Shown piece by piece: positions 1 to 60,958 of a stretch of 60,958 nt of DNA. The DNA comes from an uncultured Ruminiclostridium sp. Its GTDB lineage: Bacteria; Bacillota; Clostridia; Oscillospirales; Ruminococcaceae. Below the pieces are notes generated by a model. It ran no database searches. It was not told the origin of the DNA and saw only the letters and a list, made by a program, of their open reading frames with translations. The translations under genes were made by a program, and so were the position numbers. Position 1 is the first letter of the stretch. Each line of letters opens with the position of its first letter. The stretch covers positions 1 through 60,958 of the forward strand of contig CAJOMV010000050.1 of the NCBI GenBank assembly GCA_905235805.1, in the 5' to 3' direction.

Positions 1-4
1 AGGG

Positions 5-69
5 TCACGGCACGAAGCCGTGATTGCCTGTCCAAAGGCGCGCACGACGCGCGCATATAAAGACAGGCA
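5..69. other. nested inverted repeats at window edge
   Basis: Two adjacent structures are seen. TCACGGC (5-11) and GCCGTGA (17-23) form a 7-bp stem with a 5-base loop. TGCCTGTC (25-32) and GACAGGCA (62-69) enclose an inner GCGCGC/GCGCGC stem (38-43, 49-54). The element lies just beyond the 3' end of the esterase gene. No clear T-tract follows on either strand, so it is not a simple terminator. It could be the end of a structured RNA or a repeat that continues outside the window. Confidence 0.4.
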
Positions 70-116
70 TAGCTGACTCCGACAGATGCCGCCGGAGGCA
101 CTCAAGCGCCAGCAGC

Positions 117-926
117 TCACACATTCATATACTTTGCGAGGAACTTGATGGACAGGTCTATCCAAGTCTTGCAGTTATCGAGATAATACTGCTCGTTCCA
201 GCCAGTGACCTTGTCGCAGGTGGAGAGTCCGTGGGGTCCCACATCGAACATGTGGAGCTCTACGGGAACCTTGTTCGACACGCACGCCTTCGCCATTACG
301 AGGCTGTTGTGCGCGGGAACGCTCTCGTCGTTTGCTGTGCACCAGATGAAAACAGGCGGGGTCTTGGGGGTGACGCGGTTCTCGAGCGAGAGGCGGGACA
401 GCTCGCTGTGCGAAGCGTCCTTGCCGAGCAGCACCTCGAAGGAGCCCTTGTGCGGGTTGGTGATGCCGCTGATGACGGGGTAGGAGAGGATAGCCGCGTT
501 CGGGCGGACTTCCTCGGGCTTGGCGCCTATCACCTTGAGCATCTGCTCGTCGCCCCACATGGTCGCGAGGCAGCCTGCGAGGTGACCGCCCGCGCTTGCG
601 CCCCAGACTGCTATCTTGTCGGGGTCTATGCCGAATTCATCGGCTCTCATTCTTATCTTGTACATCGCGTAGGCGGCGTTGTGGAATGCCGCGGGGAAGC
701 GTGCGTTGCAGGTGTAGTACAGTATGAAGGTGTTGTAGCCCTCCGCCGCGTAGTGCATCGCCACAGGCTCCGCCTCGCGCTCTGACAGGAACTCATAGCC
801 GCCGCCCGGGAGTATCAGGACAGCGGGACGCTTGTCGCCCCACGGTATCCTGTCAACAGGGTCGAGCAGGTAGGCTTTCATTATGACGGTCTTTTCGTTG
901 TTCAGGTAAAACTTCTTTATGTTCAT
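117..926 (-). CDS. alpha/beta hydrolase, acetyl-esterase/xylan-esterase-like
   Basis: A 269-residue alpha/beta hydrolase, most likely a cytoplasmic carboxylesterase of the type often annotated as acetyl-xylan or feruloyl esterase in gut Firmicutes. Visible motifs are the oxyanion-hole segment LPGGGYEFLSERE (about residues 38-50) and the nucleophile elbow GASAGGH (about 109-115, Ser in GxSxG). A late Asp (ANDESVP) and His (GPHGLS) complete a plausible triad. There is no signal peptide, so it probably acts on imported acetylated sugars. The start ATG overlaps the stop of the upstream thioesterase by four bases, so the two are translationally coupled. Substrate is inferred from the family only. 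Confidence 0.8.
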   Translation of the reverse strand: MNIKKFYLNNEKTVIMKAYLLDPVDRIPWGDKRPAVLILPGGGYEFLSEREAEPVAMHYAAEGYNTFILYYTCNARFPAAFHNAAYAMYKIRMRADEFGIDPDKIAVWGASAGGHLAGCLATMWGDEQMLKVIGAKPEEVRPNAAILSYPVISGITNPHKGSFEVLLGKDASHSELSRLSLENRVTPKTPPVFIWCTANDESVPAHNSLVMAKACVSNKVPVELHMFDVGPHGLSTCDKVTGWNEQYYLDNCKTWIDLSIKFLAKYMNV

Positions 927-1315
927 TTCGTGGTTTTCCTTTCGTTTGCTTTATTGAAGAACTTGTCACAGTCCACTATAAATCTCTCGTGAGTGCCGCT
1001 CCCTATCTCTCCGGCTTCGTCGTAAGCTCGGACGGAGAATACAAGGCGGCGGCGGTCTACCTCTATGAGTTCACTCTCGCAGGTGATGACGCTCCCGACC
1101 ACCGACGGCGCTGTATGCTTCACGTCCAGCATCGTGCCGACAGTCGTGGTCCCCTCCTCAAGCTCGTCAGCGACGGAGCCGAGCGCCGTATGCTCCATGA
1201 GCGCTATCATGGCGGGGGTGGCAAATACGCGGAGAGTGCCGCTCCCGTAAGCCGCGGCGGTGTTTTCCTCTGTAACGGGCTGGGTAAGCCTGCCCTTTAT
1301 TCCTGTTTCAAGCAT
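923..1315 (-). CDS. hotdog-fold thioesterase, FlK-like
   Basis: A 130-residue single-domain hotdog protein resembling the fluoroacetyl-CoA thioesterase (FlK) family, which hydrolyses short acyl-CoA thioesters. The expected Thr/Glu/His set is visible as Thr33 (FATPAM), Glu41 (MEHTALGSV) and His67 (VKHTAPS). An in-frame start further upstream (1384) exists, but the ATG at 1315 is preceded by an AGAAAGG ribosome binding site and fits the family length, so I chose it. It is first in a two-gene operon with the esterase (ATGA overlap). The SigA promoter at 1353-1381 serves it. The natural acyl substrate cannot be told from sequence. Confidence 0.78.
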   Translation of the reverse strand: MLETGIKGRLTQPVTEENTAAAYGSGTLRVFATPAMIALMEHTALGSVADELEEGTTTVGTMLDVKHTAPSVVGSVITCESELIEVDRRRLVFSVRAYDEAGEIGSGTHERFIVDCDKFFNKANERKTTK

Positions 1316-1352
1316 ATTACAAATGACCTTTCTCCGAAAAAATATCAAATAC

Positions 1353-1381
1353 ATTATACTATATTTCGGAACAGATTTCAA
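1353..1381 (-). promoter_or_regulatory. SigA-type promoter of thioesterase-esterase operon
   Basis: Read on the minus strand: -35 TTGAAA (1376-1381), 17-bp spacer, -10 TATAAT (1353-1358), about 40 bases upstream of the chosen thioesterase start. Confidence 0.7.
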
Positions 1382-1507
1382 CAAATTTTTAAAAATATGA
1401 AAAAAATTTGCAAAACCCCTTTTCTTTTTCTGAAATATGTTGTATAATGTAATATGTATAACAGTAATTACACGCTAAGAGCGTTCAACGAAAGGGCTGT
1501 GACGGTC

Positions 1508-2614
1508 ATGGAAAAGATCAAGGTACAGGTAAACGGGAGAGGCTACTTCCTGAAAACAGACCACCCGCAGGAGGTGCAGAGCTTCGCGAAGGAATTCAGT
1601 GAGCAGATAGCGTATGTGTCCAAGAAGCTGAATATGATGAGCGAGGCGGAGGCTACCGCTTATTCGGCGCTTATGATAATGGGAGATTCCCTCAATAAGA
1701 CCCGCAGCGAGGCAGATCAGGCGCTCATAGATGAGCTCAATGGCAATATCGAGCTGCTCGAGGAGCGTATCGAGACTCTCGGCAAGCAGATATCCGCTTT
1801 CGATGAAAGAGAGACCGCTGCCAAACAGGAGATACAGGGGCTCCGTGAGCGTGAAAATGAGCTCATGAACAGGATAGCGGCATTCGGGGAGAAGTATAAG
1901 CAGCTCGCCGCGGCAAAGGACGAGTCCGACAATTCGCTGAACGATACCAAGAACGCCCTCGCGTCCGCAAATAAGATAATAGCGCAGCTCAATTCCGAGA
2001 AGTTCACAGAGGTAGCGGCAAACGAGGCGCTCCGTCAGGAGACCGATAACCTCCGCGAGAAGCTCGAAGCCGCGAATACACAGATAGCCGAGCTCAACGG
2101 GAAGATAACGAATATGGAGATAAACTCCATTTCCGTGACAGCCGACGGCTCCGTTGCGGTGAGCGACGAGGAAATAAAGAAGCTCAAGGCGCAGAAGGAG
2201 GACCTCGAGATAGACCTCGCTATCGCAAATGAGGAGATAGCGAAGCTCAAGAACGGCGAGGGCAGCGATACCGCCAAGAAGCTTGCCGAATACGAGAAAA
2301 TGGTGAAGCAGTACGAGAGCCGTACGAGCGAGATAGACAAGCTCCGCAACCTGCTTGCCGAGACGGAGGCGTCCGTGCGCTCCAAGCTCGAGCAGAAGGA
2401 GGAGGAGAACAACAAGCTCCGCAATATCCTCTCGAACTACGAGAGCTCCTATGCCCTCAGCATCGCTAAGAAGGAAGAGGAGATACTTGAGCTCCAGCAG
2501 CGCGTTGAGAGGCTGAAAACGATACTTAATATGCGTTCCGAAGAGAAGCTGGGCGGGAAGTATGTGCAGACCACATTCGACGCGTCCGAGGAAAATACGG
2601 AGAAGAAAGAATGA
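1508..2614 (+). CDS. zapA: ZapA-domain cell division protein with long coiled-coil tail
   Basis: A 368-residue protein. The first ~85 residues (KIKVQVNGRGYFLKTD, then SEQIAYVSKKLNMM, then YSALMIMGDSLNKTR) look like ZapA, the small FtsZ-ring-associated protein. The rest is almost continuous charged coiled coil (many ELxxxI/L heptads, residues ~90-355). Classic ZapA is about 85-110 residues, so the tail is roughly three times the size of the known domain. An upstream in-frame ATG at 1454 would add 18 residues; the ATG at 1508 begins at the conserved domain and has an AAAGGG 12 bases ahead. It overlaps the U32 peptidase gene by four bases. A -10 TATAAT at 1443-1448 lies upstream, without a convincing -35. 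Confidence 0.75.
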   Translation: MEKIKVQVNGRGYFLKTDHPQEVQSFAKEFSEQIAYVSKKLNMMSEAEATAYSALMIMGDSLNKTRSEADQALIDELNGNIELLEERIETLGKQISAFDERETAAKQEIQGLRERENELMNRIAAFGEKYKQLAAAKDESDNSLNDTKNALASANKIIAQLNSEKFTEVAANEALRQETDNLREKLEAANTQIAELNGKITNMEINSISVTADGSVAVSDEEIKKLKAQKEDLEIDLAIANEEIAKLKNGEGSDTAKKLAEYEKMVKQYESRTSEIDKLRNLLAETEASVRSKLEQKEEENNKLRNILSNYESSYALSIAKKEEEILELQQRVERLKTILNMRSEEKLGGKYVQTTFDASEENTEKKE

Positions 2615-3843
2615 TAGAGATACTCGCTCCGTGCGGCGGGGAGGAGCACCTTCCCGCCGCGCTGAATACCGGTGCCGATGCGGTCTACCTTGGGGTGACC
2701 GCATTTTCTGCGCGCCGGAATGCACGCAATTTCACATTTGAGCAACTTATGAACACAGTCCGCGAGTGCCGTATATCCGGCGTTAAGGTGTATGTCACGC
2801 TGAATACGCTGGTGTTCGATGACGAGCTGAAGGAGCTCGTCCGTACAGCCGAACGGATAGCCGAAGCCGGTGCCGACGGGGTCATCGTGCAGGACCTCGG
2901 GGCGGCGCGGGTGATACATGAGGCTGCGCCGGAGCTGCGGCTCCACGCGTCCACGCAGATGACCGTCACCTCTCTGGCGGGAGCGGAATTTGCCCGTAAG
3001 CACGGTTTCTCCCGTGTAGTCCTTGCCCGTGAGCTCTCCCGTGAGGAAACAGCGGAGATAATCGAGAAGGTCGATATTGAAACGGAGGTTTTCGTTCACG
3101 GTGCTCTGTGTGTATGCACAAGCGGACAGTGCCTGATGAGCGCGATGTACGGCGGGAGAAGCGGCAACCGCGGGCTCTGCGCGCAGCCGTGCCGCCTTGA
3201 GATGACCCACGGAGACAGACGCAGCATACTCTCCCTGAAGGATCTGTCACTGGTGGAAGCGCTGCCGGAGCTGAATGAAATGGGCGTGACCTCCGCTAAG
3301 ATAGAGGGGCGAATGAAGCGTCCCGAGTATGTGGCGGCGGCGGTGGCGGCTTGCCGCGCGAAGCTGGAGGGCAGGGAGCCCGACCTCGACACTCTGCGGG
3401 CGGTATTCTCCCGCAGCGGCTTCACCTGTTCCTATTTTGACGGTACCATGAAGGATATGAGCGGCATACGCACAAAGGAGGACGTGGAGGCGTCCTCGCA
3501 GGCGCTGTCTGCGCTTCGCAGACTGTACGACAAGCCGTACAAGCGCCGGACGTTCGATGTTGGGCTGTCCGTGCGGGCGGGAATGCCTGTCACGGCGGAG
3601 GTGAGCTGTGGGGACATTACATTCCGTTATGTGTCGGAAATTGTCCCCGAAGCCGCACGAAGCCGCAGCATAACAACTGACGAGATATCCGTAAGGCTCG
3701 CCAAGACAGGCGGCACGGTATTCACCCTCGGGAAGGCGGAAATAGACCTCGGCGGCGGGCTGATGCTGTCCGCGGCGCAGATAAACACACTGCGCAGAGA
3801 GATGATCGACGGTATTTCGGAGCGATTGGTCAAAATGCACTGA
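2611..3843 (+). CDS. U32 family peptidase / tRNA-rRNA hydroxylation-type protein
   Basis: A 410-residue U32 family protein. Family members were first called collagenase-like peptidases, but several (TrhP, RlhA, YegQ-type) act in RNA hydroxylation. It shows the N-terminal barrel start EILAPCGG and AVYLGVTAFSARRNA, the ASTQMTVT strand, and the family signature with clustered cysteines: HGALCVCTSGQCLMS (Cys around 168-174) and NRGLCAQPCR (Cys ~192 and 196). It is shorter than the ~750-850-residue forms with an extra C-terminal domain. It overlaps the zapA-like gene by ATGA, a pairing common in Firmicutes, although no functional link is clear. Assignment to the family is firm; the reaction is not. 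Confidence 0.85.
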   Translation: MIEILAPCGGEEHLPAALNTGADAVYLGVTAFSARRNARNFTFEQLMNTVRECRISGVKVYVTLNTLVFDDELKELVRTAERIAEAGADGVIVQDLGAARVIHEAAPELRLHASTQMTVTSLAGAEFARKHGFSRVVLARELSREETAEIIEKVDIETEVFVHGALCVCTSGQCLMSAMYGGRSGNRGLCAQPCRLEMTHGDRRSILSLKDLSLVEALPELNEMGVTSAKIEGRMKRPEYVAAAVAACRAKLEGREPDLDTLRAVFSRSGFTCSYFDGTMKDMSGIRTKEDVEASSQALSALRRLYDKPYKRRTFDVGLSVRAGMPVTAEVSCGDITFRYVSEIVPEAARSRSITTDEISVRLAKTGGTVFTLGKAEIDLGGGLMLSAAQINTLRREMIDGISERLVKMH

Positions 3844-3898
3844 TATTTTTGTCGGGCTCACAGCGTGTTGTCAAAAGCGCCGAAAATGGGAAATCCCC

Positions 3899-3927
3899 TT
3901 GAAAAATGTAGGAGAAAAGGGTATAAT
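3899..3927 (+). promoter_or_regulatory. SigA-type promoter of Na/Pi symporter gene
   Basis: -35 TTGAAA (3899-3904), 17-bp spacer, -10 TATAAT (3922-3927), 45 bases before the symporter start. Confidence 0.7.
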
Positions 3928-3972
3928 TGTAGTTGTAGAAGTAGAGAAACAATGTGCAAAACGGAGTAAGCT

Positions 3973-5730
3973 ATGGACATCTTTGACGTATTTTCATTGC
4001 TCGGCGGTGTTGCACTTCTGCTGTACGGCGTAAAGCTCATGGGACAGGGGCTCGAAAAGAAGGCGGGCGGCAAGCTAAAGAACCTTCTCGCAGCCTGTAC
4101 CTCCACCAAATTCAAGGGCTTTCTCCTCGGCGTGGGAATAACCGCACTTATTCAGTCCTCGGCTACCACTACGGTAATGGTAGTCGGCTTTGTCAATTCC
4201 GGAATATTGACCCTCGGACAAGCTATCGGCATCATAATGGGTGCCAACCTCGGTACATCGGTCACCTCGTGGATAATGTCGCTTATCGGCGTGGACAGCG
4301 ATGTGTTCTGGGTGCAGTTCTTAAAGCCCCAGAGCTTCACACCGCTCATCGCTTTCGCTGCGATAATACTGCTGCTGGCGTTCAAGAAGGACGCCAAAAA
4401 GGCGGATACCGCGACGATACTCTTCGGTCTCGCGTTCCTGATGTACGGTATGCAGAATATAACCGCCGCGGTTTCGGGGCTTAAAGACGTTCCCGAGTTC
4501 GCGGAGATAATGGGAATGTTCTCGAACCCGGTGCTCGGAGTGCTTGCCGGCGCTGTCATCACAGCCATTATCCAGTCCTCGGCAGCCTCGGTCGGCATTC
4601 TACAGGCGATATCCCTGAACGGGCAGCTCACCTATGCCAGCGCGATACCCATTATAATGGGTCAGAACATCGGTACCTGCGTTACCGCGATGCTCTCCTC
4701 CCTCGGCGCCAACAAGAACGCAAAGCGCGCCGCGTTCATTCACCTTAGCTTCAACTCTATCGGTACCATAGTATGGCTCACCATTTACTGCGTGCTCAAC
4801 GCGATCTTGCAGCCAGCCATTTCGAATGAGGCTGTGACCCCGCTCGGAATAGCTATATGCCACTCGGCGTTCAATATACTGACGATAGTTACCCTCGCGC
4901 CGTTCAACAAGCTGCTGGAAAAGCTCGCCTGCGCGGTCATACGGGACGGCTCGGACAAGGGCGAGTTCGCACTGCTGGACGAGCGTCTGCTCTCCACGCC
5001 CTCCGTTGCCATAGAGCGCAGCCGCACTGTCGCGGTGAATATGGCGCATGAGGCGATAAAGTCGCTGGAGCTGTCCTTCGAGATCCTTTTCAACTATAAT
5101 GAGAAGAAAGCCAAAAAGGTACGCGACCTCGAGGAGTCTGTCGATATGTATGAGGACAGCCTCGGCACCTACCTTGTCAAGATAACCGACCAGAACAACA
5201 CCGAGCAGGGCAGCCATGAGGTCACAAAGCTGCTCCATATGATAGGGGATTTCGAGCGCCTGTCGGATCACGCGGTGAATATCGTGGAGTCCGCGGAGGA
5301 GATAAACGACAAGGAGCTGAAATTCTCCGAGAAAGCGCAGAACGAGATAAGGGTCATGGTCGATGCCGTGCGGGAGATACTGGATATGTCGGTGTCGGCG
5401 TTCGAGACGAACGACCTGAAGAAAGCCGTCAGCGTCGAGCCTCTCGAATCGGTCGTAGACTACCTCAAGGTGCAGATAAAATCCGCGCACATTGAGCGTC
5501 TCCGCAAGCAGGAATGCACCATGGAAATGGGCTTCGTGCTGTCGGATATGCTGACCAATCTCGAGCGTATCTCCGACCACTGCTCGAATATAGCGGTCTG
5601 CATGATCGAGGTGTCGCATGACAGCTTCGATATGCACGAATATATCAACAATCTCAAGCGCGAGAATTCGCTGGAGTATGACAATCTCTACGAGTTCTAC
5701 AAGAAAAAGTATTCGCTGGAAACAATTTAA
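3973..5730 (+). CDS. Na+/phosphate symporter with C-terminal PhoU-like domain
   Basis: A 585-residue NptA/PNaS-family membrane protein that would import phosphate with sodium. The two inverted Na/Pi repeats are seen with their QSSA signatures: IQSSATTTVMVVGF (~residues 56-69) and IQSSAASVGILQAIS (~200-214). About eight hydrophobic segments fill residues 1-320. Residues ~345-560 are helical and PhoU-like (GDFERLSDHAVNIVE and LTNLERISDHCSNIAV repeats with the E/D-xx-xD pattern), a fusion usual in Firmicute members and thought to control transport. It has its own promoter. Downstream is the strong hairpin before pnuC, which may terminate its transcript. Confidence 0.9.
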   Translation: MDIFDVFSLLGGVALLLYGVKLMGQGLEKKAGGKLKNLLAACTSTKFKGFLLGVGITALIQSSATTTVMVVGFVNSGILTLGQAIGIIMGANLGTSVTSWIMSLIGVDSDVFWVQFLKPQSFTPLIAFAAIILLLAFKKDAKKADTATILFGLAFLMYGMQNITAAVSGLKDVPEFAEIMGMFSNPVLGVLAGAVITAIIQSSAASVGILQAISLNGQLTYASAIPIIMGQNIGTCVTAMLSSLGANKNAKRAAFIHLSFNSIGTIVWLTIYCVLNAILQPAISNEAVTPLGIAICHSAFNILTIVTLAPFNKLLEKLACAVIRDGSDKGEFALLDERLLSTPSVAIERSRTVAVNMAHEAIKSLELSFEILFNYNEKKAKKVRDLEESVDMYEDSLGTYLVKITDQNNTEQGSHEVTKLLHMIGDFERLSDHAVNIVESAEEINDKELKFSEKAQNEIRVMVDAVREILDMSVSAFETNDLKKAVSVEPLESVVDYLKVQIKSAHIERLRKQECTMEMGFVLSDMLTNLERISDHCSNIAVCMIEVSHDSFDMHEYINNLKRENSLEYDNLYEFYKKKYSLETI

Positions 5731-5767
5731 CAGGAAAATCATTGCTGCCGAGTAATGAAAATGCAAA

Positions 5768-5826
5768 AAAGCATTCGGAATGTGCCGTCAGGTCTTCGCA
5801 GGTACATTCACGAATGCTTTGTTTTT
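5768..5826 (+). terminator. long hairpin with T-tract abutting the pnuC ribosome binding site
   Basis: AAAGCATTCG (5768-5777) pairs with CGAATGCTTT (5811-5820), and GAATGTGCC (5778-5786) pairs with GGTACATTC (5801-5809) through one G-U, leaving a single bulged A at 5810. This gives about 19 base pairs followed by GTTTTTT. It has the form of an intrinsic terminator. The pnuC Shine-Dalgarno GGAGG starts at 5828, only a few bases after the T-tract, so it could end the symporter transcript or act as an attenuator for pnuC. Confidence 0.75.
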
Positions 5827-5836
5827 TGGAGGAATT

Positions 5837-6532
5837 ATGGTAAAGAAGCTATGGGAGAGCCTGAGCGGATTTGAGCGGGGACTGTGGGCGGCATCGGTCA
5901 TCACCGTGACTGTGTCCTTCGCGGCGTCGTGGCTGCTGTCGGGGAGGTTCGATATACTTACGCTTACAGCCTCTCTGATAGGTGTCACGGCGCTGATATT
6001 CGTCGCCAAGGGACAGGCGGCGGGGCAGGTGCTCACCGTCGTTTTCGCGGTATTCTACGGCATTATTTCCTTCTTTTTCGCGTATTACAGGGAAATGATA
6101 ACATACCTTTGCATGACCGCGCCCATAGCGATCGCCACTGTAGTCGCGTGGATAAAGCACCCCTATGACGACGGGCGCGAGGTCGCGGTGGGGAAGCTCT
6201 CGGCGCTGAATAAGGTCATACTCGCTGTATCCGCCGCCGCTGTGACAATGCTTTTTTACTTTATCCTGAAAGCCCTCGGGAACGCAAATCTGCTCGTTTC
6301 CACTCTCTCCATAACCACAAGCTATACCGCCTCATACCTTACCCTTTTCCGCAGCCCGTACTACGCCATAGCGTATGCCCTGAACGACATAGTGCTTATC
6401 GTGCTGTGGGTGCTGGCGTCGATGACGGATATCGCTTATGTGCCGATGATATTCTGTTTTGCCGCATTCCTCGCAAACGATATCTACGGCTTTGTGAACT
6501 GGAGAAGAATGAAAAAGCGCCAGATCGGTTAG
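5837..6532 (+). CDS. pnuC: PnuC-family nicotinamide riboside/vitamin transporter
   Basis: A 231-residue PnuC-family integral membrane protein, proposed to move nicotinamide riboside (or a related vitamin such as thiamine or riboflavin in paralogues) across the cytoplasmic membrane. About seven hydrophobic helices are seen. The C-terminal family motifs are present: SYLTLFRSPYYAIAYALND and FLANDIYGFVNWRRMKKR, whose NDxYGxxNWxxM pattern is typical. A longer reading from 5780 would run through the hairpin; the ATG at 5837 has GGAGG five bases ahead and starts just before the first helix. The preceding terminator-like hairpin suggests attenuation. It is tail-to-tail with alkD, overlapping four bases. 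Confidence 0.82.
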   Translation: MVKKLWESLSGFERGLWAASVITVTVSFAASWLLSGRFDILTLTASLIGVTALIFVAKGQAAGQVLTVVFAVFYGIISFFFAYYREMITYLCMTAPIAIATVVAWIKHPYDDGREVAVGKLSALNKVILAVSAAAVTMLFYFILKALGNANLLVSTLSITTSYTASYLTLFRSPYYAIAYALNDIVLIVLWVLASMTDIAYVPMIFCFAAFLANDIYGFVNWRRMKKRQIG

Positions 6533-7218
6533 ATCCGGTGCTTTTTCAGTTCCGCCTTATGCTCGTCGGTGACTCGGAAGCTTTCTATCGCTTTCTGTAT
6601 AGCCTTGTTGTGCGTCCATCTGTCCAGCCTGTGTTCCGCAATATATGGCAGAGCGCTGTCGTACTGCTTTGCGAGGGCTGTTGCGAAGTACCATGCCGTC
6701 ATCATATTGACATAGTAATCCTCCGAGCGCACAGCCGCCGCCATATCGAGGAAGCGCGGCTCGAAGTCCTCGTCGAGGAACCAGCGCATGAGACAGCCTG
6801 TACCGAAGCGTATCGTGTAGGTATGCCCGCTCCCGTGCCATGCGGGTATCTTCCCGAGCAGCTCCTGCTTGTGCTTCGCGAATACCTTCGGCGCGAGCCC
6901 GTCGCAGACTGCCCAGTTGTCGATGTGCGGCAGGAATTCCTCGACCCTGCCCATGCACTCCCCGTAGTCCTTCAGTCCGTTCAGGAATGCCGCGTGAAGG
7001 CTGTTCTCTTCCAGATACCTGTGCGGGAGCTTGTCCAGAAATCCGGATATGTCCTGTTTCCTGTATTTCGCCGCTATTTTCTTGACGTCGGGGGAGCGCA
7101 CTCCGATAATGCTGTCGGCGGGGATATTCGGTATTATGCGAACGGTCATTTCGCGGAATTTCGCGTCCGAAGCCGCAGCCTTCAGCTCGTTTTGCAGTAC
7201 CTTTGTAAGTTCATTCAC
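6529..7218 (-). CDS. DNA alkylation repair protein, AlkD-like
   Basis: A 229-residue all-helical HEAT-like-repeat protein of the AlkC/AlkD family. AlkD excises N3- and N7-alkylpurines without base flipping. The segment FLPHIDNWAVCDGLAPKVF (~residues 94-112) holds the Trp and Asp expected at the lesion-facing site, and RSEDYYVNMMTAWYFATAL is a typical helix. The start is GTG: the stop of ygiQ and this start overlap as GTGA, with AGG about ten bases upstream. It is the last gene of a deoB-membrane protein-ygiQ-alkD operon. No terminator is visible because it converges on pnuC. Confidence 0.85.
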   Translation of the reverse strand: MNELTKVLQNELKAAASDAKFREMTVRIIPNIPADSIIGVRSPDVKKIAAKYRKQDISGFLDKLPHRYLEENSLHAAFLNGLKDYGECMGRVEEFLPHIDNWAVCDGLAPKVFAKHKQELLGKIPAWHGSGHTYTIRFGTGCLMRWFLDEDFEPRFLDMAAAVRSEDYYVNMMTAWYFATALAKQYDSALPYIAEHRLDRWTHNKAIQKAIESFRVTDEHKAELKKHRI

Positions 7219-9113
7219 TTCTTTTTTCCTCGTTTTTTATTATTAAAGTTTTTTGAAAGGGGGTCTGGGGGAAAACTTTTGTTCACAAAAGTTTTCCCCC
7301 GGTCTCGAGCGTGAGCGACCTCTTTCTTTCCCCTCTGATGAGAGGCAGGGACGGCGGGGATAAGGCAGTCGGAACCGTTTCCTATCAGATTGCGGCGGTT
7401 TGTCATGGTGAGCGCCTTCTCCACAAGCTCGCGGTTCTCCTTCTTGTAGTACTGGAGCAGCGCGCGCTGTAGCTTCTTCTCCTCGTACTTTCTCGGAACA
7501 TACACCGGCTCCATGGTGTACGGGTCGAGCCCGGTATAGAACATCGCCGTGGAGATAGTCCCCGGGGTAGGGTAGAAGTCCTGCACCTGCTCGGGGCGGA
7601 TACCATGCTTTTTCAGAAATACCGCAAGATCAACCGCCTCGTTCAGCGTACAGCCGGGGTGTGAGGACATCAGGTACGGCACAAGGTACTGCTCCTTTCC
7701 CATGCCATTCGTTATATCATAGAACTTCTTTTCAAACTTCTCATACAGCTCGATATGCGGCTTTCCCATATAGTCGAGCACCTTGTTCGAGGCGTGCTCC
7801 GGGGCGACCTTGAGCTGTCCGCTGACATGGTTCGCGATAAGCTCCCGCATGAAGGTGTCGTCCGGGTCCTCTATCAGATAGTCGTAGCGAATGCCGGAGC
7901 GGACGAATACCTTCTTCACGCCCTTTATTTCGCGCATTTTGCGGAGAATGCCGAGATACTCGGTGTGATCTACCTTCATATTCGGGCAGGGCGTGGGCGC
8001 GAGGCATTTCTTCCCCTTGCACAGTCCGCTTTTCAGTTGCTTTTCGCATGAGGGGTGACGGAAGTCCGCCGTAGGACCGCCCACGTCGTGGATATATCCC
8101 TTGAAGCCCGGAGAAGCGGCAAGCTCCCGCGCTTCGTTCAGCACGGACTCCTCACTGCGGGTCTGTACGCGCCGTCCCTGATGCAGCGCTATCGAGCAGA
8201 AATTGCAGAAGCCGAAGCACCCGCGATTGTGGGTTATCGAAAACTCCACTTCCTTTATCGACGGCACGCCGCCCTCCTTCTCATAGCAGGGGTGGTATGT
8301 GCGCATATACGGCAGCTCGTAGGCGCGGTCAAATTCCGACTGGGTGAGACTGCGCTGCGGGGGATTCTGCACCAGCATCACATCTCCGTGGCGCTGTACT
8401 ATGGTGCGTCCGTAGATCTCGTCCTGCTCGTCGTACTGCTTGCGGCACGCCTTGGCATACGCCTTCTTGTTGTCGCGGACTATCTCGAAGGAGTCGCACT
8501 GCACCGCCCCGATAGGGGTATCCTTCGGCTCGCAGAGGTAGCAGGTGCCGCGTATATCCCGCATATCCCGCAGCTTGTCCCCGGCTTTGAAGTGATTCCA
8601 TATCTCCGTGACCGTCACCTCGCCCATGCCGTACATCAGCAGGTCGGCACCGCTGTCCACGAGTATCGACTGCATAACTATATCGTCCCAGTAATCGTAG
8701 TGGGCGAATCGACGCAGCGACGCTTCCAGTCCCCCTATCGCTATCTCCGTATCGGGAAACAGCCTTTTCAGGTTACGGCAGTAGGTGATGACGGCTCTGT
8801 CGGGGCGCTTTCCGCCCTTGCCGCCTGCGCTGTACGCGTCGTCGTTGCGCTTTTTGAGGGCGACGGTGTAGTTCGAGACCATGGAATCTATGTTCCCGCC
8901 GGTCACCATAAAGGCATAGCGGGGCTTGCCGAGACGGGTGTAGTCCTTGTCGGAAAGCGGCTGGGCTATCATGCCCACGCTGCAACCGAAGCTTTCCAGC
9001 AGCCGGGAGATTATGGCAATGCCGAAGCTGGGGTGATCGACATACGCGTCACCCGTTATGCAGATAAAATCAAAGGTCTCATTGCCTGTTCGTGTTATCG
9101 GTAAAAATGGCAT
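7215..9113 (-). CDS. ygiQ: YgiQ family radical SAM protein
   Basis: A 632-residue YgiQ-type radical SAM protein of unknown reaction. The CxxxCxxC cluster motif is in HNRGCFGFCNFCSIALHQGR (~residues 294-313), and the family N-terminus SFGIAIISRLLESFG and PRYAFMVTGGNIDSMV are present. After the usual end near NRRNLIGNGSDCLIP (~570-584), the last ~36 residues (from KKEVAHARDRGKTF to the stop) are encoded by an interspersed hairpin repeat at 7246-7320. This tail is Lys/Pro-rich and probably not part of the ancestral protein. It lies three bases after the upstream membrane-protein gene and is coupled to alkD by GTGA overlap. Confidence 0.9.
   Translation of the reverse strand: MPFLPITRTGNETFDFICITGDAYVDHPSFGIAIISRLLESFGCSVGMIAQPLSDKDYTRLGKPRYAFMVTGGNIDSMVSNYTVALKKRNDDAYSAGGKGGKRPDRAVITYCRNLKRLFPDTEIAIGGLEASLRRFAHYDYWDDIVMQSILVDSGADLLMYGMGEVTVTEIWNHFKAGDKLRDMRDIRGTCYLCEPKDTPIGAVQCDSFEIVRDNKKAYAKACRKQYDEQDEIYGRTIVQRHGDVMLVQNPPQRSLTQSEFDRAYELPYMRTYHPCYEKEGGVPSIKEVEFSITHNRGCFGFCNFCSIALHQGRRVQTRSEESVLNEARELAASPGFKGYIHDVGGPTADFRHPSCEKQLKSGLCKGKKCLAPTPCPNMKVDHTEYLGILRKMREIKGVKKVFVRSGIRYDYLIEDPDDTFMRELIANHVSGQLKVAPEHASNKVLDYMGKPHIELYEKFEKKFYDITNGMGKEQYLVPYLMSSHPGCTLNEAVDLAVFLKKHGIRPEQVQDFYPTPGTISTAMFYTGLDPYTMEPVYVPRKYEEKKLQRALLQYYKKENRELVEKALTMTNRRNLIGNGSDCLIPAVPASHQRGKKEVAHARDRGKTFVNKSFPPDPLSKNFNNKKRGKKK
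7246..7320 (+). repeat. interspersed hairpin repeat, copy A (inside ygiQ 3' end)
   Basis: A 75-base element. AAGTTTTTTGAAAGGGGGTC leads into a perfect 15-bp stem GGGGGAAAACTTTTG (7267-7281), TTCA loop, CAAAAGTTTTCCCCC (7286-7300), then CTCGAGCGTGAGCGACC (7304-7320). It matches copy B at 40025-40095 in flanks, loop and layout, while stem bases differ in a compensatory way. It sits within the coding end of ygiQ on the opposite strand. Confidence 0.85.
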
Positions 9114-9116
9114 TGT

Positions 9117-9575
9117 TTATTCTCCGTCGGAGATCTCCTCCGATAAACTGTTAGTCTCTGTGATTGCTTTTCTGTCAACGAAACGGTATCTTGTCAGCTT
9201 CGCGAGAGCCATTGTGATAAGCTGGAAAAACAGCATTTCAACGGTAACGATCACTGCGTCCGTAAATATCGGCGGGTTGAAGAATGGCGAACTGCCCTTG
9301 AGCACATAGTAGAAAAGATACGTTCCCGGCTCATCTGATATCATCAGGAACAGGAATGTGACAAGGTTGGCGGATATAAGCGTGTATGCGGGAAGGTCGA
9401 GCAGAAGGTACGCAAGAAAGGTCGTGAGTATTACTATAATGAACGAGCATATTTCCTCAATGTGCCCGATCTGATCCGATAGCTCATACAGCCGCGCCAT
9501 GTGCAGGAAAACGTGAAGAAGCAGTATCACCGCCTGCATTAAAATGCTGAGCGCTGTGCTTTTTATCGCTCTCAT
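9117..9575 (-). CDS. small four-helix membrane protein, unknown function
   Basis: A 152-residue protein I do not recognise. Four hydrophobic segments are visible: ALSILMQAVILLLHVFLHM, ICSFIIVILTTFLAYLLLD, a stretch from YTLISANLVTFLFLM, and DAVIVTVEMLFFQLITMAL. The C-terminal ~30 residues are charged and likely cytoplasmic. It overlaps deoB by four bases (ATGA) and is followed three bases later by ygiQ, so it is expressed as part of that operon. No catalytic motif is seen. Confidence 0.7.
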   Translation of the reverse strand: MRAIKSTALSILMQAVILLLHVFLHMARLYELSDQIGHIEEICSFIIVILTTFLAYLLLDLPAYTLISANLVTFLFLMISDEPGTYLFYYVLKGSSPFFNPPIFTDAVIVTVEMLFFQLITMALAKLTRYRFVDRKAITETNSLSEEISDGE

Positions 9576-10714
9576 TTCAGGAATGCCCCTTCCACTTCCA
9601 GATACTCGAGTATCATCTTCCCGATATTGTCAAATCCCGCCATAGTGCCGGAGAACTCGGGGAACAGGCTGTTTCCGTATTTGAGCAGCGGCACATACTC
9701 GCGGGAATGGTCGGTTGAGGGAGTGGTAGGGTCGCAGCCGTGGTCGCCGGTTATAAGTATCACATCGCCGCGCCATGTGTTCATCATGAAATCACCGAGC
9801 CACTTGTCGAACTCGTTGAGCGCGTTGGTATAGCCCGTCACATCGTTGCGGTGACCGTAGAGCATATCGAAGTCAACGAGGTTGACGAAGCATAAGCCCT
9901 CCCAGTCCTGAGCGGCGAATTCGGCGGTCTTTTTCATTCCGTCCGCGTTGCTCACGGTGCGCACAAAGCCGTTGAGCCCCGCGCCCGCGAAGATATCGTT
10001 TATCTTGCCGACACCGTAGCAGGTGAGCCCAGCCTCGCTTATCGCGTCGAGAGCGGTCTTGTGCGGGGGAGTGAGGGAGAAGTCGTGACGGCGGGGAGTG
10101 CGGGTGAAGGGGTGCTCTCCGGTAAAGGGGCGGGCTATGACGCGTCCCACGGCGTGCTCGCCCTGCAGCATTTCCCGTGCGATCTCACAGTACCTGTACA
10201 GCTCCTCCACGGGAACTATGTCCTCATGGGCGGCTATCTGGAAAACGCTGTCCGCGGAGGTGTACACGATAAGCGCGCCGGTCTTTATATGCTCCTCACC
10301 GTAGTCCGCTATTACCGCGGTGCCGGAATATGGTTTGTTGCAGATGACCTTTCTGCCCGTCTTTTCCTCAAATTCCGCTATAATCTCGGGCGGAAATCCG
10401 TTCGGGTAGGTGGGGAACGGCTTTTCCGACACTATCCCCATCATCTCCCAGTGTCCGGTGGTGGTATCTTTGCCCTTCGAGCGCTCGGAAAGGCGGGCGA
10501 AGGGCCTGTGCTCCCCGATAAACTCATACGGCTCGCCGTAATCCACGCCGTCGAGGTTGAACAGTCCGAGGCTGCGCATATTCGGAACATCAAGCTTTCC
10601 GGTCTCGAAACAGTGCTTCAGGGTATTGCTGCCCTCGTCGCCGTAATTTGCGGCATCGGGCATCTCGCCTATGCCGAAGCTGTCGAGCACTATCAGAAAA
10701 ACACGTCTTGTCAT
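9572..10714 (-). CDS. deoB: phosphopentomutase
   Basis: A 380-residue phosphopentomutase of the alkaline-phosphatase superfamily, which interconverts (deoxy)ribose 1-phosphate and 5-phosphate in nucleoside salvage. Metal-binding motifs are clear: VLDSFGIGEMPDA near the N-terminus with the Asp ligand, KGKDTTTGHWEM with the phospho-Thr (~residues 80-91), and ITGDHGCDPTTPSTDHSRE near the C-terminus. Length matches the family (~390). The start has a strong GGAGG. Its product, deoxyribose 5-phosphate, is the substrate of the neighbouring deoC, which has a separate transcript ending at the terminator between the two genes. Confidence 0.95.
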   Translation of the reverse strand: MTRRVFLIVLDSFGIGEMPDAANYGDEGSNTLKHCFETGKLDVPNMRSLGLFNLDGVDYGEPYEFIGEHRPFARLSERSKGKDTTTGHWEMMGIVSEKPFPTYPNGFPPEIIAEFEEKTGRKVICNKPYSGTAVIADYGEEHIKTGALIVYTSADSVFQIAAHEDIVPVEELYRYCEIAREMLQGEHAVGRVIARPFTGEHPFTRTPRRHDFSLTPPHKTALDAISEAGLTCYGVGKINDIFAGAGLNGFVRTVSNADGMKKTAEFAAQDWEGLCFVNLVDFDMLYGHRNDVTGYTNALNEFDKWLGDFMMNTWRGDVILITGDHGCDPTTPSTDHSREYVPLLKYGNSLFPEFSGTMAGFDNIGKMILEYLEVEGAFLK

Positions 10715-10744
10715 GTCGTTTACCTCCGTTGTGTTGCTGCTTCT

Positions 10745-10773
10745 ATTATATCACATCGCGGACAAAAAGTAAA
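10745..10773 (-). promoter_or_regulatory. promoter of deoB operon
   Basis: On the minus strand: -35 TTTACT (10768-10773), 17-bp spacer, -10 TATAAT (10745-10750). The -35 overlaps the T-tract of the deoC terminator, so the two signals are packed together. Confidence 0.55.
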
Positions 10774-10797
10774 CCCGTCATCACACAAATGACGGGT
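10765..10797 (-). terminator. intrinsic terminator of deoC
   Basis: ACCCGTCAT (10773-10781) and ATGACGGGT (10789-10797) form a 9-bp stem with a 7-base loop. Read on the minus strand it is followed by TTACTTTTTG. Confidence 0.8.
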
Positions 10798-10804
10798 CGC
10801 TGTA

Positions 10805-11458
10805 TCATTTCTTTTTTCCTGTGAGTATCTTGACACCGCTGCTCGTACCGAGGCGGGAGGCTCCAAGCTTTACGAACTCCTCCATATCCTCCCGGGACTT
10901 TATCCCGCCGGCAGCCTTTATCTTAACGTTTTTGCCGACGTTCTCCGCGAACAGCTTTATATCCTCCTTGGTAGCGCCGCCTGTGCCGAAGCCTGTGGAG
11001 GTCTTGATGAAATCCGCGCCCGCGGCGGTGACGGAGTGGCAGAGCATTATCTTCTCGTCCTGCGTTAAGTAGCAGGTCTCCACTATGACCTTGAGGATAT
11101 GCTTTCCGCAGACCTCCTTTATTTTGGCTATCTCCTCCATTACGGAATCGAACTCGTGATTTTTGACAGCGGTGAGGTTAACCACCATATCTATCTCGTT
11201 CGCGCCGTCAGCGATAGCCTGCGACGCCTCGACCACCTTTGCCTGCGTGCACTCATAGCCGAGGGGGAATCCTATGACCGTACAGATATTGAGCTCGGGG
11301 AACTCCGCGTGTACCTTCTTGACATAGCACGGCGGAATGCAGACGCTCGCGGTCTTGTAATCGAGCGCTTCTATGCAGAGCATTCTTATCTGTTGGAGTG
11401 TTGCCGTCGGAGACAGCAGTGTGTGGTCTATCTTCGAGAACAGTTCCTTGTCGGTCAT
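10805..11458 (-). CDS. deoC: deoxyribose-phosphate aldolase
   Basis: A 217-residue class I aldolase that splits deoxyribose 5-phosphate into acetaldehyde and glyceraldehyde 3-phosphate. The Schiff-base lysine is in [14 protein letters not shown] (~residues 150-163), the second lysine in [14 protein letters not shown], and [10 protein letters not shown] marks the N-terminus. The length is normal. It has its own terminator downstream and lies 29 bases after a small membrane protein gene. With deoB it forms a deoxynucleoside-salvage pair, and acetaldehyde released here could be reduced by AdhE elsewhere in the window. Confidence 0.95.
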
Positions 11459-11487
11459 GGTGTTTTCCTTTCGTCAACATTCATTGT

Positions 11488-11982
11488 TTACCGCAGTTTT
11501 TCTCTGAGGTAGTTATTAAGTTGTAATAGCGGGATCTCCGCTTTCGTTTTGCCGAGCTTCTCGTCTATAAGGTCGCCGGCGTTCACAGAGTCGGTGAACA
11601 CGATCTCGCCGGTCTCGCTGTCAGTATACAGGGTAAGGCTGATGCGCTGATATGTCCCGTAACGGCTGTGAACGGAGTATGGCTCGCAGCGGACATCGGT
11701 CATCTCTGCAAGGGATATGCTGTGTTCCCGGAATAAATGCTTCCAGTGCAGGCTTTCTCCGTCAGACCACACCGCAGTAGGACGTTGGGAAAGGTAGATG
11801 AAAAATGCGGTCAGCGCGCCGCTGAGGAGCATGAGAAAGAAAAATAACAGAGCGATCGAATTTTGATAGAACGACAGCAGAAAATATATGCCGCACATAA
11901 TGAAAGCCATCAAGCCGAAGGCTATCAGCACACCGAGTAATGTTTGGTTCTGATGTATCTTTATCTCTATTTCCTTACCCAT
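11488..11982 (-). CDS. two-helix membrane protein with cytoplasmic PH-like tail
   Basis: A 164-residue protein with two closely spaced transmembrane helices (LLGVLIAFGLMAFIMCGIYF and IALLFFFLMLLSGALTAFFI, ~residues 15-70), followed by a beta-rich region of about 90 residues (SLHWKHLFREHSISLAEMTD and later strands). This is the shape of small bacterial PH-like membrane proteins. Function is unknown. It lies between htpG and deoC on the same strand, preceded by a hairpin (11995-12019) placed directly ahead of its AGGAG ribosome binding site. Confidence 0.65.
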   Translation of the reverse strand: MGKEIEIKIHQNQTLLGVLIAFGLMAFIMCGIYFLLSFYQNSIALLFFFLMLLSGALTAFFIYLSQRPTAVWSDGESLHWKHLFREHSISLAEMTDVRCEPYSVHSRYGTYQRISLTLYTDSETGEIVFTDSVNAGDLIDEKLGKTKAEIPLLQLNNYLREKLR

Positions 11983-11994
11983 ATTCTGCTCCTA

Positions 11995-12019
11995 TGTGGG
12001 GCTTTCCGGTCGCCCCACA
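11995..12019 (-). other. stem-loop in htpG-membrane protein intergenic region
   Basis: TGTGGGGC (11995-12002) and GCCCCACA (12012-12019) form an 8-bp GC-rich stem with a 9-base loop. On the minus strand it follows the htpG stop by about 30 bases and has no T-tract. It ends just before the AGGAG of the next gene. It may stabilise an mRNA end or tune translation. Confidence 0.55.
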
Positions 12020-12050
12020 CCCTTCGGGTTCATCTCTGTCAGTCTGTGCT

Positions 12051-13940
12051 TTATTTTATCATCAAATCGCATATCTTGTTGCAGTATGCCACGGGGTCTT
12101 CGATATCGAGTCCCTCGATCAGCAGAGCCTGGTCGTAGAGGATATCCGCGTAGGCGGCGAGCTTCTCCTTGTCGTTGTCGTAGAGGAACTGCAGCTTCCC
12201 GAATATCGGGTGGTCGCCGTTTATCTCGAGAACGCGGTCAGCCTTGGGCTTCATCTCATTGCCGGGCATAGCGCCGAGCACCTTCTCCATTTCCAGCGAT
12301 ACATCGCTGTCGGAGGTGAGGCATACCGGGTGAGTGCGAAGCTTCGACGACAGACGAACGTCGGCGCACTTACCCTCGAGAGCCTTCTTCATCTCCGCGA
12401 GGAGGTCCTTGTTCTGCTCTGCCTTTTCCTTCTTTTCCTTCTTTTCCTCCTCGGTCTCGAAGTCCGCGTCGGAGGACTGGATAGACTTGAATTCCTTTCC
12501 GTCGTAGTCAACGAGCATTCTTATGATGAACTCATCGACATTGTCTGTAAGGTACAGTATCTCATAGCCCTTGTCCTTGAGCATTTCTGTCTGGGGCAGG
12601 GAATCGAGCTTTGCGACGGACTCGCCCGCGGCAAAGTAGATAGCGTCCTGACCCTCCTTCATTCTCGTCACATATTCCTCAAGGGTGGTCAGCTTCTTCT
12701 CCGCACTGGAGGTGAACATCAGCAGATCCTGCAGGAACTCCTTCTGCATACCGTAGGAGCTGTACAGACCGTACTTTATCTGGAGACCGAAGTTCTTCCA
12801 GAATTCCTCGTACTTTTCGCGGTCATTGTTCTGGAGCTTTTTCAGCTCATTCTTTATTGAACGCTCGAGACTCTTTGCGATGAGCTTGAGCTGTCTGTCA
12901 TGCTGGAGCATCTCGCGGGAGATGTTGAGGGAGAGATCCTCGCTGTCCACAAGTCCCTTAACGAAGCTGAAATAGTCGGGGAGCAGGTCGGCGCACTTCT
13001 CCATTATCATGACGCCGCTGGAATAGAGCTGCAAGCCCTTCTCATACTCCTTCGTATAGAAATCGAAGGGAGCCTTCTTCGGAATGAACAGCAGGGCATT
13101 GTATGTCGCGGTACCCTCGGTCTTTGAGTGGATATGCAGCAGCGGGTCGACATAGTCCATGAACTTTTCCTTGTAGTACTCGTTGTACTGCTCTTCGGTA
13201 AGCTCCTGCTTGGACTTCTTCCATATCGGCACCATGCTGTTGAGGGTCTCTATGGACTTTTCGTCCTCATACTCGCCCTCCTTGCCCTCTACGGGCTTGC
13301 GGTGGGTGGTCTCCATTTTTATCGGGTAGCGGATATAGTCGGAGTAGCGCTTTACAAGGCTCTTGAGCTTGTATTCCTTCAGGAACTCGTCATAATCCTC
13401 CTCGTCCGCGTTCTCCTTCATATACAGCGTTATCACTGTACCGTTGGTGTCCTTCTGCGCTTCGGTTATCGTGTAGCCGTCCACGCCCTCGCTCGACCAC
13501 AGGTAGGCGGTCTCCTCGCCGTACTTCTTTGTGAGCACCTCCACCTTCTTAGCCACCATGAACGCGGAGTAGAAGCCCACGCCGAACTGTCCGATGACAT
13601 CGACCTCCTCCTTGTCGGTATCGGCGTTGTCCTGCTTGAACTTGAACGACCCGGACTGCGCGATGACGCCGAGGTTGTTCTCTAGCTCGTCCTTATCCAT
13701 ACCGATGCCGTTATCGGCTATCGTGATTGTGCGCTTATCCTTATCGAACGCGAGGTCTATCTGCAAATTCTCTCTTGTGATACCGAGGTTTTCCTGCATT
13801 GACTTGAAATAGAGCTTGTCCATAGCGTCGCTTGCGTTTGAGATAAGCTCACGGAGGAATATTTCCTTATGTGTGTATATCGAGTTTATCATCATTTCGA
13901 GCAAGCGCTTGGATTCAGCCTTGAACTGTTTCTTTGCCAT
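12051..13940 (-). CDS. htpG: molecular chaperone HtpG (Hsp90)
   Basis: A 629-residue Hsp90 chaperone, cytoplasmic and ATP-driven. The GHKL ATPase motifs are clear in order: LISNASDAMDKL (~residues 34-45), IADNGIGM (~74-81) and IGQFGVGFYSAFMVA (~112-126). The middle domain (NISREMLQ) and C-terminal dimerisation region follow. It has a strong AAAGGAGA ribosome binding site. Upstream is a consensus promoter with a perfect CIRCE operator placed at the transcription start, so HrcA repression is expected. In Bacillus subtilis htpG is not CIRCE-controlled, so the arrangement is notable. Confidence 0.97.
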   Translation of the reverse strand: MAKKQFKAESKRLLEMMINSIYTHKEIFLRELISNASDAMDKLYFKSMQENLGITRENLQIDLAFDKDKRTITIADNGIGMDKDELENNLGVIAQSGSFKFKQDNADTDKEEVDVIGQFGVGFYSAFMVAKKVEVLTKKYGEETAYLWSSEGVDGYTITEAQKDTNGTVITLYMKENADEEDYDEFLKEYKLKSLVKRYSDYIRYPIKMETTHRKPVEGKEGEYEDEKSIETLNSMVPIWKKSKQELTEEQYNEYYKEKFMDYVDPLLHIHSKTEGTATYNALLFIPKKAPFDFYTKEYEKGLQLYSSGVMIMEKCADLLPDYFSFVKGLVDSEDLSLNISREMLQHDRQLKLIAKSLERSIKNELKKLQNNDREKYEEFWKNFGLQIKYGLYSSYGMQKEFLQDLLMFTSSAEKKLTTLEEYVTRMKEGQDAIYFAAGESVAKLDSLPQTEMLKDKGYEILYLTDNVDEFIIRMLVDYDGKEFKSIQSSDADFETEEEKKEKKEKAEQNKDLLAEMKKALEGKCADVRLSSKLRTHPVCLTSDSDVSLEMEKVLGAMPGNEMKPKADRVLEINGDHPIFGKLQFLYDNDKEKLAAYADILYDQALLIEGLDIEDPVAYCNKICDLMIK

Positions 13941-13967
13941 ATTTATCGTCTCCTTTTTACTGCTCTT

Positions 13968-13994
13968 TTAGCACTCTTTATCTCCGAGTGCTAA
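13968..13994. promoter_or_regulatory. perfect CIRCE operator (HrcA site)
   Basis: TTAGCACTC (13968-13976), N9, GAGTGCTAA (13986-13994): an exact match to the CIRCE consensus. It begins about five bases downstream of the -10 box of htpG and so covers the transcription start, the usual place for HrcA repression. Confidence 0.95.
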
Positions 13995-13998
13995 ATCT

Positions 13999-14026
13999 AT
14001 TATACCACTTTTTTAAAATATGTCAA
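13999..14026 (-). promoter_or_regulatory. consensus SigA promoter of htpG
   Basis: On the minus strand: -35 TTGACA (14021-14026), 16-bp spacer, -10 TATAAT (13999-14004). Both hexamers are perfect. Confidence 0.9.
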
Positions 14027-14051
14027 CAGTTTTTTGAAAAATTTTATAAAA

Positions 14052-14098
14052 AGGTATAAATAAAACAGAACGGCAGAGATCGCTGTCTGCCGTTCTGT
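14052..14098 (-). terminator. intrinsic terminator of glgP
   Basis: ACAGAACGGCAGA (14065-14077) and TCTGCCGTTCTGT (14086-14098) form a perfect 13-bp stem with an 8-base loop. On the minus strand TTTTATTTATA follows. It lies 18 bases past the glgP stop and separates it from htpG. Confidence 0.9.
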
Positions 14099-14115
14099 GA
14101 GTTTGTAAATTCCTG

Positions 14116-16512
14116 TCAGTTGAGCTTCCAGATATCGCGCGCGTAGTCGGATACCGCTCTGTCGGCGGAGAAGATGCCCGCTCCGGCGATATTCGCAAGG
14201 GACATACGGTTCCATTTCACGAGGTCTCTGTACTCGCTGCTTGCCCTTTCCTGCGTTGAGCGGTAGCTCTCGAAATCGGCGAGGCACATATACTGGTCAA
14301 CGTATCTGACAGCGTTCGCCACTTCATCGAAGGTCGCGCCGTTGAAGCCGCGGTACATAGCGTCGATAGCGCCCCTGATAGTGTCGTTGCGGTCATAGTA
14401 GCCGTCGGGGGAGTAGCCGTTTGACTTCATAACATTGACTTCGGGGGTGGACATACCGAAGATGTAGATATTGTCATCACCCACCTGCTCATGTATCTCG
14501 ACATTCGCGCCGTCGTAGGTACCCATTGTCACAGCGCCGTTGAGCATGAGCTTCATGTTGCCGGTGCCGCTTGCTTCCGTACCCGCGAGGGATATCTGCT
14601 CGGATATCTCGGCAGCGGGCATGAGCAGCTCGGAGAGGGTCACGCGGTAATCCTCGAGGAATACGACCGCCAGCTTTTCATTGAGCTTGGGGTTCTTCTT
14701 GAGCTCCTCGCCTATGCACCATATCAGCTTGATTATCTGCTTAGCCATGTAGTAGCCGGGAGCAGCCTTGGAAGCGAAGATATAGGTCTTGGGCTGGAAG
14801 TCGGCGTCGGGATTGTTCAGCAGGTAGTTGTACTGCGAGATGATATGCAGTGCGTTGAGCTGCTGTCTCTTGTATTCATGCAGTCTCTTGACCTGCACGT
14901 CGAAGATGCTGTCGGGGTTGAGCTTTGTGCCGGTTGTATTGAGGACGTACTTCGCGAAGAATTCCTTGTTCTTGTGCTTGATATCCGCGAGCTTGTTCAG
15001 CACCTCGCGGTCATCGAGGAAGGAGCGCAGCTTTGCAAGCTCGCCGCCGTTCTTCTTGAAGCCGTCGCCGATACATTCGGAGATGAGCTTTGTGAGCTTC
15101 GGGTTGGACTGGAGCAGCCAGCGGCGGTACGCTATACCGTTCGTGACATTTGTGAACTTCTTAGGCGTGAGCTCGTACTCGTCGTGGAACACGCTCTCCT
15201 TGATTATTTCGCTGTGGAGCTTGGAAACGCCGTTTACAGAGTGCGAAGCCGCAACGCAGAGTGTAGCCATTCTTATCTGGTTGTTGCGGAAAATGGACAT
15301 AGCGTCCACCTTCTCGTAGGGGAGGGTCTCGGAGAGCTTCTCGCAGTAGCGTCTGTTTATCTCGCAGATTATGGAGTAAATTCTCGGGAGTATCTTCTCT
15401 ATGAGGTTCTTATCCCACTTTTCGAGCGCTTCCGCCATGACTGTATGGTTCGTGTACGCAAAGGTCCTGCACACGATATCCCACGACTTGCTCCAGTCGT
15501 AGCCGCAGTCGTCGAGCAGTATTCTCATAAGCTCGGGGATAGCGAGTGTCGGGTGGGTGTCGTTTACATGGATAGCCACCTTGTCGGGCAGGTTTTCGAG
15601 GGTGCCGTATATGTTCATGTGGCGCATTACGATATCGCCTACGGACGCAGCGCACATGAAGTACTGCTGACGGAGGCGGAGAGCCTTGCCCTCGAGGTGG
15701 TTGTCGTTCGGATAAAGTACCTTTGTGAGGGAGTGAGCGATATTGCTTGCGCCGAGAGCGTTGGTGTAGTCACCGGAGTTGAAGGCGTTCATATCGAACG
15801 ACATACTCTTTGCGCTCCAGAGACGGAGCTTGGAAACGCCCTCGCTGTCGTAGCCGGATACATACATATCGTAAGGAACGGCGAGAACGGTATTGTAGTT
15901 GACATGAGAGATATGGTGATAATCATTTTCCCAGTACTCACGCACTTCGCCGTCGAAATGCACCTCGAGAGCCTGATCGTCCACGGGTGTCAGCCATGCG
16001 CCGCCGCCGGGGAGCCAGTTATCGGGGAGCTCTGTCTGCCAGCCGTCGATGATCTTCTGCTTGAAGATGCCATACTCATAGAGCAGGGAATATCCTGTCG
16101 CGGGGAACTCGCAGGTAGCCATACCGTCGAGATAGCAAGCCGCAAGTCTGCCGAGACCGCCGTTGCCGAGACCTGCGTCAGGCTCTTCGTCATAGATAAC
16201 GGAGGGTTTTATTTCATATTCTTCTTTCAGGAGTGCCTCGACTTCCTCGTTCATACCGAGGTTGTAGAGGGACATTTTGAGCGAGCGTCCCATAAGAAAT
16301 TCCATAGAAATGTAATAGACCTGTTTTTTGCCTACGGAATTGCACTTTGTCATGAAGAGGTGACGCTTCTCGCGGAGCACATTTACAACGATCTTTGACA
16401 GTGCCTTGTAGATCTGTGTGCTTGTTGCCTCCTTGGGTCCGATACGGAAATCGAGCTCAAGGGTGTCCTTCAGCTTTTTGCTGAGCTGTTCCTTTGTGAG
16501 AGGAGAAGTCAT
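14116..16512 (-). CDS. glgP: glycogen/starch phosphorylase
   Basis: A 798-residue GT35 phosphorylase that releases glucose 1-phosphate from glycogen or maltodextrin. The PLP-lysine motif EASGTGNMKLMLNGA is near residue 640, with GTYDGANVEI after it, and the N-terminal NGGLGRLAACYLD motif is intact. Length is typical. An in-frame TTG six bases upstream (16518) is an alternative start; I prefer the ATG at 16512 after AAGGA, but spacing would also suit the TTG. It is a single-gene unit with its own promoter and terminator, consistent with reserve glycogen breakdown in a rumen/gut fermenter. Confidence 0.95.
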   Translation of the reverse strand: MTSPLTKEQLSKKLKDTLELDFRIGPKEATSTQIYKALSKIVVNVLREKRHLFMTKCNSVGKKQVYYISMEFLMGRSLKMSLYNLGMNEEVEALLKEEYEIKPSVIYDEEPDAGLGNGGLGRLAACYLDGMATCEFPATGYSLLYEYGIFKQKIIDGWQTELPDNWLPGGGAWLTPVDDQALEVHFDGEVREYWENDYHHISHVNYNTVLAVPYDMYVSGYDSEGVSKLRLWSAKSMSFDMNAFNSGDYTNALGASNIAHSLTKVLYPNDNHLEGKALRLRQQYFMCAASVGDIVMRHMNIYGTLENLPDKVAIHVNDTHPTLAIPELMRILLDDCGYDWSKSWDIVCRTFAYTNHTVMAEALEKWDKNLIEKILPRIYSIICEINRRYCEKLSETLPYEKVDAMSIFRNNQIRMATLCVAASHSVNGVSKLHSEIIKESVFHDEYELTPKKFTNVTNGIAYRRWLLQSNPKLTKLISECIGDGFKKNGGELAKLRSFLDDREVLNKLADIKHKNKEFFAKYVLNTTGTKLNPDSIFDVQVKRLHEYKRQQLNALHIISQYNYLLNNPDADFQPKTYIFASKAAPGYYMAKQIIKLIWCIGEELKKNPKLNEKLAVVFLEDYRVTLSELLMPAAEISEQISLAGTEASGTGNMKLMLNGAVTMGTYDGANVEIHEQVGDDNIYIFGMSTPEVNVMKSNGYSPDGYYDRNDTIRGAIDAMYRGFNGATFDEVANAVRYVDQYMCLADFESYRSTQERASSEYRDLVKWNRMSLANIAGAGIFSADRAVSDYARDIWKLN

Positions 16513-16576
16513 AGCCAATCAAATCCTTCCTGTATGGTTCTGAGGGCATAGTTACCCTCTTACAACATTCACAAAT

Positions 16577-16605
16577 ATTATAACATATATACCGCCCAAT
16601 TTCAA
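16577..16605 (-). promoter_or_regulatory. SigA-type promoter of glgP
   Basis: On the minus strand: -35 TTGAAA (16600-16605), 17-bp spacer, -10 TATAAT (16577-16582), about 65 bases before the glgP start. Confidence 0.75.
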
Positions 16606-16730
16606 GGGATAAAGCGTTTTTTAAATTTTTTTGTCGGATTTTTCAATAATACACAATCTTTTTCGGCAATTTGTTACAATTTTTATATCGTTTTTGTGCA
16701 TTGTGTTAAAACTTTCACATTATCCCATTA

Positions 16731-16754
16731 CAAAAGGCGCAGTAACTCTGCGCC
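16731..16754 (-). terminator. intrinsic terminator after HAD phosphatase gene
   Basis: GGCGCAG (16736-16742) and CTGCGCC (16748-16754) form a 7-bp stem with a 5-base loop. On the minus strand TTTTG follows. It ends the kinase-HAD transcript. Confidence 0.75.
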
Positions 16755-16762
16755 CCTGCATA

Positions 16763-17422
16763 CTATAATAATTCCGTAAAATCCGTAATGAACAGGTCTG
16801 CTGTGCTTCGTATAAGCTCGGTATCCCGTCCGGAGGTCTCGTCATACACGCCGACAGTGCGGAAGCCGCCGTCCTTTGCGCCTTTGACAGCCATATAGAT
16901 ATCCTCGAACACTATTGCCTCACTGTCCGGCACCCCGAGCCGCCTGCACGCGAGCCGGTACACATCCGGGAAGCCCTTTTTCCGTGCGCACTCGCCTACT
17001 GCGGCTATGGCGGTGAAGAAGCCGTCTATCCCTGTCCGCTTCATGCCGGGGAGGAACAGGTCCTCGCTGCTGGCGGTGGCTACGGCGAGCTTTACACCGC
17101 CGTCGTACAGCTTTTTCAGATATTCATAAGCTCCCGTTTTGAGGGTCACGCTGTTTTTGTAGAATTCATGCGCCTCATCGGACCATATCCGCATCATTTC
17201 CTCGGGTCCCATATCGAGCCCGAAGCGCTCCTTTGTGTAAAGCGCGGTCTCCTCTGCGCCGAGGTGAGCTATCGCGAGGAGGTAATCCTCCGGTACCTCA
17301 TCTATCCCCACCTGATTCAGGAATACCTCATCTATATGGTTCCAGAAGTACATGGAATCGAACAGCGTTCCGTCAAGGTCGAACACTGCGGCGGAAAATT
17401 CTCCGAGTATCGGGTCTGTCAT
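16763..17422 (-). CDS. HAD-superfamily hydrolase, beta-phosphoglucomutase/phosphatase-like
   Basis: A 219-residue subfamily-IA HAD enzyme with a helical cap. Motif I is VFDLDGTLFDSM (~residues 13-24, nucleophile Asp and general-acid Asp), motif II is the Thr/Ser in VATASS (~115), and motifs III/IV are Lys (CARKKGFPDVY) and FEDIYMAVKGA. It would dephosphorylate a small phosphorylated metabolite or act as a sugar-phosphate mutase; sequence does not decide. Its ATG overlaps the stop of the upstream cytidylate-kinase-like gene by four bases, so the two are co-translated. Confidence 0.85.
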   Translation of the reverse strand: MTDPILGEFSAAVFDLDGTLFDSMYFWNHIDEVFLNQVGIDEVPEDYLLAIAHLGAEETALYTKERFGLDMGPEEMMRIWSDEAHEFYKNSVTLKTGAYEYLKKLYDGGVKLAVATASSEDLFLPGMKRTGIDGFFTAIAAVGECARKKGFPDVYRLACRRLGVPDSEAIVFEDIYMAVKGAKDGGFRTVGVYDETSGRDTELIRSTADLFITDFTELL

Positions 17423-18012
17423 TTGTCACCCAGCCTTGTCTTTATGTAGTCTGTGAGGATATCGGCGGACTTCTCGATACCGATGTCCGAGTTCACCGAG
17501 ATGTCGTAGGTCTGCACCTTGCCCCACGCGTCGTCCGCGAAGTAGTTGTAGTACGCGATACGGTTCTTGTCCTTCTTGAGCAGGTAAGCGCGGTAGTTCT
17601 CCGCCTGTTCGCCGTACTCGTCACGAACTCTCGCTATACGGCTCTCGAGGGGGGCTGTAATGAACACGTTTATCACGTTATCGAAGCCGCGGAGCACATA
17701 GTCCGCGCATCTACCGACGATAACGCAGCTTTCCTTATTATAAAGGTCCTTTATCACCCTGGACTGCGCAATGAATATCATATCCGACGCCGGTAGTATC
17801 TGACTTCCGATGTACAGGTGATACAGCAGGCTCTGGGTCTTTTTCTGGTCATTCCTCCGCACGAAATCCTCGGTATAGCCGCTCTCCTTCGCCACCAGCG
17901 ACAGAAGCTCGCCGTCATAGAAGCTTATCCCGAGGTCGTCCGCGAGCTTCTTGCCTATCAGCCGTCCGCCGCTGCCGTACTCTCTCGATACCGTCACAAC
18001 ATATTTATCCAT
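17419..18012 (-). CDS. cytidylate kinase-like P-loop protein
   Basis: A 197-residue protein of the cytidylate-kinase-like family widespread in Firmicutes. The N-terminus VVTVSREYGSGGRLIGKKLA (~residues 4-23) is a P-loop variant, and CVIVGRCADYVL and the Arg-rich SRIARVRDEYG lid region follow. Its substrate is not established for the family. A longer in-frame reading from 18114 is unlikely: the ATG at 18012 has AAAGGAGG upstream and begins right at the domain, downstream of a promoter at 18043-18071. It forms an operon with the HAD gene. Confidence 0.82.
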   Translation of the reverse strand: MDKYVVTVSREYGSGGRLIGKKLADDLGISFYDGELLSLVAKESGYTEDFVRRNDQKKTQSLLYHLYIGSQILPASDMIFIAQSRVIKDLYNKESCVIVGRCADYVLRGFDNVINVFITAPLESRIARVRDEYGEQAENYRAYLLKKDKNRIAYYNYFADDAWGKVQTYDISVNSDIGIEKSADILTDYIKTRLGDK

Positions 18013-18042
18013 ATTCAGACCTCCTTTGTGTGCTTTTGTTAT

Positions 18043-18071
18043 ATTATAACATATTTTGCGCGATTTGTCAC
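18043..18071 (-). promoter_or_regulatory. promoter of kinase-HAD operon
   Basis: On the minus strand: -35 GTGACA (18066-18071), 17-bp spacer, -10 TATAAT (18043-18048). The -35 box touches the stop codon of queH. Confidence 0.6.
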
Positions 18072-18697
18072 TACTTTTTTGTATTATTTTCCGCGGCTCT
18101 TCTGCTGTACACACATCCGCAGTAGTTCTGTCTGTACAGTCCGTAGGTCTGCGACAGCACTATCGAGCGCTTGTAGCCCTCTTTCTTCTTGAAGTCCGAG
18201 TACAGGTATGGGATACCTGCACGCTCCGCTTCCTCCGCGCCTGTTTCGTTGAGCTTCTGCGCATTTTTGAGCGGGCTTATTGACAGCGTAGTGGTGAAGT
18301 AATCGAAGCCGCCCGCCTTTGCGGCGTCCGCAGCCTCCGCGAGCCGCAGCCGATAGCATCTGAAGCACCGCTCGCCCCCCTCGGGAACGTCCTCATAGCC
18401 CTTCGCGATGTCATAGAAGCGCTCCGGCTCGTAAGCGCCCTCCGAGAATGTCACCGGATATCTGTGCGGCTGCTCGGATATGAGGCGTTTCAGCTCGTTC
18501 GCCCGCTTCTCGTACTCGGCTTTCTCGCCGATATTGGGATTGTAGAAGAACGCGGTGATGCGGAAGTGGTCGGTCAGGTATTCCAGCACATAGCTGCTAC
18601 ACGGCGCACAGCAGCAGTGCAGCAGCAGGGTCGGCACCCTGCCTTGCTCCTCAAACTCCGCGAGCCTCTTTTCGAGCTCCTTCTGATAGTTCATCAT
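18071..18697 (-). CDS. queH: epoxyqueuosine reductase QueH
   Basis: A 208-residue QueH (DUF208) protein, the non-cobalamin enzyme that reduces epoxyqueuosine to queuosine in tRNA anticodons. The metal/cluster cysteines are visible: LLLHCCCAPCSS (~residues 25-36), GERCFRCYRLRLAEA (~107-121) and QNYCGCVYS near the C-terminus. Length matches the family. It overlaps the upstream YcxB-like gene by four bases (start ATGATGA), making the third gene of an operon with a histidine phosphatase. No other queuosine gene is in the window, so it probably serves a salvage or scattered pathway. Confidence 0.93.
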   Translation of the reverse strand: MMNYQKELEKRLAEFEEQGRVPTLLLHCCCAPCSSYVLEYLTDHFRITAFFYNPNIGEKAEYEKRANELKRLISEQPHRYPVTFSEGAYEPERFYDIAKGYEDVPEGGERCFRCYRLRLAEAADAAKAGGFDYFTTTLSISPLKNAQKLNETGAEEAERAGIPYLYSDFKKKEGYKRSIVLSQTYGLYRQNYCGCVYSRRAAENNTKK

Positions 18698-19209
18698 TTC
18701 TTCCTGCCGCCCTGCTTTTCCGCGATTATCTCGGCGGTCTCCACAGCCGTCCCCGACAGAACGCTGCTCTTTTGGAGAATGATAAGCAGCTCGTCCTCCG
18801 TTTTCAGGAAAAACGCGGTCCTGCCGTCATGCATATCGGTTATCTTGTCCCAGCCGAAAACGCTCTGCGGCGCTCCGTCCCGCACGAGTATCACCTTCTC
18901 CGATGATACCGAGCACACAAGCCCGTCGAACGCCGTGAAAGCCTGTTCGAGCTTATTTGTGTAGGTGTTCACCATTACCGTCATTATGACCGCGAACAGA
19001 ATATCGAACACTATCGCGCAGAATACCACCACCAGCATGACGGCGTTGTTCGTCATGAAGTACCCCACCAGCGCCGCTATCGGTATCGCCGCCAGTGTAG
19101 CCGAGCATATCACTATCGGGATCATACCGGCTCCCGAGCCGCCCGTTATCATGTACGTCACATATTCCCGCAGCGTCTTTTTCTCGTATTTCATCGCGTA
19201 GTCCGTCAT
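18694..19209 (-). CDS. YcxB-like two-helix membrane protein
   Basis: A 171-residue protein with two transmembrane helices (MIPIVICSATLAAIPIAALV and VMLVVVFCAIVFDILFAVIM, ~residues 30-80) and a soluble beta-rich C-terminal part (SSEKVILVRDGAPQS, FGWDKITDMHDGRTAFFLKT). This matches the YcxB-like layout. A start far upstream at 19344 would read through the preceding gene, so the ATG at 19209 is chosen; it overlaps the histidine phosphatase stop as TGATG. Function unknown. It sits between the phosphatase and queH in one operon. Confidence 0.75.
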   Translation of the reverse strand: MTDYAMKYEKKTLREYVTYMITGGSGAGMIPIVICSATLAAIPIAALVGYFMTNNAVMLVVVFCAIVFDILFAVIMTVMVNTYTNKLEQAFTAFDGLVCSVSSEKVILVRDGAPQSVFGWDKITDMHDGRTAFFLKTEDELLIILQKSSVLSGTAVETAEIIAEKQGGRKK

Positions 19210-19817
19210 CACACTACCCTCCCGACTATCTCGAACACCGGTCCGTGCTGCCACATGAAAGTGGAGAGCGCTATCTGTATGCACTCCCCTTGTCCTATCG
19301 CAAAATCGGCGGGGCGGCCCTTCGGGAGCCCGTAGTTCGCGCACAGGTTCATTATCACTCCCGCGTGCGTCACCACCGCGGCACGGGTTATCTCATCGTG
19401 CATCATATCCTTGAAGATCTCCTCCAGCCCGTCAAGGCACCGGAGAGTGAATTCCTCCATAGTTTCTCCGTTCGGCGCGGAGCTCTCATAGCCGCCCTTC
19501 AGCCACTCGGTGTACTCGGGAAGCCCCTCCAGCTCGGCGGCTGTCTTGTTCTCCCAGTCTCCGAAGTCGCATTCCGCGATGTTGTCGATCTCCTTCACAT
19601 ACCTGTCGGGGTAGATGATGTCCACAGTTTCGAGGCAGCGCTTCAGCGGGCTTGAATAGACCTTCTGTACGTCGGGGTACAGGTGGTCGTGCGCAAGCCG
19701 CGTCACAGCGTAAAAGCCCTCGTCGCACAGCGGCAGGTCGGTAAGCCCGATATAGCGCCCTTCAAGGTTTCCTTGGGTTATCCCGTGGCGGATAAGATAA
19801 AGCGTGTAATTCTTCAT
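19209..19817 (-). CDS. histidine phosphatase family protein (phosphoglycerate mutase-like)
   Basis: A 202-residue cytoplasmic phosphatase. The catalytic LIRHGITQGNLEGRY motif (His ~11) and the second histidine in VVTHAGVIM (~150) are present, with SSPLKRCLETV carrying the conserved Arg. Family members include cofactor-dependent phosphoglycerate mutase and alpha-ribazole phosphatase (CobC); length and sequence fit a CobC/GpmB-type phosphatase better than glycolytic GpmA, but the substrate is open. It is first in an operon with the YcxB-like protein and queH, and it lies opposite the XRE regulator with a dyad between them. Confidence 0.85.
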   Translation of the reverse strand: MKNYTLYLIRHGITQGNLEGRYIGLTDLPLCDEGFYAVTRLAHDHLYPDVQKVYSSPLKRCLETVDIIYPDRYVKEIDNIAECDFGDWENKTAAELEGLPEYTEWLKGGYESSAPNGETMEEFTLRCLDGLEEIFKDMMHDEITRAAVVTHAGVIMNLCANYGLPKGRPADFAIGQGECIQIALSTFMWQHGPVFEIVGRVV

Positions 19818-19858
19818 TTTGTCTTCCTTTATATGTGTATTATGTTATGATCAGCGGT

Positions 19859-19885
19859 CTATACTCACATTAAATATGTGTATAG
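19859..19885. promoter_or_regulatory. candidate operator dyad between histidine phosphatase and XRE regulator
   Basis: CTATA-ct-CACAT (19859-19870), TAAAT, ATGTG-TATAG (19876-19885) is an imperfect inverted repeat. The decamer ATATGTGTAT within it (19874-19883) recurs directly at 19831-19840, 43 bases away. The position in a divergent promoter region next to a HTH gene suggests an operator. Confidence 0.45.
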
Positions 19886-19951
19886 TATCTAATTTGTATT
19901 AAATCATATTAATTATACAAAAGCGATAGCGTTTTTTGTCGAATTTGCCAC

Positions 19952-19980
19952 TTTACAAAGAGTTGATTTTTGATTATAAT
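19952..19980 (+). promoter_or_regulatory. promoter of XRE regulator gene
   Basis: -35 TTTACA (19952-19957), 17-bp spacer, -10 TATAAT (19975-19980), 64 bases before the start codon. Confidence 0.65.
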
Positions 19981-20044
19981 ATTTGTTGTATGCACTCTCA
20001 GAAAGGCATAACATTAATATCCCGAAAGGTATGTGTGTCCATAA

Positions 20045-20722
20045 ATGAACAGCGATTTTCCAAGAATTCTGTCCCTGCTCCGCAAGGAAAGACATATAAG
20101 CCAGAAGGCTGCGGCAGCCGATCTCGGCGTTGCGCAGGCGCTCCTCTCGCATTACGAGAAGGGCAAGCGTGAGTGCGGGCTCGATTTTCTCGTCCGTGTC
20201 GCGGATTATTACGGCGTTACCACCGACTATCTGCTCGGGCGCTCCGCTTCAACTACCGGTAATATCATCACCGAGAACGATATCCCCGACCTCTCCACTG
20301 GTCAGGAAAAGACCCGCGCAGGTGCCGATATCTCCCTTACAATGTCGAAAAAGCTGGTAGTGAACAGCATAGATGTCATCTACAGCCTGCTCGCCAAGAT
20401 AGGGAACAACCGTTTCAGCCTCGCGATAATCAATATGCTCAACCTCACGGTCTATAAGGTGTTCCGCATTGTATTCCGCTCGAATAAGGGCAATACCCAG
20501 AATATGTTCGAGATAGCCGACGAGCGTGCCTGCCATTATGCCGACGCGCAGATACACATCGACGAGGCGGAGGCAGCGTCCCTTCTGAAAAATTCTTCCC
20601 TCGAAAATCCCGAGATATCCACCGTCGTCATAGAAGCGGAATTTCCCCGTCAGTCCGCGGCGCTCCTCAGCCTTATCAAGACCAGCGAGGCGCAGATAAA
20701 GAAGCAGATCTCCGAAAAGTGA
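20045..20722 (+). CDS. XRE-family transcriptional regulator
   Basis: A 225-residue regulator. Residues ~7-63 are a Cro/CI-type HTH (LRKERHISQKAAAADLGVAQ with recognition helix, then LSHYEKGKRECGLDFLVRVA and YYGVTTDYLLGRS). The remaining ~150 residues are mostly helical, with no recognised ligand domain. The ribosome binding site is weak. It is transcribed away from the histidine phosphatase-queH operon with a dyad between them, so self-regulation or control of that operon is plausible. A strong bidirectional terminator follows. Confidence 0.85.
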   Translation: MNSDFPRILSLLRKERHISQKAAAADLGVAQALLSHYEKGKRECGLDFLVRVADYYGVTTDYLLGRSASTTGNIITENDIPDLSTGQEKTRAGADISLTMSKKLVVNSIDVIYSLLAKIGNNRFSLAIINMLNLTVYKVFRIVFRSNKGNTQNMFEIADERACHYADAQIHIDEAEAASLLKNSSLENPEISTVVIEAEFPRQSAALLSLIKTSEAQIKKQISEK

Positions 20723-20741
20723 GCAAAAATACGATATGTTC

Positions 20742-20774
20742 AGACCGCCATTCACCGCGAACGGCGGTCTTTTT
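20742..20774. terminator. bidirectional intrinsic terminator
   Basis: AGACCGCC (20742-20749) and GGCGGTCT (20763-20770) form an 8-bp stem, followed by TTTTG on the plus strand; an A-rich stretch upstream supplies Ts on the minus strand. It lies between the convergent XRE and glycosyltransferase genes. Confidence 0.85.
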
Positions 20775-20781
20775 GCTGTGC

Positions 20782-21912
20782 TTACACTCTCGGGGCGTTG
20801 TACACCATTGTATAGAAGTCGTCCCACATCTTGACAACGTGCTCTTTGGAATAGAACTCATTCCCGCGTGTGGACGCTGCGACACCCGCGGCGTAGTAGT
20901 CCGGGTCGTCGCGAAGCTTCACGAGCTCGTTTATGAAGCCCTCCACAGAGGTCTCGCGGTAATAGAAATCGAACAGTATGTCGTGGTATATCTCAAGGTC
21001 GCGCAGCAGTATCGGAATGTGCGCGCACATAGCCTCGAGAATGGTCATGGGGAACAGCTCCTCGAAGGACGGCAGGAACATCACATCACCGATATTGTAT
21101 ATCTCGTTCATGTCGTCGCGCGGTATCATACCGAGGAGCTTCAGGTTCGGCGGAGGGTTCTCCTTCACCTTGCTTATCTCCTTGTAGCCGTCGGTGATAG
21201 CGCCGAAGGAGAAGTCTCCCGCCCACGCGAAGTACATATCCGGGCGCTGCTTTGCTATCTCGAGGAAATCGAAGAAGCCCTTGCGCACCTGGAGCTGTCC
21301 CGCGCAAACCGCCACGAAGGCGTCGCGGGGGATACCGTACTTGTCGCGCAGTCTGAGCTTTTCCTCCTCGGAGAGCGGGTGGAACTTGTCGCTCGACACA
21401 TAGTTAGGTATGTATGTTACCTTTGCGGGGTCAACGCCGTAATGCGCCAGCCGTCCTATGAAGTAGGGGTTCACGGTAACAAGGAATTCCATGCTGTCAT
21501 AGAATTTTATCATGTACCAGTAGAATATCTTCTTCGCTATACGCGGCAGGTTAAGGCTGGTCTCCACAGTCTCGGGGAGCATGTGTACATAGCCCACCGA
21601 GCGTCCGTTGCGGGTCGCTATCGGCTTTCCGAGGGCGTAGCCGAGATTTATCGTGTGGTAGTGTGTGATATCCGCCGCTATATGGGCGTTCTCGGTGACC
21701 TCGTACTTGTCGCCGAGATCCTCCTTTATCAGGCGCACCTGCTCTAAGTATGCCGAGCCTACGCCCTGACCGGGAACAGAGGTCGCCTGAGACTTCATAT
21801 TGACGGTTATCCTGTTGCCAGAGGACTTTTTCTTCTTCCGTGAGTGTATGAGCAGCGCGCAAGCGCCCGCTGCTGCGATCATCGCCAGTGCGGCTGTTAC
21901 TTTCTTGTTCAT
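20782..21912 (-). CDS. membrane-anchored GT4-type glycosyltransferase
   Basis: A 376-residue GT-B glycosyltransferase. An N-terminal hydrophobic segment (AALAMIAAAGACALLIHSR, ~residues 4-22) and basic KKKK stretch would anchor it to the membrane face. The donor-binding EX7E motif is in SFEELFPMTILEAMCAHIPI (~275-294), and the YVSSDKFHPLSEEEKLRLR hinge is typical of GT4. Related Firmicute enzymes glycosylate diacylglycerol or cell-surface polymers; the acceptor is not clear here. It is a lone gene between the XRE regulator and korC. Confidence 0.83.
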   Translation of the reverse strand: MNKKVTAALAMIAAAGACALLIHSRKKKKSSGNRITVNMKSQATSVPGQGVGSAYLEQVRLIKEDLGDKYEVTENAHIAADITHYHTINLGYALGKPIATRNGRSVGYVHMLPETVETSLNLPRIAKKIFYWYMIKFYDSMEFLVTVNPYFIGRLAHYGVDPAKVTYIPNYVSSDKFHPLSEEEKLRLRDKYGIPRDAFVAVCAGQLQVRKGFFDFLEIAKQRPDMYFAWAGDFSFGAITDGYKEISKVKENPPPNLKLLGMIPRDDMNEIYNIGDVMFLPSFEELFPMTILEAMCAHIPILLRDLEIYHDILFDFYYRETSVEGFINELVKLRDDPDYYAAGVAASTRGNEFYSKEHVVKMWDDFYTMVYNAPRV

Positions 21913-21976
21913 TCTGTTTCCTCTTATAGAAAGGAGCGCAAAGGCAATGCGCCTGTGCGCTCCCTGTTATTGTTCG

Positions 21977-22513
21977 TCAACCGTTGAATTCCATACCAAG
22001 CTTAAGAGCCTTTTTGTTAGCGTCGAGCTTATCCGCCTTCTTCGGGGGAATGCACTTCTTGAGTGCTTTCTCGATGACAGCCTCATCGGTGAGACCGATC
22101 TCCTTGAGCATCTTGCCTGCGAGGATTATGTTAGCCATACCCTTTAAGCCGTTCTCGTTAGCCATGCCCGTTGCGGGGACATAGAAGCACTTGATGTCGG
22201 TGCGGTCAGAGGTACCCTCAACGAGGGTGCTGTCGATGAACGCCATACCGTCCGGCTTTACGGCGCCGATGAACTTGTCGAAGCTCGGGGTGTTCATTAC
22301 CATGAGCTCAGTGGGGTTTAAGATAAGGGGCGAGCCTATCGGCTGGTCGGACAGCGTTACCGAGCAGTTGCAGGTACCGCCGCGCATCTCGGGACCGTAG
22401 GACGGAAGCCACGAGACTTCCTTGCCCGCGTAGAGTCCCGCGTAAGCTATGAGCTTTCCCGCGAAGAGGATACCCTGTCCGCCGAAGCCAGCAAGCAGAA
22501 ATTCGTTTGTCAT
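21977..22513 (-). CDS. korC: 2-oxoacid:acceptor oxidoreductase, gamma subunit
   Basis: A 178-residue gamma-type subunit with the signature NEFLLAGFGGQGILFAGKLI at the N-terminus and SYGPEMRGGTCNCSV. It forms, with the alpha, beta and ferredoxin subunits encoded upstream, a 2-oxoglutarate- or branched-chain 2-oxoacid:ferredoxin oxidoreductase (Kor/Vor). It overlaps korB by four bases and is the last gene of the operon. The substrate (2-oxoglutarate versus branched-chain keto acids) cannot be fixed from sequence alone. Confidence 0.9.
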   Translation of the reverse strand: MTNEFLLAGFGGQGILFAGKLIAYAGLYAGKEVSWLPSYGPEMRGGTCNCSVTLSDQPIGSPLILNPTELMVMNTPSFDKFIGAVKPDGMAFIDSTLVEGTSDRTDIKCFYVPATGMANENGLKGMANIILAGKMLKEIGLTDEAVIEKALKKCIPPKKADKLDANKKALKLGMEFNG

Positions 22514-23271
22514 GACGCGGACACCTCCTTGTTCCTTATCGGCTCGTCCTTGTATACGCCGAGCGGATAGTAGGGTATCATATCGTTCTTCAGTCTCTCG
22601 ATAGCCTGTACCGGAGTAAGTCCCCAGTTTGTCGGGCAGGTGGAGAGCACCTCGATGATAGAGAAGCCCTGCTTGTTCTTCTGATACTCAAAGCCCTTGC
22701 GGATAGCCGCCTTAGCCTTGCGGATATTGGCGGGGTCGACTACCGTTACTCTCTGCGCAAGTGCTACGCCGTCGAGCTGGGAGAGCATTTCGCACATCTT
22801 TACCGGGAAGCCCTCGATGTCGGTGTTTCTTCCGTAAGGTGTGGTCTGTGTGATCTGACCGGGAAGGGTGGTCGGAGCCATCTGTCCGCCGGTCATGCCA
22901 TAGGTGGTGTTATTGATGAATATGACGGTGATGTTCTCGCCTCTTGTGGCGGCGTGAACTGTCTCCGCGGTACCGATAGCGGCAAGGTCGCCGTCGCCCT
23001 GATAGGTGAATACGAACTTGTCGGGATTAGCTCTCTTGATACCGGTAGCGACAGCCGGAGCGCGTCCGTGGGAAGCCTCCATCATATCGCAGCTGAAGTA
23101 ATCGTAAGCCATAACCGAGCAGCCTACCGGGCATACGCCGACGGTGTCGCCCTCTATATCCATTTCGTCAATGACCTCGGCAACAAGGCGGTGTACTATA
23201 CCGTGAGTGCAGCCGGGGCAGTAATGCAGATACACGTCTGTAAGTGCGTGTGGTCTCTTGAAATCGGGCAT
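22510..23271 (-). CDS. korB: 2-oxoacid:ferredoxin oxidoreductase, beta (TPP) subunit
   Basis: A 253-residue thiamine-diphosphate subunit. It shows YCPGCTHGIVHRLVAE at the N-terminus, GDGDLAAIGTAETVHAA as the TPP/Mg motif (GDG...N-like), and FINNTTYGMTGGQMAPTT. It carries out decarboxylation of the 2-oxoacid and passes electrons to ferredoxin. Its start overlaps the korA stop by one base (TGATG) and its stop overlaps korC (ATGA), so all subunits are coupled. Confidence 0.93.
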   Translation of the reverse strand: MPDFKRPHALTDVYLHYCPGCTHGIVHRLVAEVIDEMDIEGDTVGVCPVGCSVMAYDYFSCDMMEASHGRAPAVATGIKRANPDKFVFTYQGDGDLAAIGTAETVHAATRGENITVIFINNTTYGMTGGQMAPTTLPGQITQTTPYGRNTDIEGFPVKMCEMLSQLDGVALAQRVTVVDPANIRKAKAAIRKGFEYQKNKQGFSIIEVLSTCPTNWGLTPVQAIERLKNDMIPYYPLGVYKDEPIRNKEVSAS

Positions 23272-24338
23272 CAGTCGTTACCTCCCATTTCTTTTATCTT
23301 TTCGAGTATCTCTGCCGGAGCGGGGATAACGCCGCCCGTTCTTCCGAAGAATTCAACGGGTCTCGAGCAGTTTATGGCGAGCTTTACGTCGTCTATCATC
23401 TGTCCCATGGACATCTCGACCGTGAGCACCTTCTTAGCGCTCTTGACAGCCTCGTTCAGCTCCTTTACCGGGAACGGATAAAGTGTGACGGGTCTGAATA
23501 CGCCAGCCTTGATACCCTGCTTTCTCGCCTCGTCCACAGCGGACTTCGCAAGTCTTGCGGTGGAGCCGTAGGCAACGACTACGATATCCGCGTCCTCGCA
23601 GTAATCCGCGACAGCCTGTGTCTCGGTCGCTTCGACCTGCTTGTAGCGCTCATAGCGCTCCCTGACAGTGCGCTCGAGCTCGGGAGCCTGTAAGTAGAGG
23701 GAGTTGATTATGTTGTGCTGTCTTTTGTTCTTGTGACCGTTCGCAGCCCACGGCTTGTTTGAAGCGTCGGACATTACGATCTCAGCGTCGTCGAACGCCA
23801 CCGGCTCCATCATCTGACCGAGCAGACCGTCCGCGAGAACTACCGCGGGCATTCTGTACTTGTCAGCGAGGTCGAACGCCTTTGTCACGCAGTCAGCCAT
23901 TTCCTGAACGCTGGAGGGAGCGAGCACGATGATGTGATAATCGCCGTGACCTACGCCCTTGGTGATCTGATAGTAGTCCGCCTGTGAGGGCTGGATACCG
24001 CCGAGACCGGGACCTCCGCGCATTACGTCGATGATGACGCAGGGCAGATCCGCGCCCGCGATGTAGGAGATACCCTCGGATTTAAGGGAAATTCCGGGGG
24101 AGGAGGAGGACGTCATGCAGCGTATACCGGAGCCTGCGCAGCCATAGACCATGTTTATAGCCGCGACCTCACTTTCCGCCTGCAGGAACACGCCGCCCAC
24201 CTTGGGCATTCTCTTGGAGAGATATGCGGCAATCTCCGTCTGGGGAGTTATCGGATAACCGAAGAAGCACTTGCAGCCCGCCCGCAGAGCAGCCTCCGCG
24301 AGAGCCTCATTGCCCTTCATCAAGCTTTTCTCAGCCAT
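23271..24338 (-). CDS. korA: 2-oxoacid:ferredoxin oxidoreductase, alpha subunit
   Basis: A 355-residue alpha subunit with the pyrimidine-binding domain (KGNEALAEAALRAGCKCFFG, YPITPQTEIAAYL at ~residues 26-38) and GIRCMTSSSSPGISLKSEGI. It binds the aminopyrimidine of TPP and coenzyme A side of the reaction with korB. The start overlaps the ferredoxin gene by eight bases. The separate ferredoxin subunit and order D-A-B-C is the usual Kor/Vor layout of Clostridia. Confidence 0.93.
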   Translation of the reverse strand: MAEKSLMKGNEALAEAALRAGCKCFFGYPITPQTEIAAYLSKRMPKVGGVFLQAESEVAAINMVYGCAGSGIRCMTSSSSPGISLKSEGISYIAGADLPCVIIDVMRGGPGLGGIQPSQADYYQITKGVGHGDYHIIVLAPSSVQEMADCVTKAFDLADKYRMPAVVLADGLLGQMMEPVAFDDAEIVMSDASNKPWAANGHKNKRQHNIINSLYLQAPELERTVRERYERYKQVEATETQAVADYCEDADIVVVAYGSTARLAKSAVDEARKQGIKAGVFRPVTLYPFPVKELNEAVKSAKKVLTVEMSMGQMIDDVKLAINCSRPVEFFGRTGGVIPAPAEILEKIKEMGGND

Positions 24339-24552
24339 TGTCCTTACCTCCTTTTACCGTGATAGCGCAGTCCGGGCACATCATAGCGCACATCGCGCAC
24401 GCTATACAAGCGTCGTCGTCGATGCAGTGCGCAGTGTAGTAGCCCTTCTTGTTGAGCTTTTCCTGCTGAATTTCGACTATCTTCTTCGGACAGGCGGTGA
24501 CACAAAGTCCGCAGCCCTTGCAGCGGTCGAATTCAACTGTCATTTTTGCCAT
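24331..24552 (-). CDS. korD: 2-oxoacid:ferredoxin oxidoreductase, 4Fe-4S ferredoxin subunit
   Basis: A 73-residue ferredoxin-type subunit with two CxxCxxCxxxC clusters: CKGCGLCVTACPKK (~residues 9-22) and CIACAMCAMMCPDC (~45-58). It relays electrons from the TPP subunit to free ferredoxin. A start nine codons upstream exists, but the ATG at 24552 begins the conserved fold. The GAAAGGAAG site lies 20 to 30 bases upstream, so either start is possible. Confidence 0.9.
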   Translation of the reverse strand: MAKMTVEFDRCKGCGLCVTACPKKIVEIQQEKLNKKGYYTAHCIDDDACIACAMCAMMCPDCAITVKGGKDNG

Positions 24553-24618
24553 TGACCTTACTTCCTTTCTTTTATTCAATGCAATTATTGCATGATTTAC
24601 AATATTATCCGAACTGAT

Positions 24619-25425
24619 TTATTTACTGCGGATCTTTTCCTTACTGCGGATCTTTTCCTTACTGCGGATCTTTTCCGCTCTTTCGTTAAGCAGCTTCACA
24701 GCCTCCTCACCGCCGAGCCTGCGTATAAGCCCCATTGCGTGGTAGAGGTAGTCTTCAGCCAATCCCGGGTATGTAGGTTCGAGTATAAAAATCGTGAATT
24801 CAAACAGATCATCGGCGGCGGAAAGAAACTGGACTTCTTCATCATCAATGTCCTGATATGCCCGACGCCCCTCTGTTTTCTGAGCTTGTATCGCACTTCG
24901 GATCACTCTTTCGGCTTCTCTGTCTCCGACTGCTCTGACCGCGCGGGACAATGTACCGATGTGAGCCTCGGCAACGCCTCCTGCTTCTTTGATCCACATA
25001 TCGATTATTTCCAATGCCGCATCATAGCCTTCAGAGGGTATAAAAATATAGTAAGCCCCCATTAACAGATCGGTCGCCTTTTCGGCTCCGTATTCTTCGA
25101 GATCATTCACCGCCAGCTCAATGACGGGCTCCGTCAGCTCACTTGTCTGCAAAGCATACAGGGCGTAATTGAGCAGAGATATTTCGCCTGCGCGAGGTGC
25201 TCCGATGTCGTCCTTGTTGTTTTTCAGTCGGAAACTCCCGACATCATACTTCCCGGTGTTTTTTTCGGCTCTGTGCATTTCAAGAGCTTCCCGCAGCGCG
25301 TTTACAGTCTCGGCGCATCCGATATTGCGCGCCTGCCATTGAATGAGCCACACGAACTCATTGCCGGCAAATCCGCAGTTCACAAAAAAATCATAGATCA
25401 AGTCAATCTGTTCTTCCGACGTCAT
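24619..25425 (-). CDS. unknown helical protein with 6-residue tandem repeat tail
   Basis: A 268-residue protein I do not recognise. It is mainly helical and acidic, with no signal or membrane segment. The C-terminus ends in three copies of a KIRSKE hexapeptide, encoded by three near-perfect 18-bp repeats at 24622-24678. Two upstream starts exist (25488, which overlaps the MinD-like gene as ATGA, and 25467); I chose 25425 because AAGGGGA lies eight bases ahead. Base composition looks lower in GC than its neighbours. It lies between the MinD-like ATPase and korD, so it may be a passenger in the operon. Confidence 0.6.
   Translation of the reverse strand: MTSEEQIDLIYDFFVNCGFAGNEFVWLIQWQARNIGCAETVNALREALEMHRAEKNTGKYDVGSFRLKNNKDDIGAPRAGEISLLNYALYALQTSELTEPVIELAVNDLEEYGAEKATDLLMGAYYIFIPSEGYDAALEIIDMWIKEAGGVAEAHIGTLSRAVRAVGDREAERVIRSAIQAQKTEGRRAYQDIDDEEVQFLSAADDLFEFTIFILEPTYPGLAEDYLYHAMGLIRRLGGEEAVKLLNERAEKIRSKEKIRSKEKIRSK
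24622..24678 (-). repeat. 18-bp tandem repeat, three copies
   Basis: The unit TACTGCGGATCTTTTCCT (plus strand) occurs three times in tandem, the first and last copies slightly changed at the ends. In the minus-strand gene it encodes KIRSKE repeats up to the stop codon, so copy-number change would lengthen or shorten only the tail. Confidence 0.85.
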
Positions 25426-25484
25426 ATTCCGTTCCCCTTGTGATCGTTCTCTGCTTTCATCTGTCATACGGTTACCCGTTCCAG

Positions 25485-26144
25485 TCATTTCTCCCAGATA
25501 TTGCGTACATATCTTTTCACGATATACGGCGCGGGGGCGTTTGCGGGCATTGCCCCGTCTATCGCGCAGGTCGCCGCTATCGGCAGTCCCGTGAGCCGTG
25601 AGACCTCCTCCGCGAAGGAGAGCGAGCTTATCACATCGTCGAGGTCGGTCTCTCCGCCGAGGGTGGAGTTGTTGACTATCCCGGTGCAGCGGACGCTGCC
25701 GGACTCTTCTATCTCCCGCAAGAGCGCTGCCGTATCGGCTGCGTCCTTGGTGAGGTAGCGGTACTTGTTGATCACATAGAGTATATCCGTGTCCCCGAAG
25801 CTGTTTATGAGCGGCGCGAACCGACCGAGAGCCTTTGCGCCCTCGTCGTCCCCGCCCACGTCTATCACAATGTGGCTCCCGCTTTGCAGCAGGCTTTCGA
25901 GGGGAATGTTCAGCGAGGGGATATCGAGGTTCGTATTCGCGTAGACAGGCGCGAATATGCCGATGCCTTTTTCATTGAACAGCTTCTCGAAATCCGCCGT
26001 GCGGAAGTAGGGGTTTACGATATCGAGGTCTATCACGTTGCATTTGTTCCCGTCCTTCGCGATATCCAGCGCGAGGTTGACGGAGAAATTGGTCTTTCCC
26101 GCGCCGTAATGCCCGGTAACGACAGTGAGCTTTCTATACTGCAT
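25485..26144 (-). CDS. MinD/ParA-like P-loop ATPase
   Basis: A 219-residue SIMIBI-class ATPase. The deviant Walker A is VVTGHYGAGKTNFSVNLA (~residues 8-25), switch I/II regions are VIDLDIVNPYFRTADFEKLF and IVIDVGGDDEGAKALGRF, and NKYR near 130 stands at the base-recognition site. Genes of this kind often sit beside korDABC in Clostridia, which hints at a role in cluster or cofactor insertion, but no such role is proven. It starts nine bases after the zinc-ribbon gene. Confidence 0.75.
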   Translation of the reverse strand: MQYRKLTVVTGHYGAGKTNFSVNLALDIAKDGNKCNVIDLDIVNPYFRTADFEKLFNEKGIGIFAPVYANTNLDIPSLNIPLESLLQSGSHIVIDVGGDDEGAKALGRFAPLINSFGDTDILYVINKYRYLTKDAADTAALLREIEESGSVRCTGIVNNSTLGGETDLDDVISSLSFAEEVSRLTGLPIAATCAIDGAMPANAPAPYIVKRYVRNIWEK

Positions 26145-26153
26145 ATTCCCGCC

Positions 26154-26669
26154 TTACATACCGAGCATCTGCATGACAGTGACCGCGCCGTACTGATAGC
26201 GCTGCGCCTGGTCAATGTAATCCGCGAGCGAGCCGAATATCGCGCCGAAGATGCCGACCCAGATGAAGGAGAGGAGAATGGCGAGCACGATCTCTATAGC
26301 CTTGACTATGAGCATAGCCTTGCAGTATCTCTTTCTGCTCTCGGGACCGTCGCCGAAGCCCCATACGAAGAGGAAAATAATGCTTATCAGGCTGAAAAAG
26401 GTCGTGACGATGATAGTAAGTACCCACTTGCCGAGGCTCATCTCATCATCCTTCGCCTGTACCGGAGGGGGAGCGTAGGTATAGGGAGCCTGACCGGTGG
26501 TCTGACCCGTTGTATTGACATACTGCTGCTGAGGGGGCTGCTGATAATTGCCGGAAACGTACTGCGCGCCGCCCTCGGGGGGAATGCTGGAGACATTCTC
26601 GCCGCATCTTGTGCAGAAGCGCTCGTCGTCCATAAGGAAATTGCCGCATCTTGTGCATCTTTTTGCCAT
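26154..26669 (-). CDS. zinc-ribbon membrane protein
   Basis: A 171-residue protein. Residues 4-22 form a zinc ribbon with two CxxC pairs (CTRCGNFLMDDERFCTRCGE). A Gln/Pro/Tyr-rich linker (~residues 30-75) leads to two or three transmembrane helices (KWVLTIIVTTFFSLISIIFL and IVKAIEIVLAILLSFIWVGI). Such zinc-ribbon membrane proteins are common in Firmicutes and uncharacterised. The start at 26669 has GAAAGGAAC upstream; a start at 26717 would include the promoter-proximal region. It is first in the MinD-kor gene row. Confidence 0.75.
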   Translation of the reverse strand: MAKRCTRCGNFLMDDERFCTRCGENVSSIPPEGGAQYVSGNYQQPPQQQYVNTTGQTTGQAPYTYAPPPVQAKDDEMSLGKWVLTIIVTTFFSLISIIFLFVWGFGDGPESRKRYCKAMLIVKAIEIVLAILLSFIWVGIFGAIFGSLADYIDQAQRYQYGAVTVMQMLGM

Positions 26670-26707
26670 AACAGTGTTCCTTTCCCATAAGAAAAATCGT
26701 ACACTAT

Positions 26708-26736
26708 ATAATAACATATTTCCCGAAAAAAATCAA
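26708..26736 (-). promoter_or_regulatory. promoter of zinc-ribbon-MinD-kor gene row
   Basis: On the minus strand: -35 TTGATT (26731-26736), 17-bp spacer, -10 TATTAT (26708-26713). Confidence 0.6.
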
Positions 26737-26780
26737 CTGTTTATTTAAAATTTGTTATGCCTGCTTTTTTCGGAAATTTA

Positions 26781-26809
26781 TTGAAAAAAAGCGGAGGGTG
26801 TGGTATAAT
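26781..26809 (+). promoter_or_regulatory. SigA-type promoter of polA
   Basis: -35 TTGAAA (26781-26786), 17-bp spacer, -10 TATAAT (26804-26809), about 30 bases before the polA start. Confidence 0.75.
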
Positions 26810-26839
26810 AATATTACTTGACCGCAGGAGGGCATGAAA

Positions 26840-29320
26840 ATGAAATTATTGGTGATAGACGGCAACAGTATAATCAACCGCGCGTTTTACGGGATACGTC
26901 TCCTTTCGAATAAGAAGGGAGTTTTCACGAACGCGATAACGGGCTTCATGAACATCTATCTCAAGCTGCTGGCGGAGTACAAGCCCGACGGGGCTGCCGC
27001 AGCGTTCGACCTGAAGGCTCCGACCTTCCGGCACAAGGCGTATGACGGCTACAAGGCGGGGCGGCACGGCATGCCGGACGAGCTTGTCATGCAGATGCCG
27101 TATGTCAAGGAGATACTGCGGGCTCTGGGAGTGCCGGTGGTGGAGTGCGAGGGCTACGAGGCTGACGATATCCTCGGTACGCTCGCTCACGCCTGCGAGG
27201 AGGCGGGCGGGGAGTGCATACTCGCAACCGGCGACCGCGACTCCTTCCAGCTGATAACCGACAAGACCTTCGTCAACCTCGCCTCCACAAAGGAGGATAT
27301 CCTGTACACTCCCGAAAAGATATTCGAGGTGTACGGCGTGGCTCCGGCGGAGATGCTGGAGGTGAAGGCGCTGATGGGCGACCCGAGCGACAATATCCCC
27401 GGAGTGAAGGGGATAGGCGAAAAGACCGCCCTCGGACTGATACAGAAATACCACACCATTGACAATATATTCGGCGACCTTGACGCGGTGGAGACAACAA
27501 AGTCTGTCAGGGAAAAGCTCTCGGCGGGGGAGGAAAGCGCGCGGCTGAGCCGTATGCTCGGCGAGATCGTGAAGAACGCCCCCATAGACTGCGACACAGA
27601 GCATTACCGCTTCGGAAAGCGCGATGAGGTGAAGCTCGCCTCGCTGCTGACGGAGCTGGAGATGTTCGCGCTGCTGAAAAAGCTCGGGGTGTCGGGAGAG
27701 GCGATAGACACGGCTGCCGCTCACGCCGCGGAGGAAGCTCCCCCGGCGGCGAGGGAGGATATCCCGGAGCTGGACGGCGCTGTACCGGACTACTGGCTCG
27801 ACGGAGAGGGAAGACTGTGGAAGTGCGTGAATGGTGAGGTCAGCGAGGCGGACAAGTCCGAGCTCGTCGGAGATGAACCAAAGCGCACCTTTGACCTGAA
27901 GGCGATGCTCACTGCGCTGGACTGCCCGATAAACGGGGTGGAGTTCGATTCCACTCTTGCCGCCTACCTGCTCAACGCCGGAGCCTCGGAGTATTCTCCC
28001 GAACGGCTCTGCACCGAGTACGAGGTTCCGTTCGGAGAGGGCGGGGCGAAGGTGATACACGAGCTTAACCGGGTGCTGCACACGAAGCTCTGCGAGCAGG
28101 GAATGGATAAGCTGCTGCGGGAGATAGAGATACCGCTAGCGGGAGTGCTCGTTTCCATGGAGCGGGAGGGCATTGCCATAGACCGGGAGGCTCTCGTGAG
28201 GTTCGGTGAGCGGCTCTCCTCGGAGGCGCAGGAGCTCGAACAGCAGATATATGTTCATGCCGGGCAGGCGTTCAACATCAATTCCCCTAAGCAGCTCGGC
28301 GAGATACTGTTCGACAAGCTGGGGCTTCCCCATGGGAAAAAAACCAAGACGGGCTACTCCACCAACGCGGAGGTGTTGGACGGGCTTATCGGAAAGGACC
28401 CGATAATCGAGCTTATACTGAAATACCGCGCGGTGACGAAGCTCGACTCGACCTACGCTAAGGGGCTCCTCGCCGAGATAGCGGAGGACGGGCGCATACA
28501 CACCACCTTCAAGCAGACGGAGACCCGCACCGGACGTATATCCTCCGCCGAGCCGAATATCCAGAATATCCCCGTGAGAACGGAGCTGGGGCGGGAATTC
28601 CGGCGCTTCTTCGTCGCGAAGGAGGGTTATCTGCTCGTTGACGCGGACTACTCGCAGATCGAGCTGCGAATACTCGCGCACCTGTCCGGGGACAAGGCGA
28701 TGATCGAGGCGTTCGGGAGCGGAGAGGATATCCACACCGTCACTGCCTCGCAGGTATTCGATATGCCGGTGAAGTGGGTCACTCCCGAGATGAGACGCAG
28801 CGCAAAGGCTGTCAACTTCGGTATAGTGTACGGTATAGGCGCGTTCTCGCTGTCCAAGGATATCAATGTCTCTGTCGCGCAGGCGGACGCGTATATAAAG
28901 AACTACCTCGCGAAATACCGCGGAGTGGATCTGTTCATGAAATCGACCGTAGAGAACGGCAAGAAGAACGGCTATGTTTCCACGATGTGGGGGCGCAGAC
29001 GTTATATCCCCGAGCTTGCCGCGACCAACAAGGTGCAGCAGGCTCTCGGCAAGCGCATGGCGATGAACGCCCCGGTGCAGGGAACTGCCGCCGACATAAT
29101 AAAGCTCGCGATGATACGCGTGTATGAGCGGCTGGGGGCTGAAAAGCTGGACGCGAGGCTGATACTCCAGGTGCACGACGAGCTTATCGCGGAAGCCCGT
29201 GAGGACTGCGCGGAGCGTGTGGCGGTCATTATTGCCGAGGAAATGGAGAACGCGGCGAAGCTGTCCGTCCCGCTCACAGTGGACGCAAAGACGGGCAGGA
29301 GCTGGTACGAGGCGCACTGA
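26840..29320 (+). CDS. polA: DNA polymerase I
   Basis: An 826-residue family-A polymerase. Residues 1-290 are the 5'-3' exonuclease (LLVIDGNSIINRAFYGI, AAAFDLKAPTFRHKAYDGYK, ATGDRDSFQL). The polymerase domain has motif A DADYSQIELRILAHLSGD, motif B RRSAKAVNFGIVYGIGAFSL and motif C LQVHDELIAEA. The middle segment lacks a recognisable 3'-5' proofreading DxE motif and is short, so proofreading is probably absent, as in Taq polymerase (832 residues). Two adjacent ATGs exist; the second (26840) has better spacing from AGGAGGG. It overlaps rimI by one base (TGATG). Confidence 0.96.
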   Translation: MKLLVIDGNSIINRAFYGIRLLSNKKGVFTNAITGFMNIYLKLLAEYKPDGAAAAFDLKAPTFRHKAYDGYKAGRHGMPDELVMQMPYVKEILRALGVPVVECEGYEADDILGTLAHACEEAGGECILATGDRDSFQLITDKTFVNLASTKEDILYTPEKIFEVYGVAPAEMLEVKALMGDPSDNIPGVKGIGEKTALGLIQKYHTIDNIFGDLDAVETTKSVREKLSAGEESARLSRMLGEIVKNAPIDCDTEHYRFGKRDEVKLASLLTELEMFALLKKLGVSGEAIDTAAAHAAEEAPPAAREDIPELDGAVPDYWLDGEGRLWKCVNGEVSEADKSELVGDEPKRTFDLKAMLTALDCPINGVEFDSTLAAYLLNAGASEYSPERLCTEYEVPFGEGGAKVIHELNRVLHTKLCEQGMDKLLREIEIPLAGVLVSMEREGIAIDREALVRFGERLSSEAQELEQQIYVHAGQAFNINSPKQLGEILFDKLGLPHGKKTKTGYSTNAEVLDGLIGKDPIIELILKYRAVTKLDSTYAKGLLAEIAEDGRIHTTFKQTETRTGRISSAEPNIQNIPVRTELGREFRRFFVAKEGYLLVDADYSQIELRILAHLSGDKAMIEAFGSGEDIHTVTASQVFDMPVKWVTPEMRRSAKAVNFGIVYGIGAFSLSKDINVSVAQADAYIKNYLAKYRGVDLFMKSTVENGKKNGYVSTMWGRRRYIPELAATNKVQQALGKRMAMNAPVQGTAADIIKLAMIRVYERLGAEKLDARLILQVHDELIAEAREDCAERVAVIIAEEMENAAKLSVPLTVDAKTGRSWYEAH

Positions 29321-29715
29321 TGAACTGCGTGGATTTTATTGTCGCTGCGGAGCGGGAGTGCTTTGAGAATAGCTGGGACGAGACCGCTGTGCGCGCCGTG
29401 ACCGACAGCGGGTACGGTGTCTGCGTATGCGAGGAGGGCGTGGGTTACGCTCTCGGGCGGATATCCTTCGATGAGGCGGAGCTGTACCGCATCGCGGTGC
29501 TGCCCGGCGAAAGGCGCAGGGGCGCAGGTCAGCGGCTGCTCGGACGCTTCATCGGGGAATGCCGTCAGCGCGGGGCGGAGAGGATATTTCTCGAGGTACG
29601 AAGCAGGAATGTTCCGGCAATTTCGCTATATGAACGCGCAGGCTTTGTGAAACTTAATATTCGTAAGGGTTACTATCCCGATGATGACGGCATTGTGTAC
29701 ATTTTGCAGCTTTAA
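29320..29715 (+). CDS. rimI: ribosomal-protein alanine N-acetyltransferase-like GNAT enzyme
   Basis: A 131-residue GNAT acetyltransferase. The acetyl-CoA loop RIAVLPGERRRGAGQRLLGR (~residues 56-75) carries R-x-x-G-x-A/G, and NVPAISLYERAGFVKLNIR is the RimI-like C-terminal motif. RimI acetylates the N-terminal alanine of ribosomal protein S18. It is translationally coupled to polA (TGATG). It is somewhat shorter than E. coli RimI (148). Another peptide-acetylating GNAT is possible. Confidence 0.82.
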   Translation: MNCVDFIVAAERECFENSWDETAVRAVTDSGYGVCVCEEGVGYALGRISFDEAELYRIAVLPGERRRGAGQRLLGRFIGECRQRGAERIFLEVRSRNVPAISLYERAGFVKLNIRKGYYPDDDGIVYILQL

Positions 29716-29801
29716 AAATGCTCTCGGCACGTCAAAATTTCTCATCATTTGTGAAAAATGCAGAAAATTGACCTTTTTGCGGAAAAATTTGCGGAAAACT
29801 A

Positions 29802-29830
29802 TGGACAAATCCGCAGTTTTATGATATTAT
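29802..29830 (+). promoter_or_regulatory. candidate promoter of chemoreceptor gene with upstream direct repeats
   Basis: -35 TGGACA (29802-29807), 17-bp spacer, -10 TATTAT (29825-29830). Immediately upstream, TTTGCGGAAAA occurs twice (29776-29786 and 29788-29798), a 12-bp period. Confidence 0.5.
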
Positions 29831-29875
29831 GTATATGCTATTGTGAAATAATATCTCGTCTGGAGGTTATCCGAT

Positions 29876-31450
29876 ATGAAGGGGTCACTTAGAAAATTTA
29901 TTCAGATGAACACCTATCTGCTCGGCGGAGGGAGCGCTCTGCTGTTCCTTATCCTCGCGATCTGCGGACTTGCCGGCGGCAATATGGCTGTTCTGATATT
30001 CGCGGTGGTGGGGCTCGCGTTCAGCGCGGGGTTCTGCTTCTACAGCCTGTCTGCATATAAGAACAAGTTGATAGAGCCCGCGGAAAAGCTCGCCGGTTCG
30101 GCTGAGGCATACATGGCTGCCGAATACGCAAAGGGCGCCGTAACGCTGAATACCGGGACGGAGCTCGATCAGCTCGCGAAATCACTGACCCTTGCTTCCC
30201 AGACGAATGAGTTCGTTACGGATATAATCTCCGATGTCGCGAACGGCGACTTTACCCGCGATATATCGCGGCTTCCCGATGATATAGCACTCTCCAAGGG
30301 ACTCAAACACCTCTATTATAATATGTCCACCGCGTTCAGCGATATCTCCGGCGGCGCCGAGAAGGTAAACGCTGACGGCGCGCGCGTGTCGCAGGCTTCG
30401 CAGACGCTCTCGCAGGGCGTTACCGCGCAGGCGAGCACGGTTCAGGAGCTCGCGTCCACCGTCAATGAGATACGCAACGCCGTAGTCAAGAACGCGGAGA
30501 ACGCCCGTGAGGCGCACCGCAACGCGGAGGACGCGAGTGCGGCGGTAACCGAGGGCTCCGCGAAGATGCAGGAGCTGCTCAAGGCTATGGACGATATCAG
30601 TAAGTCCACAAACGAGATACTCAAGTTCAATAAGGTCATCGAAGATATAGCGTTCCAGACCAATATCCTCGCGCTCAACGCTTCCGTTGAGGCGGCGCGT
30701 GCGGGTGAGGCAGGAAAGGGCTTCGCGGTAGTCGCCAGCGAGGTAAAGAACCTCGCCGTCAAGTCGCAGGAAGCCTCCCACCAGACCAGCAACGTTATCC
30801 AGAGCTGCGTACAGAGCGTTCGTGAGGGCGTTGAGAAAACACAGCAGACAGCAAGCGTATTCACTACGATAGCAGAGAAGTCCGCGCTCATAGGCGAGGG
30901 ACTGAACATAATCTCGGAGGAGTGTGAACAGCAGTCCGAAGCCATCACACAGATCAATATCGGCGTTGAACAGATCAGCGGCGTTATCCAGAGCACCTCC
31001 ATGACGGCGGACGAATGCGCGCAGTCGGCGTCCGAGCTGACCGACCGCTCCGGAGACCTCCGCGAGATAGTCGGAAGATTCAGATTCTCCGATGTGGACA
31101 AGCTCCGCCCCGCTCAGAAGGGCACTTCAAAGGCTGCCAAGTCCGCAGGCGTTACGAAGAGTACATACAGCGCTCCGGCTCCGAAGCCCGCTCCTGCACC
31201 CGCACCGGTGGAGAAGCCCGCCCCGAGACCCGCTTCGACCTACAAGCCCGCCCCTAAACCCGCTCCCGCCCCCAAGCCCGCACCGGCTCCCAAGCCTGCT
31301 CCGAAGCCCGCATATACACCAACCCCGAAGCCTGCGTCGGCTTCCGCTCCGAGCAGCGATTTCAAGCCGAGCAAGTCCGCTGTCATAACGCAGCCCTCGG
31401 GAAGCTACGCCAACGCGGAGTTCGTGGACGTACCGGACAACAAATATTGA
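29876..31450 (+). CDS. methyl-accepting chemotaxis protein without periplasmic sensor, Pro/Ala/Lys-rich tail
   Basis: A 524-residue chemoreceptor. Two transmembrane helices lie at ~residues 16-58 with only a few residues between them, so there is no extracellular ligand domain. A HAMP-like region follows, then the signalling domain with the highly conserved hairpin tip [20 protein letters not shown] (~residues 258-277) and [19 protein letters not shown]. From ~430 on, the protein is a repetitive AP/KP-rich linker ending in [12 protein letters not shown], which might act as a tether. It would report to CheA/CheW, but no che or flagellar gene is in the window. Confidence 0.9.
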
Positions 31451-31455
31451 GAAAT

Positions 31456-31487
31456 AAGCCGTGGGACAAGTGCTCACGGCTTTGTTT
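31456..31487 (+). terminator. intrinsic terminator after chemoreceptor gene
   Basis: AAGCCGTG (31456-31463) and CACGGCTT (31475-31482) form an 8-bp stem, followed by TGTTT. It precedes rsmE by only about 15 bases, so some read-through may supply rsmE. Confidence 0.65.
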
Positions 31488-31499
31488 ATGAGGAAAGAT

Positions 31500-32276
31500 A
31501 TGAAGCTTAACGAAGAATTTGAAAAGACCGTGACACAGGAGAACATCGAGCGCTGGCGCTACCCGAGATTTTTCGGGGAGAATGCCGGGGAGACCGCGTT
31601 GATAACGGGCGGGGGCGCTGTTCATATTTCGCGGGTGCTGCGAATGAAGGCGGGGGATCTTGCAATAGTGTGCGACGGGAACGGAACCGACTGCCTGTGC
31701 CGCATACTTTCGGCGGGTGAGAGCGCAGTCGAGCTGGAGGTGCTTGACCGCCGTGCCTCGGAGGGTGAGCCCACTGTCAGAGTGCGGCTGTTCCAGTGTA
31801 TGCCGAAGTCCGACAAGATGGATTTCATTGTGCAGAAGGCTGTGGAGCTCGGGGCGAGCGAGGTGATACCCGTCATTTCAAAGCGCTGCGTGTCCCGTCC
31901 CGACGTGAAAACCGCCGTAAAGAAATGTGAGCGCTGGCAGAGGATAGCGGAGGAAGCTGCAAAGCAGTGCGGGCGGGGAAGGATACCGACGATAGGAGAA
32001 ATGCTCACCTTCGGGGAAGCGGTGAAGGCGCACTGCGCCGGGACGGGCATACTGTTCTATGAATGCGGCGGGGAGCGGCTCAATTCCCTCGTTTCGCCGG
32101 AGACCGACGCAATAGATGTGTACATCGGCTCCGAGGGAGGCTTCGAGGAAGCCGAGGCGGAGCTCGCGAAAAACGCGGGGATCCGTCTCGCTACCCTAGG
32201 GACACGGATACTGCGGTGTGAGACCGCGCCGGTGGCGGCGCTTGCTGTTTTGATGAACCTCACAAATAATATGTGA
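31500..32276 (+). CDS. rsmE: 16S rRNA (uracil1498-N3)-methyltransferase
   Basis: A 258-residue SPOUT methyltransferase that modifies U1498 of 16S rRNA with SAM. The C-terminal knot motifs are clear: VYIGSEGGFEEAEAELA (~residues 205-221) and LATLGTRILRCETAPVAALA (~228-247). The N-terminal PUA-like region HISRVLRMKAGD is present. Longer in-frame starts at 31461 and 31488 are possible, but the ATG at 31500 has GAGGA at good spacing and suits the family length (~245-250). Confidence 0.93.
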   Translation: MKLNEEFEKTVTQENIERWRYPRFFGENAGETALITGGGAVHISRVLRMKAGDLAIVCDGNGTDCLCRILSAGESAVELEVLDRRASEGEPTVRVRLFQCMPKSDKMDFIVQKAVELGASEVIPVISKRCVSRPDVKTAVKKCERWQRIAEEAAKQCGRGRIPTIGEMLTFGEAVKAHCAGTGILFYECGGERLNSLVSPETDAIDVYIGSEGGFEEAEAELAKNAGIRLATLGTRILRCETAPVAALAVLMNLTNNM

Positions 32277-32311
32277 GAGGTTTGTGCAATGTGACAAATT
32301 TGAAAATTTAC

Positions 32312-32340
32312 TTGAAAAATAGCGTAAAATGATATATAAT
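32312..32340 (+). promoter_or_regulatory. SigA-type promoter of acidic protein-cellulase operon
   Basis: -35 TTGAAA (32312-32317), 17-bp spacer, -10 TATAAT (32335-32340). The leader then carries a GACCGC/GCGGTC hairpin (32358-32373), and TTCTTTT (32381-32387) could pair with the AAAAGGAA that contains the Shine-Dalgarno. Confidence 0.75.
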
Positions 32341-32407
32341 ATTTATGTAGTTTTTATGACCGCTCGCGCGGTCGAACCAATTCTTTTTGAAAAGGAAGGA
32401 CAAAAAC

Positions 32408-32680
32408 ATGAATAAGAACATTATTGCTATCCTTATCGGTATCATCGCTGTGCTTGCAGGAGCTCTCGCGGCATTCCTCATTATCCGCAAGAAATTCGCT
32501 GCCGATGACGATTTCGATGAATTCGAGGACTTCGATATGATCGGCGACGACGAGTTCTTCGATGAGGACGAATTCTTCAATGACGACGACGATTCCGACT
32601 TTGATATCGGCAATGACAATACCATGCCTTTCGCTGCGGGCGCAGAGGACGTACAGGGAACAAGCGACGAGACACTCTGA
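32408..32680 (+). CDS. small single-helix membrane protein with acidic tail
   Basis: A 90-residue protein of unknown function. An N-terminal transmembrane helix (IIAILIGIIAVLAGALAAFL, ~residues 5-24) is followed by a short basic patch (RKK) and about 45 residues rich in Asp, Glu and Phe (repeating DDFDEFEDFD-type pattern). The basic patch suggests the acidic tail is cytoplasmic. GGAAGGA gives a good ribosome binding site. Its stop is 17 bases before the cellulase start with no terminator between, so the two are probably co-transcribed. Confidence 0.65.
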   Translation: MNKNIIAILIGIIAVLAGALAAFLIIRKKFAADDDFDEFEDFDMIGDDEFFDEDEFFNDDDDSDFDIGNDNTMPFAAGAEDVQGTSDETL

Positions 32681-32697
32681 ACCCACGGGAGGGCTCT

Positions 32698-34209
32698 ATG
32701 AACAGAATATTCAGAAAGGCTGCCGCAGTGCTGACTGCCGCTGTAATGGCGGTGAGCATGGTGACTTTTTCCGCGTCGGCGGAGGACTCGAGACAGAAGC
32801 TGCCGGATAACGAGGCTATGACCTTCGTTGACGCTATGGGCGCGGGCTGGAACCTCGGCAACGCGTTCGACGCGTGGGCAGCGACGACACCCTCCGATGA
32901 GCTGAAGCTCGAGACCTCATGGTGCGGCGCAAAGACCACCAAGGAGCTCATCAAGACTGTAAAGAACGCAGGATTCAACACCATAAGGATCCCCGTTTCA
33001 TGGCATAACCACGTTGACAAGGACTACAATATCAGCAGCAAGTGGCTGGACCGTGTCAAGGAGGTCGTGGACTGGTGTCTTGACGAAGGGCTGTATGTCA
33101 TCGTCAATATCCACCACGACAACGACAAGAACAACTACGCCTACTACCGTCCCAGCAAGGCGGAGCAGACCCAGTCCGTGAAGTACATAAAGTCGATATG
33201 GACGCAGGTCTCGGCGGCTTTCAAGGACTACGGCGAAAAGCTCATATTCCAGGGAATGAACGAGCCCCGTCTCACAGGCTCCGCTAACTATGAGTGGTGG
33301 TACGACAAGAACAACGTGCCGAACGAGGTCAAGGAGGCTCTTGAGCTCATAAACCTCTATAACCAGACCTTCGTTGATGCAGTTCGTGCTTCGGGCGGCA
33401 ATAACGCCAAGCGCTATCTTATGATAGTAGGCTACGCGGCAAAGAACGACGAGCTCGGTACACTCTCGCCGTATTTCAAGATGCCGACCGATACCGTCAA
33501 AAACAGACTTATCGCGGACGCGCATTACTACGGCATAGGTGTCAAGACCTCCCCCGCGGTCATCGACGGGCTGTACAAGGCGTATTCCTCCAAGGGCATT
33601 CCCGTGGTAATATCCGAGTACGGACTCAATGAGAACGGCTACAAGTACAGTGACAATACCGATGTCGCTGTGGCGAGAATGGGAGACTTCTACGGCTACG
33701 CGAGAAACCGCGGTATTTCCGTCATCGTATGGGACAACAACTACGGCGGTAAGGGCATCTCGAACAGTCATAAGTTCATCGACCGCGCGACGGCAAAGGT
33801 CATCACTCCCGAGATAGTCAGCGCTGTCACCAAGGCGGGCGCTCCGGCTTTGGCAGTGAACAAGACAACAGCTTCGACCGAAAAGAGCACAACAGCTTCG
33901 ACAGCCTCCTCGTCCTCCAAGAACACGGGTACCACCGCGTCGGGAGCGGCATTCAAGGTAACGGCAAAGTCAACGGCCGCCAAGAAGGTCACCCTTTCAT
34001 GGAGCAAGGTCTCCGGTGCCACAAAGTACGCCGTTTATCAGTACAAGGACGGCAAGTACAAGGTGCTTACCAACAAGCTCACAAAGAACTCGGTAACGGT
34101 CAGCGGGCTCACCTCCGGCACGGAGTACAAGTTCCTCGTCCGCGCATACGTCAACGGCAAGTGGACAGCTGCGACAAGCAAGGAGATCGTTAAGGTCACC
34201 GCAAAATAA
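32698..34209 (+). CDS. secreted GH5 endoglucanase with C-terminal fibronectin type III domain
   Basis: A 503-residue secreted cellulase/hemicellulase. The signal peptide (RKAAAVLTAAVMAVSMVTFS, cleavage near SASA-ED, ~residue 29) is clear. The GH5 domain (~40-375) has GAGWNLGNAFDAW, IRIPVSWHNH, NIHHDN, the acid/base Glu in FQGMNEPRLT and the nucleophile Glu in VVISEYGLNENG, a GH5_4-like pattern. A Ser/Thr/Ala linker follows, then a fibronectin type III-like domain (KVTLSWSKVSGATKYAVYQY) to the end. There is no dockerin or recognisable cellulose-binding module, so it is likely free in the medium or held by another route. Confidence 0.92.
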   Translation: MNRIFRKAAAVLTAAVMAVSMVTFSASAEDSRQKLPDNEAMTFVDAMGAGWNLGNAFDAWAATTPSDELKLETSWCGAKTTKELIKTVKNAGFNTIRIPVSWHNHVDKDYNISSKWLDRVKEVVDWCLDEGLYVIVNIHHDNDKNNYAYYRPSKAEQTQSVKYIKSIWTQVSAAFKDYGEKLIFQGMNEPRLTGSANYEWWYDKNNVPNEVKEALELINLYNQTFVDAVRASGGNNAKRYLMIVGYAAKNDELGTLSPYFKMPTDTVKNRLIADAHYYGIGVKTSPAVIDGLYKAYSSKGIPVVISEYGLNENGYKYSDNTDVAVARMGDFYGYARNRGISVIVWDNNYGGKGISNSHKFIDRATAKVITPEIVSAVTKAGAPALAVNKTTASTEKSTTASTASSSSKNTGTTASGAAFKVTAKSTAAKKVTLSWSKVSGATKYAVYQYKDGKYKVLTNKLTKNSVTVSGLTSGTEYKFLVRAYVNGKWTAATSKEIVKVTAK

Positions 34210-34217
34210 AACAGATA

Positions 34218-34246
34218 ACGGACGGACTTCGGACCGTCCGTTTTTT
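34218..34246 (+). terminator. intrinsic terminator of cellulase operon
   Basis: ACGGACGG (34218-34225) and CCGTCCGT (34234-34241) form an 8-bp GC-rich stem with an 8-base loop, followed by TTTTTG. Confidence 0.9.
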
Positions 34247-34299
34247 GTTGAGCCGCAGAAATAAATACGGAAATTTCTGTAAAATTGACCGAAAAGCAC

Positions 34300-34328
34300 T
34301 TGACCTGAAGAGAAAAAAATAGTATAAT
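34300..34328 (+). promoter_or_regulatory. SigA-type promoter of pckG with 5' stem-loop
   Basis: -35 TTGACC (34300-34305), 17-bp spacer, -10 TATAAT (34323-34328). Just after the expected start of transcription, TGTGGG (34342-34347) and CCCACA (34353-34358) form a 6-bp stem that could protect the mRNA 5' end. Confidence 0.8.
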
Positions 34329-34416
34329 AATATTGTATTTTTGTGGGAGAGACCCACAGGTAAAATAAGGATAATACCGAGTTTTACTATATCACAAAGG
34401 TAAGGAGAAAACGACT

Positions 34417-36237
34417 ATGATGACCAAAAATCAGAATGTGCTCAAGTGGTTTGAAGAGATGAAGGCTCTCTGCAAGCCCGACAACGTCGTATGGATCGAC
34501 GGAAGCGAGGAGCAGCTCGCACAGCTCCGCGAGGAGGCTTTCAAGACCGGAGAGATGATCAAGCTTAATCAGGAGAAGCTCCCCGGCTGTATCTACCACA
34601 GAACAAAGCCGAACGATGTTGCGCGCGTTGAGGACAGAACATTTATATGCTCCCGCAGAAAGGAAGATGCGGGCCCGACAAACAACTGGATGGATCCCAA
34701 GGAAATGTACGCTATGCTCACACCTATGTATGACGGTGTTATGAAGGGCAGAACAATGTACGTTATCCCTTATTCCATGGGACCCATCGGCTCGCCTATC
34801 GCTAAGGTCGGCTTCGAGCTCACGGACTCTATCTACGTCGTTCTCAACATGGCTATAATGACAAGAATGGGCGACAAGGTCATCGAGGCGTTCCCGGATG
34901 ACAGCAACGACTTCGTGCGCGGTCTGCACTCGAAGGCTGATGTTGACCCCGAGAAGAGATACATCGTGCAGTTCCCGGAGGACAACACTATCTGGTCTAT
35001 CAACTCCGCTTACGGCGGAAACGTTCTGCTCGGCAAGAAGTGCTTCGCGCTGCGTATCGCGTCCTATCAGGGCAAGAATGAGGGCTGGATGGCTGAACAC
35101 ATGCTTATCCTCGGCGTTCAGAAGCCCGACGGCACTACCACATATATCACAGCCGCGTTCCCGTCCGCCTGCGGCAAGACAAACCTCGCTATGCTCATTC
35201 CGCCCGAGGGCTACAAGAAGAAGGGCTACAAGGTATTCACGGTCGGCGACGATATTGCCTGGATGAAGCAGGGTCCCGACGGCAGACTCTACGCTATCAA
35301 CCCCGAGAACGGCTTCTTCGGAGTTGCTCCCGGAACAAACGCAAAGTCCAACTTCAATGCTCTTGAGTCCACAAAGAAGAACGCTATCTTCACAAACGTA
35401 GCTATCAACAAGGACGATATGACGGTATGGTGGGAGGGTCTCGACAAGAACCCGCCGGAGAACGCTCAGGAATGGACAGGTCTTGATGTCAACGGTAAGG
35501 AGTGGACATCTCAGATAGATGAAAAGACTGGCAAGAAGAAGGTGCTCGCTCACCCGAACAGCCGCTTCACTGCTCCTGCGCAGAACTGCCCGTGCCTCTC
35601 GCCCGAGTTCAACAACCCGAACGGCGTGCCGATCTCCGCTATGATATTCGGCGGCAGACGAGCTTCCACAACTCCGCTGGTATATCAGTCCTTTGACTGG
35701 ACACACGGTACTTATGTAGGCTCCGCGGTTTCCTCCGAGACCACCGCGGCAGCTACCGGCGCTGTAGGCGTGCTCCGTCACGATCCTATGGCTATGAAGC
35801 CCTTCATCGGCTACAATGTAGGCGATTACTGGAACCACTGGCTCGAAATGGGCGAGAAGCTCGGCGACAAGGCTCCGAAAATCTTCAACGTAAACTGGTT
35901 CAGACAGGATGAGAACGGCAACTTCATGTGGCCGGGCTTCGGCGATAACATGAGAGTTCTCGACTGGATCATCGACCGCTGCGAGGGCAAGGCTGACGCT
36001 GTCGAGACACCTATCGGCTTTGTTCCGAAGCCCGAGGACATCAACATCGAGGGTCTCGAGGGCGAGGTAACTCTCGATACTGTAAAGCACCTCGTTGACG
36101 TTGACAAGGAGCTCTGGAAGAAAGAGATCAAGGAAATGCGCAGATACTATGACGAGGACATCAAGGCAAAGGGCGGCAATATCCCGCAGGCTCTGTATGA
36201 TGAGCTCGACAAGATCGAGGCAAGACTGAACAAGTAA
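34417..36237 (+). CDS. pckG: phosphoenolpyruvate carboxykinase (GTP)
   Basis: A 606-residue GTP-type PEPCK, which interconverts oxaloacetate and PEP. The kinase P-loop is FPSACGKTNLAML (~residues 246-258), with FTVGDDIAWMK as the metal site and MIFGGRRASTTPLV as a specificity region. Length matches the family (~600). In ruminococci it usually runs in the carboxylating direction towards succinate or anaplerosis. Two ATGs are adjacent (34417 and 34420) after AAGGAG. It is a single-gene unit between its own promoter and terminator. Codon use is highly biased, suggesting strong expression. Confidence 0.96.
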   Translation: MMTKNQNVLKWFEEMKALCKPDNVVWIDGSEEQLAQLREEAFKTGEMIKLNQEKLPGCIYHRTKPNDVARVEDRTFICSRRKEDAGPTNNWMDPKEMYAMLTPMYDGVMKGRTMYVIPYSMGPIGSPIAKVGFELTDSIYVVLNMAIMTRMGDKVIEAFPDDSNDFVRGLHSKADVDPEKRYIVQFPEDNTIWSINSAYGGNVLLGKKCFALRIASYQGKNEGWMAEHMLILGVQKPDGTTTYITAAFPSACGKTNLAMLIPPEGYKKKGYKVFTVGDDIAWMKQGPDGRLYAINPENGFFGVAPGTNAKSNFNALESTKKNAIFTNVAINKDDMTVWWEGLDKNPPENAQEWTGLDVNGKEWTSQIDEKTGKKKVLAHPNSRFTAPAQNCPCLSPEFNNPNGVPISAMIFGGRRASTTPLVYQSFDWTHGTYVGSAVSSETTAAATGAVGVLRHDPMAMKPFIGYNVGDYWNHWLEMGEKLGDKAPKIFNVNWFRQDENGNFMWPGFGDNMRVLDWIIDRCEGKADAVETPIGFVPKPEDINIEGLEGEVTLDTVKHLVDVDKELWKKEIKEMRRYYDEDIKAKGGNIPQALYDELDKIEARLNK

Positions 36238-36251
36238 ATCGTTCATAAAGG

Positions 36252-36281
36252 CTCCCCGAATGCACGTTCGGGGAGTTTTTG
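36252..36281 (+). terminator. intrinsic terminator of pckG
   Basis: CTCCCCGAA (36252-36260) and TTCGGGGAG (36267-36275) form a 9-bp stem with a 6-base loop, followed by TTTTTG. Confidence 0.93.
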
Positions 36282-36363
36282 TATATTATAGCAGTATACG
36301 GATAAATTATATGGGGATATGTGTATGTTTTGGCAAAAATTTGTCTGAATTTAAAATAGGGTA

Positions 36364-36392
36364 TTGCAAATAAACACATTTTGTGGTATGAT
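36364..36392 (+). promoter_or_regulatory. SigA-type promoter of adhE
   Basis: -35 TTGCAA (36364-36369), 17-bp spacer, -10 TATGAT (36387-36392), about 70 bases before the adhE start. Confidence 0.7.
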
Positions 36393-36407
36393 ATATAAGT
36401 GACGACC

Positions 36408-36419
36408 ACAATATATTGT
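36408..36419. promoter_or_regulatory. palindrome in adhE leader, possible operator
   Basis: ACAATATATTGT is a perfect 12-bp palindrome about 16 bases after the -10 box, and ACAATAT recurs at 36440-36446. A small ACCC-GTAA-GGGT hairpin (36426-36437) lies between. The half-sites are in the opposite orientation to the clostridial Rex consensus, so Rex is not claimed. Confidence 0.35.
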
Positions 36420-36464
36420 TGATACACCCGTAAGGGTACACAATATCGTAACAGGAGGATAACA

Positions 36465-39200
36465 ATGGCAAAAAACGAAAGAAAGCCGGTTGACAGCGTG
36501 GAGGCTCTGGAGGCGGAGCTCAAACGCGTCAGGGAAGCACAGAAAAAGTACTCGCAGTTCACGCAGGAGCAGGTGGATAAGATATTCCTCGCCGCCGCGT
36601 CCGCGGCGAACAAGGCAAGGATAACACTTGCTAAAATGGCTGTCGAGGAGACAGGCATGGGCGTTGTTGAGGACAAGGTCATCAAGAACAACTACGCCGC
36701 CGAGTATATCTACAACGCGTACAAGTTCACAAAGACCTGCGGAGTCATTGAGGAGGACAAGGCTTACGGCATAAAGAAGATAGCCGAGCCTATCGGCGTG
36801 ATCGCCGCTGTTATCCCCACCACAAATCCTACCTCTACCGCGATATTCAAGTCGCTCATCTCCCTAAAGACCCGCAACGGCATTATCTTCAGCCCCCACC
36901 CCCGCGCGAAGAAGTCCACCATCGAAGCGGCAAGGATAGTGTATGAGGCAGCATTGAAGGCTGGCGCTCCCGAGAACATCATCTCATGGATCGACGCGCC
37001 GAGCCTCGATATGACCACCCTCGTTATGAAGGAAGCCGATATTATCCTCGCTACCGGCGGACCCGGTATGGTGAAGGCTGCGTATTCCAGCGGCAAGCCT
37101 GCCCTCGGCGTGGGCGCCGGAAATACCCCCGCCATAATCGACAGATCCGCGGACATCGTGCTCGCGGTCAACTCGATAATCCACTCCAAGACCTTCGACA
37201 ACGGTATGATCTGCGCGTCGGAGCAGTCGGTCATCGTCCACAAGGACATCTATGACAAGGTGCGTGAGGAATTCGCCGCGAGAGGCTGCTATTTCCTCAA
37301 GGGCGCGGAACTCGACAAGGTAAGACGCACTATCATCATCAACGGCGCGCTGAATGCGAAGATAGTCGGACAGAAAGCGGCGACTATCGCTTCTCTTGCG
37401 GGAGTTGAGGTTCCCGAGGGTACGAAGATACTCATAGGCGAGGTTACAAGCGTGGATATCTCCGAGGAATTCGCGCATGAAAAGCTCTCTCCGGTTCTCG
37501 CAATGTACAAGGCTGAGGATATTCAGGACGCGTTCGCAAAGGCGGAACGCCTTATAGCGGACGGCGGCTTCGGACATACCTCCTCCATTTATCTCAATGT
37601 AAGCACGGAGCAGGATATCCTCAACGAATTCTCCGCGAGAATGAAGACCGGACGTATCCTTGTGAATACCCCCTCCTCCCATGGCGGTATCGGAGACCTC
37701 TACAACTTCAAAATGCCCCCGTCACTTACCCTCGGCTGCGGCTCATGGGGCGGCAACAGCGTGAGCGAGAATGTGGGCGTAAAGCACCTGCTCAATGTAA
37801 AGACGGTCGCCGAGAGGAGAGAGAATATGCTTTGGTTCAGAGCACCCGAAAAGGTGTATGTAAAGAAGGGCTGCCTGCCCGTTGCGCTTGACGAGCTGGG
37901 TACAGTCATGGGCAAGAAGAGAGCGTTCATCGTCACCGACAGCTTCCTGTACGGTGCGGGCTTCACAAAGCCGATAACCGACAAGCTCGACGAGCTGGGT
38001 ATAGTTCACACCACGTTCTTCGACGTTGAGCCCGATCCGACGCTCGACAGCGCTAAGGCTGGCGCGGAGCAGATGCGCTCCTTCAAGCCCGATGTGATAA
38101 TAGCTCTCGGCGGCGGCTCGGCTATGGACGCGGCAAAGATAATGTGGGTGCTGTATGAGCACCCCGAGGCTGATTTCAAGGATATGGCTATGCGCTTCAT
38201 AGATATCAGAAAGCGCGTCTATACCTTCCCGAAAATGGGCGAGAAGGCGTACTTCGTGGCCATCCCGACATCTGCCGGCACAGGCTCGGAGGTAACCCCC
38301 TTCGCTGTCATCACCGACAGGGAGGACGGCTGCAAGTATCCGCTGGCGGACTATGAGCTGCTGCCGGATATGGCTATCGTGGACACCGATATGCACATGA
38401 GCGCTCCGAAGGGGCTGACTGCCGCCTCGGGCATAGACGCTGTAACTCACGCTCTCGAGGCTTACGCTTCGGTAATGGCTACCGATTACACCGACGGTCT
38501 CGCTATACAGGCGCTCAAGACTATATTTGAATACCTCCCGCGCGCTTATGAAAACGGACAGAATGACGTCGAGGCACGCGAGAAAATGGCTAACGCGGCT
38601 ACAATGGCGGGTATGGCGTTCGCGAACGCTTTCCTCGGCATTTCCCACTCTCTCGCGCACAAGCTCGGCGCGTATCATCATATCGCTCACGGCGTGGCAA
38701 ACGCGCTCGTTATATGCGACGTAATGCGCTACAACGCTTCCGAGGTTCCCGTAAAAATGGGTACCTTCTCACAGTATGACCACCCGCACACTCTTGAGAG
38801 ATACGCCCAGGTAGCCGATGCACTCGGACTGGGCGGCAAGACGAATGAAGAGAAGCTCGAAAACCTCATCGCGGCAGTTGAGGACCTGAAAAAGAAGATA
38901 GGCATTAAGCCAACTATCGCGGATTACGGCGTTTCGGAGGCTGACTTCCTCGCTACCCTCGACGAGATGACCGAGGCGGCGTTTGACGACCAGTGCACAG
39001 GCGCTAACCCGAGATATCCGCTTATGAGCGAGCTGAAGCAGCTCTACCTGAACGCGTACTACGGAAAGAAGTTCACGGAGATCGAGAAGCCCGACGATAC
39101 GCAGTTCATGGCTGCTCCCGCGAAGCGCGGCAGGAAGTCTGCGGCAGCTCCCGCAGAGGAGAAAAAGCCCGCAAAACGCGGCAGAGCATTGAAGAAGTGA
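36465..39200 (+). CDS. adhE: bifunctional acetaldehyde-CoA/alcohol dehydrogenase AdhE with basic C-terminal tail
   Basis: A 911-residue AdhE that reduces acetyl-CoA to ethanol in two NADH steps and forms spirosome filaments. The N-terminal aldehyde dehydrogenase has the catalytic Cys in DNGMICASEQSV (~residue 250). The C-terminal iron-dependent alcohol dehydrogenase has ALGGGSAMDAAKIMW, DAVTHALEAYASVMATDYTD and HSLAHKLGAYHHIAHGVANA. The last ~30 residues are unusual: two AKRGR repeats within an Ala/Pro/Lys tail (KRGRKSAAAPAEEKKPAKRG), beyond the normal end. A short gap of 17 bases leads to the kinase-like gene. Confidence 0.95.
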   Translation: MAKNERKPVDSVEALEAELKRVREAQKKYSQFTQEQVDKIFLAAASAANKARITLAKMAVEETGMGVVEDKVIKNNYAAEYIYNAYKFTKTCGVIEEDKAYGIKKIAEPIGVIAAVIPTTNPTSTAIFKSLISLKTRNGIIFSPHPRAKKSTIEAARIVYEAALKAGAPENIISWIDAPSLDMTTLVMKEADIILATGGPGMVKAAYSSGKPALGVGAGNTPAIIDRSADIVLAVNSIIHSKTFDNGMICASEQSVIVHKDIYDKVREEFAARGCYFLKGAELDKVRRTIIINGALNAKIVGQKAATIASLAGVEVPEGTKILIGEVTSVDISEEFAHEKLSPVLAMYKAEDIQDAFAKAERLIADGGFGHTSSIYLNVSTEQDILNEFSARMKTGRILVNTPSSHGGIGDLYNFKMPPSLTLGCGSWGGNSVSENVGVKHLLNVKTVAERRENMLWFRAPEKVYVKKGCLPVALDELGTVMGKKRAFIVTDSFLYGAGFTKPITDKLDELGIVHTTFFDVEPDPTLDSAKAGAEQMRSFKPDVIIALGGGSAMDAAKIMWVLYEHPEADFKDMAMRFIDIRKRVYTFPKMGEKAYFVAIPTSAGTGSEVTPFAVITDREDGCKYPLADYELLPDMAIVDTDMHMSAPKGLTAASGIDAVTHALEAYASVMATDYTDGLAIQALKTIFEYLPRAYENGQNDVEAREKMANAATMAGMAFANAFLGISHSLAHKLGAYHHIAHGVANALVICDVMRYNASEVPVKMGTFSQYDHPHTLERYAQVADALGLGGKTNEEKLENLIAAVEDLKKKIGIKPTIADYGVSEADFLATLDEMTEAAFDDQCTGANPRYPLMSELKQLYLNAYYGKKFTEIEKPDDTQFMAAPAKRGRKSAAAPAEEKKPAKRGRALKK

Positions 39201-39217
39201 CAGGGGGATAACGGACA

Positions 39218-39967
39218 ATGAAGCTTAACAAAATAATCGCAAAACGCAAGGATAAGACTATATACCGCGACGGTGACTGCGCTCTCAAGGTGTTCGACGA
39301 GACCTGCACTAAGGAAGGCGTGCTGAACGAGGCACTCAATCAGGCGCGCGTGGAGCTTACGGGACTGAATATCCCGAAGGTGCGCGAGGTCATCACGATA
39401 GACGGGAAATGGACTATCGTATCGGATTTCATTGAGGGCAAAACACTTACGCAGCTCTGGGAGGAAAACCCGGGGAAGGCTGACGAGTATCTCGAACAGT
39501 TCGTTGATCTGCAGATGGACGTACAGTCCCACAAGTGCCAGCTCCTCGGCAGACTGAAGGACAAGATGCACGGCAAGATATCCGCGTCGTCTTTCCCGGC
39601 GACTGTGCGCTATGACCTGCACACAACGCTCGAATCCATGCCCAAGCACCTGAAGCTCTGCCACGGCGACTTCAACCCCTCGAACATCATAATCACCGCC
39701 GACGGCACTCCCTACATCATTGACTGGGCGCATGCCACACAGGGCAACGCCTCCGCGGATGTGGCGAGAACGTATCTGCTCTTCTGTCTTGACGGGAAAG
39801 AGGAACTCGCGAAGAAGTATCTCAAGCTCTTCTGCGACAAGTCCGACACAGCGATCCAGTATGTACAGAAGTGGATGCCGATCGTTGCGGCTTCGCAGTC
39901 GGTAAAGGGCAACGCGGACGAGAAGGAATTTCTCGCTTCGTGGGTAAACGTCGTAGACTATACCTGA
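39218..39967 (+). CDS. aminoglycoside phosphotransferase-like kinase
   Basis: A 249-residue protein-kinase-fold enzyme of the APH/choline kinase group. The catalytic loop CHGDFNPSNIIITADGTPY (~residues 147-165) and metal-binding IDWAHATQGNASADVART are present; a Lys at the N-terminal strand (CALKVFDE) would bind ATP. Such genes in Firmicutes rarely give drug resistance and may phosphorylate a small metabolite. It follows adhE by 17 bases and is probably on the same transcript. Confidence 0.8.
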   Translation: MKLNKIIAKRKDKTIYRDGDCALKVFDETCTKEGVLNEALNQARVELTGLNIPKVREVITIDGKWTIVSDFIEGKTLTQLWEENPGKADEYLEQFVDLQMDVQSHKCQLLGRLKDKMHGKISASSFPATVRYDLHTTLESMPKHLKLCHGDFNPSNIIITADGTPYIIDWAHATQGNASADVARTYLLFCLDGKEELAKKYLKLFCDKSDTAIQYVQKWMPIVAASQSVKGNADEKEFLASWVNVVDYT

Positions 39968-40024
39968 TCAACAGCCTTTTACAATCTATGCAGAATTGCT
40001 TGTATTCATCGCGAAGCAATCAAG

Positions 40025-40095
40025 AAGTCTTTGGAAAGGGGTCCGGGGGAAACCTTTCTTCAGAAAGGTTTCCCCCGGCTCGAGCGCAAGCGACC
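40025..40095 (+). repeat. interspersed hairpin repeat, copy B (upstream of pfl)
   Basis: AAGTCTTTGGAAAGGGGTCC leads into a perfect 14-bp stem GGGGGAAACCTTTC (40045-40058), TTCA loop, GAAAGGTTTCCCCC (40063-40076), then GGCTCGAGCGCAAGCGACC (40077-40095). It matches copy A (7246-7320) closely. It lies 34 bases before the pyruvate formate-lyase core start, so it is in that mRNA leader or in the promoter region. Confidence 0.88.
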
Positions 40096-40129
40096 AAAGC
40101 GCGCAAGCGCCAAAAGGGAAGGGACTGAC

Positions 40130-42208
40130 ATGATAAACGAATTTGCTCCCGAATGGGAGGGCTTCAGACCGGGCAGGTGGAGCAAGACCTCCGTTAATGT
40201 CCGGGATTTTATAAACAAGAACTACACCCCGTATGACGGGGACGAGACATTTCTGGAGGGTCCCACGGAGGCTACGAAGAAGCTGTGGGAACAGGTGCTC
40301 GAGCTGTCGAAGCAGGAGAGGGAAGCGGGCGGTGTCCTCGATATGGACACAAAGATCGTTTCCACCATTACGTCTCACGGTGCGGGGTATCTGAACAAGG
40401 AGCTCGAGAAGATCGTCGGCTTGCAGACGGACAAGCCCTTCAAGCGGGCTCTGCAGCCCTTCGGCGGTATAAGAATGGCACAGCAGGCGTGCAAGGAATA
40501 CGGCTATGAGGTGGATCCACAGATAGTCGATATCTTCACTAAGTACCGCAAGACCCATAATCAGGGTGTGTTCGACGCTTATACGCCCGAGATGAGACTT
40601 GCCCGCAAGTCAGCTATCCTCACCGGCTTGCCCGACGCTTACGGCAGAGGACGCATTATCGGCGATTACCGGCGTATCGCGCTGTACGGCGTGGACAGGC
40701 TCATTGAGGACAAGCTTCACCAGAAGGATACACACTTTGTGCGTATGACCTCGGTAAACATAAGACAGCGTGAGGAGCTCTCGGAGCAGATACGCGCGCT
40801 CGAGGAGCTTATCGAGCTCGGGAAGATATACGGCTTCGATATATCCAAGCCCGCGAAGAATGCCCGCGAGGCGGTGCAGTGGCTGTACTTCGGATACCTC
40901 GCCGCTGTCAAGGAGCAGAACGGCGCTGCAATGAGCCTCGGACGCACCTCTACCTTCCTCGACATCTATATCCAGCGTGACCTCGACAGGGGTTTGATAA
41001 CCGAGAGCGAGGCGCAGGAGCTCATCGACCACTTCATCATGAAGCTTCGTATCGTCAAGTTTGCCCGCACTCCCGAGTACAACGCCCTCTTCTCCGGCGA
41101 CCCCACATGGGTAACGGAATCTATCGGCGGAGTTACCGTGGACGGACAGCACATGGTCACCAAAAACTCCTTCAGATACCTCAATACCCTCAACAATCTC
41201 GGCACCGCTCCCGAGCCGAACCTCACCGTGCTGTGGTCGAAGAGGCTCCCGAGGAATTTCAAGGTGTTCTGCGCGAAAATGTCGATAAAATCGTCCTCCA
41301 TACAGTATGAGAACGACGATATGATGCGTGTGACTCACGGCGATGATTACGCTATCGCGTGCTGTGTGTCCTCCATGGTGGTGGGCAAGGAAATGCAGTT
41401 CTTCGGCGCGAGAGCGAACCTCGCGAAGTGCCTGCTGTACGCGATAAACGGCGGTGTGGACGAGGTGCTCAAAATTCAGGTAGGTCCGAAGTACCGTCCC
41501 GTGGAGGGGGATTACCTCGACTACGACGACGTAATGGACAAGTACGACCAGATGATGGAATGGCTCGCGGAGCTGTATGTGAATACCCTCAACGTTATCC
41601 ACTATATGCACGACAAGTACAGCTACGAGAGACTGCAAATGGCACTGCATGACCGCGACGTGAAGCGGTATTTCGCGACGGGCATCGCGGGACTTTCTGT
41701 AGTCGCGGACTCGCTCAGCGCCATAAAGTACGCGAAGGTGAAGTGCATACGCGACGAGAACGGCATAGTCGTAGACTACGAGACCGAGGGGGATTTCCCG
41801 AAGTACGGCAACGACGACGACAGGGTAGACCAGATAGCCGTGGATATCGTGCGTATGTTTATGGACAAGATCAGGAAGCACCATACCTACCGCGGCAGCA
41901 TACCGACAATGTCGATACTCACCATAACCTCGAACGTGGTGTACGGGAAGAAGACCGGCAATACTCCCGACGGGAGAAAGCACGGCGTTCCGCTCGCTCC
42001 GGGCGCGAACCCCATGCACGGGCGCGATACGAACGGTGCCGTGGCTTCGCTGTCATCGGTGGCTAAGCTGCCGTTCAGACACGCGCAGGACGGTATATCG
42101 AACACATTCTCGATAATCCCCGACGCGCTCGGAAAGGATATGAAGGTGTTCTCGGGAGAGATAGACCTTGACGCGCTCGCGCGGGAGGCGGCAAACGGTG
42201 AACTCTGA
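40130..42208 (+). CDS. pflB: pyruvate formate-lyase core subunit lacking the glycyl-radical domain
   Basis: A 692-residue pyruvate formate-lyase barrel that would convert pyruvate and CoA to acetyl-CoA and formate. The catalytic cysteine pair is Cys411-Cys412 in [15 protein letters not shown], and [12 protein letters not shown] follows. The N-terminal pattern [20 protein letters not shown] is typical. The protein stops shortly after [20 protein letters not shown] and [10 protein letters not shown], exactly where intact enzymes (~750 residues) continue into the radical domain. That domain is a separate gene at 42408-42656. An upstream in-frame reading (40031) would pass through the hairpin repeat; the ATG at 40130 with AAGGGA is the natural start. 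Confidence 0.93.
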
Positions 42209-42392
42209 TAACAGCGAAAGACTCGATGCCGAAAAGCTCGCGGAGCTGATAGACAGCCTTATGGAGGGCGGAAGTCAGCACGTCGATATAGGTATCGGCG
42301 AAGAAACGAAAGTCCGTACTATGAACAGCACGGACTGCGGAAAAAAGGGCGCGTGCGCGATACCGACCTTCGATTTCGGCGACGCGGAGTGA
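42198..42392 (+). CDS. small protein resembling the N-terminal half of a glycyl-radical domain
   Basis: A 64-residue protein starting at GTG with GGGAGG nine bases upstream; it overlaps the pfl core stop by 11 bases. Residues 9-40 ([17 protein letters not shown], then [11 protein letters not shown]) align with residues 8-36 of the downstream radical-domain protein ([18 protein letters not shown], then [11 protein letters not shown]). It has no RVSGYAV glycine loop; instead it ends with two cysteines (Cys47, Cys53, in [11 protein letters not shown]) and an acidic tail. I know no named family for it. A regulatory, chaperone or docking role with the split enzyme is inferred from position and similarity only. 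Confidence 0.7.
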
Positions 42393-42407
42393 AAAGGAGC
42401 TTTATAT

Positions 42408-42656
42408 ATGGAAAAATTACCGAACGATCTGCAGGCTGAAAACCTTGTGGAGCTTATCGACGGATATGTGGAAAAGGGCGGACATCACCTCAACGTGAAC
42501 GTGTTCACCCGTGACACGCTGCTCGACGCTCAGGCGCACCCCGAGAAATATCCGCAGCTTACGGTGCGTGTCTCGGGTTACGCGGTGAACTTCATCAAGC
42601 TGACCAAGGAGCAGCAGGACGACGTTATCTCCCGCACCTTCCACGAAAAGATATGA
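42408..42656 (+). CDS. stand-alone glycyl-radical domain of pyruvate formate-lyase (GrcA-like)
   Basis: An 82-residue protein equal to the C-terminal domain of pyruvate formate-lyase. The glycyl-radical loop [12 protein letters not shown] places the radical on Gly57, followed by [19 protein letters not shown], the canonical enzyme end. The region [20 protein letters not shown] and HPEKYPQ precede it. E. coli GrcA/YfiD (127 residues) is a repair partner that replaces an oxygen-damaged domain; here the core has no such domain, so this protein would be needed for any activity. AAGGAGC lies seven bases before the ATG, showing an independent translation start. The activase gene follows 58 bases later. 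Confidence 0.92.
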
Positions 42657-42714
42657 TACAGACCTTGCCCCCTGCGCCTGCCGGGGGCATTTTCGGCGAA
42701 AGGAGCGGTGACTT

Positions 42715-43467
42715 GTGAACGGATATATCCATTCCGTGGAGACCTTTGGGACCGTGGACGGTCCGGGAGTGCGGTTCGTGGTTTTCTTTCAGGGCTGTCC
42801 CATGAGGTGCCTCTACTGCCACAACCCCGACACATGGGAGCCGGGCAGGGGAGAGGAAGTGTCCGCGGAAGCACTGCTGGAGCGGTTTGAGAAGAACCTC
42901 GCATTCTACCGCGGCGGCGGTATCACCTGCAGCGGCGGTGAGCCGATGATGCAGCTCACCTTCCTCACGGAGCTGTTTGAGCAGGCTCATGAGAGAGGTA
43001 TCAACACCTGTCTCGATACGTCGGGCATCTGCTTTACGCCGGACGATACCGCCTCCGCGCAGAGGCTCCTTGCCGCCACAGACCTCGTCATGCTCGATAT
43101 CAAGCATATCGACGACGACGCTCACAGGAGGCTCACGGGACACTCGAACGAGCATATACTCAAATTCGCGGAGTTCATCTCGGAGCAGGGCACGGACCTC
43201 TGGGTGCGTCATGTCATCGTTCCCGGCTTCACCGACAGCGAGGACGAGCAGACCCGGCTCGGGTACTTCATCGGAGGACTGAAAACGCTGAAGGCGGTAG
43301 ATGTGCTGCCGTATCATGATATGGGCAAGAGAAAGTATGTGGAGCTCGGCATACCCTATCCTCTCGGCGACACGCCTCCGGTGTCAAAGGAGACTGCGCG
43401 GGAGGCTTACGGGCATATACTTGCCGGCATCAAAAAAAGACTGCGGGTGAACTACAGGACGCAGTAA
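42715..43467 (+). CDS. pflA: pyruvate formate-lyase activating enzyme (radical SAM)
   Basis: A 250-residue radical SAM activase that makes the glycyl radical. The cluster motif is FFQGCPMRCLYCHNPDTW (~residues 22-39), preceded by GTVDGPGVRFV, with GGGITCSGGEPMMQ and LDTSG after it. Length matches the family (~245). Start is GTG with AAAGGAG nine bases upstream. Its position directly after the stand-alone radical-domain gene makes that small protein its likely substrate, either free or bound to the core. Confidence 0.95.
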   Translation: MNGYIHSVETFGTVDGPGVRFVVFFQGCPMRCLYCHNPDTWEPGRGEEVSAEALLERFEKNLAFYRGGGITCSGGEPMMQLTFLTELFEQAHERGINTCLDTSGICFTPDDTASAQRLLAATDLVMLDIKHIDDDAHRRLTGHSNEHILKFAEFISEQGTDLWVRHVIVPGFTDSEDEQTRLGYFIGGLKTLKAVDVLPYHDMGKRKYVELGIPYPLGDTPPVSKETAREAYGHILAGIKKRLRVNYRTQ

Positions 43468-43485
43468 AGAAGGGGGAGGCTTAAT

Positions 43486-44064
43486 ATGAAAAACGACCCG
43501 AGAAAGCATTTTTCTGCGCTCGATATAATACACAGAGTGCTTAATGAGCATATAAAGCCCGGAGATATCTGCATCGACGCGACCGCTGGACGCGGGAAGG
43601 ATACGCTGTTCCTTGCGGGGCTTGTCGGTGAGAGCGGGAGGGTGACAGCCTTCGATATACAGGAGGAGGCTGTGGAGAGCACCCGCGCACTCCTCCGTGA
43701 GAACGGTATGGAAAACCGCGTCCGCGTCGTCCTCGAAAGCCACGCGAATATGGCTGATTACGCCGAGCCGGGGACTGTTTCGGCAATCACGTTCAACTTC
43801 GGCTGGCTGCCCGGCGGAGACCACAATGTGTTTACCCGTCCCGGGAGCAGCATTGCCGCCATAAAGGCGGGTCTGCCGCTGCTGCGGGACGAGGGGATAA
43901 TGACGCTCATCATCTACTACGGACGCGAGACAGGGTTTGCGGAGCGGGACGCGCTGCTGGACTTCCTGCCGACGATAGACAGCGATATTTACACTGTGGT
44001 TGAGATGCCCTTCGTGAACCGCGTGAACTGTCCGCCCATACCCATTGTTATCCTGAAGGGCTGA
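43486..44064 (+). CDS. class I SAM-dependent rRNA methyltransferase-like protein (YtqB family)
   Basis: A 192-residue methyltransferase. The SAM motif I is CIDATAGRGKDTLFLAGLVG (~residues 27-46), motif II around VTAFDIQEEAVEST, and FNFGWLPGGDHNVFT is the family hallmark near 105. Length and motifs match the YtqB/putative rRNA methylase family. It starts 19 bases after pflA behind a GGGGGAGG site, so it can be co-transcribed with the pfl operon without an obvious functional link. Confidence 0.85.
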   Translation: MKNDPRKHFSALDIIHRVLNEHIKPGDICIDATAGRGKDTLFLAGLVGESGRVTAFDIQEEAVESTRALLRENGMENRVRVVLESHANMADYAEPGTVSAITFNFGWLPGGDHNVFTRPGSSIAAIKAGLPLLRDEGIMTLIIYYGRETGFAERDALLDFLPTIDSDIYTVVEMPFVNRVNCPPIPIVILKG

Positions 44065-44129
44065 TATGAAGATACTGCGATACGGTAGCACAAATAACTG
44101 TTAAAGAGCATATAGATGGAGGGGTAAAT

Positions 44130-44729
44130 ATGAGCGCTCTCGATAAACAAATATTTTTTACAAAGCTGAAAAAGATACTGATACTGAAGCTTGGCGAAGC
44201 AAAGGGGCTCGAAGTCTGGCGCGACGCTTCTGCTGAATATGATAAGATATTGCGGGAAAATCCCGAGCTGAGAAAGCATAAGGGCGCTATGGCGATACCG
44301 GCAGTTGCGCTGTACCGTGCGTTCAGGGCTCATGGCTTAAAGGCGGAGGAAACGCTGAAACGATACGGTACATACATGGGCAGAAGGATCGGTAAGGCTG
44401 CACATAAGCTTACATCACTGCCGAATGTCGATCACAGGCTGTGGGCAAATATCGAAAAGATCGTTGACAGCGCAAGCAGTGAGAAAAACGGTTACAAGCG
44501 CCGGTTAGTCAGCGAACCGCCTGAGATGTACGGTGTGGATATCCTGTCATGTCCCTATCACGAGATATGCAGGGAGCTCGGCTGTGAAAAAGCCGTTCTG
44601 TGTATTTGCGGCATGGACAAGGAGTATATGAAGCACTTTCACCATTTCAGATATGAGCGCACGACCGCGGTTTCCGAAGGCGCGGAATGCTGCGATTATC
44701 GCATTAGGTTCGACCCGGATAAAGAATGA
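44130..44729 (+). CDS. L-2-amino-thiazoline-4-carboxylic acid hydrolase-like protein
   Basis: A 199-residue protein of the ATC-hydrolase-like family, many of which have unknown roles. The C-terminal part has the family pattern with clustered cysteines: CPYHEICRELGCEKAVLCIC (~residues 147-166), then FHHFRYERTTAVSEGAECCD (~174-193). The N-terminal 80 residues are helical. ATC hydrolase itself opens a thiazoline ring to give N-carbamoylcysteine; whether this paralogue does so is unknown. GGAGGGG gives a strong start. Confidence 0.72.
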   Translation: MSALDKQIFFTKLKKILILKLGEAKGLEVWRDASAEYDKILRENPELRKHKGAMAIPAVALYRAFRAHGLKAEETLKRYGTYMGRRIGKAAHKLTSLPNVDHRLWANIEKIVDSASSEKNGYKRRLVSEPPEMYGVDILSCPYHEICRELGCEKAVLCICGMDKEYMKHFHHFRYERTTAVSEGAECCDYRIRFDPDKE

Positions 44730-44858
44730 CGACAGACTGCACAGGATCCGATCCGGCCGATGCCGTTCAGAGTTCCCGCCCAATATCCGATATATAATAC
44801 ATGAGGGGATAGTATAAATGAATGGGCTGAATAATATATACAAGGAAAGCTGAAAGCT

Positions 44859-45887
44859 ATGAAACGCAGGATATCATTCGTTTTATTTATTATAATGGCG
44901 GTAATGCTGCTTGCGGGCTGCGGCAGTATTTCCCACGAGCTGACCGCAAGAAGCCGCGCGGATATGTATATCCGTGACAAGTACGGCTTTTCCGCGGCGG
45001 TGAAGCAGGTCGTGCTTTCAGATAACAGCTGGCTTGAGTTCAGCTTTGAGGCGCCGAGCTTCGCCAATGTCCGCATGGAATACGACGGGCGGGAGTTCGA
45101 TGTTCTCGTTCCGATACGCAGCGACGACGAGGTGATGTATGCCGACAATTACGAGCAGGACGTGATATGCGCGGAGATAGAGCGGTATATCCGTGACACT
45201 CTCGACTGCGAAAAGCTCACGATACGCATAGATTACGGGGTATATTACGGCATACATCTTCTGCCGAAGGATATACGCTCGGCGGACGACCTTATAAAGT
45301 CGAAAAACGACAAGAACATCAAAGTATACACCTACGGGCTGGACTTCGGTTCGGTCGCAAAGCTCGACACGACCCGCTACGGCGAGCGGACATACCTTGG
45401 TATAGCGGACTTCCTCGACCCGGAGCTGCCGGAGCCGGAATACGGAGTGATGAGAGAGCTCCCGGACTCGGGCGGCTGGAATGTCGGAGCGATAATCTAT
45501 ACCGAAGGCGGCGAGCTGAAACAGACATTATATGAGCGAACCGTCATTGACAATGTGTGCCTTGTCATGCCGGCGGAATGTGGTGTGGTGCTTGAGAAAT
45601 CCGACGGAAAGGGAAAACCAGACGATGAGTCGGTCACCGACTGGTACAGTATGCGTGGTACGGGCGAAGGATATGGGATCCTCTATACGTCGGTGCAGGA
45701 CTGCTCCGCGGAATACTGCATCGAATATATACAGGGCGGCGAGGCGTACTATATGAGAATGCCTCATGTCAACGCCGACGGCGCGGAGTATGAGCTGAGT
45801 TCCGACAGATATTGCTCCGGCAGCGGTGACGAATTTGTATTCAGGGTAGTGAAGCGGGACTTCTATAAAGACCGGGAGCCCGACTGA
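44859..45887 (+). CDS. lipoprotein, unknown function
   Basis: A 342-residue lipoprotein. The signal peptide (RRISFVLFIIMAVMLLAGC) ends in a lipobox LLAGC with Cys21 as the lipidation site, so it is attached to the outer face of the membrane. The mature part is acidic and of mixed helix/strand type, with no domain I recognise. AAGGAAAG precedes the start. An 11-codon open frame at 44818 before it is probably not a gene. It is followed after 75 bases by a small membrane protein gene on the same strand. Confidence 0.75.
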   Translation: MKRRISFVLFIIMAVMLLAGCGSISHELTARSRADMYIRDKYGFSAAVKQVVLSDNSWLEFSFEAPSFANVRMEYDGREFDVLVPIRSDDEVMYADNYEQDVICAEIERYIRDTLDCEKLTIRIDYGVYYGIHLLPKDIRSADDLIKSKNDKNIKVYTYGLDFGSVAKLDTTRYGERTYLGIADFLDPELPEPEYGVMRELPDSGGWNVGAIIYTEGGELKQTLYERTVIDNVCLVMPAECGVVLEKSDGKGKPDDESVTDWYSMRGTGEGYGILYTSVQDCSAEYCIEYIQGGEAYYMRMPHVNADGAEYELSSDRYCSGSGDEFVFRVVKRDFYKDREPD

Positions 45888-45962
45888 TCGGATAATATCT
45901 CTTTACAGTATAAAAACAGGCTGATGTACGGTCAGCCGAATTGACCTCGGAGGGCAGCAAAA

Positions 45963-46433
45963 GTGCATTATTATCCTACCCGAAGATCGCTTGACAGCGC
46001 GATAGAAATTATTGAGAGCATTGATAAGCTGCTTGGCGGGAATACCCCGGTCACAGGATCGCACAAGGTATTCAGACCCATGCTCGTTCCGGCGCTCATC
46101 GGTATGGTCGCCGGTATTGCCGCAGCAGTGTGTCTTTCGTTTTTCATTCACCCTCTTGCGGGAGCCGCGGCAGCCGCTGTGGGACTGTACATCGCGGTTC
46201 GGATACGGAACAAAAGGCTTCATCTGCAAAGGATAATCGTATTTGACCGCGCTGTCGAAAGAAAAGTAAAAATCAGACTGATACTGGACGGCAAGGCTAA
46301 GGGATCTACAAAGGAGAAGTATGAGAAGGCTCTCGGAGACACCGACCCCGAAGAGAGAAAAGCCGAGCTGGAAAAGGCAGGCGCCGTGCTGGAGGATACA
46401 ATAAAGATGCTTGCGCACGATATTGTGCGTTAA
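45963..46433 (+). CDS. small membrane protein with two helices, unknown function
   Basis: A 156-residue protein starting at GTG (GGAGGG nine bases upstream). A short N-terminal helical region is followed by two transmembrane segments (LVPALIGMVAGIAAAVCLSF and HPLAGAAAAAVGLYIAVRI, ~residues 40-80) and a charged C-terminal part (KGSTKEKYEKALGDTDPEER). No family is recognised. It is probably co-transcribed with the lipoprotein gene. Confidence 0.6.
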   Translation: MHYYPTRRSLDSAIEIIESIDKLLGGNTPVTGSHKVFRPMLVPALIGMVAGIAAAVCLSFFIHPLAGAAAAAVGLYIAVRIRNKRLHLQRIIVFDRAVERKVKIRLILDGKAKGSTKEKYEKALGDTDPEERKAELEKAGAVLEDTIKMLAHDIVR

Positions 46434-46482
46434 TACCCGGCACTGACCGTTCTTTGTTTTACCCGGATACCGTGTTCCGAGC

Positions 46483-47004
46483 TCAGATAAGCTCCTCGAT
46501 GTGCTCCATAAATATCATGGGGTGAGCTGTGCAGAACTCCGTTTCCTTCATATACATCGCGAGGGTTGCGTCGCTGTCGTCCACGCAGACTACCTTTTTC
46601 GGAGGGATATCGCCGAAATGCTCACGGACTATCCGCTTTGCGAGAGCGGGCTTCTCGTCATATTCGAGCGTGTAGCAGCAATGATTTTCCGGAATGCCGT
46701 ACAGCCGTTCGAGCATTTCGGATTTCCACGCTTCATGACCGTGCGGTTCCTTGGAGATGCAGAAGATCCTTTCGATACCGTGCTTCTGTATGTAATTGTA
46801 CATCGGCAGCAGCCTTTTGCAGTCCGCGTAGATGTTCACAGCTCTGAACTCGGGAGTGAAGTCGAGCTCGTGGTGTGCGTGGTATTCTCCGTAATTGTAG
46901 CTCGTGAGGGTGCCGTCAACGTCGAACAGAACAACGGTGTCAGCCTTCAGAAGCAGCTCCCACTTCCTGTCACATACTCCTCCCGCAAGGGTCTTATCAC
47001 TCAT
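46483..47004 (-). CDS. HAD-superfamily hydrolase
   Basis: A 173-residue HAD protein. Motif I is VVLFDVDGTLTSYNYGEYHA (~residues 24-43) with both aspartates, and motif IV is VVCVDDSDATLAMYM (~140-154); Ser in FCISKEPHG is a candidate motif II. The lack of a large cap suggests a small phosphatase acting on macromolecular or small phosphates. The start at 47004 has GGAGGAG six bases upstream; longer readings upstream have no support. It converges on the membrane protein gene at 45963-46433. Confidence 0.78.
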   Translation of the reverse strand: MSDKTLAGGVCDRKWELLLKADTVVLFDVDGTLTSYNYGEYHAHHELDFTPEFRAVNIYADCKRLLPMYNYIQKHGIERIFCISKEPHGHEAWKSEMLERLYGIPENHCCYTLEYDEKPALAKRIVREHFGDIPPKKVVCVDDSDATLAMYMKETEFCTAHPMIFMEHIEELI

Positions 47005-47120
47005 AGCAACTCCTCCGTTCTGCTTCTCAATTAAATTTTTCAATGATGAGGTCATTATATCAGAAATACCCGCAAAAGTCAAATTACACTTGCTTTTGCG
47101 CCGATAACAGGGCAGCAAAA

Positions 47121-47153
47121 GGGCTGCAAAGTGCGTCACGCACCTTGCAGCCC
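47121..47153. terminator. strong hairpin terminator
   Basis: GGGCTGCAA-a-GTGCG (47121-47135) and CGCAC-c-TTGCAGCCC (47139-47153) form a 14-bp stem with one mismatch and a 3-base loop. On the minus strand TTTTG follows, ending the 86-residue protein gene; on the plus strand a TATTTTTTA tract lies a few bases away. Confidence 0.8.
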
Positions 47154-47180
47154 CTTGTATTTTTTATTCGAAGCCTATTC

Positions 47181-47441
47181 TCATTTCTTCGGATAATCGT
47201 TAAGATCCTCGGACTCAACTACGCCGAAGAAGCTGCTCTCGGTATCGACCTCCGAGAGTCTGCGGTAGAATTCCCGGCTGTCGGTATCGGGGAAGAAGCG
47301 TTTGCGTATCTGCTCGATTGCTCTTGCCGTGACCTCAAGGAGGTCGTTCCCGTCGGAGTAGGCGATGAAGCCCGTACGGCTTCCGTTATCGGCTTCGGAG
47401 CCGAAGCGTTCGAGCTTAACGGATAATTGGTTTCGTCTCAT
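47181..47441 (-). CDS. small acidic protein, unknown function
   Basis: An 86-residue protein with an N-terminal basic strand (RRNQLSVKLERFGSE), then an acidic helical region (LLEVTARAIEQIRKRFFP) and an acidic end. It has no signal peptide or membrane helix. AGGAAGGA lies about ten bases before the ATG, and a strong terminator follows the stop, which supports a real gene. I do not recognise a family. Confidence 0.6.
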   Translation of the reverse strand: MRRNQLSVKLERFGSEADNGSRTGFIAYSDGNDLLEVTARAIEQIRKRFFPDTDSREFYRRLSEVDTESSFFGVVESEDLNDYPKK

Positions 47442-47622
47442 AGTTTACCGTCCTTCCTGATCCTGCGGGATTCGATGTCTGTCTGAAAGCGGCATTTCTT
47501 TCCGCCGTTGTCTGTACCGTTTCATCATACCACATCATCGCAATATTTTCAAGTATCTTTTTGTAGTATGAAGATGAAAATTGCAGTGCTGCACTCATAC
47601 CGTTCCGGGAACATTTTCGTTC

Positions 47623-47651
47623 TTGACTTTTTACCGATATCGTATTATAAT
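47623..47651 (+). promoter_or_regulatory. SigA-type promoter of HD-GYP gene
   Basis: -35 TTGACT (47623-47628), 17-bp spacer, -10 TATAAT (47646-47651), 45 bases before the start codon. Confidence 0.8.
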
Positions 47652-47696
47652 ATACTTTATAGGTAGGAATGCCGATTTTTGACTGACGGAGCAAAT

Positions 47697-48605
47697 ATGG
47701 GATATCTGATATACGGAATGATAGCCGTGGGCGCGGGGCTCATGGTTTTCAATGTGATAAATTTTGCGCGGTTCATGAAGCGCACGAACGACGTACTCTC
47801 GGGGAACAGACTGCGTGACAGGGTGTGGACTGTCACGGCGTTCATACTGCTCACCTTCTTCCTCGCTGGATACATACTTGTGGCGGCATTCGGAAAGCCC
47901 GACCTGCTCATGTCGATGATACTCTTCGGGGGCAGTGTGTTCGTCTCGATAGTGAACCACCTGATGATAAAGCTGATAGAGACGGTCAAGGAGCGCAGTA
48001 TCGACGTTGCCGAGGTGATAATCGGCGCCGTGGACGCCCGCGACCCCAACCTCAACGGTCACAGCCGTCATGTGCAGAACCTCACCATGAAGCTTTACTC
48101 CTACCTTCCGCCCCACCTGAAGAAGGAGCTCGACCCCGTAAACCTCGAGTACGCGGCGCTCATGCACGACGTGGGTAAGCTCGGTATCCCCGAGTCCATT
48201 CTCAACAAGCCCGGCAAGCTGACGGAGGAAGAGTGGACGACTATGCGTATGCACCCGAAAATAGGCACGGAGATACTCCACCCGCTTCATTCCTTCGAGC
48301 GTATAATGCCTTGGATACTCTACCACCATGAGCGCATTGACGGCAAGGGCTATTACAGCGTGGCAGGGAATGACATACCTCTCGCGGCGCGTATCATCGC
48401 CATTGCCGACACCTACTCCGCCATTACCATGCGCCGCTCCTACAAGGATCCCCGCACGCACGAGGACGCGTTCCGCATTATCGCGGAGGTCGCGGGTACG
48501 CAGCTCGACGCGGAGCTGGTGAGCATCTTCCTGACTATCCCCAAGGAGGAGCTGCTCGCCTGCGCGCCGCCGAAGATCGACATAGAATCGTCGGATATTA
48601 TATAA
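47697..48605 (+). CDS. membrane-bound HD-GYP domain phosphodiesterase
   Basis: A 302-residue protein. Three N-terminal transmembrane helices (~residues 2-100) precede an HD-GYP domain. Catalytic residues are visible: HSRHV, HDVGKLGIPES (the HD pair), RMHPKIGTEIL, and HHERIDGKGYY (GYY in place of GYP). Such enzymes hydrolyse c-di-GMP (or other cyclic dinucleotides) to GMP/pGpG. The loop change at GYP is conservative and activity is still likely. It has a consensus promoter and a terminator, so it is a single-gene unit. Confidence 0.88.
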   Translation: MGYLIYGMIAVGAGLMVFNVINFARFMKRTNDVLSGNRLRDRVWTVTAFILLTFFLAGYILVAAFGKPDLLMSMILFGGSVFVSIVNHLMIKLIETVKERSIDVAEVIIGAVDARDPNLNGHSRHVQNLTMKLYSYLPPHLKKELDPVNLEYAALMHDVGKLGIPESILNKPGKLTEEEWTTMRMHPKIGTEILHPLHSFERIMPWILYHHERIDGKGYYSVAGNDIPLAARIIAIADTYSAITMRRSYKDPRTHEDAFRIIAEVAGTQLDAELVSIFLTIPKEELLACAPPKIDIESSDII

Positions 48606-48679
48606 ATATAATATCCGAGTGAATAATGAAAAGTGAAAAGCTGCGGTATCGCCTTCGGCGATGATATCTGAAACAGACC

Positions 48680-48710
48680 CGGTCATTCCTGTGTGAATGA
48701 CCGTTTTTTG
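48680..48710 (+). terminator. intrinsic terminator of HD-GYP gene
   Basis: CGGTCATTC (48680-48688) and GAATGACCG (48695-48703) form a 9-bp stem with a 6-base loop, followed by TTTTTTG. Confidence 0.92.
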
Positions 48711-48745
48711 TTACCGTTCTGTAAACATTTGTAACCGCTTTGTAA

Positions 48746-48774
48746 TTGAAATGTCCGCGCTTTTGTGATATCAT
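48746..48774 (+). promoter_or_regulatory. promoter of 48800 membrane protein gene
   Basis: -35 TTGAAA (48746-48751), 17-bp spacer, -10 TATCAT (48769-48774), 25 bases before the start codon. Confidence 0.6.
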
Positions 48775-48799
48775 GGAATCAGAGAAGGGGGAGAGGAAT

Positions 48800-49381
48800 A
48801 TGGAATTCTGGCTGTACTTTATCCCGATTTTATTTATCATCGCGGTCATATTCAACTGCTTCTTCGCAGTGGGCATGAACAGAAAGGTCGTGCTGATCGG
48901 GAACGGTGTGATGATAGCGGTGCTCGCGGGAGTGTTCGTGTTCTCGTGGGCGGACGGGGAGATGATGCGGCGGGAAACTAACGGGCTGTCAGACACTGTA
49001 CTGGTGTATGAGCGGGAGGAAAACGGCTTTCACATTTTCAGAGAAACTTACTTCATTTTTTTCGGAACGCCGCAGTACATAGCCGTACCGTCGGCAAACT
49101 GCGAACTGCCTGTGGGGGTTACGGAAGGCAGCCGCGTCATAGTATTTTATGAGGGTGATGAGCTTCTTACCGATGCCGAGCCGGTGTACGGACAGGCACG
49201 GGAATACCGTTACGCGGAAGGTGTGCGGAAAATATACCGCTCAAATTTTGGCGATGAGTTTATAATCCTGCTGTTCGATATCTTGTTGATGCTCGCGTTC
49301 AACTTCATAGAGCTGTTAGTCGTGATCGGGCAGCTCTGTGAAGAGGCGGCGAAGAAAAGAAACGAAAAAAGCACGGAGTGA
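48800..49381 (+). CDS. membrane protein, unknown function
   Basis: A 193-residue protein with two N-terminal transmembrane helices (FWLYFIPILFIIAVIFNCFF and VVLIGNGVMIAVLAGVFVFS, ~residues 2-52), an outer soluble region of about 95 residues (TVLVYEREENGFHIFRETYF), and a C-terminal helix (LLFDILLMLAFNFIELLVVI). No family is recognised. The GGGGGAGAGG site decides the ATG at 48800. It lies 60 bases before the sigma factor gene and may share its transcript. Confidence 0.65.
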   Translation: MEFWLYFIPILFIIAVIFNCFFAVGMNRKVVLIGNGVMIAVLAGVFVFSWADGEMMRRETNGLSDTVLVYEREENGFHIFRETYFIFFGTPQYIAVPSANCELPVGVTEGSRVIVFYEGDELLTDAEPVYGQAREYRYAEGVRKIYRSNFGDEFIILLFDILLMLAFNFIELLVVIGQLCEEAAKKRNEKSTE

Positions 49382-49441
49382 CCCGTTACCCCCGGCACAT
49401 TTTTCCTGTCATATATAGTGAAAGGGGAGAGGAAAGTGCAG

Positions 49442-50095
49442 ATGCGTCAAAGAAATAATGATCTCCGGGCAGCAAGACCGGAAAATACCGTATCTCAGCA
49501 AGGTAACATACGCGTTGACCGCGGGGGTATCCCGCTGAAAGACAGCGAGATAATAGAACTGTACTTCGCGCGCTCGGAATCCGCGATCGCCGAGACCGAC
49601 GGCAAGTACGGCACCTTCTGCCGGGGGCTTGCGTACTCCGTCCTCGGGAACAGGGAGGACAGCGAGGAATGTGTCAGCGATACATACCTGAAGCTATGGA
49701 ACGTGATACCCCCGGAGCGCCCCGATAAATTCAGGGCGTTCATCGCGCGGATAGTGCGCAACACGGCTCTGAATATGCTGGAGAAGATGTCCGCGCTGAA
49801 ACGGGGAGGGCGCTATACGGCGGTGGCGTATGAGGAGCTCGCGGAGAGCATTCCCTCACCCGACAGCGTGGAGCGGCAGACCGACGACGCGGAGCTCGCG
49901 GCACTGCTGGATAAATTCCTGCGTACCCTGAGCGGCGAGAAGCAGATGATATTTCTAAAGCGCTACTGGTACTTCTGCACCGTCTCCGAGATAGCGGAGC
50001 AGATGCACATCACCGAGGGCAAGGTGAAGATGTCACTGCGCCGCACGCGTGAAAAGCTGCGGGAATTTCTGGAGAAGGAGGGGGTGCAGCTATGA
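49442..50095 (+). CDS. ECF-type RNA polymerase sigma factor
   Basis: A 217-residue sigma-70 family ECF factor. Region 2 includes FCRGLAYSVLGNREDSEECV and SDTYLKLWNVIPPERPDKFR (~residues 57-97), and region 4 is YFCTVSEIAEQMHITEGKVK with MSLRRTREKLREFLEKEG. GTG codons at 49418 and 49436 could also start it; the ATG at 49442 has GAGAGG nine bases ahead. It overlaps the next gene by four bases (ATGA), the usual pairing with an anti-sigma factor. Target promoters are unknown. Confidence 0.87.
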   Translation: MRQRNNDLRAARPENTVSQQGNIRVDRGGIPLKDSEIIELYFARSESAIAETDGKYGTFCRGLAYSVLGNREDSEECVSDTYLKLWNVIPPERPDKFRAFIARIVRNTALNMLEKMSALKRGGRYTAVAYEELAESIPSPDSVERQTDDAELAALLDKFLRTLSGEKQMIFLKRYWYFCTVSEIAEQMHITEGKVKMSLRRTREKLREFLEKEGVQL

Positions 50096-52791
50096 GCACG
50101 GAGAAACAGACCGACAGACTGGTGCGCGCTCTGGGCGGTATCGGTGAGGACCTGATAGCGAAGGCTGCCCCGAGGTACGGGGAGAGCATTCTCCCGACAG
50201 AGGTGCACCGTGTGAGCTTTGAGACGGCGGAGCTGCCCGATAAGCGGGAGGTGCGCCGCTGGAGGATAAAGCGTGCCGCCGCGGGACTTGCGGCAGCCGC
50301 TGTGGTGATAGCAGCGGGAGCGCTGCTGTGGGTGAACAGGGAGCGTATCTTCACGCGCGGCAATGACGGGTCGGGGCAGGGAACCGCCGTTCCCGAGGTC
50401 ACAACGTCCGCTTCAAAGGCGGGAACTGTGACATTGCCCGAGCCGGAGCTTACGGAGACTCTGCCCGTCGAATACACCTACCCGAAGGAGAACGTGTTCG
50501 TGTATGAGAATACGCTGTACGAGATAGACGCGCGGGCGGCGTTTGACTATGTGATAGAGACCGAGGACGGCTATCAGTCGATATTTTTGAGCGAAGACAC
50601 GGAGTATGACGGCGGCGATTTCGACCCAGTGCGGGACTGCCTGAAGGACGAATACTTTGTGGGTATGCTGAATTATGTGAACCGAATGCCGACAAAGGGT
50701 CTGGAGACCAATTTCGGGCACGGCGGCTCCAAATTGTACAGCTTTGACCCCGACAATAACAGCCCCGCTGAAAGCACGCAGAAATATATAGTCGCGGACG
50801 TGAGCTCGGAGGAAGTTGAGATGATACTGAAATACTTCTCCGACAAGCTGACTTTTCCCGTGGACGAGAATGATTTCGGAATGTTACGGGGCGTGTATTA
50901 CGTCACCGCGCAGACTACCGTGATGCCCGCGGGCTACTACGACTATCTCTCCCGCGAGGAAGCGCAGAGTATTGCGTCGGAAGCACGGAACGCCGAGGGA
51001 ATGAATGCCTTGTTCCGCACCGGCACGAACTACTTCTCCTTCCCGCTCCCGATATTCCCCTCGCCGACAGTTTCTACCCTCGACCGGTACGGCAGGCTCG
51101 GAGAAATCACCTTCTACCTCGGCAATGGAGAGGGCGTTTTTGCCGCTATAACGGACGGCAAGGTGGACAAGGACTGGAACCTCGAACCGATATCCGAGGC
51201 GTTCAGAAAAGGCGACAAGGTGAAATTCATCGGTGACGTTATCCTTAGCAATGTCGCTATGTTCACAAGCTCCGGCGGGCAGTACATCGTCCGCGGCAGC
51301 CAGATGCCCTTCGGCGCGGAGCTGCTTGACGAGGGGGAATACTTCCCCATACGCAAGTACAATGTTATGAATCCCCCTCCGCAGGACTACGTTCTGACCG
51401 AAGCGGACCTCGATGATATCTATGAAAAGGCGAGCTCTGCGTGGGCGGACATGACGGAGAATTTCGCCCTCGGTTATCCGATAAAGGTGGACTACCGCAG
51501 CGGCACTTCACGCGGCACATGGGAGATACCCGTGTTCGGCGGAGATACCGTGACCGGTGTGATAACCGCGTTTTATCACAATGATGAATGGTACGCGAGC
51601 TCGTACACAGAGGGCGGCGCGGAGCTTCTGAATGAGATGTACAGGAGCGGCAAGGCGTTCAATCTTACCTCCTTCGGCGGGATAGTGTATCTCTGCACCG
51701 AGGAGGAGAGGAGTGTGGTTTATGAGGGCTATGACCCCGGCAGGAACGTTTACCTCTACGACCCGGAGAAAGCCGCACCTCTGCGCAAATGGAAGGACGA
51801 CGGACAGCCCGCCGTGACCGGCACCGCCGAGGGATATCAGTGCCCGGAGGCGACGTTTGTAGTGTACTCTGAGTCCCTTAATTCCGACGGAAACTTACCG
51901 TCGCCCTTTGACCGTGCGATAGTTGTAGACGGAGAAGGGTATATGCCTGAAATACACTACTCCGAATATTCCGATGAGGTATTGACACACGGACTTCGGG
52001 AAATGCTCTCCGGCAGCGCTGAAATATGGGAACTTATTGAGCCGTGCTTTGAAGGTGACGATCTTTCCTATGACAAGCTCAAAGCCGGAAAGCAGAGGGT
52101 TGACAGATACGGTCCCGGGCTGTTCGGGACAACAAAGTCTGAGGGAGAGTACGGGACTTTCCGGCTCAGTGAGGAATTTGTTATAGATATAGGCGATGAC
52201 CTCGGGGTATGGATATACAGGAAAATACCGTATTACACCGATGTCCGCCGGGCAGTTGAGCTGCTGTGGAGGAATTACAACAGCGATGAGCTGACCGTTA
52301 TAGCTGTGACCGATTACAAGAAGCCGGTAAACGGTTCGGTATATCCGTATCATTATGTGGAGATAATCGGCTCGGCGGAGCTGCTGAACGGGGCAAAGAA
52401 GCTGTTCGGATACTATGATGTGGACTTGGGTGCATTTATTTTCCTCACTCCGGAGGAAAAGGCGGAGCAGTCAGGCGACAGCGGCGATATGTACTTCAAG
52501 GAGTCCGTCCCCGAGGACATAGTCACCGACCCGGAGACGGGTATCAGCTATGTGAAAAATCAGCTCCTTATCAGCGCCGACCTGACCTGTGACAGGGATT
52601 TTATCAGGCAGCTCATAGCGGACGCGGGTGCGGAGATAGTGGGGTATATCGAGCTTACCAACGACTATCAGATAGAGTTCACGGAGGACAAAACTCCCGA
52701 GGAATTGCAGAGGATAGCCGATACCGATTTTGCATACCCCGGTATATGGAATGTGACGCTGAATATGGTGAACGCCGTATCCTATGAATAA
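50092..52791 (+). CDS. large membrane-anchored extracytoplasmic protein, candidate anti-sigma factor
   Basis: An 899-residue protein. Residues 1-60 are cytoplasmic and charged, residues ~61-81 form a single transmembrane helix (LAAAAVVIAAGALLWV), and more than 800 residues lie outside the cell. This is the topology of an anti-sigma factor or sigma regulator, and the gene is coupled to the ECF sigma gene by ATGA. No zinc HxxxCxxC motif is present. The outer part is acidic and Tyr-rich with no recognised enzyme. The last ~90 residues (SYVKNQLLISADLTCDRDFI, then GYIELTNDYQIEF) resemble a small alpha/beta proteinase-propeptide-like fold. Anti-sigma role is inferred. Confidence 0.65.
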   Translation: MSTEKQTDRLVRALGGIGEDLIAKAAPRYGESILPTEVHRVSFETAELPDKREVRRWRIKRAAAGLAAAAVVIAAGALLWVNRERIFTRGNDGSGQGTAVPEVTTSASKAGTVTLPEPELTETLPVEYTYPKENVFVYENTLYEIDARAAFDYVIETEDGYQSIFLSEDTEYDGGDFDPVRDCLKDEYFVGMLNYVNRMPTKGLETNFGHGGSKLYSFDPDNNSPAESTQKYIVADVSSEEVEMILKYFSDKLTFPVDENDFGMLRGVYYVTAQTTVMPAGYYDYLSREEAQSIASEARNAEGMNALFRTGTNYFSFPLPIFPSPTVSTLDRYGRLGEITFYLGNGEGVFAAITDGKVDKDWNLEPISEAFRKGDKVKFIGDVILSNVAMFTSSGGQYIVRGSQMPFGAELLDEGEYFPIRKYNVMNPPPQDYVLTEADLDDIYEKASSAWADMTENFALGYPIKVDYRSGTSRGTWEIPVFGGDTVTGVITAFYHNDEWYASSYTEGGAELLNEMYRSGKAFNLTSFGGIVYLCTEEERSVVYEGYDPGRNVYLYDPEKAAPLRKWKDDGQPAVTGTAEGYQCPEATFVVYSESLNSDGNLPSPFDRAIVVDGEGYMPEIHYSEYSDEVLTHGLREMLSGSAEIWELIEPCFEGDDLSYDKLKAGKQRVDRYGPGLFGTTKSEGEYGTFRLSEEFVIDIGDDLGVWIYRKIPYYTDVRRAVELLWRNYNSDELTVIAVTDYKKPVNGSVYPYHYVEIIGSAELLNGAKKLFGYYDVDLGAFIFLTPEEKAEQSGDSGDMYFKESVPEDIVTDPETGISYVKNQLLISADLTCDRDFIRQLIADAGAEIVGYIELTNDYQIEFTEDKTPEELQRIADTDFAYPGIWNVTLNMVNAVSYE

Positions 52792-52795
52792 CAAA

Positions 52796-52838
52796 GACCG
52801 CGGGAAGCAGCAAGCTCTCCGCGGTCATTTTGTCTTTT
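52796..52838. terminator. bidirectional terminator
   Basis: GACCGCGG (52796-52803) and CCGCGGTC (52819-52826) form an 8-bp GC-rich stem with a 15-base loop, followed on the plus strand by ATTTTGTCTTTT. It lies between the convergent sigma-partner and methyltransferase genes. Confidence 0.8.
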
Positions 52839-54285
52839 ATTTTATACCATACAGCACCATAGACCCGCTCAGGAACAGCTTTCTCGCCTCCCCGGGAGTC
52901 ATGAACAGCCCGTTGGTGGTGTCGATGAGCTCGACCTTCTCGCAGCCCATATCCTCGCGGAGCATTCGCGCGAACTCCCGCATATCGCCGTACCGTGCCT
53001 CGGACATTATATCGTGGATAGCGAAGGTGCCGCCCTTCTTGAGCGTGCGCAGGGTCTCGAGGAGGAGCTTCTGCTTGTCGGCGCCGGAGATATTGTGGTA
53101 GACGTAGTTGCTGGTGACGGCGTCGAAGGTCTCATCGGCAAAATCGAGCCTTGCGGCATCGCCGGAGCGGAACTCGGTGTTGTCGGAAACTCCCTCGAGC
53201 TTGGCATTGCGCTCGCAGAGCTCTTTATTGAAGGAGGCATACTCCGCGCCCCAGCGGTCAATGCCGGTTACCCTCGCGCCGGGGTTGCGCTTGGCGACGG
53301 CAATGGTGAGAGCGCCGCTTCCGCAGCCGACATCGAGGCAGGTGCCGCCCTCGGGTATCTTCACAAGGCGGGCGGTGCCCTCGACTATCTGCTTGGAAAG
53401 CTTGCGGTCGCCCGCGTAGGAGAACTTCTCATGAGCGTAGGCGCACCAGAGGGTGCAAGCGCCGCACCCGAGAGCTCCGGCTCCCAGCAGGAACGCGAGT
53501 GCGGTCCCCGCGGAGGACCTGCGCTTTTTCGCGGCGGAGTTGACGGCGAGGGAGGTGAGCGCGAGCACGCCCGTACCCGCGCCGAGCGCAGTTATCATGC
53601 CTTTGGGTACCCAGTTCTTGTAATCGGGCAGCTCCGGCAGCTTATCGAACAGTGAGTATGTCTTTTTCAGCGGTGCGTCCTTAAGCTCGCATTCCGCGTA
53701 CATCAGCGGGATAACGGCGTTCAGCACCACATGGCTCATCATTGTGAAGCCGTTGCCCTCGATGAAGCGCTCATACTCGTCCTCCGTCCACTTAGCCTCG
53801 AAGGTTATGCCTGCGGCAGTGAGGACTTTGGAGGCGATCTCTCCGACCTTGCTCATGCTTCCGTGGATAAAGTTCGGGCATATCAGACGTCCGCCGGGTC
53901 TCAGGACACGGCGTATCTCGGCGAGCACCTTGCGGGGAGCGTCGATGATGTGCAGGGCGTTCGCGATTATCACGACGTCGAAGCTGTCGTCGTCGAAGGG
54001 CAGGAAGGTCGCGTCGGCGTAGCGGAACTCGAGGTTTTGCGGGACATAGCCCTTGCGCGCCTGTGCGAGCATATTCTCCGCGAAGTCGGTGGCGACCATG
54101 CTCTCGGCAGCCTCCGCGACATTCTTCGCGATGAGACCAGTGCCTGTCGCGAGCTCGAGCACTGTCTTTCCGGCTACCGCACGTCGTATCATACCGTACA
54201 TTTCCGCGTAGGCGGCGCGGTTCGCCCGCATGAACAGATCATACACGGGCGCGTAGAAATTCCATACGGAGTTTTCGTTTTTCAT
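52837..54285 (-). CDS. tandem SAM methyltransferase with central membrane segment
   Basis: A 482-residue protein with two class I methyltransferase domains. Domain 1 (~residues 5-200) has VLELATGTGLIAKNVAEAAE, ADATFLPFDDDSFDVVI and LRPGGRLICPNF, a UbiE-like pattern. Residues ~225-285 include two hydrophobic segments (GMITALGAGTGVLALTSLAV and AGTALAFLLGAGALGCGACT). Domain 2 (~290-475) has CLDVGCGSGALTIAVAKRNP, SGDAARLDFADETFDAV and LKKGGTFAIHDIM. Both SAM sites look intact. The ATG at 54285 has GGAGGGG at good spacing; the ATG at 54300 lies at that site and is less likely. Substrate unknown. Confidence 0.82.
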   Translation of the reverse strand: MKNENSVWNFYAPVYDLFMRANRAAYAEMYGMIRRAVAGKTVLELATGTGLIAKNVAEAAESMVATDFAENMLAQARKGYVPQNLEFRYADATFLPFDDDSFDVVIIANALHIIDAPRKVLAEIRRVLRPGGRLICPNFIHGSMSKVGEIASKVLTAAGITFEAKWTEDEYERFIEGNGFTMMSHVVLNAVIPLMYAECELKDAPLKKTYSLFDKLPELPDYKNWVPKGMITALGAGTGVLALTSLAVNSAAKKRRSSAGTALAFLLGAGALGCGACTLWCAYAHEKFSYAGDRKLSKQIVEGTARLVKIPEGGTCLDVGCGSGALTIAVAKRNPGARVTGIDRWGAEYASFNKELCERNAKLEGVSDNTEFRSGDAARLDFADETFDAVTSNYVYHNISGADKQKLLLETLRTLKKGGTFAIHDIMSEARYGDMREFARMLREDMGCEKVELIDTTNGLFMTPGEARKLFLSGSMVLYGIK

Positions 54286-54321
54286 AATTTTCCCCTCCAT
54301 ATCAAGTTAGCGTATGCTCAC

Positions 54322-54350
54322 ATTATATCATTTTTCCGCCGCGATGTCAA
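54322..54350 (-). promoter_or_regulatory. consensus promoter of double methyltransferase gene
   Basis: On the minus strand: -35 TTGACA (54345-54350), 17-bp spacer, -10 TATAAT (54322-54327). Both hexamers are perfect. Confidence 0.88.
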
Positions 54351-54362
54351 GAGCGTGAGATA

Positions 54363-54391
54363 TTGACAAGCACCGCTAATTCTGCTATAAT
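54363..54391 (+). promoter_or_regulatory. consensus promoter of EAL protein gene
   Basis: -35 TTGACA (54363-54368), 17-bp spacer, -10 TATAAT (54386-54391). It is back to back with the methyltransferase promoter, 13 bases between the two -35 boxes on opposite strands. Confidence 0.88.
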
Positions 54392-54432
54392 AGTATATTG
54401 GTGAAATAGTATATTCCGGGAGGGGTTACAAA

Positions 54433-56547
54433 TTGGCAAACCGTAAGAAAGATCAGCTCAAAGCCATAGGAAGGAGCCACGTCTGGGTATGGATCGTTCT
54501 CATGTGCTTGATATTCGTGCTGTCGTCGATAGTACTGGGGATAGTGATAGGCATGTACGCCTCCACCCTCATGTTTGGGAAGTTCAATTCCGAGTACAGC
54601 CGTGTGAGCGAGATAGCTGCCATATACGAGAATGTGAGCGGAAGTAGCGCCGAGACCGCGGACATCTTCGCGGGCATCGGTAGGAATATGATAATAACCG
54701 ACTCCGACAACAACATAATATACGAGAGCGGCACGAACACCTGTTCCTTCAAGGGCGGCGAAGTGAACGAAATATCGTTCTTCTCGATGTTCAACAGCGG
54801 CTACGGCGAAGAGGACACAGTGGAGAGCTACACCGTCTATGAGGACAGCAGGAGCAAAGCCCTCTACGTCAGCGGCACCACGCTGGTCGTGGATATCTGG
54901 GAGATCATCAGCGATTACGGCAGCTACGGCATTGATCCCGAAATTCTCGATGCCTCTCCCGAGGAGAGCGGTATCAGCAACGCGCAGCTCGAGGATATAA
55001 TGCTCGGCAGCGGTATAATAAGCCTTCCGTACTGGCTGTCCATAGACATTAACGGCGGCAGTCAGCACTTCATCAGCAAGGCGTACATATCCGCCAATCT
55101 GAACGATGTCGCGGTCATGGCGGCATCACTCATAGGTATATCGGCGCTTATGATACTCTTGTTCATCATACTGATCGTGAACATAGTGAACAGCGTTCTC
55201 AAGCGCAATAAGATACTGAAGGTATTCTTCACCGATGTAGCGACCCGCGGGCACAACTATATGCACTTTGTCATCAACGGCGGCGAGACTGTCCGCAGGT
55301 ACTCGAACCACGGCGTCCGCTATGCTGTTGTTGACTTAAGCTTCGTGAACTACCGCTTCTTCTGCATCTGCCACTCGGTAGAGGAGGGCGAGGTCATGCT
55401 CCGCAAGGTATACAATACTATCCGCGCGAATATCGACCCGAAGAGGGAGCTGCTCTCCCATTGTGAATACTCGGAATTTGCGCTGCTGCTGCGCTTTACG
55501 GACGAGGAGGCACTGAAACGCCGTGTAACGTCGATAATCGAGCAGCTTGAAAAGGTGCACGGTGAGCACAGGTTCATCTTCCACGCGGGCATAGCAGTAC
55601 TGGAGCCGGACGGCACTCCGGGCAAGGACGGTGTTCCGATACGCAGGAAGGACGCGGACATCGAGCTGCTGTACAGCAACGCCTGCACAGCGCGTGACAG
55701 CCTTGTGGAGAACGGGGAGTCCGCTGTCGCGATGTTCGACGAGAAGCTTATAGACGACAAGAAGTGGATAGACGCGGTATTGGAGCACCAGCAGAAGGCT
55801 CTCGACAACGAGGAGTTCATGGTGTACTACCAGCCGAAGTACGATCCCCGCACCGACGAGCTTCGCGGCGCGGAGGCACTTATACGCTGGCAGTCTCCCG
55901 AGTTCGGTTTTGTTCCTCCCGGCAGGATAATCCCTATCTTTGAGAAGAACGGCTTCATCACCGAGATAGATCATTACATGATAAGTCACGTCGCGCGTGA
56001 CCAGAAGATGTGGCTCGACCGGGGCTACAAGTGTGTTCCCGTATCGGTGAACGTCTCCCGCGCGCACTTCATAGAGAGCGACCTTGCGGAGCAGATACGG
56101 GATATGATAGATGCCGCGGGCTGCCCGCATGAGCTCATTGAGATAGAGCTCACCGAGAGCGCCTTCTTTGATGACAAGAACGCTCTCGTCAGCACGATAA
56201 ACAGGCTCAAGAGCTACGGCTTTGCGGTATCAATGGACGACTTCGGCTCGGGCTATTCGTCCCTCAATTCGCTCAAGGATATGCCTCTCGATGTCCTCAA
56301 GCTCGACGCGGAATTCTTCCGCGGCGAGAATGGCAGCGGACGGGGCGAGATAGTGGTATCCGAAGCCATAAAGCTCGCCAAGAGCCTCAATATGCGCACA
56401 GTCGCGGAGGGTGTCGAAATTCGCGAGCAGGTCGATTTCCTTGCCTCCCAGGGCTGCGATATGATCCAGGGCTATTACTACGCTAAGCCCATGCCCAAGG
56501 ACGAGTTCGCCCAGCGTGTCAGCGCCGGACGTGCAGTAGTGCAGTAA
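54433..56547 (+). CDS. membrane EAL-domain c-di-GMP phosphodiesterase with degenerate GGDEF
   Basis: A 704-residue protein starting at TTG after GGGAGG. Two transmembrane helices (~residues 14-40 and ~232-260) enclose an outer sensor region of about 190 residues. A GGDEF-like domain follows, but the active loop reads CEYSEF instead of GGDEF, so cyclase activity is unlikely. The C-terminal EAL domain (~450-695) is intact: RGAEALIRW, VSRAHFIES, IEIELTESAF, MDDFGSGYSSLNSL, DVLKLDAEFF and TVAEGVEIREQ. It should hydrolyse c-di-GMP in response to an outside signal. A consensus promoter drives it. Confidence 0.92.
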   Translation: MANRKKDQLKAIGRSHVWVWIVLMCLIFVLSSIVLGIVIGMYASTLMFGKFNSEYSRVSEIAAIYENVSGSSAETADIFAGIGRNMIITDSDNNIIYESGTNTCSFKGGEVNEISFFSMFNSGYGEEDTVESYTVYEDSRSKALYVSGTTLVVDIWEIISDYGSYGIDPEILDASPEESGISNAQLEDIMLGSGIISLPYWLSIDINGGSQHFISKAYISANLNDVAVMAASLIGISALMILLFIILIVNIVNSVLKRNKILKVFFTDVATRGHNYMHFVINGGETVRRYSNHGVRYAVVDLSFVNYRFFCICHSVEEGEVMLRKVYNTIRANIDPKRELLSHCEYSEFALLLRFTDEEALKRRVTSIIEQLEKVHGEHRFIFHAGIAVLEPDGTPGKDGVPIRRKDADIELLYSNACTARDSLVENGESAVAMFDEKLIDDKKWIDAVLEHQQKALDNEEFMVYYQPKYDPRTDELRGAEALIRWQSPEFGFVPPGRIIPIFEKNGFITEIDHYMISHVARDQKMWLDRGYKCVPVSVNVSRAHFIESDLAEQIRDMIDAAGCPHELIEIELTESAFFDDKNALVSTINRLKSYGFAVSMDDFGSGYSSLNSLKDMPLDVLKLDAEFFRGENGSGRGEIVVSEAIKLAKSLNMRTVAEGVEIREQVDFLASQGCDMIQGYYYAKPMPKDEFAQRVSAGRAVVQ

Positions 56548-56579
56548 GCCCGGGGAAAGTATTGTAAGAGACATTCGAG

Positions 56580-56597
56580 CTCAAGCGGAAGCTTGAG
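56580..56597. other. short perfect hairpin before the 1403-residue protein gene
   Basis: CTCAAGC (56580-56586), GGAA loop, GCTTGAG (56591-56597). It has no T-tract, so it is not a typical terminator, and it lies in the leader 50 bases before the next start codon. Confidence 0.5.
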
Positions 56598-56646
56598 GAA
56601 CATAATCAGAACTACTAATAAGGAAACGTATTCCGGAGGAATGAAA

Positions 56647-59600
56647 ATGAACAACTATGAGAGAACATCATACGCCGACGCGGGAAATTCCGCGCAGGTA
56701 AGGCAGATGCACTCGGCGGCATATATGAGCTGGTGGTCGAACAATCTGAAGAAGATATCGGCACACACAAGTCTGGTGAGTGACGCGGAGGAACTGAAAG
56801 AACGGATAGCTTATCACTTCGGGCTTGCGCTTCTGGGCAAGAGCGGGGAGATCATAAGCGCTGACAACGGAGATACGCTCCTGCTGCGGTCGGGTTATAC
56901 GGACTCGGCGGGGGCTGACATATACTGCGTGCTGACGCGCGGCAGCGCGGGACTCCCGGGTGAGGAAAAGAAGCCGGGGCTGGTGCTGACGGATTTCGTC
57001 ACGGGCAGCGACAGCAGCCGTCTCGGGGACTGGCTGAAAAACAACGAGCTGATAAACGGCGGTGACAGACAGGCACTGTGCCGCGCTCTGGAGAAGAAGT
57101 GCCGCGAGGTGATATCCCTGAGCGGGGAAGCTGTGGCACCGGTGAAGGAATTTCTCGCAGAGATAGAGCAGGGCAGGGTACCGGCAGCGGGACTGTCCTG
57201 TAAAGTCGCACAGCTCGAGAAGAGCACCGCGGAGCTCCGCGACCTGTACCTGAACATATTCGGCAGGGAGCTTTCCGGGGACGTGACAGTGCAGATGTGC
57301 CTTGATATGCTCCGCGAACCGGAGGAGCCTGCGAGAGCCCCTGGCGGGTGTGAGCCCGGGGTGAACGCGGAGGAGCTTCTGAATACTCTGGTATCGGGGA
57401 ACGATGTGGCAAAGTATTTAGCTCCGACAGCGGAGATGATGAAGAACGAGACCGTCAGGGCTGTCGTACTGGCGGACAGGGAAGAGATGAAGCGCCTGCT
57501 TGCCGATAGGGGCAGTGAAGTGCTTGACTATATATCGTCTGCGCAGATGAATGGGACAATGACATTCGGAGAAGCCTCCGAGCGTCTGCGCCGTACTATA
57601 GGTGAGGAAGGCGGGTATGCGGAGGCATACGCCATTCTCGGCGCGGGACTGGGTGACCGGAAGTGCATGAACGCGCTGATGTCGCAGTATATGCGTGAGG
57701 GGCTGCAGAGCCGCTTCATGAAGATGTTCGAGCACAGCGCAGCTTACAGCGACCCCGAGCCCGGCTTTACAGCGTACTTTATTCGGTTATCGGCATTGAA
57801 CGCTCCCCGGGCGGCTAAGCGATTTCTTACGGAAAAGCCGTACCTGCTGAAGAAGGAAGCTGTCATGATAGCCGCGGAGGCTAACCGCGCGGCGCTGTTC
57901 GATGAGCAGGAATACAACGAACTGATGACCCGCGCGGAGATGAGCACGGAGGCAGCGGCGGCGGACGACGCGGTGCTTGCGGAAGAGGAAATGGGCGACT
58001 GCGACAGAATGCTCCGCAGGCTCCACCGTGCAGCGGCGCAGCGTCGCGGTGACACACGGGCGCTGACAAAGCGGGTGTGCAGACTGTACGAGGGGGCTGT
58101 TAAGAACAACGCCTTCCCGGACGAGCTGCTGTCGGAGGCGTACAGGATATGTGAGCGCGGCGCGAAGGAATACCGCCTGCCGGAAGCGCTGTCAGCCCTC
58201 TGCTGTCTGGAGAGCAGGGCAGGGAACAAGCTGCGCGCCGAATTCCTGCGCATCGTCATCTCCGACTGCGAGAGCTGCAGGAAGGGTGAGGAGAGCTTCT
58301 CCGCACACGGCTATTACAGACAGTTCAAAGCCATGCTCACGGAGCTCGGCATACCGGAGATATCGGAGCATATCACCTACGCGAACCGTGTGCTGAGGGC
58401 GTTCCTTAAATCGCTGACGAACTCTGAGCCTGCCGATGACGATATTGAAGCGCGCTGCGACAAGGCGGTACGTTCCTTCTATATAACCCCCTATCCCGGG
58501 ACTGCCTGCGAGGAGCTGGCGCGGCTGCCGCTGTCGGACAATACGGCGGCTTATGTGAAGCTTCTGCAGATGCTCGGCAGATACGACTTCTCCTTCCGAG
58601 GGAAATGTGTTGAATGGTGTATCTCCGCGGGACTGGACGACGAGACTGTGCAGAGCCTTCGCCTGTGGGCGGAGAGCAAGGATAAGGCAGCCTGCCTGCG
58701 TTATCTCGAGGACAAGCTGAACGCCGACCCCGACTTCTTCGCGAAGCGCGCCGGCAACGGCATCAGGGAGTTGTCTGCCGTACTGTGCACAGATATCGGA
58801 CCCGAGATATGGAACAACCATAACTCCGCGACCGCGGCTGTTCATATCGCGGTGAAGCTGGGATACCCCGAGGCTGTGGACGCGCTGCTCGACAATTACC
58901 GTGACGTGCTGTTCGGCTCGAAGCGGAGCGTCGGGCTGGTGCTCGGCTGCCGTCTGCTCAAGAAGCATCGCTGGAACGAGGCGCAGCGCGTATTTGACGG
59001 CTTTGCCGGGGAACAGCGCGATATCCCCTTCGGCGCAGTGGCTGAGGAGCTGCAGGGCATGACAGCGAATGTGCTCGAGCAGTGGACCTCCGATCCCGTG
59101 AACCGCGCTCTCATAGACATGATACTCCCCGAAGGCAGTCACCCCGTCCGCGCGAAGATACAGCGCTTTGTATACAACGGCATCGTGAGCGGCAATGCCG
59201 CTCGTACCGCAGCGGTAGTATGCCGTCTCATGGAAATGTTCCCCGATGACTATATCCTCTGCAACAGTCTCTACGACCTTGCCTGCACGCACTACGACGG
59301 CTATATCACCGACCTGCACCGCAGTCTCCGCAGACTTGCCATGCTTAAGCCGTGGGGCGACAGCAGCTTCTTCTACAAGCGCACTCCCGCGCAGTACGCT
59401 AATATGCTCGCGGCTCTCGACGCTGTGCTCATCTCCACAAACCGCACCTATCTTGCGGAGGATTACGATTTCGACACAGGCACCGGCGACTTTATCCGTC
59501 CGTCCTTCTATCAGAGCCCGGACAGCGACCTGCCCGACAAGGTGAACGAGCTGCGCAGCCGTATCACCGAGGAGCTTGACCTTTGCCCGCCCGACCGCAG

Positions 59601-60858
59601 GCAGCGTCTCACAAAGGCGTATTTAAGCAGCATCACCGGCAACTGGACAGAGGTGATACGCGGATTTGTCGGTGAGGCAGGCGACGAGTTCGCGAATCTG
59701 AACGAGTATCTTGTCGTATCGGTGGACGGAGTCGCGCCCGAGGAGGGCTTTGTCCGCAGCTTCATCAGGGTGGCGGCGGAGCTCTCTCCCGACTCCCGCG
59801 CGCCCTTCATCGAGCGCTTTGTCGGCAGTATCGACGAGCATCTCAGCCCTGCCACCCTCAAGCGCTACATCAGCGCCCGTTTTGTCAGGTACGTTCAGGG
59901 CAAAAAGCTCCTCGAGGCGGCGGAGCGGCTCGGTGAGCCCTACACTCTCCGCGCCCTTCTTAATGAGCCCTTCGAGGATTACAGCTACTTCGACATCTGG
60001 GAGGAGAAGTACGTCAAGCCCTTCATAGACGAGCACCCCGAGGAGATATACTGCTATATCTTCATCATGGCGGCTCTTATCTGCTCCCACCATTTCCAGA
60101 AGTACCTTGCCGCCGAGGCATACCGTTTCTTCCGTCAGCATGACGACCGCCGCGCGGTCAACCTGTTCTTTGTGCTTCGCAAGATGACGGAGAACTTCCA
60201 CCTCACCACCGAACCCGAAGACACCTCCGAGGACACATGGAAGTGGCAGTACGACATAGCCACCTACTATGCCGCCACGCAGGTCTCCTCCGTCATGTCC
60301 AAGAAGAATTCCGCGGAATTCAAGAACAAGAACTACGAGATATGGACCCTCATCAACATGATCATGGTGCTCCTGAAGAACAACCGCGGCAACGAGATAG
60401 AGGTTATCGCGGCACGCCTCGGAGGATTGAATTCCCGCCTCCTTCACATGATACTCCGCGGTATCGACCGTGACGTGCCGGACGAGGACAAGTACGCCGC
60501 TCTCGAAGCCTTCGAGAACGACAAGACCGTAGATGACCTCACCAAGCTCAAGGTCGCGGTGTATTACAGCTTTCTCGTCAAGTTCAGGGTCAACTCGAAT
60601 TCCATGCGCGGCTTCTATCTGCTTAAAGACCGTGAATGGATTGACAAGTTCGATAAAAAGTATATCGATACCTGCAACCGTATCACCTCCCTGAAAGAGC
60701 AGTTCGGTACCGCCGACCCGCGCGCTTCCTCCTACCAGTTCGTCAAGGGACCCCGTATCACTAATTCCCTTATCCTATACGGCATTAAGACCGAAAGCTT
60801 CGATAAGCTCTCCCCGCAGCTCACCACCGCCGACTACGATTACCTCTACTCCGTGTGA
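56647..60858 (+). CDS. giant helical protein, unknown function
   Basis: A 1403-residue protein that I do not recognise. It has no signal peptide and no clear membrane helix, so it is probably cytoplasmic. The N-terminal ~120 residues have mixed structure (SWWSNNLKKISAHTSLVSDA, then ISADNGDTLLLRSGYTDS). Most of the rest is alpha-helical, with repeat-like helical pairs such as ATAAVHIAVKLGYPEAVDAL, which suggest a solenoid scaffold. A start at 56641 is also possible, but the ATG at 56647 has the better distance from GGAGGA. It follows the EAL gene by 100 bases on the same strand, so the two may be co-transcribed. The stop is directly followed by hairpin repeat copy C. Confidence 0.7.
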   Translation: MNNYERTSYADAGNSAQVRQMHSAAYMSWWSNNLKKISAHTSLVSDAEELKERIAYHFGLALLGKSGEIISADNGDTLLLRSGYTDSAGADIYCVLTRGSAGLPGEEKKPGLVLTDFVTGSDSSRLGDWLKNNELINGGDRQALCRALEKKCREVISLSGEAVAPVKEFLAEIEQGRVPAAGLSCKVAQLEKSTAELRDLYLNIFGRELSGDVTVQMCLDMLREPEEPARAPGGCEPGVNAEELLNTLVSGNDVAKYLAPTAEMMKNETVRAVVLADREEMKRLLADRGSEVLDYISSAQMNGTMTFGEASERLRRTIGEEGGYAEAYAILGAGLGDRKCMNALMSQYMREGLQSRFMKMFEHSAAYSDPEPGFTAYFIRLSALNAPRAAKRFLTEKPYLLKKEAVMIAAEANRAALFDEQEYNELMTRAEMSTEAAAADDAVLAEEEMGDCDRMLRRLHRAAAQRRGDTRALTKRVCRLYEGAVKNNAFPDELLSEAYRICERGAKEYRLPEALSALCCLESRAGNKLRAEFLRIVISDCESCRKGEESFSAHGYYRQFKAMLTELGIPEISEHITYANRVLRAFLKSLTNSEPADDDIEARCDKAVRSFYITPYPGTACEELARLPLSDNTAAYVKLLQMLGRYDFSFRGKCVEWCISAGLDDETVQSLRLWAESKDKAACLRYLEDKLNADPDFFAKRAGNGIRELSAVLCTDIGPEIWNNHNSATAAVHIAVKLGYPEAVDALLDNYRDVLFGSKRSVGLVLGCRLLKKHRWNEAQRVFDGFAGEQRDIPFGAVAEELQGMTANVLEQWTSDPVNRALIDMILPEGSHPVRAKIQRFVYNGIVSGNAARTAAVVCRLMEMFPDDYILCNSLYDLACTHYDGYITDLHRSLRRLAMLKPWGDSSFFYKRTPAQYANMLAALDAVLISTNRTYLAEDYDFDTGTGDFIRPSFYQSPDSDLPDKVNELRSRITEELDLCPPDRRQRLTKAYLSSITGNWTEVIRGFVGEAGDEFANLNEYLVVSVDGVAPEEGFVRSFIRVAAELSPDSRAPFIERFVGSIDEHLSPATLKRYISARFVRYVQGKKLLEAAERLGEPYTLRALLNEPFEDYSYFDIWEEKYVKPFIDEHPEEIYCYIFIMAALICSHHFQKYLAAEAYRFFRQHDDRRAVNLFFVLRKMTENFHLTTEPEDTSEDTWKWQYDIATYYAATQVSSVMSKKNSAEFKNKNYEIWTLINMIMVLLKNNRGNEIEVIAARLGGLNSRLLHMILRGIDRDVPDEDKYAALEAFENDKTVDDLTKLKVAVYYSFLVKFRVNSNSMRGFYLLKDREWIDKFDKKYIDTCNRITSLKEQFGTADPRASSYQFVKGPRITNSLILYGIKTESFDKLSPQLTTADYDYLYSV

Positions 60859-60861
60859 GCA

Positions 60862-60954
60862 GGTTCGCTTGCGCTCGAGCCAGCGGCTGGCGCCGCGCAA
60901 AGGGAAAGAGGGGAAGGAAGGGAACCCACTTTCTCAGGGAGAAAGTGGGTTCCC
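60862..60954 (-). repeat. interspersed hairpin repeat, copy C (divergent, at window end)
   Basis: Read on the minus strand: a perfect 16-bp stem GGGAACCCACTTTCTC, 3-base loop, GAGAAAGTGGGTTCCC (plus-strand 60920-60954), a purine/pyrimidine-biased spacer, then GGCTCGAGCGCAAGCGAACC (60862-60881 region). The CTCGAGCGCAAGCGA module matches copies A and B, while the stem is different and the spacer longer. It may serve as terminator for the giant gene. Confidence 0.7.
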
Positions 60955-60958
60955 TCCC

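Follow-up and report, generated by a model that had tools for sequence, protein, structure and literature searches.

Can a pyruvate formate-lyase (PFL) work when its catalytic core and its radical glycine are encoded by separate genes? The question is raised by a locus of the window, i.e. the whole stretch of 60,958 nucleotides analyzed here (contig CAJOMV010000050.1 of assembly GCA_905235805.1), which comes from an uncultured Ruminiclostridium sp.; the host is a bacterium of gut or rumen. In excerpts of a 2025 paper (PMC12590467), most glycyl radical enzymes (GREs), including PFL, are described as single-polypeptide homodimers, and it is added that more accessory subunits may be unannotated.

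Layout of the locus

The elements of the locus are distributed as follows, with the basis of each assignment in brackets:

36465-39200, + strand: alcohol/aldehyde dehydrogenase gene (upstream in the window)
between the dehydrogenase gene and the pflB core, + strand: small kinase-like gene (window gene list)
40130-42208, + strand: pflB core without radical domain, 692 aa (TIGR01255 match)
41360-41365, + strand: codons of the catalytic Cys411-Cys412 (aligned with the E. coli Cys-Cys pair)
42149-42205, + strand: 19-residue core tail of type -FxGDLDI-, without Cys (translation)
42183-42188, + strand: GGGAGG, Shine-Dalgarno-like site 9 nt upstream of the accessory GTG (by eye)
42198-42392, + strand: accessory gene, 64 aa, GTG start (ORF between core and radical subunit)
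42336-42356, + strand: codons of accessory Cys47-Cys53, conserved Cys pair, CGKKGAC (alignment)
42394-42399, + strand: AAGGAG, Shine-Dalgarno-like site of the radical subunit (by eye)
42408-42656, + strand: stand-alone glycyl-radical subunit GrcA3, 82 aa (NF038360 match)
42576-42578, + strand: codon of the radical Gly57, in RVSGYAV (translation, alignment)
42715-43467, + strand: pflA, PFL-activating radical SAM enzyme, 250 aa (TIGR02493)
after pflA, + strand: methyltransferase gene (window gene list)

The core passes the cut-off of the PFL equivalog TIGR01255 (1136.6 bits, cut-off 994.2) and covers model positions 1-665 of 744; the radical subunit corresponds to positions 663-744, and the two proteins together span the model end to end. 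The preliminary description, made from the letters of this stretch, had recognized a 692-residue core with Cys411-Cys412 and without radical domain, followed by an independent 82-residue gene with its own ribosome binding site and Gly57 in RVSGYAV, and both points are borne out. It had also made the core end at a 10-residue stretch, which is incorrect: the core continues for 19 residues, a tail unrelated to PFL, beyond the end of PFL homology at the equivalent of E. coli Val680 (E. coli numbering in the core alignment is anchored on G734). The cysteine pair is invariant in the core alignment A5 and Arg428 is the equivalent of E. coli Arg435, which together with the pair we take to be a functional mark of PFL. 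The radical glycine expected in the same chain of a PFL is absent from the core, which stops short, and is located on the separate 82-residue protein. The locus thus resembles that of E. coli PflB (2PFL) in the core up to Val680, in the equivalents of Cys418-419 and Arg435 and in the adjacent pflA, whereas it differs by a radical glycine on another polypeptide, a new core tail and a third small gene. We file the window enzyme as a variant of PFL, split into parts.

The radical subunit is a member of NF038360 (rad_fix_GrcA3; 164.4 bits, cut-off 158), a model which spans the radical subunit alone, and stays below the cut-offs of GrcA (TIGR04365; 94.8 of 170 bits) and GrcA2 (106.8 of 145 bits). 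Gly57 is invariant across the 27 rows of the radical-subunit alignment A4; cysteine is absent from the window subunit and present in 2 of 68 relatives. PflA passes the TIGR02493 equivalog (282.5 bits, cut-off 231.75). As for non-coding elements, no Rfam family was found within the window, promoter-like sites occur at chance level, and terminator-like sites number 7 for 2.9 expected. In the own genome (80.7% complete) no second PFL was found, the truncated core being the sole PF02901 match; Gly-radical matches are limited to the PFL locus and an NrdD-like gene. The same genome contains pyruvate:ferredoxin oxidoreductase-type genes, so PFL need not be its sole route to acetyl-CoA.

Distribution and evolution of split loci

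The same gene order was sought in related genomes, as the preliminary description had proposed, and the same pair was found in 32 of 197 genomes of the family. All 32 have a stand-alone radical subunit above the GrcA3 cut-off, in frames of 81-138 aa, with a single GrcA3 match per genome in 27 cases; a PFL core lies upstream at every one of the 32 loci, that of L069 carrying an in-frame stop. Among the matches listed, none of these 32 genomes has a fused-PFL match of at least 100 bits, and the other family matches of at least 100 bits sit in long frames. In the class scan at least 21 of 391 genomes were above the GrcA3 cut-off (frames of 78-106 aa among the matches listed), with two near misses in short frames, again among the matches listed. 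A further set comprised the best 80 of 577 confirmed loci in named genomes, picked by likeness to the window, so that its shares are not frequencies: 78 of these 80 were stand-alone, one was fused (Enterococcus casseliflavus) and one lay at a contig edge. A core was present just upstream in 68 of these 78 stand-alone loci, whose labels are 58 Bacillota, 6 Melainabacteria or Cyanobacteriota, 1 Actinomycetota, 1 unlabelled, and, as labels of metagenome-assembled genomes (MAGs), 1 Bacteroidota and 1 Pseudomonadota; the last two group with Gastranaerophilales in the tree. Named carriers include Ruminococcus flavefaciens, R. albus KH2T6, R. bicirculans 80/3, Claveliimonas bilis, Clostridium sp. E02, Beduini massiliensis and Lancefieldella rimae.

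In nearly all of about 100 loci the core retains its length up to one common point. The pflA gene lies downstream at 23 of the 32 family loci, and at 44 of the 61 loci whose flank is long enough. In a Collinsella record the two genes are annotated by RefSeq as pflB + grcA3, and finished sequences, namely the complete chromosome of C. bilis and a complete replicon of R. bicirculans 80/3, carry the split locus. Two findings had been named in the preliminary description as evidence against a split enzyme: a second intact PFL together with a locus that is not conserved, and a joining of the frames on resequencing. The own genome (80.7% complete) yielded no second PFL; relatives conserve the locus, and in the finished replicons it is split. 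C. bilis has a fused PFL of 756 aa besides the split one. Close kin alternate between the two forms: a genome of the own genus (G132) has the fused form, and two other genera (g81 and g108) contain one of each.

A tree of 121 cores (tails removed, midpoint root, quick search) contains one clade with SH-aLRT 100, made of 95 split and 3 fused cores. A bare split pair, L157 and L197, falls outside this main clade. The simplest reading of the tree, which is not proven, would be that splitting arose twice, with some re-fusions. The three fused PFLs nested in the split clade (L080, L180 and L181) possess nearly all its signature residues. His403, Ser415, Glu421 and others were considered as marks of splitting and rejected: being common to fused and split members of the clade, such residues mark the lineage and not the splitting.

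Selection was estimated by dN/dS (Nei-Gojobori) on 16 chosen close pairs, many of them with dS above 1 and some saturated. Values were 0.011-0.095 for the core (15 of 16 pairs computable), 0-0.081 for the radical subunit (14 of 16) and 0.040-0.257 for the accessory gene (14 of 16), which is the fastest-evolving of the three. All three genes are under purifying selection, with dN/dS well below 1 in every computable pair.

The accessory gene and its cysteines

The accessory gene, missed by the preliminary description, overlaps the core stop by 11 nt in the window. Counted from the core stop, its start lies anywhere between -56 and +191 nt across loci (longest possible starts), a spread which favours independent initiation over a frameshift. 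The protein consists of a helix-strand part, then the Cys motif, then an acidic end. Profile comparison pairs residues 7-36 with 6-35 of the radical subunit (hhalign; probability 92.4, P 5.3e-7), a segment which comprises the helix and strand that close the PFL barrel and leaves out the glycine loop. As judged from these profiles, the accessory protein and the helix-strand half of the radical domain are homologues, and in the former a Cys pair replaces the glycine loop. A blind test pointed in the same direction. The accessory profile, run over 398 genomes of the phylum, matched 13 of them. In two (the own genome and G283) the matches were true accessory genes, with a second match in their radical subunits; in the other 11 the site lay inside a frame of 744-790 aa, and when all 11 were fetched, 10 were clear PFL radical domains and one (L226) was unassigned. 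Conversely, the GrcA3 model gave weak matches beside the radical gene in G596 (E 3.3e-5) and G597 (E 3.8e-4), both of which have accessory genes, and 1 of 35 accessory members also matches Gly_radical (E 0.0027). No NCBIfam model matched the accessory protein. Matches of single accessory proteins to unrelated Pfam families (E 0.007-0.1) and of the accessory protein to PDB entries (troponin C, E 0.3) were scattered and at chance level, and were discarded.

A protein search in the 197 family genomes found the accessory protein in 13, in each case adjoining the stand-alone radical gene on the same contig. Inspection of gap ORFs raised the count to 23 of the 32 family split loci and 34 of the 68 named-genome loci. 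In an alignment of 35 accessory proteins Asp19, Cys53 and Pro56 are invariant, and Gly25, His28 and Ala52 nearly so. The motif C-x(3-9)-[AP]C is present in 56 of 57 accessory proteins, with a variant in L062. Within the last 60 residues of the 57 ORFs there are two cysteines in 24 cases, three in 27 and four in 6; the window protein has two only, Cys47 and Cys53.

To see where the remaining loci stand, cysteines were also counted in core tails. There were 102 loci at hand (32 family, 68 named, L163 and L197), from which we dropped L093, which has a masked core and an accessory gene, and L069, which has the in-frame stop and neither accessory gene nor Cys tail; the 100 loci left correspond to 99 distinct ones, L073 and L131 being one strain. 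The idea that L093 is a fusion of core and accessory protein was ruled out by masked runs of N and a frame change in the translation. The accessory gene is present in 57 of these 100 split loci, and none of the 57 has a cysteine in the core tail. Among the 43 loci devoid of the gene, 39 have at least two core-tail cysteines, with 2 to 4 per tail. Counting both arrangements, cis and trans, 96 of 100 loci have thus kept cysteines (57/57 + 39/43). Their wording is often alike, as in the accessory protein of L117 (...LDCAGGNMACKVPTLHEGLD) and the core tail of L137 (...LDCAGGACFSPTLFEGLD). The fused PFL L080, inside the split clade, has a Cys-bearing insert at the junction. The counted exceptions with neither accessory gene nor Cys tail are L071, L074, L157 and L197, and Collinsella L204, outside the count, likewise has neither; the accessory part therefore cannot be strictly required in a split PFL. 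On the tree, the supported branches offer no more than 3 independent contrasts for the cis/trans rule (median p 0.25), too few for significance; the pattern is striking, but no correlation is proven by it.

Proposed assembly of the enzyme and competing explanations

Stand-alone glycyl-radical domains acting in trans are already known in E. coli (YfiD/GrcA) and phage T4 (Y06I). YfiD requires a core partner and PflA. The view that GrcA/YfiD is only a spare part for damaged enzyme, taken up in the preliminary description, is sound for E. coli and T4; NCBI, however, models the stand-alone family as GrcA3, and RefSeq lists it beside pflB in Collinsella. The window subunit differs from YfiD in that it has no 60-residue N-terminal half and is encoded between core and activase, and no intact PFL that it could repair was found in the own genome (80.7% complete). 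Excerpts of PMC12338860 report intermediate amounts of formate for E. coli PflB-G734A with GrcA. The closest precedent is engineered. According to excerpts of Andorfer et al. 2021 (PMC8683613), E. coli tPFL (residues 1-695) with YfiD or truncYfiD (61-127) shows normal turnover once activated, and radical installation reached 15.9 uM for cPFL:YfiD, 0.5 uM for tPFL:YfiD and 2.7 uM for tPFL:truncYfiD; these authors consider residues 696-733 of the cleaved core as the recognition element. The design of tPFL:truncYfiD is nearly that of the window locus, and in those excerpts it is activated less well than cPFL:YfiD, in which residues 696-733 remain. Unlike this design, the natural split PFL is accompanied in most relatives by an accessory protein or by a core tail with Cys, and its split falls before the helix at about 684-693 (by eye), whereas tPFL ends at 695. 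The proposal that the enzyme must assemble from two proteins is therefore upheld as to separate polypeptides, with no intact PFL found and an engineered E. coli pair that is competent, once activated, in the excerpts of PMC8683613, and falls short as to number, for it overlooked a third conserved component.

Docking was examined by structure prediction on a chain made of the core, accessory protein and radical subunit of Ruminococcus L133, which share one frame, stops being read as Gly. A first AF2 run (alignment A5) had a mean pLDDT of 61.3 and was set aside. The second (A6, 28 aligned rows) gave a mean pLDDT of 76.7 and a pTM of 0.79, with 52 of 67 core blocks of ten residues at pLDDT 80 or more, 39-82 for blocks of the radical subunit and 29-43 for the accessory region. 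MAFFT had misplaced the accessory and radical rows on the core start, and they were omitted from both folded alignments; the A6 model was used solely for the docking of the radical subunit. With Foldseek the chain matched 2pfl_A with a TM of 0.93 (normalised by 759 residues; rmsd 2.2 A). The core equivalent alone (680 residues) could reach 0.90 at most, so that some of the radical subunit must occupy its ordinary PFL position in the model. This hints weakly that the radical subunit may be partly docked as in ordinary PFL, weakly because fused rows in the alignment and the training of AlphaFold on PFL could both favour such a placement.

Our preferred reading, to which we assign a probability of roughly 0.7, is an obligately multi-part PFL in which the radical subunit docks non-covalently with the help of a Cys-bearing accessory part; the assembly and the accessory role are what we infer. 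PflA would install the radical on Gly57; the small subunit would dock in the core like the C-terminal domain of ordinary PFL, and Cys411/412 would receive the radical from it. Near the barrel mouth would sit the accessory protein, or the Cys tail of the core where that protein is absent, most likely taking the part that residues 696-733 play toward YfiD in E. coli PFL cleaved by oxygen: it would help to catch the radical subunit and to expose it for activation. The engineered two-chain PFL being workable but poorly activated, some replacement for the recognition element might be expected in a natural one, and the accessory protein, homologous to part of the 696-733 segment, is a natural candidate for it. 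Two points speak against this docking role: in E. coli the segment is covalently on the core whereas its counterpart here is a free protein, and, in the excerpts of PMC8683613, tPFL:truncYfiD reached its 2.7 uM of radical without such an element. The fused PFL of C. bilis beside the split one counts against an obligately multi-part enzyme. The accessory cysteines might add a redox or metal function, and it is speculative that they form a redox latch or a metal site or guard the open barrel. After damage, the 82-residue radical subunit might be exchanged by itself; this swap, like a benefit of the split under oxygen, which the preliminary description had suggested as a possible adaptation, is proposed as a hypothesis.

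The accessory protein could instead be a decoy radical domain, guarding the open barrel while the radical subunit is activated or exchanged and then handing over, during which it would keep the catalytic cysteines reduced or capped. We regard this as rather unlikely; if true, it would make the enzyme a redox-gated PFL with an exchangeable radical and define a new class of GRE accessory subunits, in trans at 57 loci and as a core tail at 39. It is also doubtful, though conceivable, that fission was neutral, occurring once or a few times, with fitting pieces that stay split for no gain and an accessory gene left over from a duplicated domain. The bare split form L157 and L197 agrees with such an origin, as do the nested L080, L180 and L181, which look re-fused, so that splitting seems reversible. 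A mere leftover would decay, however, whereas purifying selection acts on the accessory gene, one Cys and one Pro of its protein are invariant, and cysteines are retained in cis or in trans at the 96 loci counted above.

Unlikely, too, is a metal-site subunit that tunes radical transfer and has no part in docking. Accessory subunits of benzylsuccinate synthase (BSS) and 4-hydroxyphenylacetate decarboxylase are likewise small, Cys-containing and associated with a GRE; excerpts of PMC12590467 state that they bind [4Fe-4S], with HiPIP-like folds in BSS, and that BSS-beta reportedly promotes the formation of the thiyl radical. Accessory ORFs with 2-4 cysteines and tails with 2 to 4 would suit this idea. 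The two cysteines of the window protein, and of 24 of the 57, are too few for a four-Cys cluster per chain, although a site shared by two chains is possible; moreover the homology of the accessory protein is to the radical domain of the GRE itself, and no Fe-S subunit was found among its sequence matches (Pfam, PDB).

Far less probable still is an ordinary GrcA-type spare part next to a damaged core gene. The family name, autonomous glycyl radical cofactor, and an extra copy of the radical subunit away from the core in five Gastranaerophilales genomes would fit, but the own genome (80.7% complete) yielded no intact PFL, the core is conserved in length and under strong purifying selection, and the small protein fails the GrcA and GrcA2 cut-offs and has no YfiD-type N-terminal half. 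A sequencing or assembly frameshift in one MAG, conceivable for an assembly 80.7% complete in 134 contigs, is refuted by the same layout in many genomes including the two finished sequences, by inter-gene spacing that varies among genomes and by the RefSeq annotation of both proteins in Collinsella.

The NCBI GrcA3 model and the RefSeq annotation of pflB + grcA3 in Collinsella were already known. Among the papers listed by literature searches that took in only some subscription journals, none dealt with a PFL split by nature or with its accessory gene, none named GrcA3, and none combined GrcA with Faecalibacterium or YfiD with Ruminococcus. PFL is a textbook glycyl radical enzyme, and an enzyme long assumed to be one-chain becomes testable as a multi-part one. 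If the preferred reading, an obligately multi-part PFL, is true, radical installation, docking and oxygen damage could be studied on separate, mixable proteins, and the role of residues 696-733 in the activation of E. coli YfiD could be explained. The annotation carries a warning, i.e. that an automatic "cofactor" label can mask an essential subunit. The groups with a split PFL belong to the rumen and gut (Ruminococcus, Lachnospiraceae, Erysipelotrichaceae, Coriobacteriia and Gastranaerophilales), and in them a conserved accessory gene would be added to a central step of fermentation.

Bare split PFL in bacteria and on viral-collection contigs

The bare form of split PFL, which has neither the accessory gene nor the Cys tail on the core, was found in bacteria of other genomes, for example at the loci L157 and L197. 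Both of these cores carry an extra, third Cys at position 415, three residues past the catalytic pair (Cys411-Cys412 of the window core), where the split cores have Ser and the fused enzymes Ala or Pro.

Bare split PFL was also observed on contigs of a viral collection. One such locus, L207, lies at 2486-5264 of the 79-kb contig IMGVR_UViG_3300031992_000074, and L223 is likewise on a viral-collection contig. At both, the gene of the radical subunit (77 aa) comes first and that of the core (675 aa) second; the core contains three in-frame TGA, two of which fall at expected Trp positions (seen or inferred). The neighbours, named by eye, are an NrdG-like gene upstream and ThyX-like and gyrase-like genes downstream. 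A further contig, IMGVR_UViG_3300028591_000126 (110 kb), encodes in the standard code a bare split core of 680 aa and a radical subunit of 77 aa (3001-5294, L224); this locus and the bacterial L157 and L197 are all of one bare type.

Other genes of the window

Two matches to protein families were recorded:
23643-24296, - strand: PF01855, pyruvate:ferredoxin oxidoreductase family
44130-44729: PF14196, L-2-amino-thiazoline-4-carboxylic acid hydrolase, close to the PFL operon
The gene matching PF01855 has a homologue elsewhere in the same genome, in a frame of 1180 aa.

Interrupted, fused and duplicated forms

At L069 (genome G190) the split core is interrupted by an in-frame stop about 98 codons from its start, either as a pseudogene or through a sequence error. 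Claveliimonas bilis (G593, L177) has a split PFL plus a fused PFL of 756 aa in one genome.

Three fused PFLs, L080 (G122), L180 (G523) and L181 (G519), are nested in the clade of split cores. That of L080 contains an insert with a Cys at the former junction of core and radical subunit, as if the two had been re-fused.

Two stand-alone radical-subunit genes are present in Gastranaerophilales (L101, L102, L112, L123 and L136; genomes G582, G583, G584, G587 and G589): one adjoins the truncated core, and the other is solitary, on a different contig. The solitary gene is perhaps a true spare part for split PFL.
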